This document shows, one piece after another, positions 1-48,978 of a stretch of DNA of 48,978 nucleotides. The translations under genes and the position numbers were made by a program. Origin of the DNA: Acidobacteriota bacterium. Lineage in GTDB: Bacteria; Acidobacteriota; Holophagae; Holophagales; Holophagaceae. A model generated the notes under the pieces. That model was not told the origin of the DNA and ran no database searches. It saw only the letters and a program-made list of their open reading frames with translations. Where the stretch lies: positions 1 through 48,978 of the forward strand of contig JAJYRN010000019.1 in the NCBI GenBank assembly GCA_021794095.1, given 5' to 3'. How positions within the stretch are numbered: the first letter of the stretch is position 1; every line of letters starts with the position of its first letter.

Positions 1-2
1 TC

Positions 3-539
3 GAAGTCCGCGGCCTCCTCCACCTCCATCTGCTGGGGTTCGCCACGGCCATCACCGTGCACAACTACTCGGCCCTGGCCCTGGTCGTGCTGATCGTGTT
101 CGCGATCTTCTGGCACGTCACCACCGGCGAGTGGCGCCAGTACATCCCCACCCGGAAGTTCCTGCGCGAGATGGTGGGCTTCTACCTCACGGGCATCTTC
201 AAGGGCGCGCCCCACCCGGTGAAGAAGCACCGGATGGCCAAGCTGAATCCCCTTCAGCGCGTGGCCTACCTGGGCTTCAAGGTCCTCATCATCCCGATCC
301 AGGTCACCACGGGCGCCCTCTATTTCTTCTACCCGAACCTGAGCCGCATGGGCTGGCCCCCCAGTTCCCTGTGGGTCATCGCCGTACTCCATGTCATCGG
401 CGCCTTCGCGCTGGTGGCCTTCCTCATCGGCCATCTGTACCTGACGACCACGGGGCATACGCCCCTGACCAACCTCAAGGCCATGCTCACCGGCTACGAG
501 GACATGCCCGACGACGAGTACATGGACGAAGAGAACTAG
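3..539 (+). CDS. Cytochrome b-type membrane subunit (5' end outside the window)
   Basis: The reading frame is open from the window edge, so the gene is truncated at its 5' end; 178 residues are visible. A GTG at 57 could be mistaken for a start, but the upstream in-frame residues EVRGLLHLHLLGFATAIT continue the same membrane segment. At least three hydrophobic helices are visible, with histidines in HLHLL, VHNYS and FWHVTTGEW that fit b-heme ligation. The pattern fits the cytochrome b561/thiosulfate-reductase cytochrome b family (PF01292-like). These proteins pass electrons between quinones and periplasmic or multiheme partners. The partner gene would lie upstream, outside the window. The C-terminal tail is acidic (DMPDDEYMDEEN). 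A strong terminator follows. Confidence 0.8.
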   Translation, partial: EVRGLLHLHLLGFATAITVHNYSALALVVLIVFAIFWHVTTGEWRQYIPTRKFLREMVGFYLTGIFKGAPHPVKKHRMAKLNPLQRVAYLGFKVLIIPIQVTTGALYFFYPNLSRMGWPPSSLWVIAVLHVIGAFALVAFLIGHLYLTTTGHTPLTNLKAMLTGYEDMPDDEYMDEEN

Positions 540-563
540 CCCGGCGCTTTTTCCGCCGCATCC

Positions 564-603
564 GCCCGAGCCCTGGGGAACCCCTCCAGGGCTCGGGCTT
601 TTT
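564..603 (+). terminator. Rho-independent terminator of the cytochrome b gene
   Basis: A 13-bp perfect stem (564-576 pairing with 586-598) is followed by a run of five T's. It sits 24 bp after the stop codon, so it ends the upstream transcript and separates it from the gene at 663. Confidence 0.9.
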
Positions 604-662
604 CGGGCTGGCCGAGTTGCTTTTTTTGGGCATGCGCTCATAATCCTTTCTGGAGGATCGTC

Positions 663-1406
663 GTGCCCCGCCCCCCCTGTTGCAAGCATGTCCGCCAGCT
701 TCCGGGCGTCCGGGTCTTCAAGCCCCAGGGCGTGCCCCTGGCCGGCCTGGAGGTGATCCACCTCCAGGTCGAGGAACTGGAGGCTCTGCGCCTGGCCCAT
801 GCCGAACAGCTCTACCAGGAGGCTGCGGCCCCGCGCATGGGCATCTCCCGCGCCACCTTCGGCCGCCTGCTGGACGAGGCGCACCGGAAGGTCACCCGCG
901 CCCTGCTGGAGGGCCTGGCCCTGCGCATCGAGGGCGGCAGCTACCACCTGGCGGGGGAGAGCTGCCCCCGCTGTGAACCCCACCCACGCCCCATCCACCC
1001 GTCTTCTCCAGGAGAATCCATGAAGATCGCCGTTCCCATCCTCGATGAAACCCGCATCTCCCCGCATTTCGGCCGCTGTGGTGCCTTCCTCGTCTTCGAC
1101 ACGGAAGACGGGCGTATCCGCAGCCGGGAGATCCGCCCCAACACCCACGGGCATCACGCCCATACCGGACCGGGGCATGAGCATGGCCACGGCCAGCACA
1201 GCCACGCGGGCTTCCTCGCGCTGCTGGGCGACTGCGGCGTGGTCATCAGCGCGGGCATGGGCCCCGGGGCCCTGACGGCCCTCCAGGGCGCCGGAATGCG
1301 CGTCCTCCTGGTCCGCCCAGGCCAGAGCCCCGAGGGCGCCGTACAGGCCTTCCTGGAGGGACGCCTGACTGAAAGCGAACAGGGCGCCTGCGAGGCTCAT
1401 CCTTGA
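663..1406 (+). CDS. DUF134 (UPF0251) DNA-binding domain fused to a NifX/NifB-type iron-molybdenum cluster-binding domain
   Basis: 247 aa, GTG start preceded by GGAGG at 652-656. Residues 1-100 match the DUF134 family: a Cys-rich N terminus (PPCCKHV), then a sigma-70 region-4-like HTH with VEELEALRL and MGISRATFGRLLDEAHRKV. Residues 120-235 match the dinitrogenase iron-molybdenum cofactor-binding fold, starting MKIAVPILDE and including ISPHFGRCGAFLVFD. A His-rich loop (residues 162-181, HGHHAHTGPGHEHGHGQHSH) splits the second domain and may bind metal. The junction contains an in-frame ATG at 1020 with its own Shine-Dalgarno, so both a fusion and a separate short product are possible. The next gene is a ZIP metal transporter 16 bp downstream, which suggests a role in metal or Fe-S handling. 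The true substrate is unknown. Confidence 0.8.
   Translation: MPRPPCCKHVRQLPGVRVFKPQGVPLAGLEVIHLQVEELEALRLAHAEQLYQEAAAPRMGISRATFGRLLDEAHRKVTRALLEGLALRIEGGSYHLAGESCPRCEPHPRPIHPSSPGESMKIAVPILDETRISPHFGRCGAFLVFDTEDGRIRSREIRPNTHGHHAHTGPGHEHGHGQHSHAGFLALLGDCGVVISAGMGPGALTALQGAGMRVLLVRPGQSPEGAVQAFLEGRLTESEQGACEAHP
1010..1022 (+). promoter_or_regulatory. Internal ribosome binding site and ATG inside the DUF134-NifX gene
   Basis: AGGAG at 1010-1014 lies 5 nt before an in-frame ATG (1020-1022) that begins the NifX-like domain exactly at its usual first residues, MKIAVPI. No stop codon separates the two domains. This looks like two ancestral genes joined by loss of the stop, with the second ribosome binding site retained. 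Confidence 0.6.
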
Positions 1407-1422
1407 ACCGGGCCCTGCAGCC

Positions 1423-2154
1423 ATGAGGATGGCCTTCTTCCTGTTCGGAGCCCTGCTGGCAGGGCCAGGAGCCGTCATCCTCGCCACCTTGTTCCTCGGG
1501 CTGCCCGAGGAGAAGCTTGAGCGCTTCACACCCCGCCTTCTGAGCTTCGCCACCGGGGCCCTACTGGGGATGGTCTTCCTCCGCATGCTCCCCGAGGCCC
1601 TGGAGGCCGGAGGCATCCGCCCCATCCTCATGGCGGTCCTCGCGGGCTTGCTGACGCTCTTCCTGCTGGAACGCCTCCGGATCACCCGCCACTGCCATGA
1701 GCACCAGTGCCCGGAACACGCCGGCATGGGTGTGCGCGTATTCACCGGGAACGCCGCCCACAACCTGGTGGATGGCATCGCCCTGGCCCTGGCGTTCCAG
1801 GCCTCCGTCCCCATGGGCTGGATCATGGTGCTGGCTCTGCTCGGCCATGAGGTGCCCAAGAACATTGTGAACATCCTCCTGATGCGCGAGAGCAGCAGCC
1901 ATGAGGGCGCCGTGCTCTGGGTGGGCCTCGCCAGCCTTTTCACCGCCTTCGGCGGACTGGCCACGATGCTGGCCCTCCAGGGCTTCCTGCGGGCGACGCC
2001 CGTGGCCCTGGCCCTCGGTTCTGCCGTGTTCCTGTACATGGCCCTGGCCGACCTCGTGCCGCGCCACCGCCAGCGCCCCGTGAACCGGGAAGCCGCGCTC
2101 CAAGCGGCGCTCGTGCTGCTGGGAGCGGGCGCCATCCTGGCGCTCCGGGGATGA
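1423..2154 (+). CDS. ZIP family divalent metal transporter
   Basis: 243 aa with about eight hydrophobic segments. The two metal-site helices of the ZIP family are clear: HNLVDGIALALAF (H113, N114, D117) and GHEVPKNIVN (H142, E143, P145). A His/Cys-rich loop (TRHCHEHQCPEH, about residues 88-99) lies in the variable cytoplasmic loop, as is common for ZIPs and likely metal-sensing. ZIPs move Zn, Fe or Mn into the cytoplasm, and the substrate cannot be read from sequence. It starts 16 bp after the NifX-type fusion gene, so the two are probably co-transcribed. A second ATG at 1429 is an alternative start. Confidence 0.88.
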   Translation: MRMAFFLFGALLAGPGAVILATLFLGLPEEKLERFTPRLLSFATGALLGMVFLRMLPEALEAGGIRPILMAVLAGLLTLFLLERLRITRHCHEHQCPEHAGMGVRVFTGNAAHNLVDGIALALAFQASVPMGWIMVLALLGHEVPKNIVNILLMRESSSHEGAVLWVGLASLFTAFGGLATMLALQGFLRATPVALALGSAVFLYMALADLVPRHRQRPVNREAALQAALVLLGAGAILALRG

Positions 2155-2206
2155 TCCAGCCCGGCCCCGTCTGGACAGGGGGCGCAAGGGCCTCTAGCTT
2201 GGAATC

Positions 2207-3589
2207 ATGAGCCCGCCCCCAACCATCCTGCTGGTGGATGACGAACCTGGTATCCGCCGATCCCTGGGCGAGGCCCTGAAGGATGAGGGCTATCAGGTGG
2301 TGAAGGCCGAGCGCGGCGAGCACGCCCTGGATCTGCTGCGCAACCCGGATGGGGAAGGCATTGACCTCGTCCTGCTGGATGTCTGGCTGCCGGGTCTGGA
2401 TGGGCTGGAAACCTTGAAGCAGGCCAAGCTCCTGCGTTCGAGCCTGCCCATCGTCATGATTTCGGGCCATGGCAGCATTGACACGGCCCTGCAGGCCACC
2501 AAGCTGGGCGCCTTCGACTTCCTCGAGAAGCCCATTGACCTGGATCGCCTGCTGCTGGTCACGGGCAACGCCCTGAAGCAGTCCCGGCTGGAACAGGAGA
2601 ACCAGCGCCTGCTGGAGGCCGTGGAGGGCGGCCGCTTCTTCCTGGCGGAGAGTCCGGCCATGAAACGCCTGCTGTCGGATGTGCAGCTCGTGGCGCCCAC
2701 GGAGGGCCGCGTGCTGTTGACGGGCGAGAACGGCAGCGGCAAGGAGGAGGTGGCCCGGCTCATTCATGCCCAGAGCCCGCGCAAGGACGCCCCCTTCGTC
2801 GAGGTGAACTGCGCCGCCATCCCCGAAGAACTGATCGAAAGCGAGCTGTTCGGGCACCAGAAGGGGGCCTTCACCGGCGCCGTGCGCGACCAGAAGGGCA
2901 AGTTCCGCGAAGCCGACGGCGGCACCCTCTTCCTGGACGAAGTGGGCGACATGTCGCTCAAGACCCAGGCCAAGGTTCTCAGGGCCCTCCAGGAGGGCCG
3001 CGTGGAGCCCATCGGCGGCGGCGGCGCCGTGGGCGTGGATGTCCGCGTGGTCGCGGCCACCAACAAGAACCTCGCCGATGAAATCGCCCGCGGCCGCTTC
3101 CGGGAGGATCTCTATTTCCGCCTCGCCGTGGTGCCCCTGCGCATTCCCCCCTTGCGCGAGCGGCCCGAGGACATCATCCCCCTGGCCGAGGCCTTCATCG
3201 CCCGCATCGCCCGCCAGTACGGCCGTCCGCCCAGACGCCTGGGGCCCGAGGCCAAGGACACACTGCTGCGGCACGACTGGCCCGGGAACGTGCGGGAGCT
3301 GAAGAACCTCATGGAACGCGCCGTCATCCTCGGCCGCGGCGCCGAGATCCGCCCCGGCGACCTCGGCCCCCTGGCCGTGCGCCACCTCGCCGAGTCCGAT
3401 CCCTTCTCCTTCCCCGAGTTCCCCAGCATGAAAGAAGCCCGCGACTGGTTCGAAGGCCAGTACCTCCAGCGGGAACTGAAACTCCAGAACAGCAACATGA
3501 CCCGCGTCGCCGAGCGGGTGGGGATGGACCGCTCGAACCTCTACAAGCGCCTGAAGGCCCTGGGCATCGAGCCCAGGGAGATGCCATGA
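2207..3589 (+). CDS. NtrX/NtrC-type sigma-54-dependent response regulator
   Basis: 460 aa with the full three-domain layout. The receiver domain spans residues 5-120, with acidic pocket DDE at 11-13, phosphoacceptor D58 in LVLLDVW and K108 in FLEKP. The AAA+ domain spans about residues 148-380, with Walker A GENGSGKE (173-180), the sigma-54 contact loop GAFTGA (220-225), Walker B GGTLFLDEVGDM and a downstream arginine-finger region. A C-terminal Fis-type HTH reads MTRVAERVGMDRSNLYKRLKALGI. The linker phrase VAPTEGRVLLTGENG and the HTH resemble NtrX more than NtrC. No sensor kinase gene is adjacent, so the input is unknown. The stop overlaps the next start (ATGA), which implies translational coupling with the MerR gene. 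Confidence 0.93.
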   Translation: MSPPPTILLVDDEPGIRRSLGEALKDEGYQVVKAERGEHALDLLRNPDGEGIDLVLLDVWLPGLDGLETLKQAKLLRSSLPIVMISGHGSIDTALQATKLGAFDFLEKPIDLDRLLLVTGNALKQSRLEQENQRLLEAVEGGRFFLAESPAMKRLLSDVQLVAPTEGRVLLTGENGSGKEEVARLIHAQSPRKDAPFVEVNCAAIPEELIESELFGHQKGAFTGAVRDQKGKFREADGGTLFLDEVGDMSLKTQAKVLRALQEGRVEPIGGGGAVGVDVRVVAATNKNLADEIARGRFREDLYFRLAVVPLRIPPLRERPEDIIPLAEAFIARIARQYGRPPRRLGPEAKDTLLRHDWPGNVRELKNLMERAVILGRGAEIRPGDLGPLAVRHLAESDPFSFPEFPSMKEARDWFEGQYLQRELKLQNSNMTRVAERVGMDRSNLYKRLKALGIEPREMP

Positions 3590-3987
3590 GCGATCGCAAG
3601 TGGTTCAAGATTGGGGAGACGGCCCAGCAGATTGGCGTCAGTCCGAAGGAATTGCGGTACTGGGAAGACGTGATCCCCGAAATCAAGGCCCGCCGGAGCA
3701 AGGGGAACCTGCGCTACTACCATCTGGACGAACTGCCGCGCCTCAAGCGCATCAAAGCCTGGCTGACGGAAGGACTCACGGTCGCAGACTGCCGCGAACT
3801 GCTGATCCACGGCCACCTTGCCCAGCGGCTCGATCTCGGCCTGGATCCCGACGAAGCGCCTGCGCCCCCCCCGCGGAAGCCCCAGCCCAGCATTCCCCGC
3901 CTGCTTCGCGCCAGCTCCGATCTCCAACCCGCGATCCGCGCGCTGCGCGGCCTCCTCGATCGCCTGTCCGCGCCGCCCCGTCCTTGA
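3586..3987 (+). CDS. MerR-family transcriptional regulator
   Basis: 133 aa. The N-terminal winged helix is typical of Mer[22 protein letters not shown], then [24 protein letters not shown]. After the DNA-binding part (to about residue 80) there is a Pro-rich linker ([16 protein letters not shown]) and a short amphipathic tail instead of a recognised ligand domain. No Cys cluster typical of metal- or redox-sensing MerR proteins is present. It overlaps the NtrX-like gene by 4 bp (ATGA), so the two are made together and may act in one circuit. This compact form is common in delta-proteobacteria and acidobacteria. The target is unknown. Confidence 0.88.
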
Positions 3988-4012
3988 CCAGACCCTCCAA
4001 ACGGTCTAGAGT
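3984..4012 (+). promoter_or_regulatory. Probable sigma-70-type promoter of tRNA-Pro
   Basis: TTGACC (3984-3989), a 17-bp spacer and TAGAGT (4007-4012) place a transcription start a few bases before the tRNA at 4023. The -35 box contains the stop codon of the MerR gene. Confidence 0.55.
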
Positions 4013-4022
4013 CGAAGGTTCA

Positions 4023-4099
<77 letters not shown>

Positions 4100-4102
4100 A
4101 AG

Positions 4103-4136
4103 AGACCTAGAGAAATCTAGGTCTTCTTTGTTTTTT
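4103..4136 (+). terminator. Terminator of tRNA-Pro
   Basis: A 9-bp stem (4103-4111 with 4116-4124) with a GAAA loop is followed by a T-rich run (ctttgtttttt). It starts 4 bp after the tRNA CCA. Confidence 0.88.
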
Positions 4137-4139
4137 ATC

Positions 4140-4545
4140 GGCACGCAAAATCGGCTAGATCCCCGTGCTCAAAATATGCTCAAACCCCATCCTGATTCAT
4201 GGCTGTTCATGAGAGCCCATCCCCGAGCGGAGAAGCCTGCATTTCCTGGCGTTCAGCCCTCCCAAATAGAGCGTGAGCCTCGGCACCCTCTCACCTCGCC
4301 CTCACTGGAAGATCGCCAGCTGTTGAAGGAGGGGCTGGCACTCGGCGATTGAGGCCGACCTCAGACCGGGATGGGGGCTATCAGGTCTGGCCCATCGTTC
4401 ATTACATTCCCTACCGCCATCCCAACCGGATGGGCCGCCATGCGCTTGGCAGGACAGGGCAAACGAGCAAGACGCCACCGCTTAGGACCACTGGGGTGAT
4501 CGAGCGCAGGCCTACGGGCAACGGGGTCCTGAGCTCCGCCCGGGA
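4140..4545 (+). other. Non-coding stretch between tRNA-Pro and hipA, with a TGCTCAAA direct repeat
   Basis: I see no credible gene in these 400 bases; the short open frames have no recognisable composition or start signal. The only structure I can point to is the octamer TGCTCAAA at 4166-4173 and 4177-4184, 11 bp apart and in the same orientation. Repeats of this kind can be integrase arm-type sites beside tRNA genes, but no integrase gene is present in the window. Confidence 0.4.
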
Positions 4546-5814
4546 TCAGCCTTTCCGGATGAGCTGAAGCGCCAGGCGGGCCCGGTCCATCACCAGGCTA
4601 GAGAATCGCTCCAGAGCCTCCGTATCCAGCCCAGGGCCTTCAAGGCCGGACCGGGCTTCCTGGGCCTTGGCCAACACCAGGTCCGCAAGCTCCTGGACCC
4701 GGCGGCGGACCAGGGGGAACCTGAGGCCTGCCTGCTGGGCAAAGAGGCTCCAGGCTTCCGCGTCGAGGTTCTCAAGGCGGGCCTGTCTACCGATTTTCAT
4801 GGCGAAGGCCGGGGAGAGCTCGGGGTAGACCACGGTGCAAAGGAGGTCGTAGAGGGGTGCCAGCCGGGGGCCTGTCTCCGAGTAGAGGATGGAGAAGTTC
4901 TTCCCGTGGGCGTCCGCATTCCCAGCGAGGGCATTGAAAATGACGGCATCCAGGAGCTTCAGGACCTCCGTGGCGGGGCGGGCGGTCACGCGGCGCACCA
5001 CCGCGAAACACCGTTCGAGCGAAGGCCCCCCTTCGGACTGGTACTTCTGCTCCACGGGAATGCCCAGGGCCTGGCAGAGGTCCTCCTGGTGGAGCCGGCG
5101 GATGACCCCCGCCGCCAGGGTTCGGTCGTAGCGGCGGACCAACAGGAAGGTGCGCCCCCCATGGGAGGCAGGAAGGCTCCTCGCCTCCACCGCCGCGACC
5201 TCCAGACCAAGAAGTCCGGCCAGGCGCATGACGAAGGCCTCGTTCTCGGTGGTGGCCTCGAAACGGGGGATGGCAGGCTTCAGGATGTGCGTGGTGGGCT
5301 GGTCCGGGCCGGGAAGGGCCACAGCGCCATCCACCAGAACCACCGGCACCTTGGCCTGGGCTCCGGCCAGCGAGAGGCGAAGCCCGCCTTCGCCCGCCAG
5401 GAGGGGCCGCTGGGGTAGGGCCTCAAGCAGCCTCCGGAGGCCCTCCTCATCCAAAGGCTTCGGAATCCAGGGCCCGGCGGACGCGACGGGGATCTCTTCC
5501 AGGTGGAGGAACTGGAGGGCCCCGGCCACCTCACCCCCCAGGCGATCCAGCATGGCAAAGTCGTTGGCGGCGGAGATGCCCAGGGCCTGGGCCGCGGCCC
5601 GGCGCTGGCCCTCCTCCGGCAAGAGGCCCCCGAAGAAGGGGCGGCATTCCCGCCGCGAGAAGGGTTCGAAGCGCTTGGGGAGCGAGGCCGAGACCGCGGG
5701 CGCTTCCGGGTTGGTCACCCACTCCGGGAGGTAGGCAAAGCCCAGTTCCCCCCCATCGTCCTGGGTCAATTCACCCACGGCACGGCCATCCCACCACACC
5801 CGAAGGCGCCTCAT
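4546..5814 (-). CDS. hipA: HipA-family serine/threonine kinase toxin
   Basis: 422 aa from the ATG at 5814, preceded by a GA/G-rich Shine-Dalgarno. An upstream in-frame start would overlap hipB more and lacks family similarity. Visible HipA features: the N-terminal subdomain (GELGFAYLPEW, FGGLLPEEGQRR); LSLAGAQAK (S148 aligns with the autophosphorylated serine of E. coli HipA); K179 in HILKP; RRYDR; catalytic GNADAHGKNFS (D301); and LYDLL (D323). All key kinase residues look intact. HipA toxins phosphorylate translation components such as glutamyl-tRNA synthetase and cause dormancy. The actual target here is inferred only. The start overlaps the hipB stop (ATGA), a classic coupled toxin-antitoxin arrangement. 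Confidence 0.92.
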   Translation of the reverse strand: MRRLRVWWDGRAVGELTQDDGGELGFAYLPEWVTNPEAPAVSASLPKRFEPFSRRECRPFFGGLLPEEGQRRAAAQALGISAANDFAMLDRLGGEVAGALQFLHLEEIPVASAGPWIPKPLDEEGLRRLLEALPQRPLLAGEGGLRLSLAGAQAKVPVVLVDGAVALPGPDQPTTHILKPAIPRFEATTENEAFVMRLAGLLGLEVAAVEARSLPASHGGRTFLLVRRYDRTLAAGVIRRLHQEDLCQALGIPVEQKYQSEGGPSLERCFAVVRRVTARPATEVLKLLDAVIFNALAGNADAHGKNFSILYSETGPRLAPLYDLLCTVVYPELSPAFAMKIGRQARLENLDAEAWSLFAQQAGLRFPLVRRRVQELADLVLAKAQEARSGLEGPGLDTEALERFSSLVMDRARLALQLIRKG

Positions 5815-6047
5815 GGGGCCCCCTCGGTGCCGGCCGGAGGCGTGATGGTCACCTTGCACCCCAGGGCCTCAAGGACCGCCAGGAGCTTGCCGACCTGGAT
5901 CGTGGGCTTGCCCGCCTCCAGGTCCACGATGAAGCGGAGCCCCACCCCCGCCACGCCCGCAAGCTGATCCTGTCGCAGGCCCTGGGCCTTGCGGGCCTGT
6001 CGGACGAGGCGGCCGAGATCACTGGGGGTGAGGGTGGGTGAGGGCAT
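5811..6047 (-). CDS. hipB: HipB-like XRE antitoxin/repressor
   Basis: 78 aa from ATG at 6047. It is an XRE-type HTH: LGRLVRQARKAQGLRQDQLAGVAGVGLRFIVDLEAGKP, then TIQVGKLLAVLEALGCKVTI. The C-terminal phrase is typical of HipB antitoxins of the y4mF type. It precedes and overlaps hipA by 4 bp. Its role is to neutralise HipA and repress its own operon. The first of three identical palindromes (6057-6066) overlaps its probable ribosome binding region, 10 bp before the ATG, so repressor bound there could block expression directly. A longer in-frame start at 6149 exists, but it would run through two operators and adds no recognisable residues. Confidence 0.88.
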   Translation of the reverse strand: MPSPTLTPSDLGRLVRQARKAQGLRQDQLAGVAGVGLRFIVDLEAGKPTIQVGKLLAVLEALGCKVTITPPAGTEGAP

Positions 6048-6056
6048 AAAGACTTT

Positions 6057-6166
6057 CCCGATCGGGTAAGTATTGGTCCAAAGAGCCTCTTGTCCATACG
6101 AAATATCCCGATCGGGAAAATTGAACACCCGTTGGGGCCATGTGGACAAAAAATGCCCCGATCGGG
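6057..6166 (-). promoter_or_regulatory. Three identical operators upstream of hipBA at exact 50-bp spacing
   Basis: The perfect palindrome CCCGATCGGG occurs at 6057-6066, 6107-6116 and 6157-6166. The start-to-start distances are exactly 50 and 50 bp. Flanking bases extend the symmetry in the middle site (TCCCGATCGGGA). These are the most likely binding sites of the HipB dimer. Confidence 0.8.
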
Positions 6167-6182
6167 AAGCCGAGGAATCGGG

Positions 6183-6377
6183 CTATCCCATCACCAGCCA
6201 GATGGGGCGCCTGGCGCGGCGTGCGCCTTGCTCCCAGAACGAAAGGGTCTGCTGGCTCACCAGGAGCGCTTCAGCGAACTCGGTCTGGGAACGGGCCCCT
6301 CGGAGGGCCCGGAGGTTCTCAGGGAATCGCGAGCAGACCTTGGCCGACTTCGCGCCGGCCGGGGGGCGCGGCGTCAT
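6183..6377 (-). CDS. Very short XRE-type HTH protein, possibly truncated
   Basis: 64 aa. The core FPENLRALRGARSQTEFAEALLVSQQTLSFWEQGARR is a convincing XRE helix-turn-helix. The family normally continues for another 30 residues or more after this point, whereas here the frame ends within 12 residues (ARRPIWLVMG). It lies upstream of hipB in the same orientation, and its stop is 17 bp before the third CCCGATCGGG palindrome. Either it is a minimal regulator or the remnant of a longer antitoxin-like gene. The ribosome binding site is weak (GGTTCTCG), so the start is uncertain. Confidence 0.5.
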   Translation of the reverse strand: MTPRPPAGAKSAKVCSRFPENLRALRGARSQTEFAEALLVSQQTLSFWEQGARRARRPIWLVMG

Positions 6378-6488
6378 CGAGAACCCGTCGGGAACCCGGT
6401 GTGGAAGGGGTCAGGGCGCATGGCCTCAGGCTAGGAAGGGCCCGGTGCTGGCCGGAAGACGCAGAGGCGGACTGGACTCGGATTTGAT

Positions 6489-6503
6489 TACTACTAGGTA
6501 GTA
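6489..6503. promoter_or_regulatory. Perfect dyad TACTAC-TAG-GTAGTA
   Basis: A 6-bp inverted repeat with a 3-bp centre, about 110 bp upstream of the short XRE gene, in an otherwise non-coding interval (6378-6791). It is a candidate operator or recombination site. Nothing else recognisable is seen here apart from the GTCAA-type sites further right. Confidence 0.4.
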
Positions 6504-6707
6504 GATTCGATCCCATGCCCCCCCCTGAATCCTCCGATTTCAGACTTCAGCCCTTCCAGGACCACGCCCGAACCCCCGAGTCCCCGCGAATCCTCGAGGA
6601 GGGCCAGGATGCGACCTATCCAGCCGCCCCCGAGGAGGAGGGGGTGGCCGAAGGTGGGGGCCAGTTAGACCTTCGTTCGGGCTCACCTGCAAGTTTCGGC
6701 CGGAGGT

Positions 6708-6771
6708 GTCAATTCATCCTTGACGGCTTGCAATGGTCAACGCATTGTTGACGAGTCAACACAATGTTGAC
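6708..6771 (+). promoter_or_regulatory. Two perfect and one imperfect GTCAAC-N5-GTTGAC operators
   Basis: Two 17-bp sites with identical 6-bp arms lie at 6736-6752 (centre GCATT) and 6755-6771 (centre ACAAT), 19 bp centre to centre. A degenerate copy, GTCAAT-TCATC-CTTGAC, lies at 6708-6724. The last site ends 20 bp before the ATG of the HTH gene at 6792, so autoregulation by that protein is the simplest reading. Confidence 0.75.
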
Positions 6772-6791
6772 ACTGAACCAAGGATGAGACA

Positions 6792-7352
6792 ATGAACGCC
6801 AAACCACATGCCCATGAATCCTCCTGGGACCAGGCCGGCCTAGGGAACGCTATAGAAAAGGCCATCCTGACCCACGCAGGCCTGTCAGCGGGTTCTGCAA
6901 CCGACACGGACTCCTTGCTTCGCTTGGTGGATGCCACCAGTGAATCACTCGACCTCTGCGGGAAACTCCAACGTGCCGCGGTGCATCAGGCCCGACGATC
7001 TGACATCCCATGGTCAGACATTGGGGGGGTCATGGGCATCACTCGCCAGGCGGCGCAGCAGCGCTTTGCCCCTGAAGATGTCCCGCAAACGACCACCAAG
7101 AGCACCAAGCGCATTTCCGGGGCAACCGCATTCAATGAAATGCAAATCCTCAATATGGAAGGAAAGGCTGGCTATCACCTGGTTGGTTTCGGCCCCTTGT
7201 TCCTTACCGTCATGGCCTCAAACGCGGTCTGGGAGCATCGGCGCATGTATTCCCTCAATGGGGCTGGCAAGCGGACTCGGATGGAGGCCGAAGGCTGGAT
7301 CTATGTTGGCAACTGGTTTCCGTTCCACTATTTCAAACGCATCGTACCTTAA
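6792..7352 (+). CDS. Unknown HTH-domain protein behind its own operators
   Basis: 186 aa. I do not recognise the full-length family. Residues about 50-95 (LDLCGKLQRAAVHQARRSDIPWSDIGGVMGITRQAAQQRF) form a helix-turn-helix of the 'WxxIGxxxGxxxQAAxQR' type seen in many small regulators. The C-terminal half (NMEGKAGYHLVGFGPLFLTVMASNAVWEHRRMYSLNGAGKRTRMEAEGWIYVGNWFPFHYFKR) is aromatic-rich and may be a small ligand- or protein-binding domain. The start is supported by AAGGATGAG upstream. It is preceded by tandem palindromes at 6708-6771 and has no co-directional partner, so it may be a stand-alone autoregulated repressor. Its GC content looks lower than that of its neighbours, which suggests transfer. 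Confidence 0.75.
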   Translation: MNAKPHAHESSWDQAGLGNAIEKAILTHAGLSAGSATDTDSLLRLVDATSESLDLCGKLQRAAVHQARRSDIPWSDIGGVMGITRQAAQQRFAPEDVPQTTTKSTKRISGATAFNEMQILNMEGKAGYHLVGFGPLFLTVMASNAVWEHRRMYSLNGAGKRTRMEAEGWIYVGNWFPFHYFKRIVP

Positions 7353-7451
7353 TGGCCTGAACCAAAGCCTTCTTCCCGCCGCCCTGATGCTTCGAGCGAC
7401 TCGGAACCCACCGGCGTTACCTTTCGTCCCCCATAACGAGGTCCGTGCCCC

Positions 7452-7532
7452 ATGAGCAATCTCCAGGAACGAATCGCTGGCAGTTTCAGAGCACAGGGCC
7501 TGATGGCGACCATCGTCAATGTTCGTTCCTGA
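7452..7532 (+). pseudogene. 5' stub of a PaaI-type thioesterase gene
   Basis: A 26-residue frame begins MSNLQERIAGSFRAQGLMAT, which resembles the first residues of PaaI/hotdog thioesterases (…SFxRQGLMATLGA…). The match breaks after 'MAT' and a stop follows at 7530-7532. This looks like a gene truncated at the border between the accessory stretch and the rpoC terminator. The resemblance is short and from memory. Confidence 0.35.
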
Positions 7533-7565
7533 CGCCTGACCGCCCGGAAGCAGCCTCCGTATATG

Positions 7566-7593
7566 CGAAGGGCGGGATCGCTCCCGCCCTTCG
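7566..7593 (-). terminator. Hairpin at the end of the rpoBC operon
   Basis: A 12-bp perfect stem (7566-7577 with 7582-7593) with a 4-nt loop starts about 20 nt after the rpoC stop in the direction of transcription. The T-run after it is poor, but the position and stem strength fit the end of this long operon. Confidence 0.7.
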
Positions 7594-7612
7594 TCTGGGA
7601 TCCGAGGAAACG

Positions 7613-11833
<4,221 letters not shown>

Positions 11834-11869
11834 GGGGCCTCTCTCTCGTCTGAAGTCGCAGGAAAGGGC

Positions 11870-16264
<4,395 letters not shown>

Positions 16265-16580
16265 GGTTCGCTCCAGATGTGATAGGCGGAACCCTCAATG
16301 ACTACGGCACTCCGAGGCCTCAGCCCCGGACCGGAGAAGAGATCAGGCGTGGGAGCCCCAGTACGCGCCGATGGCCACCCCACCGCCAAACAGCGGATGG
16401 AGGAGCCCAGTGGCGATGTCGGTACTGCTGCGGAGGGGTGTTCGCAACCGGGGGCCTTTTTGAGGCAGAGATCCCGCCGGGAAGCCAGGCGGAAAGGAAT
16501 AATCGTACCAGTACGAGACGAAACCGCAAAGCGCAAGGTGCGACAGACACCCCGCGCTTTGCGTAACGACTAGTACCAGG
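16265..16580 (-). promoter_or_regulatory. rplL-rpoB intergenic region with a hairpin and a palindrome
   Basis: No gene is seen in this 316-bp spacer. Just after the rplL stop, a 10-bp perfect stem (16525-16534 with 16554-16563, arms CGCAAAGCGC/GCGCTTTGCG) can form. It is followed by a second dyad, TCGTAC-CA-GTACGA (16503-16516). The position matches the attenuator/RNA-processing site known between rplL and rpoB in E. coli. The lack of a T-run argues for partial attenuation or RNase cleavage rather than full termination. Confidence 0.6.
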
Positions 16581-16958
16581 CTACTTGATCTCGACCTTGG
16601 CGCCAGCGGCCTCGAGCTTTTCCTTGATCTTCTGGGCTTCATCCTTCGCGACGCCCTCCTTGACGGCCTTCGGGGCGCCGTCCACCAGGTCCTTGGCCTC
16701 CTTCAGGCCCAGACCAGCGACCACTTCGCGGACCGCCTTGATGACGTTCAGCTTGTTGGCGCCAGCTTCGGTGAGGATGACGTTGAACTCGGTCTGCTCT
16801 TCGGCAGCGGCCGCGGGAGCAGCGCCACCGGCAGCGGGCGCGGCCATGGCGGCGGCGGAGACGCCGAAGCGCTCCTCAAGGGCCTTGACCAGGTTGGCCA
16901 GGTCAAGGACGGTCATGGTTTCGATTTCAGCGATGAGCTGATCGGCGGTGAGAGCCAT
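16581..16958 (-). CDS. rplL: 50S ribosomal protein L7/L12
   Basis: 125 aa from ATG 16958, with CAGGAGG upstream; a start 15 bp further upstream is out of register with the family. The N-terminal dimerisation domain ([31 protein letters not shown]) leads into the Ala-rich hinge ([20 protein letters not shown]). The C-terminal factor-binding domain ([40 protein letters not shown]) follows. It forms the ribosomal stalk with L10 and recruits GTPase factors. It is located 54 bp after rplJ and before rpoB, the conserved bacterial order. Confidence 0.99.
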
Positions 16959-17012
16959 GTTGGCCTCCTGCATGCATTGAATGGGTTTCGGGTTCGGGGT
17001 TGTGGATCCGCG

Positions 17013-17501
17013 CTACTCGCCGGCCTTCTGCTTGCGGATGCCGTCAAGGGCGACCGCCAGGCCGGAGATCGGGTACTGCATGAGGTAGAGCAGCTTCGCG
17101 ATGAGCACTTCGCGGCTGGGAAGCTCGGCCAGGGCCTGAAGCTCCTTCATGCTGATCTGCCTGCCATCCATGATGCCGGCCTTGAACTGGGCGGCCGGAT
17201 TGTCCTTCAGGAAGCCATTGATGGCCTTGGCCAGGGCGATGACATCCTCGTGCGTGGTGGCCACGGCGCTGGCGCCCTTGAAGGCGCCGCCGAGGGGCTC
17301 GAACGGGGTTTCCTTGACAGCCAGGCGCAGCAGCGTGTTCTTGCTGACGCGGTACTGGGCCTTGCTCTCGCGGACGCTCTTGCGGAACGCGGTGTCCTTC
17401 TCCACGGCCAGACCTTTGAACTCGATCACCACGGCGGACGTGGCGACGGCAAAGGCATCCTTGAGCTCAGCGACTTCAGCGATCTTCTGGGTCTTTTCCA
17501 T
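17013..17501 (-). CDS. rplJ: 50S ribosomal protein L10
   Basis: 162 aa from ATG 17501 ([17 protein letters not shown]), with GGAGGCC upstream. The rRNA-binding N-terminal domain ([38 protein letters not shown]) and the C-terminal L12-binding helix region are present. It anchors the L7/L12 stalk. Only 10 bp separate it from rplA, so the usual structured L10 leader that mediates autogenous control cannot lie in a separate intergenic space here. Any L10 target would have to overlap the rplA coding end. Confidence 0.98.
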
Positions 17502-17511
17502 GGTCGGCCTC

Positions 17512-18204
17512 CTACTTCTCAACGCCAGCGGTGTTGAGGGAGACGGAGGGGCCCATGGTGGAGGCGATATACATCGTCTTCACATACTTGCCCTTCGCCG
17601 TGGCCGGCTTGGCCTTGTGGACGGCATCGATCAGCGCTTTGGCGTTCTCTTCCAGCTTCTCGACGCCGAACGACAGCTTGCCCACGGGAGCATGGATGAT
17701 ACCGGTCTTGTCCACGCGGTACTCCACCTTGCCCGCCTTGATCTCCTTGATGGCCTTGACCACGTCGAAGGTCACCGTGCCGGTCTTAGGGTTGGGCATG
17801 AGCCCCCGGGGACCGAGCACTTTGCCCAGCCGTCCGACGCCCTTCATCATGTCGGGGGTCGCCACCAGCGCGTCGAAGTCGAGGAATCCGGCGGCGATCT
17901 TCTCCACCAAGTCATCCCCGCCCACGATCTCGGCGCCCGCCGCTTCCGCTTCCTTGACCTTCTCGCCACCCGCGATGACCGCCACTCGCATCGTCTTGCC
18001 CGTTCCGTGGGGCAGCACGATGGTGCCGCGGACCATCTGGTCCGCATGCCGGGGGTCAACACCGAGCCTCATGTGCACCTCGACGGTCTCGTCGAACTTG
18101 GCGAAGGCCAGGTCCTTGAGGGTGCCGAGCGCATCCTTCAGCTCGTAGGGGCGATCTTCGATCTTGGCCGCGGCAGCCCGGTACTTCTTTCCAGGTTTTG
18201 CCAT
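17512..18204 (-). CDS. rplA: 50S ribosomal protein L1
   Basis: 230 aa from ATG 18204 ([26 protein letters not shown]), with GAGCC upstream; a longer in-frame start runs into the rplK spacer and is not conserved. Core family phrases are [51 protein letters not shown] and [18 protein letters not shown]1 binds the 23S rRNA L1 stalk and in many bacteria represses the L11-L1 transcript. It sits 79 bp after rplK and 10 bp before rplJ. Confidence 0.99.
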
Positions 18205-18283
18205 ATTGGCTCCTACTCGAACGATCTCCCGCGATAACGGTCGCGGTGGCCGGGATCGCCGCACGGCGCGGCTCTCCAGGGAA

Positions 18284-18715
18284 TCAATCCACGACTTCGA
18301 CACCCATGGAGCGGGCGGAGCCGGCGATGGAATGGACGGCGGCTTCGAGGCTGCCGGCGGTGAGGTCGGGCATCTTCACCTTGGCGATCTCGGCGAGCTG
18401 CGCCTTGGTGATCTTGCCGACCTTGATCTTGTTGGGCGTGGCGGAGCCCTTGTCCAGGCCGATCTTCTTCTTGATCAGCACAGCCGCGGGCGGGGTCTTG
18501 AGAATGAAGCTGAAGCTGCGATCCGCATAGACGGTGATGACAACGGGCAGAATGGTGCCCTTCTCCACGGCGCTCACGGATTTCGCGTTGAACTGCTTCA
18601 CGAATTCCATGATGTTCACGCCATGCTGGCCCAGCGCGGGGCCGACCGGGGGGGCCGGCGTGGCCTCGCCCGCGGGCAGTTGCAGCTTGATGTAGCCGGT
18701 GATCTTCTTTGCCAT
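18284..18715 (-). CDS. rplK: 50S ribosomal protein L11
   Basis: 143 aa, full length. [43 protein letters not shown] is the highly conserved N-terminal domain, with the Pro-rich hinge contacted by thiostrepton-type drugs. The C-terminal rRNA-binding domain ends [12 protein letters not shown]. It binds the 23S GTPase-associated region. GGAG lies upstream of the ATG. It is preceded by about 200 bp of structured leader after nusG. Confidence 0.99.
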
Positions 18716-18917
18716 CTGGAGGCTCCCGCGGGGGATTCCGGCGCATGCCGGCGACGCCCGCCCTGGGGGCGACGAATCCCGAGGATCCGCCGACCGGGTT
18801 GAAAACGTCCCGGTCCGAAGGGGCCGGGACTGAAAAGTTTACCCAAAAAAAGGAGGGATGTCTTCAGAAGAATCATAAGACCGAGCCCGGCAACGCCAGG
18901 CTCGGTCACGAAAAACG
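18716..18917 (-). promoter_or_regulatory. nusG-rplK spacer with two hairpins
   Basis: In transcription order, a hairpin right after nusG (arms ACCGAGCC/GGCTCGGT, 18880-18906) is followed by a T-rich run of seven (18843-18849) some 30 nt later. A second hairpin follows (arms GTCCCGG/CCGGGAC, 18807-18830). The first may be a weak terminator. The second lies in the rplK leader, where L1-type autoregulation or a promoter would be expected. Confidence 0.5.
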
Positions 18918-19550
18918 CTAGCGTTTTTCGACCTGGATGAAGTCCAGCTCCACAGGCGTAGAACGGCCGAACACCGTCACCATCACCTTGATGGTGGAGC
19001 GCTCCTCGTGGATCTCATCCACATCGCCCTCGAAGTTGGCGAAGGGGCCATCAATGATGCGGACCTTTTCGCCCTTCTCGAAGTGATACTTCGGCTTGGG
19101 CTTCTCCTGGGTTTCCTCGGTGTGATGCATGATCTGGCGGACCTCATCGTCCGTCAGAGGCGTGGGGCGCTTCTTGTTGGCACCCACGAAGCTCGTCACC
19201 TTCGGCGTGTTCCGCACCAGATGCCAGTCGGCATCCGCCATTTCCACGGAACCATCGGCCTTGCGCTCCACCTGGATCTGCACAAGGAGGTAGCCCGGGA
19301 AGGACTTGCGCTTTTTGACGACACGCTCCTTCTTGCCGGACTTCGCATCAACCTTCATCTCCTCGTAGGTTTCCTCGGGAATCTGGATGTCACCGAAGCT
19401 GGCGTCGCGTTCCTCCATCTTGATGCGCTGGCGGAGGTGCTCCATCACCTTGGCTTCATAGCCGGAGTAGGTGTGGATGATGAACCACTTCAACTCGCGG
19501 TCCTGAGGGGGGGCCACGGATTCCTGGGCCATGCTCACGGAGTCAGCCAT
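18918..19550 (-). CDS. nusG: Transcription elongation/antitermination factor NusG
   Basis: 210 aa from ATG 19550, with AAGGAGGATTC upstream. A start 99 bp further upstream would overlap secE and is rejected. The NGN domain begins KWFIIHTYSGYEAKVMEHLRQRIK and includes KSFPGYLLVQIQ and WHLVRNTPKVTSFVG. The C-terminal KOW domain has FEKGEKVRIIDGPFANFEGDVDEI. It binds RNA polymerase beta' and links it to Rho or ribosomal S10. It is in the conserved secE-nusG-rplK order, 10 bp after secE. Confidence 0.98.
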   Translation of the reverse strand: MADSVSMAQESVAPPQDRELKWFIIHTYSGYEAKVMEHLRQRIKMEERDASFGDIQIPEETYEEMKVDAKSGKKERVVKKRKSFPGYLLVQIQVERKADGSVEMADADWHLVRNTPKVTSFVGANKKRPTPLTDDEVRQIMHHTEETQEKPKPKYHFEKGEKVRIIDGPFANFEGDVDEIHEERSTIKVMVTVFGRSTPVELDFIQVEKR

Positions 19551-19560
19551 GAATCCTCCT

Positions 19561-19764
19561 TCACTGGCGTGGGAAAAGGAAGCCGATACCCTTGGCCAGA
19601 ACCCAATCGGCAGCCCAAAGGAAGACTCCGACAAAGATCGAAATGACAACCACGATCCAGGTGGAGGACAGCACCTTGTCCCGGCTCGGCCAGTCCACCC
19701 GGTCGAGCTCTGCCTTCAGATCCCTGGCCTGCTGCTTGATGGTTCCGATCACGCCGGCCCCCAA
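19561..19764 (-). CDS. secE: Preprotein translocase subunit SecE
   Basis: 67 aa, the short single-helix form. KAELDRVDWPSRDKVLSSTWIVVVISIFVGVFLWAADWVL contains the conserved amphipathic helix with W-P and one membrane segment. It stabilises SecY in the inner membrane. The apparent start is TTG at 19764. A GTG at 19752 (MIGTIKQQ) is an alternative with a G-rich stretch upstream. It lies between tRNA-Trp and nusG, as in many bacteria. Confidence 0.95.
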   Translation of the reverse strand: MGAGVIGTIKQQARDLKAELDRVDWPSRDKVLSSTWIVVVISIFVGVFLWAADWVLAKGIGFLFPRQ

Positions 19765-19815
19765 GGAAGATCGTTCTGAAAAACCCGGCCCCGAGCGGAT
19801 CCGCCGGGGCCGGAA

Positions 19816-19891
19816 TGGCAGGGGAGACAGGGTTCGAACCCGCGACCTGCGGATTTGGAGTCCGCTGCTCTACCAGCTGAGCTACTCCCCT
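19816..19891 (-). tRNA. tRNA-Trp (anticodon CCA)
   Basis: 76 nt on the minus strand. The acceptor is AGGGGAG (19885-19891) with CTCCCCT (19820-19826), the anticodon stem CGGAC/.TCCG carries loop CTCCAAA, the T arm has GGTTCGAACC, the discriminator is G, and CCA is encoded. It sits between rpmG and secE, a common location. Confidence 0.97.
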
Positions 19892-19957
19892 GTGGCGACC
19901 GCCCGATCCCGATCCCCGCAAAGGTCGCGGGCCGGGCGGTCTCCGAGGGACCGGAGG

Positions 19958-20107
19958 CTATTTGGCCTCGCGATGCACCTTCACACCACCGCAGAACCGG
20001 CAGAACTTGTTGAACTCGAGCTTGCCGGTGGTGGTCTTCTTGTTCTTGGTCGTGCTGTAGTTCTTGCGCTTGCATTCCTGGCACTGCAAGTGGACGATCT
20101 CGCGCAT
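19958..20107 (-). CDS. rpmG: 50S ribosomal protein L33 (zinc-binding form)
   Basis: 49 aa from ATG 20107, preceded by GGAGGTTC. The protein starts MREIVHLQCQECKRKNYSTT and ends with CRFCGGVKVHREAK. Two CxxC pairs (CQEC, CRFC) show this is the zinc-containing C+ form, not the zinc-free paralogue induced in zinc starvation. It follows tuf by 33 bp and precedes tRNA-Trp, the usual tuf-rpmG-trnW-secE-nusG order. Confidence 0.97.
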   Translation of the reverse strand: MREIVHLQCQECKRKNYSTTKNKKTTTGKLEFNKFCRFCGGVKVHREAK

Positions 20108-20140
20108 GGAACCTCCTTCTGGGGCGGGAGCGATCCTGGC

Positions 20141-21334
<1,194 letters not shown>

Positions 21335-21387
21335 GGATACCTCCTGAGGGGTGGGAGAGAAGAATGGGAGCAGAACGGTGCGAAGGG

Positions 21388-21462
<75 letters not shown>

Positions 21463-21497
21463 TTTGAACCTTTCCGCCAAAGGGCGGAGTGGAGTCC

Positions 21498-21517
21498 CTT
21501 CCGCCCGCGGGCGGAAG
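21498..21517. repeat. 20-bp perfect palindrome between tRNA-Thr and tRNA-Gly
   Basis: CTTCCGCCCGCGGGCGGAAG is self-complementary over all 20 bases. A shorter related hairpin (CCGCC/GGCGG) lies next to it at about 21474-21487. It may be an RNA-processing hairpin in the tRNA-tuf precursor or a small dispersed palindrome. Confidence 0.6.
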
Positions 21518-21521
21518 GAGG

Positions 21522-21597
<76 letters not shown>

Positions 21598-21645
21598 ATG
21601 AACGCCTCGGGCAAACAACCAGCACATCCAGGGAACCAGAGGAAC

Positions 21646-21732
21646 TGGTGCCGAGAGAAGGATTCGAACCTCCGTAGGGCGGTGCCCGGCAGATTTACAG
21701 TCTGCTGCCATTAACCACTCGGCCATCTCGGC
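21646..21732 (-). tRNA. tRNA-Tyr (anticodon GTA)
   Basis: 87 nt with a long variable arm, as expected for Tyr. The acceptor is GCCGAGA with TCTCGGC, the anticodon stem CAGA./TCTG carries loop CTGTAAA, and CCA is encoded (21646-21648). It is the first gene of the tRNA-tuf cluster. Confidence 0.96.
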
Positions 21733-21904
21733 AGTGCTTGTCCGTCGCCCTCCACGGGCTTGTCAAGATGTCCAACCGGAACCGGAAGAACATCACCCCG
21801 CGGAGCCCTTCCGGGACTCCGAGTCAGGGGCGCTGCGAGGCAGGGCTTTCCTGACAGGGAACTCGAAAGGTATCACGGCCTGGAAGGCCTCACAAGGGGA
21901 AACT

Positions 21905-22639
21905 TCAGGCCCCATGCGAGCCCCGGCGGGCGAGGACGCGGAAGATGGCCACCGCGGCGGCGGCGGAGACATTCAAGCTTTCCGTGCCTCCGGGCATGGG
22001 AATGCGCAGCAGGCCATCGCATCGCTCGCGGATCTTCTGGTGCAAGCCTTCCCCTTCCGCGCCAAGCACCAGCACTGTGGGGCGGTCGAAGGGCTCGTCG
22101 AGGTAGCTGCGGCTGTCCTCGCCGGCCGCCAGCCCGTAGATCCACGCGCCGGCCGACCTGAGGCTGTCGAGCGCCCGGCCCAGATTCACCACGCGGCACA
22201 CCGGCACGCGCCCCGCGGTACCCGCGCTGGCGCGCAGCACAGTCTCGTTGACCGCGGCGGAGCGGCGCTCGGGGAGTACCACGCCATCCACCGCCGCAGC
22301 CGCCGCCGAACGCAGGACGGCCCCGAGGTTGTGGGGATCGGTCACGCCATCCAGGGCCAGGATCAGGCTGGCATCCCCGCGCTGCGCCAGCCGGGCGGCC
22401 AGGTCTTCCAGGGCCGTGTAGGCGAAGGCACCGCCCTCGCCCAGCACGCCCTGGTGGCGTTGGCCCTGGGCACGGCGCTCAAGGGCCTCGACCGGCTCCC
22501 GGCGCACGGCCACGCCGGCGGCGCGGGCGGCCTCCAACAGGCTGGCGTGTCGCGGGCAGGCCGCCGGTGTGATCCAGAGGGTGTGCAGCTCGCCGCGGGC
22601 CAGCGCCTCCTCGCAGGCGTGGGGCCCCAGAAAACGCAC
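21905..22639 (-). CDS. rlmB: TrmH/SpoU-family rRNA 2'-O-methyltransferase (RlmB-like)
   Basis: 244 aa from GTG 22639. The N-terminal substrate-binding domain (VRFLGPHACEEALARGELHTLWIT…) leads to the SPOUT catalytic domain. Its three motifs are visible: LALDGVTDPHNLGAVLRSA, TVLVLGAEGEGLHQKIRERCD and IPMPGGTESLNVSAAAAVAIF. The family methylates G2251 of 23S rRNA with S-adenosylmethionine. RlmB and TrmH-type paralogues are hard to separate by eye, so the symbol is probable. The start lies 1 base after the stop of the FadL-like gene, so it is translationally coupled to an unrelated outer-membrane gene. Confidence 0.85.
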   Translation of the reverse strand: MRFLGPHACEEALARGELHTLWITPAACPRHASLLEAARAAGVAVRREPVEALERRAQGQRHQGVLGEGGAFAYTALEDLAARLAQRGDASLILALDGVTDPHNLGAVLRSAAAAAVDGVVLPERRSAAVNETVLRASAGTAGRVPVCRVVNLGRALDSLRSAGAWIYGLAAGEDSRSYLDEPFDRPTVLVLGAEGEGLHQKIRERCDGLLRIPMPGGTESLNVSAAAAVAIFRVLARRGSHGA

Positions 22640-22640
22640 G

Positions 22641-24029
22641 TCAGAAGCTCCGCCGGAAGCCGATGGCCAGCAGGTGCCCCATGCCCTCCACGCGGACCCG
22701 GGTGCCCGTCGAGCGGTAGCCTCCCGCGCTCCAGACACCATTCAGATCCGTCACGTCCTGATCCTGGGACTGGCGGTACTGGTAGCCGAAGCTGAGTTCG
22801 CCCCCCCAGACCTTGTAGCCGGCGCCGGCGGAAAAGGTGGCCTGGGATGAGCCGCCCATCAGGGGTTCCACATTCAAGGCGTCCTGCGCGTTGCGATCCA
22901 CAAGCGCCCCGGCGCGAAGGGTCCAGCGCTTCCCCAGCGCCACTTCCGCGGACATCCCATACCCCAGGTGGCCCTTTCCGCGCAGCCCGGCGGCCGGCGA
23001 GTACACCGGACCGGAGGGGGTTTCAAGGCCCGGCAGGCTGGGAACCTGGAGGCCCGGGGCCGTCCAGCGGAGATCCGCCTCCCAGGTGATCATGGGGTTG
23101 AGCCGGTGCCGGACGCCGAAGGTGGTCAGGGACGGCAGTTCCAGGCGGCCACTGCCGGCCACGGCGCTGGAGGCGCCCACCAGCGCCGTGGCCCGGGGGA
23201 GCGTGCCCAGCAGGGCAGGACTCAGACCGTCACTGGCGTACAAGCCCAGCAGCCCGCCCCGGTCATAGGCCGACAGGGAGAGATCGGCCCGGTAGCCTGA
23301 TTGGTGGGCCAACCCCAGGGTCCAGCGCGGATTCACCGCCCAGCGCAGGCCGAGGCTGTAGCTTGGCACCGTCTTGGATCCATTTTGAACCACGGCGGTT
23401 TCGGCCACGCCGTCCACCGGGTTAGCCGCCGAGACAGGCTGCGTGGGATCCAGCGGGATGCCGGCCCGGAGGACGGTACCGGACTGGAAGCTGAGGTGGG
23501 CCAAGCCCAGACCAATGCCGATGGACAGGCCCGGCGTGATCGCCCAGGCGGCCTGGGCTTCCAGGCGGCGTCCCGAAAGGTCCAACCGGTCCCCCATGAA
23601 GCGGTTCGGCGCATCCGAGGCAAACGCCCCGTGACGCTCGAAGGGGGTATCCAGCTTGAGGCCCAGCGTCAGGCGGGGAGAGTGGCGGAAGGCCGCCCCG
23701 AGGCCCCCGATGGCTCGGTTGCGGTCATCGCTGTACCAGGTCTGCTGGCTCGCTTCGAGGCTAGTCTGGGCCGATTCGGCTTCCAATCCGCCCGCGATGA
23801 AGGCCGAATGGCCTTCCGGCACCGCGGCCAGGAGCGCCGGGTTGAGGCTGGCGGCTTCGAGGCTGTAGCCATAGGCCACCTGGATGCCGCTGCGGGCGAT
23901 GCCGACAGGGTCCGAGGCCGGAAGCGCCACGGACTGGGCCAGGGCCGGGATCACCGCCCACCCGAGCGGCAGGGCCACCCGGCACAGCGCGCGCCCTGCT
24001 CCGATCACATTTCGAATGCCCTGCGCCAT
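22641..24029 (-). CDS. FadL/TodX (OmpP1)-type outer-membrane channel
   Basis: 462 aa. An N-terminal signal sequence (about residues 12-31, ending in ALAQS) precedes a region with the FadL-like SLNPALLAAVPEGHSAFIAGGLEAE motif. Many alternating beta-strands with Gly/aromatic ends follow, with LGLRWAVNPRWTLGLAHQSGYRADL and FGVRHRLNPMITWEADLRW being family-typical. The last residue is Phe (RRSF), as in barrel proteins inserted by BamA. It probably carries long-chain fatty acids or hydrophobic compounds across the outer membrane. This fits the glyoxylate shunt encoded 3 kb away, although no regulatory link is visible. Confidence 0.82.
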   Translation of the reverse strand: MAQGIRNVIGAGRALCRVALPLGWAVIPALAQSVALPASDPVGIARSGIQVAYGYSLEAASLNPALLAAVPEGHSAFIAGGLEAESAQTSLEASQQTWYSDDRNRAIGGLGAAFRHSPRLTLGLKLDTPFERHGAFASDAPNRFMGDRLDLSGRRLEAQAAWAITPGLSIGIGLGLAHLSFQSGTVLRAGIPLDPTQPVSAANPVDGVAETAVVQNGSKTVPSYSLGLRWAVNPRWTLGLAHQSGYRADLSLSAYDRGGLLGLYASDGLSPALLGTLPRATALVGASSAVAGSGRLELPSLTTFGVRHRLNPMITWEADLRWTAPGLQVPSLPGLETPSGPVYSPAAGLRGKGHLGYGMSAEVALGKRWTLRAGALVDRNAQDALNVEPLMGGSSQATFSAGAGYKVWGGELSFGYQYRQSQDQDVTDLNGVWSAGGYRSTGTRVRVEGMGHLLAIGFRRSF

Positions 24030-24170
24030 ACCACCGCCTCTCGAAAGACTCGATTTCTGAATGGCCCGACCGCGGGAAAGGCTTCAGGGCCATCCATCCA
24101 GGATCGCTAAAAGGCCCCCGGATACCAAGCCGAATTCAAACAGGGGGGGCCGGTCCTCACTCGTCCGGGG

Positions 24171-24461
24171 TCAATGGTCCTGATCTCCCATCACCCGGAC
24201 CAGCAAGCGGTCCACCAGTTCCCAGACCTCCACGAGGGCCGCCAGACACATCACCAGCCCCACCCCGAGGGCCACGGCCCGGCCCCAGGGGCCGGTGGCC
24301 AGATGGCAGGCAACAGGCCAGCGCCAGCAGGCGGTGGGCACCCGTAGGCGACCGTAGAACGCCAGGGTGGCCAGGAGCATCCCACCCCACAGCAGGTAGA
24401 AGAATCGGACGGCTCGGATCAGAAGGTCCCAGCCGAAGGGACGGGGGCGAAGGGTGGGCAT
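24171..24461 (-). CDS. Small hypothetical membrane protein downstream of the TauE/SafE permease
   Basis: 96 aa from ATG 24461. I do not recognise the family. Two membrane segments are visible (LLIRAVRFFYLLWGGMLLATLAFYG and AVALGVGLVMCLAALVEVW), separated by a basic loop with Trp/Cys residues. The acidic C terminus is VMGDQDH. It starts 17 bp after the permease stop on the same strand, so it is probably co-transcribed and may be an accessory subunit. It is too short for a transporter on its own. Confidence 0.65.
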   Translation of the reverse strand: MPTLRPRPFGWDLLIRAVRFFYLLWGGMLLATLAFYGRLRVPTACWRWPVACHLATGPWGRAVALGVGLVMCLAALVEVWELVDRLLVRVMGDQDH

Positions 24462-24478
24462 GCGGGAATCAGGATAGC

Positions 24479-25258
24479 TCAGGCCGCGCCCCGGACCACC
24501 TGCCAGCCCAGGCGGAGGATCAAAATCGCCACCACACCGATGAAGACCATCCGCACCCAGCGGCTGCCCCGTGTGAGGGCCACGTGGGCCCCCATCCATC
24601 CACCTGCGCCATTGGCTACGGCCATGCTGATGGCGACGCCCGGCAGCCAGCTGCCCTGCCAGACGAAAAGAGCCATCGCCGTGATGTTGGAGGCCCAGTT
24701 CACGGCCTTCGCCAGCGCCGAGGAACGCAGGAAGTCGAAGCCCAGCACCGACACGAAGAGAAAGATCAGCACTGATCCCGTGCCCGGACCGAAGAAGCCA
24801 TCGTAGAACCCCAGGCCGACCGCGATGAGCGCGGCCAGGCCACGCTGGTGCCTGAGCCCGAAGCGGGGAGCGTGAAGGCTCCCCAGGTCCGGCTTCAGGA
24901 GGGTGAACGCCAACATGGCCACCATCAGCCCCAGCATCAGGGGGCGCAGGAAGCCCGGATGAACCCGGTAGGTGAGCCACACCCCACCGACCGCGCCCAG
25001 GGCCGAGGCCAGCACCGGGATCACCATCTCCCGCCAGTCCAGGGTCCGGGACCGGACGTACCGGCCCGCCGCCATGGTCGCCCCCGTGCAGGCCATGAAC
25101 TTGTTGGTACCCAGGATGGTGGTCAGCGCCGTGCCCGCCGGCAAACCCAGCATCAGGGCCGGTACCGTGATGAGTCCCCCGCCCCCCGCTACGCCATCCA
25201 TGAAGCCCGCCAGCAGTGCCGCGAGCATGAGAAGGAGAAGGACGGGAAGCGCTGGCAC
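24479..25258 (-). CDS. TauE/SafE-family sulfite/organic-anion permease
   Basis: 259 aa from GTG 25258 (GGAG four bases upstream); a TTG at 25273 is the alternative start. The signature GFMDGVAGGGGLITVPALM and the paired internal repeat motif (VGLGFYDGFFGPGTGSVLIFLF) define the family, with about eight hydrophobic helices. Members export sulfite, sulfoacetate or related anions, or import them. The substrate is not readable here. It is followed by a small membrane protein. Confidence 0.88.
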   Translation of the reverse strand: MPALPVLLLLMLAALLAGFMDGVAGGGGLITVPALMLGLPAGTALTTILGTNKFMACTGATMAAGRYVRSRTLDWREMVIPVLASALGAVGGVWLTYRVHPGFLRPLMLGLMVAMLAFTLLKPDLGSLHAPRFGLRHQRGLAALIAVGLGFYDGFFGPGTGSVLIFLFVSVLGFDFLRSSALAKAVNWASNITAMALFVWQGSWLPGVAISMAVANGAGGWMGAHVALTRGSRWVRMVFIGVVAILILRLGWQVVRGAA

Positions 25259-25310
25259 GGGGCTCCAAGCCAAGAACGGCGGAGGGACGGAGGTGTCGAG
25301 GGCTGGAGGC

Positions 25311-25880
25311 TCAGACCTTCAGAATCTCCGCTTCCTTGTGCTTCGCTGCTTCATCCACCTCCTTGATGTGGGCGTCCGTGAGCTTCTGGATATCGTCCAG
25401 AGCCTTCTTGGCGGCGTCCTCGGAGAGATGCTTCTCCTTGTCCTTCTCCAGCTTCTTCACCTCCTCGTTGGCATCCCGCCGGATGTTGCGGATGCCGGTC
25501 TTGATCTCCTCCGCAAGGCGATGGAGCACCTTCACGAGTTCCCGGCGGCGCTCCTCCGTGAGCGGCGGAATGGGCAGGCGGATCACGTTGCCATCATTGG
25601 ACGGGTTGATGCCCAGATCGGACTTGAGGATGGCGGTCTCCACCGCCTTGATGGCGCTCTTGTCGAAGGGGGTCACCACCAGCATGCCGGATTCGGGAAC
25701 CGTGACCGTCCCCATCTGGTTGAGGGGAACGACGGAGCCGTAGTACTCGACGTGCACATTGTCCAGGAGGCTGGCGTTGGCCCGGCCCGTGCGGATGGTC
25801 GCCATCTCCTTCTTCATGGCATCGAGGGAGCCGTGCATCCGGCGCCGGGTGTCCTGGAGGATGGTGTCGAGGGCTGGCAT
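25311..25880 (-). CDS. frr: Ribosome recycling factor
   Basis: 189 aa from ATG 25880, preceded by GAGGTTCC. Family phrases are MHGSLDAMKKEMATIRTGRANASLLD, VEYYGSVVPLNQMGTV, SDLGINPSNDGNVIRLPIPPLTEERRREL and the C-terminal helices (IRNIRRDANEEVKKLEKDK). It splits post-termination ribosomes with EF-G. The usual neighbours pyrH and tsf are absent; it stands between a permease and a divergent hydrolase gene (93 bp gap). Confidence 0.98.
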   Translation of the reverse strand: MPALDTILQDTRRRMHGSLDAMKKEMATIRTGRANASLLDNVHVEYYGSVVPLNQMGTVTVPESGMLVVTPFDKSAIKAVETAILKSDLGINPSNDGNVIRLPIPPLTEERRRELVKVLHRLAEEIKTGIRNIRRDANEEVKKLEKDKEKHLSEDAAKKALDDIQKLTDAHIKEVDEAAKHKEAEILKV

Positions 25881-25972
25881 GGGAACCTCATCAAAGCGAA
25901 AGCCCTCTTTTATACCGCGCCGGCGGGCCTGGCGCGCCGTGCTAGAGTGGGGCACACTTTCCCGAGGTCCCC

Positions 25973-26809
25973 ATGCGCCCTGCCCTGCTGGCTCCCCTTG
26001 CCATCCTGGCCCTGGCCGCGCCTGTCCAGGCCGCTGGCCGGATCGCCGACCCCGTTGCCACCGAGATGTCCCTGACGACCCCAGATGGGTTCGTCATCAA
26101 AGGCACCCTGACCTTGCCCCCCGCAAAGCGGAAGGTGCCCGTGGTGATCCTCGCCCACCAGTTCGGCTCCGACCGTTCCGGCTGGGCGCCCCTGACCGAG
26201 GCGCTCCACGCCCGCGGCATCGGCACCCTGGCCATTGATCTGCGCGGACACGGCGCCAGCACCCAGAAGAACGGAACCGAGGTGAAGGTCACCAGCGATT
26301 TCGCGGCCTCCGCCAAAGCGGTCGGCTTCGACCAGATCCCCAGCGATCTCGGCCTCGCCGCCGCCTGGCTGCGCAAACAGCATGGTGTGGATGGGCGCCG
26401 CCTCGGCCTCGCGGGGGCCAGCATGGGGGCCTTTTCCGTGATCCTGGCCGAACCCCTGGTCCATCCCATCGCCGTGCTGAGCCTCAGCCCCGCGGGCAAC
26501 GTGGCCTTCGGCGACCATGCCATGGACGAATTCAAGGCCGACATCCTGAAGGGCCAGGCCTCCGTGCTGGTCATGGCGGCCAAGGACGACAAGGGCGCCT
26601 ATGACAACGCCGAGGCCGTGAAGGGCCTCCCGGGCGTGGATGTCATCACGGCGGAGGGCAAAGCGCACGGGTTCGACTTCTTCAAGGACCGCGTGGACAC
26701 CATGGCCGTCTTCTTCGGGGAGTACCTGACCTACCACCACCTCGGACAGACCCACGCCAGGCCCGCGAAAAAGGAAGCCGCGGCCCCCGCGGGCGACAGC
26801 TCGAACTAA
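25973..26809 (+). CDS. Secreted alpha/beta hydrolase (esterase/dienelactone-hydrolase type)
   Basis: 278 aa. A signal peptide is clear (MRPALLAPLAILALAAPVQAAG). The alpha/beta hydrolase fold shows VPVVILAHQFGSDRSGW (oxyanion region), LAIDLRGHG, the nucleophile elbow GLAGASMGAF (Ser in GASMG), then ASVLVMAAKDDKG and EGKAHGFDF, carrying the Asp and His of the triad. The substrate is unknown. The C terminus is a charged tail (KKEAAAPAGDSSN). The structured repeat begins on the very base after its TAA stop, so transcription must run into or end within the repeat. Confidence 0.85.
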   Translation: MRPALLAPLAILALAAPVQAAGRIADPVATEMSLTTPDGFVIKGTLTLPPAKRKVPVVILAHQFGSDRSGWAPLTEALHARGIGTLAIDLRGHGASTQKNGTEVKVTSDFAASAKAVGFDQIPSDLGLAAAWLRKQHGVDGRRLGLAGASMGAFSVILAEPLVHPIAVLSLSPAGNVAFGDHAMDEFKADILKGQASVLVMAAKDDKGAYDNAEAVKGLPGVDVITAEGKAHGFDFFKDRVDTMAVFFGEYLTYHHLGQTHARPAKKEAAAPAGDSSN

Positions 26810-27080
26810 GGAGCTGGAACGGAATAATCGTTGCCATCGTTGACGCCCAGCCGCGATGCATCCGCAAGGAAGGGCCCGCAGGGCCATGTGGTTCATGGTT
26901 CAAGGGCCCTGACGCCGCGGGGCGCGCGGATGGGCGTCAACCCTCCGGGCGCGGGGTGGCGGGCTGCGCGATCCTGCGTCGGCCTCGGTTCACGGAGTCC
27001 CGCTCCGCTGGAACCTCAGCCTCCTTGACTCACTTGCCCGGCACCCCGCGCGATGGCATTGCTTATTTCGTTCCAGCTCC
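26810..27080. repeat. 271-bp structured repeat with 30-bp terminal inverted repeats (copy 1)
   Basis: The ends 26810-26839 and 27051-27080 are inverted repeats matching at 26 of 30 positions (outer arms GGAGCTGGAACG/CGTTCCAGCTCC). The interior can fold into several nested stems: GACGCCCA/TGGGCGTC, AGGGCC/GGCCCT, GCGCGGGGTG/CACCCCGCGC, GGTTC/GAACC. No transposase is encoded. The same sequence recurs at 48585-48930 with two extra modules. It is probably a miniature transposable element or a repeat carrying a structured RNA. The short frames it contains look incidental. Confidence 0.85.
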
Positions 27081-27098
27081 TCAGCTTTCCCATCCAAC

Positions 27099-27128
27099 AG
27101 GAAGGCCGCCCGGATAGGCGGCCTTCCT
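27099..27128 (-). terminator. Hairpin terminator after aceA
   Basis: A 12-bp perfect stem (AGGAAGGCCGCC at 27099-27110 with its complement at 27117-27128) with a 6-nt loop starts 15 bp after the aceA stop. The T-run is weak, but the stem is strong and could work in both directions, insulating aceA from the repeat. Confidence 0.75.
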
Positions 27129-27142
27129 GCGTACGCTTCCTC

Positions 27143-28420
27143 CTACTGGAACTGCTGGGCCTCGGTGGAGCCCGCCAGGGCCAGGGTGGAGGCCAGTCCT
27201 CCGCTGACGGCCTGGGCCACCTCGTCGAAGTACCCGGTGCCCACCTCACGCTGGTGCTTCGTGGCGGTGTAGCCCACGTCTTCGGAAGCGAACTCCGCCT
27301 CCTGCAGGCGGGCGTAGGCGGCCATGCCCTCGTCGCGGTAGGCGTGGGCCAGTTCGAACATGCCGTGGTTCAGGCTGTGGAAGCCCGCCAGGGTGACGAA
27401 CTGGTACGTGTAGCCCATCGCCCCCAGCTCCTGCTGGAAGGTGGCGATCTCGGCGTCCGACAGCTTCTTCTTCCAGTTGAAGGAGGGCGAGCAGTTGTAG
27501 GCCAGCAGCTTGCCGGGGAATTCGGCGTGGACGCCCTCAGCGAAGACCTTCGCCTCGTTCAAGTCGGGCGTCGAGGTTTCGCACCAGATCATGTCCGCGT
27601 AGGGCGCGTAGGCCTTGGCCCGGGCGATGGCCATGGCCACGCCGCCGGTGATGCGATGGAAGCCCTCGGGCGTGCGCTCGCCGGTGAGGAAGGGCCGGTC
27701 CCGCTCGTCCACATCCGAGGTGATGAGCCGGGCGGAATCCGCGTCCGTGCGGGCGATGACGAGGGTGGGCACGTCCAGGACGTCCGCGGCCAGGCGGGCC
27801 GCCACGAGGGTGCGGATGAAGTGGCCGGTCGGAATGAGCACCTTGCCCCCCAGATGGCCGCACTTCTTCTCGCTGGAGAGCTGGTCCTCAAAGTGGACGC
27901 CCGCGGCGCCGGCCTCGATCATCCCCTTCATCAGCTCGAAGGCGTTCAGCGGCCCGCCGAAGCCCGCCTCGGCATCCGCCACGATGGGCAGCATCCAATC
28001 GCGGGTGGGCGCGCCCTCGGCGCTGTCAATCTGATCCGCCCGCTGCAGGGCGGCGTTGAGGCGCTTCACCAGGGCCGGCACAGAGTTGGCCGGATAGAGG
28101 CTCTGATCCGGATAGGTCTGACCCGAGAGATTGGCGTCCGCCGCCACCTGCCAGCCGGAGCAGTAGATGGCCTGGAGGCCCGCCTTGGCCATCTGCACCG
28201 CTTGGCCGCCGCTGAGGGCCCCCAGCGAATGCACGTAGCCGGGCCCGTTCACCAGGCGCCAGAGCTTGCGGGCGCCCAACTGCGCCAGGGTGTACTCCAC
28301 CCGGATGCTGCCGCGCAGGCGGCGCACCTGGTCGGCACCGTAGGGGCGGGTGATGCCCTGCCAGCGGGTGGCGAAGCCATCATCCTCGAAAGGAGGTATG
28401 GGAAAGAGCGGCGCGTTCAT
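27143..28420 (-). CDS. aceA: Isocitrate lyase
   Basis: 425 aa from ATG 28420; a longer upstream frame is not family-like. The catalytic KKCGH is at residues 185-189 (C187), preceded by [37 protein letters not shown], and the C-terminal [12 protein letters not shown] and [19 protein letters not shown] are family-typical. It cleaves isocitrate to glyoxylate and succinate, so acetyl-CoA or fatty-acid carbon can bypass the CO2-losing TCA steps. The start overlaps the aceB stop (ATGA), so the two glyoxylate-shunt enzymes are translated together. Confidence 0.98.
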
Positions 28421-30060
28421 GCGGTCACCTCGAGGGTTGTGGGAGTGAGCAGGCGGCCGTAGGCCGGGAGGGTGAGGAAGGGCACGGGTTCGGGATCCAG
28501 CAGGAGCGTTTCGAAGAGGTCGGCGGCATCGCCGTAGCGGCCACCCAGGAAGGCGTCGAGGCCCACCTCGGCGCGGATCTGGGCCAGGGCTTCCTGGATC
28601 CACCTGTGGAAGAGCGACGGCGAGAGCCGCTCTCCGTCGTCGAGCCGAGCCTCGTGGTGAAGCCACTGCCAGACCTGCATGCGGCAGATCTCCGCCGTGG
28701 CGGCGTCCTCCATGAGGTGGTCCAGGGGCACGCAGCCCTGGCCCCGCAGCCAGGCCTCCAGGTAGCGGAGGCCCACCCGCAGGTTGTGGCGCAGGCCCCC
28801 CACGGTCCGGGTGCCCGCGGGGATGCGCAGCAGGTCGGCCTCGGCGACTTCCGCCTCAGGGATGCGGTCCAGCTGGTTCGGGCCGGGCAGGTGGGCGTCG
28901 AAGACGGCCTGGGCTTCGGCAACCAGACCGGGGTGGGCCACCCAGGTGCCGTCGCAGCCATCCTGCACCTCCCGCAGCTTGTCGGCCTGGACCTGGGCCA
29001 TGGCCCGGGCGTGGGCCGCCGGGTCGGACTTCACGGGGATGAAGGCGCTCATGCCCCCCATGGCGTGGGCGCCCCGGCGGTGGCAGACCTGCACCAGCCG
29101 CTGGGCGTAGGCCCGCAGGAAGGGCTGGGTCATGCCCACCTGGGAGCGGTCCGGCAGCAGGGCCGCAGGATCGTTCCGAAGGGTCTTGATGAAGCTGAAG
29201 ATGTAATCCCAGCGCCCCAGGTTCAGGGCCGTGGCATGCGTGCGCAGTTCAAAGAGGAAGGCCTCCATCTGGAAGGCGGCGGGCAGCGTCTCGATGAGCA
29301 TCGTCACGCGCACGGTGCCCGCGGGCAGGCCCAGGGCCGCCTGGGCGCGGAGGAGCACCTCGTTCCACCAGCGGGCTTCCAGCGCGTCCTCCAGCTTGGG
29401 CAGGTAGAGGTAGGGGCCCGTGCCCCGGTCCACCAGTTCCCGGGCGTTGTGGAAGAGGAAGAGCCCCGCGTCGAAGAGGCAGGCGGGCACGGGCCGGCCA
29501 TCCACGAGCAGGTGGCGCTCCGGCAGGTGCAGGCCCCGGGGGCGCACCATGAGGACGGCCGTGCGGTCTTTCAAGGCGTAGGCTTTGCCGCTGGCGGGAT
29601 CCTGGAAACACAGCTGCCGGCGCACCGCGGCGTGCAGGGCGGCCTGACCCTCCAGCAGGTTCTCCGGCAGCGGGGACAGGCTGTCCTCGAAATCAGCCAT
29701 ATAGACCTTCGCCCCGCTGTTCAGCGCGTTGACGAGCATCTTCGGCTCGGGGGGGCCAGTGATCTCCACCCGGCGGTCCGCGAGGTCCGCGGGAGCGGGG
29801 GCCACCCGCCAGTCGCCCGAGCGGGCTGGATGGGTCCTGGGGAGGAAGTGGGGGCGTTCCCCGGCATCGTAGCGGCGCTGGCGCTCCCGACGGGCCTGGA
29901 GCAGGGCCTCCAGCGGATCACGGAAGGCGCGGACCAGATCCGCCACGAAGACCAGGGCTTCCGGGCACAGCAGGTCCGCATCCGCCGGGCCAAAGCCTGT
30001 GCTCCGGGCAGCCCGGGGGGCCTGCCATTCGATGCCGGGAAGGGAAAAAGGTTCAGCCAT
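28417..30060 (-). CDS. aceB: Malate synthase A
   Basis: 547 aa from ATG 30060, with GGAG 7 nt upstream; a TTG 21 bp earlier is possible but lacks a site. Family landmarks are [88 protein letters not shown] and [10 protein letters not shown]. It condenses glyoxylate with acetyl-CoA to malate. It is the first gene of aceBA, divergent from an ScfR/RamB-like regulator across an AT-rich 141-bp intergenic region. Confidence 0.98.
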
Positions 30061-30201
30061 GGGCGCACTCCGGATGGACAAGAACTAAAGATTGATTCAT
30101 ACTTTGTGACAAGCAAGCTCTTGATGAATTGTTTGATGTTAATTTGAAAATTTTAGTCAATTATATCAATCGCAGTTGTCAAATTCTCACAAGGAGCCAC
30201 C
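30061..30201. promoter_or_regulatory. AT-rich divergent regulatory region between aceBA and its putative regulator
   Basis: These 141 bp are strikingly AT-rich compared with the surroundings, especially 30085-30190. They hold several TTGA/TCAA half-sites, including an imperfect dyad TTGAAAATTTTAGTCAA (30144-30160) and the separated pair ATTGAT (30091-30096)/ATCAAT (30165-30170). Both divergent promoters and the regulator's binding sites must lie here. I cannot fix the -10/-35 boxes by eye. Confidence 0.6.
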
Positions 30202-31647
30202 GTGCCCTCCACCGCGCCCGCCAAGCCCGCCGCCCGCCTGGGCGCCAAGATCCGCCTGCTCCGCCGCCAGGAGGGCCTCACCCAGGTGCAGTTGGCCGAG
30301 GCCCTGGGTATCAGCCCGAGCTACCTGAACCTCATCGAGGGCAACAAGCGACCCCTGACGGCGCCCCTGCTCATCCGGCTGGCCCAGCAGTTCCGCCTGG
30401 ACCTCAAGGCCCTCGCTCCGGACGGCGACCAGCGCCTCACGGAGGACCTTCTGGAGGCCTTCGGCGATCCGCTCTTCGACACCCTGGGGCTCCAGGCGCT
30501 GGAGGTGCGGGAACTCGTGCAGAACAGCCCTCCGCTGGCCCGTGGGGTCTTCGAGCTCTACCGGGCCTATCAGCATGCCCAGGAGAGCCTGGAGAGCCTG
30601 TCAGCGCGGCTCAGCGACGGCCAGGGCTTCGATCCCGAAGCCACCCGCCTGCCTTCGGAGGAGGTCAACGACTTCATCCAGCAGGCCATGAACCACTTCC
30701 CCGACCTGGAGACCGCCGCCGAGGCGCTGTGGGCCGAAGGGCACCTGGATCCCGACGCCCTCTACCCCGGCCTGGTGGCGGCGGTGGAGGCCCGGGGCCT
30801 GAAGGTGCGCGTCCACCGGGCGGCGGAAGGCCCCGGCCTCCTGCGCCGTTTTGATCCTGAGCGCAAGCTCATCAGCCTCTCGGAACTGCTGCCCCTGCGC
30901 AGCCGGGCCTTCCAGCTGGCCCACCAACTGGCCCTGCTGGACCACAGCGGCCTCCTGGATGCCCTGGCGGACCACCCCCTGCTCCGCACCGCCAGCGGCC
31001 GCGCCCTGGCCCGGGTGGCCCTGGCCAACTACTTCGCGGGGGCCGTGCTCATGCCCTATGACCGCTTCCTCCAGGCGGCGAAGGCCGAGCGCTACGACAT
31101 CGAGATCCTGGCCCGGCGCTTCCAGGCCAGCTTCGAGCAGGTCTGCCACCGACTTACCACCCTGCGCCGGCCCGGGCGGGAGGGCGTGCCCTTCCACTTC
31201 CTGCGCATTGACATCGCCGGGAACATCTCCAAGAGCTTCTCCGCCACGGGCATCCGCTTCGCGCGGTTCTCGGGTGCCTGCCCCCGCTGGAACGCCCACG
31301 CCGCCTTCCTCACGCCGGGCCTCATCCGCACCCAGGTGAGCGTCATGCCCGATGGCCGGAAGTACTTCTGCATCGCCCGCACCATCCAGAAGGACACCGG
31401 CGGCTACCGGGGCCAGCACGCCATGCAGGCGCTGGGCCTGGGCTGCGACATGGGCCACGCCAAGGAGCTGATCTACGCCGACGGCGTGCGCCTGGACCAG
31501 CCCCCGGTGCCCATCGGCGTCACCTGCCGCCTCTGCGAGCGCACCGACTGCGAGCAGCGCGCCTTCCCACCCCTCCAGCAGTCCCTGAAGGTGGAGGAGA
31601 ACCTCCGGCGCACGAGCTTCTACGCCCGCATCGAACCGGGGGCCTGA
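30202..31647 (+). CDS. ScfR/RamB-like regulator: XRE HTH plus IrrE/ImmA-like and short-chain-fatty-acid domains
   Basis: 481 aa from GTG 30202, with AAGGAG upstream. Residues 10-75 form an XRE HTH (IRLLRRQEGLTQVQLAEALGISPSYLNLIEGNKR). The middle part contains an ImmA/IrrE-like helix block (LAHQLALLDHSG), but I see no intact HExxH. The C-terminal domain ends with VPIGVTCRLCERTDCEQRAFPP, the Cys-containing signature of ScfR-type regulators. In actinobacteria and proteobacteria such proteins control isocitrate lyase, malate synthase or methylcitrate genes. Its divergent placement opposite aceBA makes regulation of the glyoxylate shunt very likely. Confidence 0.88.
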   Translation: MPSTAPAKPAARLGAKIRLLRRQEGLTQVQLAEALGISPSYLNLIEGNKRPLTAPLLIRLAQQFRLDLKALAPDGDQRLTEDLLEAFGDPLFDTLGLQALEVRELVQNSPPLARGVFELYRAYQHAQESLESLSARLSDGQGFDPEATRLPSEEVNDFIQQAMNHFPDLETAAEALWAEGHLDPDALYPGLVAAVEARGLKVRVHRAAEGPGLLRRFDPERKLISLSELLPLRSRAFQLAHQLALLDHSGLLDALADHPLLRTASGRALARVALANYFAGAVLMPYDRFLQAAKAERYDIEILARRFQASFEQVCHRLTTLRRPGREGVPFHFLRIDIAGNISKSFSATGIRFARFSGACPRWNAHAAFLTPGLIRTQVSVMPDGRKYFCIARTIQKDTGGYRGQHAMQALGLGCDMGHAKELIYADGVRLDQPPVPIGVTCRLCERTDCEQRAFPPLQQSLKVEENLRRTSFYARIEPGA

Positions 31648-31656
31648 CTCAGGCCC
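31640..31656. terminator. 17-nt dyad shared by two convergent stop codons
   Basis: GGGCCTGA-C-TCAGGCCC is a perfect dyad. Its left arm holds the TGA of the plus-strand regulator (31645-31647) and its right arm the TGA of the minus-strand acyltransferase (31649-31651). No T-run is seen. It may act as a short bidirectional 3' hairpin. Confidence 0.5.
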
Positions 31657-32719
31657 GCCCCAGCTTGCCCAGCGGTTCCTCGATCCAGCGGTGCGCCAGG
31701 GCCGCGACGACGAAAGCCAGGCCGAGGGCCAGGCCAAAGCCTGGCAGGCCGCCGAGATGTGGGGCCACGAGCCGTTGCATGAAGGGGTGCAGCAGGTAGA
31801 GACCGAAGCTCCAGTCCCCCAGCTTCGAGAGCCCGGTCGTAAGCCCGGCGAGGAGCCGCGATTCAGGCGGCGCCTCCTGGTTCTGGGTGAAGGCCGCGAG
31901 GGCCACGAGACCCGTCACGATCAGCAAGTAGCGGTACCGCAGCCAGCCCGTGAGAACCACGAGGTGGTCATAGAACCGGGGCTCCGGCTTCACGAGCAGC
32001 CATACCAGGGGCAGGGCCAGCAGCAAGGCCCAGCGCACCTCCAGCCGCCGCTCTGACCGGGCGTGGAGCGCGCCCAGGAGGCCGCCCCAGGCCAGGAGGA
32101 AGAGCTGGTTGGGCGGTTCCACGTAGGCATTGAAGCGGTTCCACATCGCCTGGCTCATGACCCCGTGCAAGGTGGGCGGCAGACTCCAGAGCCACAACCC
32201 GAGGGCCAGCGCGGCCAGGAAGGGAATCCCGCCCTTCTCGCGCAGCCAGGCCAGGGCCGGGTAGGCGAAGTACATCAGCGCCACCATGCCCACGTACCAC
32301 CCCCCCGTGGTGAGGGCGAGGTTCGGCTGGACGAGGGCGAAGGTGAAGGTGACGTTCTCCAGGACACGGCCCCAGGTCGGGCTGGGGCCCATGCCCAGGC
32401 GCAGGGCCAGGTTCAGGGTGCAGGCCAGGTAGAACAGGGGCGCAAGCCGCAGGAAGCGGCGCAGCCAGAAGCGGCCCAGGCCCTCACGCCGGAGGCGCTC
32501 CCAGGGGGCGGTCCGGAAGAGCAGGAAGCCGCTCAGCACGAAGAAGGCCGACACGCTGTAGTTGCCCAGGCGCGCCATGGCGATGTTCGCGCCGCTACCC
32601 GACTGCGAGATGGCGAACCACACGCCCAGGTGGTACACCGCCACGCACACCGCCAGCAGTCCGCGCAGCGGATCCAGCAGACCCAGGCGGGTAGGCGCAT
32701 GCACGGACGGCTCGACCAC
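31649..32719 (-). CDS. Acyltransferase 3 family membrane protein
   Basis: 356 aa from GTG 32719 with GGAGG just upstream; longer in-frame starts add a low-complexity basic leader. The N-terminal LGLLDPLRGLLAVCVAVYHLGVWF contains the family RGxAxxxVxxxH-type motif (H in VYHLG). VSAFFVLSGFLLFRTAPW and the following basic LRRFLRLAPLFYL are typical. About ten membrane helices are present. Members O-acetylate polysaccharides, LPS or other surface glycans. No sugar-biosynthesis neighbours are present, so the substrate is unknown. Confidence 0.88.
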   Translation of the reverse strand: MVEPSVHAPTRLGLLDPLRGLLAVCVAVYHLGVWFAISQSGSGANIAMARLGNYSVSAFFVLSGFLLFRTAPWERLRREGLGRFWLRRFLRLAPLFYLACTLNLALRLGMGPSPTWGRVLENVTFTFALVQPNLALTTGGWYVGMVALMYFAYPALAWLREKGGIPFLAALALGLWLWSLPPTLHGVMSQAMWNRFNAYVEPPNQLFLLAWGGLLGALHARSERRLEVRWALLLALPLVWLLVKPEPRFYDHLVVLTGWLRYRYLLIVTGLVALAAFTQNQEAPPESRLLAGLTTGLSKLGDWSFGLYLLHPFMQRLVAPHLGGLPGFGLALGLAFVVAALAHRWIEEPLGKLGRA

Positions 32720-32789
32720 GGAACCTCCAACAGGAAAGCACCGGGACTGATGGGCCGCGACACGCCGGGCGGTCCCCCGCTTGTTTAGG

Positions 32790-33125
32790 TCAACAGGCGC
32801 AGTCGTCGCCGCAGGCGCCCTTCTCCATGCCGGCCGCCTCACAGGCGCACTCGCCGCCGCAGCAGCCCCCGCTCCCGCCCACGAGGCTCTGCTCGGCGAG
32901 GGTGAGCATCTGCTGGTGGGGATCGCCCTTGACGCGCAGGGCGATGTTCACGGCCTGGATCATGTCCTCCTTGGAGGCACCCAGGGTTTCGAGCTGGGCA
33001 TGGTGGGCCCGGAAGGCCCGCTCGGCATTGGCGGCCACGGAGGCGCCCAGGGCGATGAGGTGGAGGGTGATGTCGTCGAGGCCCACGGGGGCCTGGGAAT
33101 CGTTGGGCTGGGACGGGGCGGTCAC
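32790..33125 (-). CDS. Small helical protein of carboxymuconolactone-decarboxylase-like type with a Cys-rich tail
   Basis: 111 aa from GTG 33125 (GAAGGAA upstream). Residues 17-80 (DDITLHLIALGASVAANAERAFRAHHAQLETLGASKEDMIQAVNIALRVK) resemble the helical core of AhpD/CMD proteins. The redox CxxC of that family is absent from the core. Instead, seven cysteines (88, 89, 93, 95, 105, 109, 111) crowd the last 24 residues, in CCGGECAC and CGDDCAC. This tail could bind a metal or an Fe-S cluster, or supply the redox pair in trans. It stands alone between an acyltransferase and an ABC efflux operon. Confidence 0.7.
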   Translation of the reverse strand: MTAPSQPNDSQAPVGLDDITLHLIALGASVAANAERAFRAHHAQLETLGASKEDMIQAVNIALRVKGDPHQQMLTLAEQSLVGGSGGCCGGECACEAAGMEKGACGDDCAC

Positions 33126-33195
33126 GCGGATTCCTTCAGAAAGGCGGCCCGGGGGGATCCGGGCCTCCCACCATTGTAGCCGCCGTTCCAGCGCC

Positions 33196-34308
33196 TCAGA
33201 GGGTGCGCTTGAAGAGCCGTGTGGCCAGGGTCAGGGTGACGAGGCCCAGGATGCCCAGGTAGAGCAGATCCGGCACGATGGCGTGGAAGCCGGCCTGCTT
33301 GAGCAGGGCGGACTTGAAGCCGTGCACCGCGTAGGTGAAGGGATCCACCGTGGCAAGCACCCTCAGCCAGGCCGGGAAGGCATGCACCGGATAGATGGCG
33401 CCGCTGGGGAAGAACAGCAGCGTGTTCAGGATGCCGAACATGGCGCGGGGGACGAGGGGATCCTCGATCCGCACCATCATCAGGAACATCATCGCGTTGA
33501 AGGCCAAGGAGGTGGCGCCGATCATCAGGATGAGCTGGAGCAGGATCATCGGCTTGAAGATGACGCCCAGCCCCGAGATGAGCGATCCCAGCACCGTGAT
33601 GACCAGGCCCGCCATGACGGCCTTGATGGCCCCGGAGGCCACCAGGCCGAACACCAGTTCCAGCTTGGTGATGGGCGTGACAAGGAAGCCTTCGTGGACG
33701 CCGCGCGCCTTGTCGTCAATGTAGAGCAGGCCGCCGCCAATCATCACGGAGACGAACATGGCCAGGGTGATGGAGCCCGGCAGCAGGTACTTCATGTAGT
33801 CCATGAAGGGATAGAGCTCGACGATGTCCAGCGAGAGGGACTGCACGACGCGGGGCAGCGTCTGGGGCTGATTCAGGGCCGCGACCACCTCCTGCATCTT
33901 GCTTTCGAGGCTGCTGCTGAGGAACTGGTCGGAGTTGTCCACCACCAGGCCCAGACGGGGATTCTGCCCGGCGTACACCTGCCGGGAGAACTGGGGGGGG
34001 ATGATCACGGCGGCATCCAGGCGTCCGGCGCGCACATCCTCCGCCGCCTGCTTGTCGCTGGCATAGGGGATGGCCTTGAACGTCTTCACGTTGGCAGCGA
34101 TGGAATCGAAGGCCTCCCGCACTCGCAGGGCCTGGGGGCCGCCGTCGTAATCCACCACGCCCATGCGGGCCCCGGTGATCTTGCCGCCGAACGCGTTGCC
34201 CAGGATGACGAGCTGCACCAGCGGGAACACCATGGCCGCGAGCATGAGGGCGGGGGAGCGGAAGAACTTGCGGAGTTCCCGCTCGATGATGGCGAGCATG
34301 CGGTTCAT
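33196..34308 (-). CDS. ABC-2 type transporter permease
   Basis: 370 aa. One N-terminal helix (SPALMLAAMVFPLVQLVILGNAFG) is followed by a periplasmic domain of about 140 residues and five C-terminal helices. The phrases GVHEGFLVTPITKLELVFGL and FFPSGAIYPVHAFPAWLRVLATVDPFTYAVHGFKSAL are typical of the YhhJ/YbhR-type efflux permeases. Its start overlaps the ATPase stop (ATGA). Together with the ATPase and HlyD-type adaptor it forms a YbhFSR/YhiI-like exporter of drugs or small hydrophobic compounds, inferred from family. Confidence 0.92.
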   Translation of the reverse strand: MNRMLAIIERELRKFFRSPALMLAAMVFPLVQLVILGNAFGGKITGARMGVVDYDGGPQALRVREAFDSIAANVKTFKAIPYASDKQAAEDVRAGRLDAAVIIPPQFSRQVYAGQNPRLGLVVDNSDQFLSSSLESKMQEVVAALNQPQTLPRVVQSLSLDIVELYPFMDYMKYLLPGSITLAMFVSVMIGGGLLYIDDKARGVHEGFLVTPITKLELVFGLVASGAIKAVMAGLVITVLGSLISGLGVIFKPMILLQLILMIGATSLAFNAMMFLMMVRIEDPLVPRAMFGILNTLLFFPSGAIYPVHAFPAWLRVLATVDPFTYAVHGFKSALLKQAGFHAIVPDLLYLGILGLVTLTLATRLFKRTL

Positions 34309-35306
34309 GGCTGCATCCCCGGCCGCGGCGGCATCACGAAGGTGGGGGCTTTCACCTGCTCGTCCCGGAGCTGGCGCCCCGTGTAGTGGACGAAGACATC
34401 ATCGAGGGTGGTGTTCTGCACGCTGAGGGAGGTGATGCCGATGTCTGCGCGCACGGCGGCCTCCACCAGCGCGGTGGTGGTGGTGGAGCCATCCGTGGTG
34501 AGCACCCGGAACATGCCGGCGCCTTCATCCTGCACGCTGGTCACGCCCGGCAACGCCTGGAGGCGGCCCGGCAGATCCTCCGGCGGCGCGTGGAACTGCA
34601 CCTCAATGACATTGTTCCCGGACACGCTGCGCTTGAGGTTGGCCGGGGTGTCCAGGGCCACCAGCTCACCGTGGTCCACGATGGCGATGCGGTCACAGAG
34701 ACGGACCGCCTCGTCCATGTAGTGGGTGGTGATGAGGATGGTCAGCCCGCGCTTGGCCTTGAGCTTGCCGAGCATCTCCCACACCGCCACCCGGGACACC
34801 GGATCCAGGCCCGTGGTGGGCTCGTCGAGGAAGAAGATGCGAGGGCTGTGCACCAGGCCGCGGGCGATCTCCAGCCGCCGGCGCATGCCGCCGGAGAGGG
34901 TGCGGGTTTCCGCATCGCGCCATTTGAGCAGGTCCACGGCCTCGAGCAGTTCCTCGATGTTGCGCTTCCGCTCGGCCCTCGGAACGCCGTAGAGCTTGGC
35001 GTAGATGGAAAGGTTCTCCTCCACCGTGAGGTTGATGTCGCTGGTGAGGGCCTGGGGAATCACCCCCATGCACCGCCGGGCCGCGTTTGGATCCGCCACC
35101 ACATCGTGGCCTTCGATCAGCGCCCGGCCCTCGGTGATGGGAATGAGCGTGGTCATCATGCGGATGAGGGTGCTCTTCCCCGCCCCGTTGGGGCCGAGGA
35201 GTCCGAAGATCTCGCCATCGGCCACCTCGAAGCTGATGCCCTTCACGGCGGTGAAGTCCCCGAACCGCTTGACGATGCGGTCCACCTGGATGGCGATGTC
35301 GCTCAC
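34305..35306 (-). CDS. ABC transporter ATP-binding protein
   Basis: 333 aa from a GTG overlapping the HlyD stop by 4 bp. Walker A is GPNGAGKST, the Q-loop region is VIPQAL, the signature is LSGGMRRRLEIARGL, Walker B is IFFLDEPTTGLDP, and the H-loop is ITTHYMDEA. A C-terminal extension of about 90 residues (NVIEVQFHAPPEDLPGRLQALPGVTSV…) is usual for DrrA/YbhF-type exporters. It powers the permease encoded next. Confidence 0.95.
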   Translation of the reverse strand: MSDIAIQVDRIVKRFGDFTAVKGISFEVADGEIFGLLGPNGAGKSTLIRMMTTLIPITEGRALIEGHDVVADPNAARRCMGVIPQALTSDINLTVEENLSIYAKLYGVPRAERKRNIEELLEAVDLLKWRDAETRTLSGGMRRRLEIARGLVHSPRIFFLDEPTTGLDPVSRVAVWEMLGKLKAKRGLTILITTHYMDEAVRLCDRIAIVDHGELVALDTPANLKRSVSGNNVIEVQFHAPPEDLPGRLQALPGVTSVQDEGAGMFRVLTTDGSTTTTALVEAAVRADIGITSLSVQNTTLDDVFVHYTGRQLRDEQVKAPTFVMPPRPGMQP

Positions 35307-36283
35307 CGGCGCACCAGCTTCGTTTGGGGAACAAGCACCTCGGCAGTCATGCCAGGCACGAAGCGCTCGCCTGAATTCGGGATGAGGAGCTTGAGGCGCA
35401 CGGTCTTGATATCGCGCTTGATGCGGCTCACATCCCGCTGGGTGGCGAAATCCCCTTCGGTGTACTTCACCAGCACCCGGCCTTCCAGACGCGCGCCGCT
35501 GGGCATGCGCACCGGCAGGATGTCACCCACCCGGATGGCATCGGCCTGGGTCTCCGGGATCCCGGCGTACACCCAGGTCTGGGAAAGGTCGGTGATTGTC
35601 GCGATGGCGCCGCCGGGGTTCACCACCTCACCTTCCCGTGCGGCCAGGCGGGTCACGGTGCCGGATACCGGCGCGAAAATCCGCGTGTAGCCGAGCCGCG
35701 CTTCGGCCTGGGCGGTCTGGGCCCGGGCGGCGGAGGCCTGGAGCGTCCGGGCGCGGGCGGCCCGGAGGCCAGCCCCGGCGGCGGCGACCTGGTCCCGGGC
35801 GGCCCGTTCGCGCGCCTGGGCGGCCTTCAGAGCCTCCACGGCAGCATCCCGGTCCTGGGCGCTGGCCACGCCGGTGCCCGCCAGGGCGACCGTGCGGTGG
35901 GTGAGGGCCGCCTGGCTGGTGCGGTTCGCGGTCGCCTCAACCAGGGAGGCTTGCGCAGCGCGCAACGTGGCCTGGGCATTCGCCACCGCCCCGGCGGTAT
36001 CCCCCTGCGTGCTGAGGGCCGTGGCCGAGGCGGCGTTCCGGGCCGAAGCCAGCTCCGTGCTGTCCAGCACCGCCACCAGATCCCCGGCCTTCACCATTTG
36101 CCCTTCCTGCACCGCCAGTTGGACGATGCGGCCGGTGATGACGGGGCTGACCACCACGGTATTCGCGTCCACCGTGCCCATGAGCACGAGATCGGACGAA
36201 TGATCGCCGGTGGCGAGGTAATAGGTCAGGGCTCCGATGGCCAGGAGACCCAGGAGGGCGAAGATGCGGGTGCGGGGTTTCAC
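35303..36283 (-). CDS. HlyD-family membrane fusion (periplasmic adaptor) protein
   Basis: 326 aa from GTG 36283. An N-terminal membrane anchor (IFALLGLLAIGALTYYLATG) precedes the lipoyl half-motif (VVSPVITGRIVQLAVQEGQMVKAGDLVAVLD). A long Ala-rich coiled-coil hairpin (about residues 75-195) and the second half-motif (GYTRIFAPVSGTVTRLAAREGEVVNPGGAIATI) follow, then the beta-barrel domain. It connects the inner-membrane ABC transporter to an outer-membrane TolC-type channel, which is not encoded nearby. It starts 11 bp after the TetR gene. Confidence 0.93.
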   Translation of the reverse strand: MKPRTRIFALLGLLAIGALTYYLATGDHSSDLVLMGTVDANTVVVSPVITGRIVQLAVQEGQMVKAGDLVAVLDSTELASARNAASATALSTQGDTAGAVANAQATLRAAQASLVEATANRTSQAALTHRTVALAGTGVASAQDRDAAVEALKAAQARERAARDQVAAAGAGLRAARARTLQASAARAQTAQAEARLGYTRIFAPVSGTVTRLAAREGEVVNPGGAIATITDLSQTWVYAGIPETQADAIRVGDILPVRMPSGARLEGRVLVKYTEGDFATQRDVSRIKRDIKTVRLKLLIPNSGERFVPGMTAEVLVPQTKLVRR

Positions 36284-36294
36284 GGGGGTCGGCC

Positions 36295-36993
36295 TCAGGG
36301 TTCAGGGTGGATTCCAGGGGATTCGTTCAGGAGGGTCCGGGCCAGCGTTCGCCCCGCCTCCCGGTCCGCGAACAGGAGCGACACGGCATGGTCGAGGATG
36401 GCGGCGCGCCGCTGGGCCAGCAACTCCGGCTCCCGGGGATCCCGGCCCGTCATCTCGGCGAACACGGGCGCGGAGATGAAGTAGAAGACGTTGGCCCCGG
36501 TCAGTGAGAGCGCGGTCTGGGCCGCTTCCAGCGGCTGGAACTCGCCCGTCCGGAGTCCCTCCTCAAGGGTCGTGCAGACCACGGCGTGGAGGGGGCCGAA
36601 GTAGGCCTGGACCATGCGGGGCAGGCTCGGGGATTCCCCGGTCCGGGCCCGCATCATCTCGTGGCCGAGCACCCGGGCATAGTCCCGGGAGGAGGCCATG
36701 CGGTCGAAATTCGCCCGCACGTAGCGGAGCATCCGGTTGCCGGCGCTGCCGGACCCGGCGAGGATGCCCAGGTAGTGTTCCTTCAACCCGGCGAGGATCG
36801 TGTCCAGGGCCGCCGCGTAGAGCGCCTGCTTGGTGCCGAAGTAGTAGTGGAGCAGGGCCTTGTTCACCCCGGCGGCCCGGGCGATGGCATCCGTCCGCGC
36901 CCCGGCTTCGCCCCGCTCGGCGAATTCGGCGATGGCAGCCTGCAGGAGGGTGCTCCGGGGGTCGTCGAGTCGGATGTGGGAGGTAGAGGCCAT
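36295..36993 (-). CDS. TetR-family repressor of the ABC efflux operon
   Basis: 232 aa. The N-terminal HTH reads STLLQAAIAEFAERGEAGARTDAIARAAGVNKALLHYYFGTKQALYAAAL. The ligand domain has the CecR-like GREMMRARTGESPSLPRMVQAYFGPLHAVV type (here LGHEMMRARTG), and the E. coli relative controls the ybhGFSR exporter. It is first in an operon with HlyD and the two ABC genes. There is no Shine-Dalgarno; a perfect palindrome begins 2 bp before the ATG, so the mRNA may be leaderless or nearly so and the repressor would block its own transcription start. Confidence 0.9.
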   Translation of the reverse strand: MASTSHIRLDDPRSTLLQAAIAEFAERGEAGARTDAIARAAGVNKALLHYYFGTKQALYAAALDTILAGLKEHYLGILAGSGSAGNRMLRYVRANFDRMASSRDYARVLGHEMMRARTGESPSLPRMVQAYFGPLHAVVCTTLEEGLRTGEFQPLEAAQTALSLTGANVFYFISAPVFAEMTGRDPREPELLAQRRAAILDHAVSLLFADREAGRTLARTLLNESPGIHPEP

Positions 36994-36994
36994 A

Positions 36995-37010
36995 TTAACC
37001 GCACGGTTAA
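36995..37010 (-). promoter_or_regulatory. Operator of the TetR regulator
   Basis: TTAACCG-CA-CGGTTAA is a perfect 16-bp dyad ending 2 bp before the TetR start codon. A further partial copy follows (CCGTTAGGTTAA to 37023). It is the most likely autoregulatory operator for the whole efflux operon. Confidence 0.82.
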
Positions 37011-37056
37011 ACCGTTAGGTTAAACCCCTGCGACGACCTGTCAACCCCAGGTGTTC

Positions 37057-38100
37057 TCAGGTGCCCTGGGCCAGTCGGGTGAGGATCTCCAGGGCGTCGG
37101 CGGGCCCCATCACCAGCAATTCGTCCCCGGCCTGGAAGCGTTCGTCGCCGGAGGGGTTGAACTGCAAGCCGCTCCCCGGGTGTACCAGCCCCACGAGGAG
37201 CGATCCCGTGGCGTGGCGCAACCGGGCTTCGCGGAGCGTCTGGCCCACCAGGGCGGAATCCGGCGCGATGGCGATGCGTTCCAGGCCGAGTTCGAGTTGC
37301 TCCTGCTGGAGCACCACGTCGAAGAAGTTCATCATCTCGGGCTTGAGCAGCAGCGCGGCCATGCGGCGCCCGCCGATCTCGTAGGGGCTCACGATGTGGT
37401 CGGCGCCCGCCGCCTTCAGCTGGCGCTCGGTGCCCAGCTTGGCGCTGCGGGCCACCACGGGCAGGTCGGGCCGCAGTTGCTTGACGGTGAGGGTGACGAG
37501 CACGTTGTCGGCGTCCGTGGTGAGGGCCGTGATGAGGCCCCGGGCACGCTGGATGCCGGCCTTCCGGAGGATCAGTTCGTCCATGGCGTTGCCGTAGAGG
37601 ATCAGCTCCCCCGCGAAGCGCGGGCTGCGGCCCTTGGTCTCGTCCTGTTCCACGATGACGAAGGGGATGCCGGCCTTCTTCAGCTCCCAGGCGGCCTGGA
37701 AGCCCATCTTGCCGAACCCGCAGACGATGATGTGGTCCTTCAGTTCGTCCAGACGCTTTTCCATGCGGCGCTCCATGAGGTAGCCCCGGAGGTCCCCCTC
37801 CAGGAGGAGGGCCGTGAGGTTGGACAGGGCGTAGGTGGCCACACCCAGGCCGGTGACCAGGTAGAAGATCGTGAACAGCTTGGTGTAGGTGGTGACCTCG
37901 CCCATTTCCCGGAAGCCCACGGTGAAGAGCGTGGTGACCGCCATGTAGAAGCTGTCGAGGATGCCGAGATGGGCCAGCAAGTGGTAGCCCACCGCCCCCG
38001 CCACCAGGACCGCGAAGAGCAGCAGCAAGGCATTGCGCAGCCGGCTCAGGGGACCGTCCTGGGTGGGCGGCACCGCGGGGAAGGGCTGGGCCTTGGCCAC
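37057..38100 (-). CDS. Two-TM potassium channel with RCK (TrkA-N/TrkA-C) domains
   Basis: 347 aa from GTG 38100, 1 base after the upstream stop. Two helices (LLLLFAVLVAGAVGYHLLAHLG and IFYLVTGLGVATYALSNLTALL) flank the pore loop FYMAVTTLFTVGFREMG. The selectivity filter reads TVGF where most K channels have TVGYG. An RCK domain with a Rossmann NAD motif follows (HIIVCGFGKMGFQAAWELKKAGIPFVIVE), then a TrkA-C domain (GLERIAIAPDSALVGQTLREARLR). It is an MthK/Kch-type K+ channel gated by ligands. It is coupled to a thioesterase gene, probably without functional meaning. Confidence 0.88.
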   Translation of the reverse strand: MAKAQPFPAVPPTQDGPLSRLRNALLLLFAVLVAGAVGYHLLAHLGILDSFYMAVTTLFTVGFREMGEVTTYTKLFTIFYLVTGLGVATYALSNLTALLLEGDLRGYLMERRMEKRLDELKDHIIVCGFGKMGFQAAWELKKAGIPFVIVEQDETKGRSPRFAGELILYGNAMDELILRKAGIQRARGLITALTTDADNVLVTLTVKQLRPDLPVVARSAKLGTERQLKAAGADHIVSPYEIGGRRMAALLLKPEMMNFFDVVLQQEQLELGLERIAIAPDSALVGQTLREARLRHATGSLLVGLVHPGSGLQFNPSGDERFQAGDELLVMGPADALEILTRLAQGT

Positions 38101-38101
38101 G

Positions 38102-38545
38102 TCAGCCCGCCAGGCCGGGCTTGATGGCGAAGGAGGCCGTGCAGAGGGACACGGGCAGGCCGCCACAGTAGAGCCGGCATTCCGTGACGCCGCCCCGCTG
38201 GGAGAGGCGCACCACCTGCGCCTCGGCCTTCACCTCGCCCTTGGCAGGCTCCAGGTAGCGGATGTGCAGATCGGAGGTGGCGAAGGGCATGGCGCCGTCG
38301 AAGGCCGTGGAGAGGGCGAGGGCGCTGGCCATGTCTGCCATGGTGGCCAGCACGCCGCCGTTCACGGTGCCGCGGGAGCCGTTCAGCACCGCCGCGGTGG
38401 GGGTCAGTCGCATGGTGGCGATGCCGGGGCTGACCGATTCGATGACAAGGCCCCAGCCAGAGATGAGCGGCCAGGGATGGAAGCGGGCGCGAAGCCGCTC
38501 CAGCAGATCTTCCGCAAGGGTGTCTGGGATCCGTGGCTTGGCCAT
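38102..38545 (-). CDS. PaaI-type hotdog-fold thioesterase
   Basis: 147 aa. SRGTVNGGVLATMADMASALAL contains the hotdog catalytic region (family phrase HGGxxxxLxDxAxxxA, where the usual His is Asn in VNGGV). ATSDLHIRYLEPAKGEVKAEAQVVRLSQRGG is the typical strand pair. These enzymes hydrolyse acyl- or aryl-CoA. The His-to-Asn change in the HGG motif is seen in some subfamilies and leaves the activity open. It is 32 bp after mrp and coupled to the K-channel gene. Confidence 0.82.
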   Translation of the reverse strand: MAKPRIPDTLAEDLLERLRARFHPWPLISGWGLVIESVSPGIATMRLTPTAAVLNGSRGTVNGGVLATMADMASALALSTAFDGAMPFATSDLHIRYLEPAKGEVKAEAQVVRLSQRGGVTECRLYCGGLPVSLCTASFAIKPGLAG

Positions 38546-38577
38546 GTCCCAGTGTAGCGGCAGTCAGGCGGGCGGGT

Positions 38578-39615
38578 TCAGAGCCCCAGGCGCGCCTGGA
38601 GCACGTCAGCCATGCCCTGGAAAACCTTCGTCTGGGGGCTGTCCGGGTGGGCGGCCACGAGGGGACTGCCGCTGTCCCCGCCTTCGCGGATCGCCAGGTC
38701 AATGGGAACTTCGCCGAGGAAGGGCAGCTCCATGCGGGCTGCCGCTGCCCGCACGCCGCCGTGGCCGAAGATCTGTGTCTCCTGGCCGCAACCCGGGCAG
38801 ATGAAGCTGCTCATGTTCTCGATGACGCCCATCACGGGGATCTTCACCACGCCGAACATGCCGATGGCCTTCCGGGCATCGAGGAAGGCCACGTCCTGCG
38901 GCGTGCTGACGACGATGGCGCCATCCACCTGGGCGTTCTGGACCAGGGTGAGCTGGACATCGCCGGTGCCCGGCGGGAGGTCAATGAACAGCACATCCAG
39001 GCCGCCCCACTCCACATCCTTCAGGAACTGCTGGAGCGCCTTGTTGAGCATGGCGCCGCGCCAGATCACCGGGCGGTCCTCCTCGATGAGCAGGCCCATG
39101 GACATGACCTTCACACCGAAGGCCTCCAGGGGCAGGATCCGGCCCTCCGGCGAGGCCAGGGGGGAATCCTTGAGGCCCAGCATCATGGGGATGGAAGGCC
39201 CGTAGAGGTCGGAATCCAGCAGGCCCACCTTGAGGCCGCGCTGGGCCAGGGCGATGGCCAGGTTCACGGTGACGGTGCTCTTGCCCACGCCGCCCTTGCC
39301 CGAACCCACCACCACGCAGCGCTTCACGCCGGGAATGAGGTTCTTGAACTCCACCTGGGCGCCCTTCTCCCAGGCGATCTCCACCTCCACCGCCTCGACG
39401 CCCGGCTGCGGGCGGATGGCGTCTGTGAGGGCCTGCTTGATGGCCTGCTCCCGGTCCTGGTAGGCATCCAGCAACTGGAGGAGAACGGTCACCCGGCCCT
39501 CCGCCACGTCCAGACCCTTCACGGCTTTCAACACCGTCAAGGTCGCGCTGGTGCCTGGCACCGTGTAGGCGTTCAGGATATCGAACAGGGCGGCGCGGCT
39601 GACCTTCGGACTCAT
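38578..39615 (-). CDS. mrp: Mrp/ApbC/NBP35-type Fe-S carrier ATPase
   Basis: 345 aa. The N-terminal DUF59/MIP18-like domain (about residues 1-80) precedes the deviant Walker A GSGKGGVGKSTVTVNLA. DSDLYGPSIPMMLG, DVLFIDLPPGTGDVQLTL, and the CxxC pair in SSFICPGCGQETQIFGHGG (the Fe-S bridging cysteines) identify it. It carries [4Fe-4S] clusters to target enzymes as a dimer. It stands divergent to a dienelactone-hydrolase-like gene. Confidence 0.95.
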   Translation of the reverse strand: MSPKVSRAALFDILNAYTVPGTSATLTVLKAVKGLDVAEGRVTVLLQLLDAYQDREQAIKQALTDAIRPQPGVEAVEVEIAWEKGAQVEFKNLIPGVKRCVVVGSGKGGVGKSTVTVNLAIALAQRGLKVGLLDSDLYGPSIPMMLGLKDSPLASPEGRILPLEAFGVKVMSMGLLIEEDRPVIWRGAMLNKALQQFLKDVEWGGLDVLFIDLPPGTGDVQLTLVQNAQVDGAIVVSTPQDVAFLDARKAIGMFGVVKIPVMGVIENMSSFICPGCGQETQIFGHGGVRAAAARMELPFLGEVPIDLAIREGGDSGSPLVAAHPDSPQTKVFQGMADVLQARLGL

Positions 39616-39716
39616 GCGGCTCTCCAGCCCCCCAGTGTGCCACGGTCTGGACCCGGGATCGCCCCTTCCCCGGGCCGGGGGGAGGCGGTAGGCTCCAATC
39701 CCTCCGGGAGGTGCCC

Positions 39717-40454
39717 ATGACGCCCGACGCCCATCCCAGCCAACCTGGACAGCCCTTGTCCTATTCCGACGGCACCACGTCCCTGGAAGGGCACCTGGTC
39801 CGCCCCGCAGGGAGCCTAGGCTCCGCGCCAGGTGTGCTGGTGGTGCACCAGTGGATGGGCATCACGGACCACGAGCGGCAGGTCTGCCAGGATCTGGCGG
39901 ACCTGGGGTACGTGGCGCTGGCCGCGGACATCTTCGGCGCGGGCGTCCACCCGGGCACGCTCCAGGAAGCGGCGCAGCTGGCGGGCTCCTACAAAGGCGA
40001 CCGGGCGCTCTATCGGCGGCGGATCGCGGCGGGGCTGGAGGCGTTGAAAGCCCAGTCCGGCGTGGATCCGGCGCGCCTGGCGGTGATCGGCTACTGCTTT
40101 GGCGGCACGGGCGCCCTCGAAGCGGCGCGGGCTGGCCTGCCGGTGCAGGGCGTGGTGTCCTTCCACGGGGGCCTGGATGCGCCGGTGGAGGCCCTGCCCG
40201 CCCCCATCCGCGCCCGGATCCTGGTCTGCCACGGGGCGGATGATCCCTTCGTGCCGCCCGCGGATGTGGCGGCCTTCCAGGAGGAGATGCGCCGGGCCGG
40301 AGGCGACTATGTGTTCGTGGCCTACGCGGGAGCCGTCCACGCCTTCACCCAGAAGGCCGCCGGATCGGATTCCAGCCGGGGAGCCGCCTACCAGGAGACG
40401 GCCGCCCGGCGGAGCTGGCAGCACATGCGGGATCTGTTCGCGGAACTGTTCTAA
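39717..40454 (+). CDS. Dienelactone hydrolase family protein
   Basis: 245 aa from ATG 39717, with GGGAGG 5 nt upstream; a GTG at 39711 overlaps that site. PGVLVVHQWMGITDHERQVCQDLADLGYVALAADIFG is family-typical. The nucleophile elbow is VIGYCFGGTGALE, with Cys as in true dienelactone hydrolases, and the triad continues with ILVCHGADDPFVPP (Asp) and YAGAVHAFTQ (His). No chlorocatechol or catechol pathway is nearby, so the physiological ester is unknown. It has no signal peptide and is probably cytoplasmic. Confidence 0.9.
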   Translation: MTPDAHPSQPGQPLSYSDGTTSLEGHLVRPAGSLGSAPGVLVVHQWMGITDHERQVCQDLADLGYVALAADIFGAGVHPGTLQEAAQLAGSYKGDRALYRRRIAAGLEALKAQSGVDPARLAVIGYCFGGTGALEAARAGLPVQGVVSFHGGLDAPVEALPAPIRARILVCHGADDPFVPPADVAAFQEEMRRAGGDYVFVAYAGAVHAFTQKAAGSDSSRGAAYQETAARRSWQHMRDLFAELF

Positions 40455-43400
40455 CGCGACCGGTCGGGATAGGGCGGCCGGGGCGTGGCCTGCACCGGGT
40501 GCTTCGCCAGGGCGGCCTCGACCTCCTGGATGGCGCGGTCCAGCTGGGGATCCTTGCCCTGGATGAGCAGTGTGGGATCGTCCATCACCTTGATGTCGGG
40601 GTCCACGCCGTGGCCCTCGACGATCCACTTCCCCTCCTTCGAGTAGATGCCGAAGGTGGGCACGGTGACCATGCCGCCATCAATGAGGCCAGGGGCGCCG
40701 CTGATGCCGATGAGACCGCCCCAGGTGCGCCGGCCGATCAAGGGGCCGAGACCCGCCTCCCGGAAGTACAGGGGGAAGGCATCGCCGCCGGAACCGCTCC
40801 AGCCGTTGATGAGCATGGCCATGGGCCCCTGGTGGGCCACCGGCGGCCACTGCCAGTTCATGCCGTCACGCACGCCCCAGTAGTTCAGGATCTTGCGGCT
40901 CAGCAATTCGATGAAGCGGTCGGGGATCTGGCCGCCGCTGTTGAAGCGCTCGTCAATGACCAGGCCGGGCTTGTTCCACTGGCCGCGGAACTGGCGGACC
41001 AGATCATTCTGGCCGCCGATGCCGGTATCCGGAACGTAGATGTAGCCCAGCTTTCCGCCGGAGGCCTGGTCCACATAGCGGCGCTTGGCCTCCACCCAGT
41101 CCTGGTAGCGGAGCTGGGCTTCACTGCGCAGCGTCTCCACCTGGATGTCGTGGGCGCCCTCCAGGGTGGGCTTGTCATTCACGGTGAGCAGCACCGTCTT
41201 GCCCGCGAGGCCCGCGAAAGCGGCCCAGGGGTCCGTGCGGGGATCCAGCGGGATGCGGTTCACGGCGAGCAGGTAGTCGCCCTCCTTCACCTTCAGGCCC
41301 GGCTGGGCCAGGGGCGCCTTGGCCTCCGCATCCCAGGCTGCGCCCCGGAGGATGTGCGTGATGCGGAAGGCCCCGTTCTCGAGGGCGTAGTCGGCGCCCA
41401 GGAGTCCCACACCCAGCCGGGGCCCCTGCTCGACATCCCCGCCGCCCCGGTAGGTGTGGGAGGCATTCAGCTCGGCGATCAGCTCGCCAATGACAAAGTT
41501 CACGTCATCCCGCGTGACGCAGGCATCCAGGAGCTTCCCGTAGCGCGTCCGCATGGCGTTCCAATCCACGCCGTTCATGCCCGGGTCGTAGAAGAAGTCC
41601 CGCTCCTGGCGCCAGGCATCGTTGAAGATCTGCCGCCACTCGGCGCGGGGATCCACGGTCATCATCAGCTCGCCCGTGGGCAGCTTCTTCTCCATTTTCT
41701 GGTCGGCCTTCAGGTCCACGATGGCGAAGGTGTCCTTCTTGTTCACCAGGATCTTCTTCCCGTTGGCGGACACGGCGGCGCCGCCCACATCCGGCAGGAT
41801 GGTCTTCTCCGCCCGCTCCTTCAGGTCGTAGAAGAAAAGCCCGGTCTTGGCTTCGCCCCCGGAATGGCCCGGGATGGCCCGGAGGTAGACCAGCTTCCCA
41901 GAGACGGCGGCAAGCCCGCGGTAATGGCCGGCCGGCGGAGGCAACAGCACCATGCGGCCCTCGAGCCCGGCCAGGTCAATGGACACGGATTTCGGGGCCT
42001 CCGATTTTGTTTTCCCCTTGGCTTCACCCTCCGGTTTCTCCTCTTCGGCGGCGGCTTCCTTCACGCCATCCGCATCGTTCCGGGTGGCCAGGGGCGACGG
42101 CACATCCCTTCGGAGGGGCAGCGCCGCGAGCCGCGTGGTGCCGGTGTACACCCAGGTGTCGTCCAGATCGCTGTAGGTGGGCGAGAAATGCTGGCCCGTG
42201 GTCAGAAACAGGTAGTTCCCATCGGGATCGAAGGCCACATCCCCCGCATCGTAGAAGGGCGAAGTCACCGGGTAGCGTTGGCCTTTCTTCATGTCGTACA
42301 GCACGGCCACCCGGTTCTGGTTGGCCGTGTCCATGGTGTAGGCGAACCAGCGGCTATCCGGAGACCAGGACACATGGAAGGCCTCCAGCGGCCCTTCGAA
42401 CAGGAAGCGTCCCTTGTCCACCACCTGGACCTTCCCCGTAGCCACATCGCAGAGGTTGATGCGCATGGCCTGGTCGGCGAAGACGACCTGCTTGCCATCC
42501 GGAGACCAGGTGATGTGATAGCGGAAGCCGGGGCCCAGGTGCGTGACTTGCCGTTCCGAGCCGGAACCATCCGCAGGCCGGACCCACAGTTCGTACTCGC
42601 CGCTGCGGTCACTGAAGTAGGCCACCTCCTTGCCATCCGGCGACAGGGCCGGGAATCGCTCCCCCACGCCCGGCGTGCGGGTCAGGTCCAGCACGTAGCC
42701 CTTCTCCGCCGGCACGGAGAAGAGATCCCCCCGGGCCTCGAACACGGCCCGCTTGCCTTCGGGCGACAGGTCCGCATTGCGGATCAGCTTGCTGGCGTTC
42801 ACCTCGTGGGGCTTGAGGCTGGCCTCGTCCGTAGCCACCTCGACCTTCACTTCCACCAGCTTCTCGGAGGGGAGTTCCACGCGGTAGAGGTTCCCTCCCG
42901 CCTCCAGCACGATGTCGGAGGGACCGATGGCCGGGAAGTGGGCATCGTAGTCCTTGAAGAACGTGACCTGCCGGAAGGCCTTGGTCTTCAGATCGTAGGC
43001 CCACAGGTTGTTCCGCTTCAGGCTGTCGCGGTCGGACAGGAAATAGAGGGTGTTCCCGTGCCACATGGGCAGGGCGTCGTTGGAGCCGCCTTCACCCTTG
43101 GGCAGCCGGTGGGCCGCCCCCGTCGCCCGGTCCAGGAACCAGATCTCCGAAGCCATACCACCCCGGTAGCGCTTCCAGGTGCGGAACTCTGTGGAGATGG
43201 GCTGGTAGGCCAGGGTCTTCCCGTCCGGTGACAGCGCGCCGAATTCGGCGTAGGGCATGGGCAGGGCCTTGGGCAGCCCGCCCCGCGCGGAGACTTCGAA
43301 GAGGCGGTCGAAGCGGTCCCGGCCGGAGAGCATGCCGGAAGCGAAGAGCAGCGATTGGCCATCGGGTGTCCAGTCCACCAGGCGATCGGCCATGGGATGG

Positions 43401-43708
43401 TGGGTGATGCGGAGTGGGATGCCGCCGCCCACGGGCATGTCATACACATCCACATTGCCGTCGTAGTCCGCGCTGAACGCCAGGGAGCGCCCATCCGGAG
43501 AGAACCGTGCGAAGGTCTCCTCGCCCTTCGGGGTGGAGAGCCGGTTCGCCAGGCCGCCGGTCTTGGGCACCACCCAGATGTCGCCAGCGTAGGTGAAGGC
43601 GATCTGGGTGGCCGAGACATCGGGATAACGCATGAGCCGCGCATCAATCTCCGCCCGGACCGGGGCGGCCAGGGCCAGGACACAGGCCAGGGTGGTGAGG
43701 ATGCGCAT
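40451..43708 (-). CDS. Tricorn-like S41 peptidase with WD40/PD40 propeller, secreted
   Basis: 1085 aa from ATG 43708. A signal peptide (MRILTTLACVLALAAPVRAE) is followed by TolB/PD40-type propeller repeats (FARFSPDGRSLAFSAD, RLVDWTPDGQSLLFAS, FPALSPDGKEVAYFSDR, YHITWSPDGKQVVFAD). A C1/PDZ region (LKVKEGDYLLAVNRIPL) follows, then the S41 core domain with the catalytic serine in NGWSGSGGDAFPLYF (near residue 968). These proteins degrade peptides released by other proteases. A low-complexity charged linker (about residues 545-570) separates the propellers. It convergently overlaps the dienelactone hydrolase by 4 bp. Confidence 0.93.
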   Translation of the reverse strand: MRILTTLACVLALAAPVRAEIDARLMRYPDVSATQIAFTYAGDIWVVPKTGGLANRLSTPKGEETFARFSPDGRSLAFSADYDGNVDVYDMPVGGGIPLRITHHPMADRLVDWTPDGQSLLFASGMLSGRDRFDRLFEVSARGGLPKALPMPYAEFGALSPDGKTLAYQPISTEFRTWKRYRGGMASEIWFLDRATGAAHRLPKGEGGSNDALPMWHGNTLYFLSDRDSLKRNNLWAYDLKTKAFRQVTFFKDYDAHFPAIGPSDIVLEAGGNLYRVELPSEKLVEVKVEVATDEASLKPHEVNASKLIRNADLSPEGKRAVFEARGDLFSVPAEKGYVLDLTRTPGVGERFPALSPDGKEVAYFSDRSGEYELWVRPADGSGSERQVTHLGPGFRYHITWSPDGKQVVFADQAMRINLCDVATGKVQVVDKGRFLFEGPLEAFHVSWSPDSRWFAYTMDTANQNRVAVLYDMKKGQRYPVTSPFYDAGDVAFDPDGNYLFLTTGQHFSPTYSDLDDTWVYTGTTRLAALPLRRDVPSPLATRNDADGVKEAAAEEEKPEGEAKGKTKSEAPKSVSIDLAGLEGRMVLLPPPAGHYRGLAAVSGKLVYLRAIPGHSGGEAKTGLFFYDLKERAEKTILPDVGGAAVSANGKKILVNKKDTFAIVDLKADQKMEKKLPTGELMMTVDPRAEWRQIFNDAWRQERDFFYDPGMNGVDWNAMRTRYGKLLDACVTRDDVNFVIGELIAELNASHTYRGGGDVEQGPRLGVGLLGADYALENGAFRITHILRGAAWDAEAKAPLAQPGLKVKEGDYLLAVNRIPLDPRTDPWAAFAGLAGKTVLLTVNDKPTLEGAHDIQVETLRSEAQLRYQDWVEAKRRYVDQASGGKLGYIYVPDTGIGGQNDLVRQFRGQWNKPGLVIDERFNSGGQIPDRFIELLSRKILNYWGVRDGMNWQWPPVAHQGPMAMLINGWSGSGGDAFPLYFREAGLGPLIGRRTWGGLIGISGAPGLIDGGMVTVPTFGIYSKEGKWIVEGHGVDPDIKVMDDPTLLIQGKDPQLDRAIQEVEAALAKHPVQATPRPPYPDRSR

Positions 43709-43805
43709 GGAAACTCCAGGATGGGGGGGGAAGTCCAGGTTACGTGATCCCGCGCCTTGGGTTGAGTGTCTGTGGCCGTACCATGGGTTTGCTGCGGGGT
43801 GGATC

Positions 43806-44909
43806 ATGCGACACAAGAAAAGCAATGCACGCGAGGGCTGGGCCTGGGCATTCCTGGCGATCCTCCTGGGAGGCATGGCCTGCCAGCCGCCCCACCCGGC
43901 TCTGCCCGTCCCGCCCCCCGTCATCCTCAGCCTCCAGCCCATGTCGGCCACCGTGACCACGGGTCATGGGATCCGGTTCGGCTACCGAATCACCAGCAGC
44001 ACCCAGATGGGCGTGGCCTGGCGGGTGCTCGAACCCGGCGGCGGCACCGTGGATGCCCAGGCCCGGTACCAGGCTCCGGATCATCCCGGAGTCTTCACGG
44101 TGGAGGCCCGGCCCCTGGCGGCCCCCGCCCAGGCCGTTCGCGCCCGGGTCACCGTGGTTCCGCCGCCCCTCGGCCCCATCACCGCTCCCGCTTCCGTGGC
44201 GCCTGAAGCCGCCCATCTCCGCGCCAGCGTTCCCGCCCAACCCGGCTGCCGCTTCACCTGGAGCGTCGCCGGCGGGGTTCTCCAGTCCGGGGCGGACACC
44301 CATGCCATCACCTTCTCCGCAGGCCCGGGACCGAACCTGATCCTCCGCTGCCAAGTGACCAATCCCGCAGGGGACACCTTGACCTCCTCCCTGGACGTGC
44401 CAGTGGCGCGACGGCCCACCGTCCAGATCACCCCAGCCACGGCCACCCTCACCGTGGGACGCGCGATGACCTTCGGCTACACCCTGACAGGGAGTGGCGG
44501 ATCCGGCGTGACCTGGGGCCTCGTGCCTCCCAGCCGGGGCTCCGTGAAGGACGATGGCACCTTCCGGGCCCCTGACACCCCCGGAATCTGCGTCCTGCAG
44601 GTGGCCGCCCGGGCCCATCCGGAGGTGGCGTCCCGGGCCCGGGTGAAGGTCGTGGCCGCGCCGGAGGCCCACATCTCCGCTCCAGCCGCCATGGCGGCGG
44701 GCGCCGCAGGCCTCACGGCACAGGTGCCCGCGCAGGACCACGCCACCTATGCCTGGCACATTCAGGGCGGCACGGCCGACGCGGGTCAGCATGGACCGAT
44801 CTTCACCTTCACCGCCGGCCACGGCCCCACCCTGACCCTGCGCTGCACCGTCACCAACGAAGCGGGCGACACCTCCACGGGCACCCTCACCCTCCCGGTC
44901 GCGCCCTAG
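43806..44909 (+). CDS. Probable lipoprotein with duplicated Ig-like domains
   Basis: 367 aa from ATG 43806. An N-terminal signal (WAFLAILLGGMAC) ends at a Cys that could be lipidated, although the -3 residue is unusual (GMAC). The mature protein is an internal duplication: residues about 38-200 and 201-367 share the order 'xxATxTxGxxxxFGYxxT…GVxWxxxxPxxGxVxxxxxYxAPDxPGxxxxxA', then 'PAxxAxxAxxLxAxVPAQ…YxWxxxGG…GPTLxLRCxVTNxAGDTxTxxLxxPVA'. Each half looks like an Ig/Big-type pair. No enzymatic motif is seen, and the function is probably surface adhesion or structure. Confidence 0.7.
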   Translation: MRHKKSNAREGWAWAFLAILLGGMACQPPHPALPVPPPVILSLQPMSATVTTGHGIRFGYRITSSTQMGVAWRVLEPGGGTVDAQARYQAPDHPGVFTVEARPLAAPAQAVRARVTVVPPPLGPITAPASVAPEAAHLRASVPAQPGCRFTWSVAGGVLQSGADTHAITFSAGPGPNLILRCQVTNPAGDTLTSSLDVPVARRPTVQITPATATLTVGRAMTFGYTLTGSGGSGVTWGLVPPSRGSVKDDGTFRAPDTPGICVLQVAARAHPEVASRARVKVVAAPEAHISAPAAMAAGAAGLTAQVPAQDHATYAWHIQGGTADAGQHGPIFTFTAGHGPTLTLRCTVTNEAGDTSTGTLTLPVAP

Positions 44910-46399
44910 GCGCTGCGGGGCGTGCGGAGCGGCACCGGCTCGGGCCCATCCTTGCCCGCAAGGAAACCGTGGGCCGTCATGGCCTGGAGCAGGGCCTCGA
45001 AACCATCCGCCGGCAGGGGGCGCCCCAGCAGGAAGCCCTGGAGGCAATCGCAGCCCAGCAGTTCCAGCAGATCCCGCTGCCCTTCGGTTTCAACTCCCTC
45101 AGCGACCACCGTGAGCCCTAGGCTGTGAGCCAGCTGGATGACGGCCCGCACGATGTGCTCCGAGGCGCGTTCCGGCGGATCGCTCTGGAGGCTGGCGATG
45201 AAGGACTGGTCGAGTTTCAGGGTGGTGATGGGCAGGCGCTGGAGGTAGCCCAGGGAGCTGTACCCGGTGCCGAAATCGTCAATGGCGATCCGCGTGCCGA
45301 TCTCGCGCAGGCGCCGGAGCGGCAGGAGATCTTCCTGTCCCTGGCGCATGATGAGGCTCTCGGTGAGTTCCAGTTCCAGCTGTTCCACTTCGAGGCCCGA
45401 ATCGGCCAAGGCCCGCACCACGCATAGATCCCAATCGCTCTGGGTGAACTGGAGGGCCGAGACGTTCACCGCGAGGATCAGCGGTTCCCGGGAGGCGGCC
45501 AGCCACTGCGGCTGCCAGAGCGCCATCTGGCGGCAGGCTTCCCGCAGCGCCCATTCGCCAATGGGCAGGATCAGGTGGCTCTCCTCGGCCAGGGGGATGA
45601 ACTTGCTCGGCGGAACGGGGCCCAGCATGGGATGGTTCCAGCGCAGCAGCGCCTCCGCTCCCGCCAGCCGCCCATCCATGAAGAACTGGGGCTGGTAGTA
45701 CATCTGGAATTCGCCGTTGCGCAGGGCCTCGCGCAAGCACTGTTCCAGCTCCTGGCGCTCCAGGGAATCCCGGTTGAGGGTCGCCGTGAAGCACTCGATG
45801 CGGCCGCCGCCCCGTTCCCGGGCCCGGTACATGGCCGTTTCCGCGTGAGCGGTGAGCTCCTCGGCATCCATGCCGTCCTGCGGGAACACGCAGACACCGA
45901 TGCTGGCGGAGAGGGCGATCTCCCGGGTGCCCGCCTGGAAGGGTTCCTGGAGGGCCTCCAGCAGCTTCTGGGCCGCCCGGGTGGCGCCCAGGGCGCTGGT
46001 GAGTTCGGGCAGCAGCGCCTGGAACCGGCCGCCCCCCACGCAGGCCAGGGTATCCCCCTGGCGCAGCGCGCCCTGCAGGCGGCGCGACACCTCGCGCAGC
46101 ACCTCATCGCCAGCCGCGTGTCCCACCAGGTCGTTGACCCGCTTGAACCGGTCCAGATCGAGGTGGAGTACACCCACCGCGCCCCTGTGCCGCTGGGCCA
46201 TCAACAGGGCCTGATACAGCCGGTCCGAGAAGCGCCGGTGATTGGGCAGGCCCGTCACGGGATCGAGCACGCTCAGTTCCGCAAGGCGCTGTTCGAGTCC
46301 CTCGATCTGAGCTTCCGCCGCGCGCAGACGGGCTTCCGAATCGAGACGCCGGATCTCGCGCAGGAAGGCCTTGAGGTTCAGCCCATCGGGGTTCGGCAA
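44906..46399 (-). CDS. GGDEF-EAL protein with degenerate GGDEF and intact EAL
   Basis: 497 aa from TTG 46399, with CCGGAG 5 nt upstream; longer frames are not family-like. A short coiled-coil (residues 10-42) precedes the GGDEF domain (45-205), where the active-site motif reads GGGRF (122-126). This should abolish diguanylate cyclase activity. The EAL domain is complete: EALLRWNHP (E249), NVS, E344/E347 in LELELTES, DDFGTGYSSL (D374, D375), KLDQSF, EGVET (E434). It should therefore degrade cyclic-di-GMP, with the GGDEF part perhaps sensing GTP. No transmembrane or PAS domain is seen. Its stop shares the palindrome CTAG with the convergent Ig-like gene. Confidence 0.93.
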   Translation of the reverse strand: MPNPDGLNLKAFLREIRRLDSEARLRAAEAQIEGLEQRLAELSVLDPVTGLPNHRRFSDRLYQALLMAQRHRGAVGVLHLDLDRFKRVNDLVGHAAGDEVLREVSRRLQGALRQGDTLACVGGGRFQALLPELTSALGATRAAQKLLEALQEPFQAGTREIALSASIGVCVFPQDGMDAEELTAHAETAMYRARERGGGRIECFTATLNRDSLERQELEQCLREALRNGEFQMYYQPQFFMDGRLAGAEALLRWNHPMLGPVPPSKFIPLAEESHLILPIGEWALREACRQMALWQPQWLAASREPLILAVNVSALQFTQSDWDLCVVRALADSGLEVEQLELELTESLIMRQGQEDLLPLRRLREIGTRIAIDDFGTGYSSLGYLQRLPITTLKLDQSFIASLQSDPPERASEHIVRAVIQLAHSLGLTVVAEGVETEGQRDLLELLGCDCLQGFLLGRPLPADGFEALLQAMTAHGFLAGKDGPEPVPLRTPRSA

Positions 46400-46519
46400 A
46401 GCGACTCCGGAGTGGTTGGCCCATGCTACTCCCGGAAGGCGGCAGAGGCCAGCCAGGGAACCGGCCTGCCCCTTGTGGGAACAGGAGCGGGCCCCGCACA
46501 CTGGAACCGGGAGGCTGCC

Positions 46520-47866
46520 ATGGCCGAGCGTTTCGAGAATCACGTCGCCACCGCGATCCTGGGCATGGACACGCTCTGGGGCGGGGATGTGATGAACCCT
46601 TCCGGACTGGGCCGCTTCATCGCCGATTCCTGGTTCTCGGACGAACCGCTGCCGGCCGCCTACACCCACCCCGCGGCGGCCAGTCTGCGCGCGAACGGCG
46701 GAGTCTCGGCTCCGGCGCCGGATCGCGCGGCGCTGGAGGCGTACCTGGCGGCCGTGGATGTGCGCGGAGCCATCGCGGCGCTCGCGGCGGACGCAGACGC
46801 CCTGCCCGGCCTCCGCGGGCGCTACGTGGCGGGCCTGGCCCTTTGCTTCGAGGTGATGTGGGATCTGGCCATGGAGATGCTCGGGAAGGGCGAGCCGGTA
46901 CCCTACGCCCGCTGCGTGGAAGCCTCCACGGGCCTTCCGCCCACGCCCTCGGAGCCCGGGGAGAAGCGGCGTCGGGTGCGGGATCTGCTGGCCCAGGCCG
47001 GGTACGCCTCCAGCGGCGAAGCGGAACTCCGTGCGGCCGTGGCGGCCTGGCGGGCTCAGCGCCGCGTGCCCATGGCCTCGGTGCGCTCCGTCGGCGCGGC
47101 CTACATCGCCCGCTACGCCGCCTTGGCCGAGCGGAACCTGCGCCCCCATCTGCCGGCGGATCTGCGCGAGGTGCCCATGGACAACATCGCGTTCCTGCCC
47201 ATCCCGGACGCCTGGTTCTCCGGCTCCATGAACTACCTGGGACGAGCCCGCCGGGCCGACGGGCGGCCCGAGTACGAGGCCACCTACGAGATCAACGCCT
47301 CGCTGGAGATGAGCGTGCCGGAGTTCGAGCAGCTGGTGACCCACGAGGTGGTGCCGGGCCATGTCACCACCTTCGCCTTCCTCCAGGATCGCTTCTGGCG
47401 GAGCCTCGTGGGGTTCGAGGCCTCCGTCCTCACCATGAACACCCGCGCCGCCACGCTCTTCGAAGGCATCGCCAACAACGCCATCCTCATCGCCCACGGC
47501 GTCACCGATGTGGAGCAGGTGCCGGATCCCGATCTGCGGATTGGCCTCCTGCTGGCGCTGCTCCAGGACGACGCCAAGAACCAGGCCTCGTACCTGCTGT
47601 GGGAGGAGGGCCTCCCGGAAGCCGAGGTGGCGGCCGTCCTGCCTCGCGAGTTCCTGGTCTCCGAGGAGCGCGCCGCCAAGTTCGCCGGCCCCTGGGGAGG
47701 CCATCCCCTCATGGGCCGCATGTACCTGCCCTGCTACCGCGCCGGCACCGACCTGGTGGCCCGCCTGCTGCGATCCCACACGCCGGAGCGGCTGCTGCCG
47801 GTGCTCTATGGCTGCGCGGGACTGGTGGACGCCACCACCATCGAGACCGCGCTGGCGCAGGCCTGA
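46520..47866 (+). CDS. Putative metallopeptidase of the HExxPGH (DUF885-like) type
   Basis: 448 aa from ATG 46520, with GGGAGG upstream; the frame extends further upstream but that part has no match. HEVVPGH at residues 275-281 is the zinc-site motif of the DUF885-like peptidases. E315 in FEGIANNAI is a candidate third ligand (family EGWA). The N-terminal 200 residues are helical with no signal peptide, so it is probably cytoplasmic. I recognise the motif, not the full family. Divergent from the EAL gene (120 bp). A strong terminator follows. Confidence 0.7.
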   Translation: MAERFENHVATAILGMDTLWGGDVMNPSGLGRFIADSWFSDEPLPAAYTHPAAASLRANGGVSAPAPDRAALEAYLAAVDVRGAIAALAADADALPGLRGRYVAGLALCFEVMWDLAMEMLGKGEPVPYARCVEASTGLPPTPSEPGEKRRRVRDLLAQAGYASSGEAELRAAVAAWRAQRRVPMASVRSVGAAYIARYAALAERNLRPHLPADLREVPMDNIAFLPIPDAWFSGSMNYLGRARRADGRPEYEATYEINASLEMSVPEFEQLVTHEVVPGHVTTFAFLQDRFWRSLVGFEASVLTMNTRAATLFEGIANNAILIAHGVTDVEQVPDPDLRIGLLLALLQDDAKNQASYLLWEEGLPEAEVAAVLPREFLVSEERAAKFAGPWGGHPLMGRMYLPCYRAGTDLVARLLRSHTPERLLPVLYGCAGLVDATTIETALAQA

Positions 47867-47880
47867 TCGAGCCCAGACGG

Positions 47881-47917
47881 CAAAGGAAGGGCCCCGCGCT
47901 GCGGGGCCCTTCCTTTG
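47881..47917. terminator. Bidirectional hairpin terminator between two convergent genes
   Basis: A 17-bp perfect stem (47881-47897 with 47901-47917) with a 3-nt loop has CAAAGG/CCTTTG at its base, giving A/T tracts on both sides. It lies between the peptidase (ends 47866) and the barrel protein (ends 47930) and serves both. Confidence 0.9.
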
Positions 47918-47929
47918 GGACGCACCGGT

Positions 47930-48469
47930 TCAGAAGCGGATGGTCACGCCGCCCTGCAGGGCATTGGCATTGAAGCCGGAGTCAATCCTGCTGGTGGTGT
48001 AGCGCAGTTCAGTCCCGACCGTGCGGTTCCACTGGTAGCCGCCGCCCAGGGTCAGGCCGACCTTGGTGGTGTCGGTGGAGATCTTGCCGAAGCCGGCATC
48101 CGTCGAGAAGGACCAGCGCACCGCGGAGAGGCCACCCAGGAGGTAGAACGCCTCCGGGCGCTGGGCGAAGAAGTAGAGGTAGTCGCAGCCCAGCGCCACG
48201 TTGCTGGCCTCGTTTCGGAGGTTCGCCAGGTTGGCATTCGGATAGCTGGTGTAGTCCAGGCGGGGACGGAGCATGTTGCCAGCCCCCAGGTCGAAGGTGC
48301 CCAGGGCGCCCACCGAGAACCCGGGCTTGCTGTCCACGAAATCCTTCAGATCGCCGAGGGGCGCGTTGACCAGACCCTCGACACCGAAGCGGGGCTCTTC
48401 AGCTTTCAGGGGCGCGGCCAGGGCGGCTGCGGCCAGGGCCGCCAGGGCGAAGCGGGAAAAGTGCCTCAT
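47930..48469 (-). CDS. Small outer-membrane beta-barrel protein
   Basis: 179 aa. A signal peptide (MRHFSRFALAALAAAALAAPLKAE) precedes about eight amphipathic strands (RFGVEGLVNAPLGDL, GFSVGALGTFDLG, MLRPRLDYTSY, NVALGCDYLYFF, FYLLGGLSAVRWSF, KVGLTLGGGYQWN, VGTELRYTTSRI, ALQGGVTIRF). The C-terminal Phe is the usual Bam signal. It resembles the OmpW/OprF-N-like 8-strand porin-like barrels. GAGGAGG precedes the ATG. The function is unknown. Confidence 0.82.
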   Translation of the reverse strand: MRHFSRFALAALAAAALAAPLKAEEPRFGVEGLVNAPLGDLKDFVDSKPGFSVGALGTFDLGAGNMLRPRLDYTSYPNANLANLRNEASNVALGCDYLYFFAQRPEAFYLLGGLSAVRWSFSTDAGFGKISTDTTKVGLTLGGGYQWNRTVGTELRYTTSRIDSGFNANALQGGVTIRF

Positions 48470-48584
48470 GAATCCTCCTCGGGAAAGGGCGCTAGGCGCC
48501 CACGCTGATTCTCCCTCCCCTCACCCCCGAGGTGTCGCAGCAGTGTCATGAGAAACGGTCATATGGCTGCCTGATGGAGGGTTA
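48470..48584. other. Upstream region of the barrel gene
   Basis: 115 bp between the start of the barrel gene and the repeat. It should hold the promoter of the barrel gene, but I cannot identify the boxes. No gene is seen. Confidence 0.4.
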
Positions 48585-48930
48585 GGAGCTGGAACGGAAT
48601 AATCGTTGCCATCGTTGACGCCCCGCCGCGATGCATCCGCAAGGAAGGGCCCGCAGGGCCATGTGGTTCATGGTTCAAGGGCCCTGACGCCGCGGGGCGC
48701 GCGGATGGGCGTCCCCGCCCACGCAGGCGTGGGCGGGGATCTAAGGTCAACCCTCCGGGCGCGGGGTGGCGGGGAGGCTCCGACTCCGCGAGCTTGCGAG
48801 CGGGAGCCCCGCGCAGCGGGGCGTCAGGCGGAGGGCGATCCTGCGTCGGCCTCGGTTCACGGAGTCCCGCTCCGCTGGAACCTCAGCCTCCTTGACTCGC
48901 TTGCCCGGCACCCCGCGCGATGGCATTGCT
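48585..48930. repeat. Structured repeat, copy 2, with two extra hairpin modules and a truncated right end
   Basis: The sequence is near-identical to 26810-27063 (same orientation) apart from two inserts. One is 35 bp (48713-48747) forming a perfect hairpin, arms CCCCGCCCACGC/GCGTGGGCGGGG. The other is 61 bp (48774-48834) replacing 4 bp of copy 1, with arms CCCGC/GCGGG and others. The length balances exactly: 254 + 35 + 57 = 346, so no other gaps are needed. The right terminal repeat breaks at 48930 after GATGGCATTGCT. Confidence 0.85.
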
Positions 48931-48978
48931 GCTATGAAAATAGGACACGCAACTATTGCAATGGTTCGGACTCGATAT
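48930..48978. mobile_element. Possible insertion-sequence end (IS21-like) interrupting the repeat
   Basis: Where copy 2 of the repeat breaks off, the sequence turns AT-richer and reads TGCTATGAAAATAGGACACG. A 5' TG followed by A-rich sequence and GGACA is reminiscent of IS21-family ends. Only 49 bp are in the window, so this is a suggestion from composition and resemblance alone. Confidence 0.3.

What the first reader, a model, noticed from the sequence alone, without database searches (positions are those of the whole stretch)
26810..27080. Structured, transposase-free repeat family with 30-bp terminal inverted repeats
Copy 1 is bounded by near-perfect inverted ends and its interior pairs into several nested stems. 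Differences between copies respect the stems: the outer GACGCCC/GGGCGTC arms are kept although the next base differs (A in copy 1, C in copy 2). The left end begins on the base after the hydrolase stop codon, so the element could act as that gene's 3' end. Together this suggests a non-autonomous element whose RNA or cruciform structure is selected, possibly an undescribed family.
Basis: partly seen in the sequence, partly recalled or inferred. Interest (0 to 1): 0.65.

Follow-up and report, generated by a model that had tools for sequence, protein, structure and literature searches.

The report
Structured mobile repeat with interchangeable ends
A short gene-free mobile DNA element, present in about 24 copies in this Geothrix genome, turns out to belong to a wide bacterial family built from two mirror-image folded arms, and across species the same arms sit between the end sequences of different transposons, which suggests that a conserved structure is carried around by whichever transposase is available.

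Summary
Window 26810-27080 is a 271-bp transposase-free element with about 30-bp inverted ends and at least 24 substantial copies in its own genome. It inserts at TNA; seven of eight relatives inspected have an empty site at this locus. The stop-codon contact is explained by TNA targeting: 17 stop-codon insertions seen, 18.7 expected. Fifty relatives support a branched structure with 57 of 91 pairs changed on both sides. (2) This core occurs across Geothrix, other Acidobacteriota and some Pseudomonadota, between different inverted ends. One end type resembles an IS5-family IS (TNA target), another matches an IS1182-family IS (CTAG target); neither IS contains the arm. (3) An IS110-family element sits at one site in the element's right end at every junction seen, with guide-like matches to that site. 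Best reading: non-autonomous elements mobilised in trans by IS5/IS1182-type transposases, carrying a conserved two-armed structure that may act as RNA in either orientation. The RNA role is not demonstrated, and no transposase with the window copy's own ends was found.

The parts
26807..26809 (.). TNA target copy on the left (TAA), also the stop codon of the upstream alpha/beta-hydrolase-like gene; right flank 27081-27083 is TCA
26810..26839 (+). left terminal inverted repeat
26836..26949 (+). arm A (P2), sense on +: CAAGG ... GCAG-hairpin-CAAG ... GACGC; model R2 98.2 bits, E 1.1e-17
26941..26949 (.). central small hairpin CCC-TCC-GGG at the dyad
26941..27052 (-). arm A' (P4), the same arm in inverted orientation; model R2, trained on P2 arms only, 26.1 bits, E 0.004
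27051..27080 (-). right terminal inverted repeat; holds the IS110 target core CT in other copies
27098..27129 (.). bidirectional terminator-like hairpin beyond the element (13-bp perfect arms), with a similar hairpin in some relatives
48585..48930 (+). copy 2, with two extra hairpin modules, interrupted by an IS110-family element after the core CT
48714..48748 (.). hairpin module M2 inside copy 2
48774..48834 (.). hairpin module M3 inside copy 2 (approximate limits)
48931..48978 (-). end of the IS110-family element inserted in copy 2; contig ends here

Best explanation
The element is a non-autonomous transposable element. Inferred: IS5/IS1182-type (DDE) transposases act on its inverted ends in trans and insert it at TNA (or CTAG in another subfamily), which in this GC-rich genome often means a stop codon. 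Shown: the element sits at TNA, is absent from the site in relatives, has no transposase, and its interior is an inverted pair of one conserved arm with covarying stems and near-fixed internal-loop bases. Shown: the same interior occurs with different ends in many species, and two end types resemble those of IS from two different families that lack the interior. Inferred: the two-armed interior is the conserved unit and the ends are exchanged or re-matched to available transposases. Inferred: because the arms are inverted copies, a transcript from either strand carries one arm in sense, so a structured RNA would be presented in either orientation.
For: Copies and target. Empty site in G014, G023, G024, G011, G021, G017, G029. 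Structure: 96.6% of cells paired against 81% shuffled and 39-45% slid; 57 of 91 pairs with changes on both sides, 0/500 shuffles. Inverted arms: R2, built from P2 arms only, finds P4 on the opposite strand in most of 41 loci, E 4e-15 to 0.02, and rings only on the known element in 167 kb of transposase loci. Different ends on one core. IS1182-family IS with CTAG|GAGCCTGTCCAAGTA ends and IS5-family IS with TTA|GA...CTAACAAAACCC ends. Spread: 56/77 family genomes; 31/297 Acidobacteriota sampled, including other families; 6/349 of the phylum of G347, a Nitrosomonas MAG. RNA polarity: GU against AC is 20:7 in P2 and 18:26 in P4 on the + strand, as expected if each arm is read in its own sense (Fisher p = 0.008).
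Against: No transposase with ends GGAGCTGGAACGRAATAA was found in 77 genomes, and the own genome has no PF01609 or PF13340 match, so mobilisation of this copy is inferred from sister subfamilies. Target duplications are exact in only 11 of 25 own-type copies (shuffled mean 6.8). The IS5-end resemblance is partial at the left end (GAACGG against GAGTGCC). The GU/AC asymmetry is modest and cells are not independent. Paired and unpaired columns are about equally conserved between subfamilies. No transcription data.
Confidence: 0.72

Rival explanations
1. The arms matter as DNA, not RNA: cruciforms or single-stranded hairpins, or subterminal binding sites for a transposase or host protein. The paired changes are kept by selection on DNA pairing or arise by copying between inverted repeats or between element copies.
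For: The element is dyad-symmetric. Changes on both sides are frequent between close copies (49 in the core against 113 one-sided), with few GU intermediates overall. The P3 loop appears as TCC/TTC and as its reverse complement GGA/GAA. Terminal stems show no clear GU/AC bias (46:32).
Against: GU/AC bias follows arm polarity; near-invariant bases lie in the internal loops of the sense arm.
Confidence: 0.35
2. Plain deletion-derivative MITEs of IS5-family elements whose interior has no function.
For: TNA target and GAG-type ends; an IS5-family IS with similar ends exists.
Against: The arms are absent from all transposase loci examined, and one core is shared between end types, target types and phyla with strong covariation.
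Confidence: 0.12
3. The element serves as transcription terminator or mRNA 3' end of the genes it follows.
For: Gene 3' ends lie within 6 bp of the element in 36 of 63 flanks against 5 of 55 for gene 5' ends.
Against: A TNA picked at random in the gap gives the same number. A terminator-like hairpin is retained downstream and also occurs in some relatives without the element. Twelve of 58 copies with two flanking calls lie between divergent genes. No T-run terminator inside.
Confidence: 0.08
4. The arm is a catalytic or guide RNA (ribozyme-like or bound by a specific protein) that gives the element an advantage.
For: Near-invariant CAAGG/GACGC and GCNG/CAAG internal loops across two phyla.
Against: No meaningful Rfam match at E 1-5; no cleavage or partner data.
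Confidence: 0.1

Closest known systems
MITEs of IS5/IS1182-type transposons
   Same: Short, no transposase, inverted ends, TNA or CTAG target, intergenic, stable fold
   Different: Interior is not IS-derived in the loci tested, is conserved across phyla, and occurs with different end types
REPINs (paired inverted REPs, PMC3116915)
   Same: Two inverted copies of one structured unit forming one long hairpin; many intergenic copies
   Different: Arms of about 105 nt instead of short REPs; DDE-type inverted ends and target; no RAYT link tested
Correia repeat enclosed elements / NEMIS of Neisseria (PMC2649163)
   Same: Inverted ends, long RNA stem; by eye a similar order of CAAGG / CGCAG / AAG / AACGC motifs
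   Different: The arm model R2 does not find the gonococcal copy; 155 bp, ends TATAGTGGATTAA
BOX and RUP elements of Streptococcus pneumoniae (PMC3049150)
   Same: Modular structured repeats in many copies (general knowledge and paper abstract)
   Different: Different host and end types (general knowledge); not compared by alignment here
IS110/IS1111 elements that target repeats (IS621 in REPs; IS4321/IS5075 in Tn21 ends; PMC11208160)
   Same: The IS110-family element in this genome sits at one site in the repeat's end, with guide matches around an AG core
   Different: Target is the end of this element family

Membership tests
MITE (miniature inverted-repeat transposable element) | 50-500 bp, no transposase, terminal inverted repeats, multiple copies | tested here: met
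MITE (miniature inverted-repeat transposable element) | target-site duplication | tested here: inconclusive
   TNA at 41/50 flanks, exact 3-bp duplication in 11/25 (shuffled mean 6.8, max 13); CTAG..CTAG 4/6 in the IS1182-type subfamily
MITE (miniature inverted-repeat transposable element) | empty site in relatives | tested here: met
MITE of an IS5-family element | ends shared with an IS5-family transposon | tested here: not met
   not found for the window's own ends; partly met for the GAGTGCCTAAC subfamily
MITE of an IS1182-family element | ends and CTAG target shared with an IS1182-family transposon | tested here: met
   only for the subfamily with GGAGCCTGTCC ends, two copies in the own genome; not for the window copy
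REPIN / REP with RAYT | inverted pair of structured units | tested here: met
REPIN / REP with RAYT | associated RAYT transposase, REP tetranucleotide tag | not tested
Correia element (CREE/NEMIS) | recognised by a common covariance model of the arm | tested here: not met
   nothing above 5.2 bits within the gonococcal element
Known Rfam RNA family | score above the family's gathering threshold | tested here: not met
IS110 family with bridge RNA (element inserted in copies) | IS110 recombinase over the curated cut-off | tested here: met
   NF033542, 237 bits, E 2.7e-70
IS110 family with bridge RNA (element inserted in copies) | guides matching target and donor in the noncoding end | tested here: inconclusive
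   three of four found: LTG AAATAAG and LDG ATAGCAG exact 7/7, RTG GTGTTGC 7 pairs with 2 wobbles; RDG not clearly identified

The most novel reading that the evidence does not exclude
A conserved structured RNA unit, built as an inverted dimer so that either transcript shows one arm in sense, is a long-lived selfish or domesticated RNA that has spread through at least two phyla by repeatedly taking on the inverted ends of different transposon families.
Probability: 0.3. Interest if true: 0.85.

Novelty: new variant of a known kind. Interest (0 to 1): 0.66.

Why it matters
MITEs are usually seen as decayed remains of one IS. Here one structured interior outlives its ends: it is shared across two phyla while the ends match different transposase families and targets. 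If confirmed, this is a structured mobile unit that borrows transposases, with a simple design that works in both orientations, and it makes the question of what a MITE interior is for testable. The IS110-family element that targets its end adds a second layer: an RNA-guided transposon apparently programmed to a MITE end.

Tried and rejected
Two kissing pseudoknots between P2 and P4 (AAGG/CCTT, GACGC/GCGTC): rejected once P4 was shown to be an inverted copy of P2, which explains the complementarity. RNA selection on the + strand of the whole element: GU 38 against AC 34 in the core, explained by opposite arm polarity. Correia relation: by eye similar, model test negative. Twister-sister-like GCAAGG (from memory): no Rfam match. 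Plasmid and phage collections: no match to the element; no convincing element seen for relatives either (the Azospirillum matches to flanking sequence were not pursued beyond). Autonomous element with the own ends: not found.

Full report
What is there. Window 26810-27080 begins on the base after the TAA of an alpha/beta-hydrolase-like gene (25973-26809) and ends between that gene and an isocitrate-lyase-like gene on the other strand (gene names by reading the translations). Its ends are inverted repeats and it folds far better than shuffles (z -12.2). The window has a second copy, 48585-48930, with extra hairpins, broken by an IS110-family element at the contig end. The own genome has at least 24 substantial copies of 271-448 bp plus fragments. 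Record titles of close genomes place it in or near Geothrix, Holophagaceae.

Is it mobile. Flanks are TNA in 41 of 50 cases for copies with these ends. Exact 3-bp duplications occur in 11 of 25, against 6.8 expected after shuffling partners. The other pairs are mostly T-N-A with a different middle base, which may mean flank exchange by recombination between copies. The hydrolase/lyase junction query matches in 46 of 47 genomes of the genus. Of eight loci inspected, seven have no element, and G025 has an unrelated CTAG-flanked element at the same stop codon. So this insertion is recent. The end sequence itself occurs in 16 of 77 genomes of the family.

The stop codon. In 60 copies from many species, gene 3' ends lie within 6 bp in 36 of 63 cases, gene 5' ends in 5 of 55 (gene calls by a simple codon score). 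Choosing a TNA at random in each gap predicts 18.7 stop-codon insertions; 17 are seen. TNA is TAA or TGA at a stop codon, so target preference alone explains the contact. A bidirectional terminator-like hairpin lies beyond the element, with a similar hairpin in some relatives.

Structure. An alignment of 50 elements (A1) supports P1 (the inverted ends plus inner pairs), P2 (columns 36-140), a small central hairpin and P4 (150-251). 96.6% of cells pair, 57 of 91 pairs have changes on both sides, and no shuffle of 500 reaches this. A 21-sequence set across two phyla gives 89.1% paired and 30 of 38 pairs with changes on both sides. These counts cover sequences, not independent events.

Inverted dimer. 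Model R2 was built only from P2 arms. It finds P4 on the opposite strand in the window (E 0.004) and in most of 41 element loci, with E from 4e-15 to 0.02. In 167 kb of transposase loci it rings only on the known element in L032. Aligned in sense, both arms share CAAGG, GCG/GCAG, CAAG and (G/A)ACGC. This replaces an earlier idea of pseudoknots.

RNA or DNA. If each arm is read as RNA in its own sense, G-U mismatches should exceed A-C in P2, and the reverse should hold for P4, on the + strand. Observed: 20:7 and 18:26 (Fisher p 0.008). The terminal stems show 46:32, no clear bias. This favours RNA moderately. Many changes on both sides between close copies, and P3 loops seen in both orientations, leave room for a DNA-level process.

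Different ends. Copies with the same core have ends such as GAGTGCCTAACAAAACC, GAGCTCATAACAAAACC, GAGGTCGTAAC, GGAGCCTGTCCAAGTA, GGGGCTGGAAAGG, AGAGCCTATCC, AGAGCCTGTT and GGGCATCTCTGAACAA, GGAAGCTCTGAACAAG. An IS1182-family IS (NF033551, E 2.5e-114) in G027 has CTAG|GAGCCTGTCCAAGTA ends, as does the core subfamily that is flanked by CTAG, of which the own genome holds two copies. An IS5-family IS (NF033580) in G025 has TTA|GA....CTAACAAAACCC and GTTAGGCACTC|TTA, close to the GAGTGCCTAAC subfamily with TNA. Neither contains the arm. For the window's own ends no IS was found.

Spread. 56 of 77 genomes of the family match the element. 31 of 297 sampled Acidobacteriota have the arm, including other families, and so do 6 of 349 genomes of the phylum of G347, a Nitrosomonas MAG. 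In a deeper search of 12 genomes, 9 have the arm, with 1 to 22 matches each.

The IS110-family element. A 1,561-bp element (recombinase NF033542, E 2.7e-70) sits in the right end of copies, always between GATGGCATTG-CT and TATT, at every junction seen, most of them at contig ends. Its noncoding end carries AAATAAG (left target plus core) and ATAGCAG (left donor plus core), both exact, and a right-target guide with wobbles, in the order LTG-RTG-LDG that fits a target-binding loop followed by a donor-binding loop (bridge RNA model of PMC11208160). The right donor guide was not clear. IS110-type elements that target repeats and transposon ends are known (same paper and its references).

Limits. 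Gene calls for context are heuristic. The literature library is partial and no earlier description was found in it, which is not proof of novelty. Transcription, transposition and RNA function were not tested.

Noticed in passing
window 48931-48978; L032 2457-4017: IS110-family element inserted at one site in the right end of the repeat at every junction seen, with bridge-RNA-like guides matching target and donor around an AG core.
   Followed up: partly
window 48714-48748 and 48774-48834; L029, L213, L107, L060, L168: Three small hairpin modules (M1 43 bp, M2 35 bp, M3 61 bp) are present or absent at fixed sites in copies. M1 and M3 also occur in the other arm in other species, and M2 was seen once outside an element.
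   Followed up: partly
L218 (G025), hydrolase-lyase gap: A different element of roughly 190-200 bp flanked by CTAG at the same stop codon as the window copy.
   Followed up: no
own-genome copies: Flanks are often T-N-A on both sides with different middle bases (TTA..TGA, TAA..TCA), possibly from recombination between copies.
   Followed up: no
L251 401-555: The gonococcal Correia element shows by eye the motif order ACAAGG/CGCAG/AAG/AACGC and a similar internal-loop pattern, but the arm model does not detect it.
   Followed up: partly
NZ_CP119140.1, NZ_CP119142.1 in the plasmid collection: Two 2.17-Mb Neisseria gonorrhoeae records are filed as plasmids and look like chromosomes.
   Followed up: no
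G024:C40:9522-9570 (L089), G042:C171 (L080): Minimal elements of about 49-56 bp made of little more than the two inverted ends.
   Followed up: no
L250 2473-2583: An Azospirillum plasmid stretch scores 27.5 bits with the arm model (E 0.0002 in a 4-kb search, lower than real copies).
   Followed up: no
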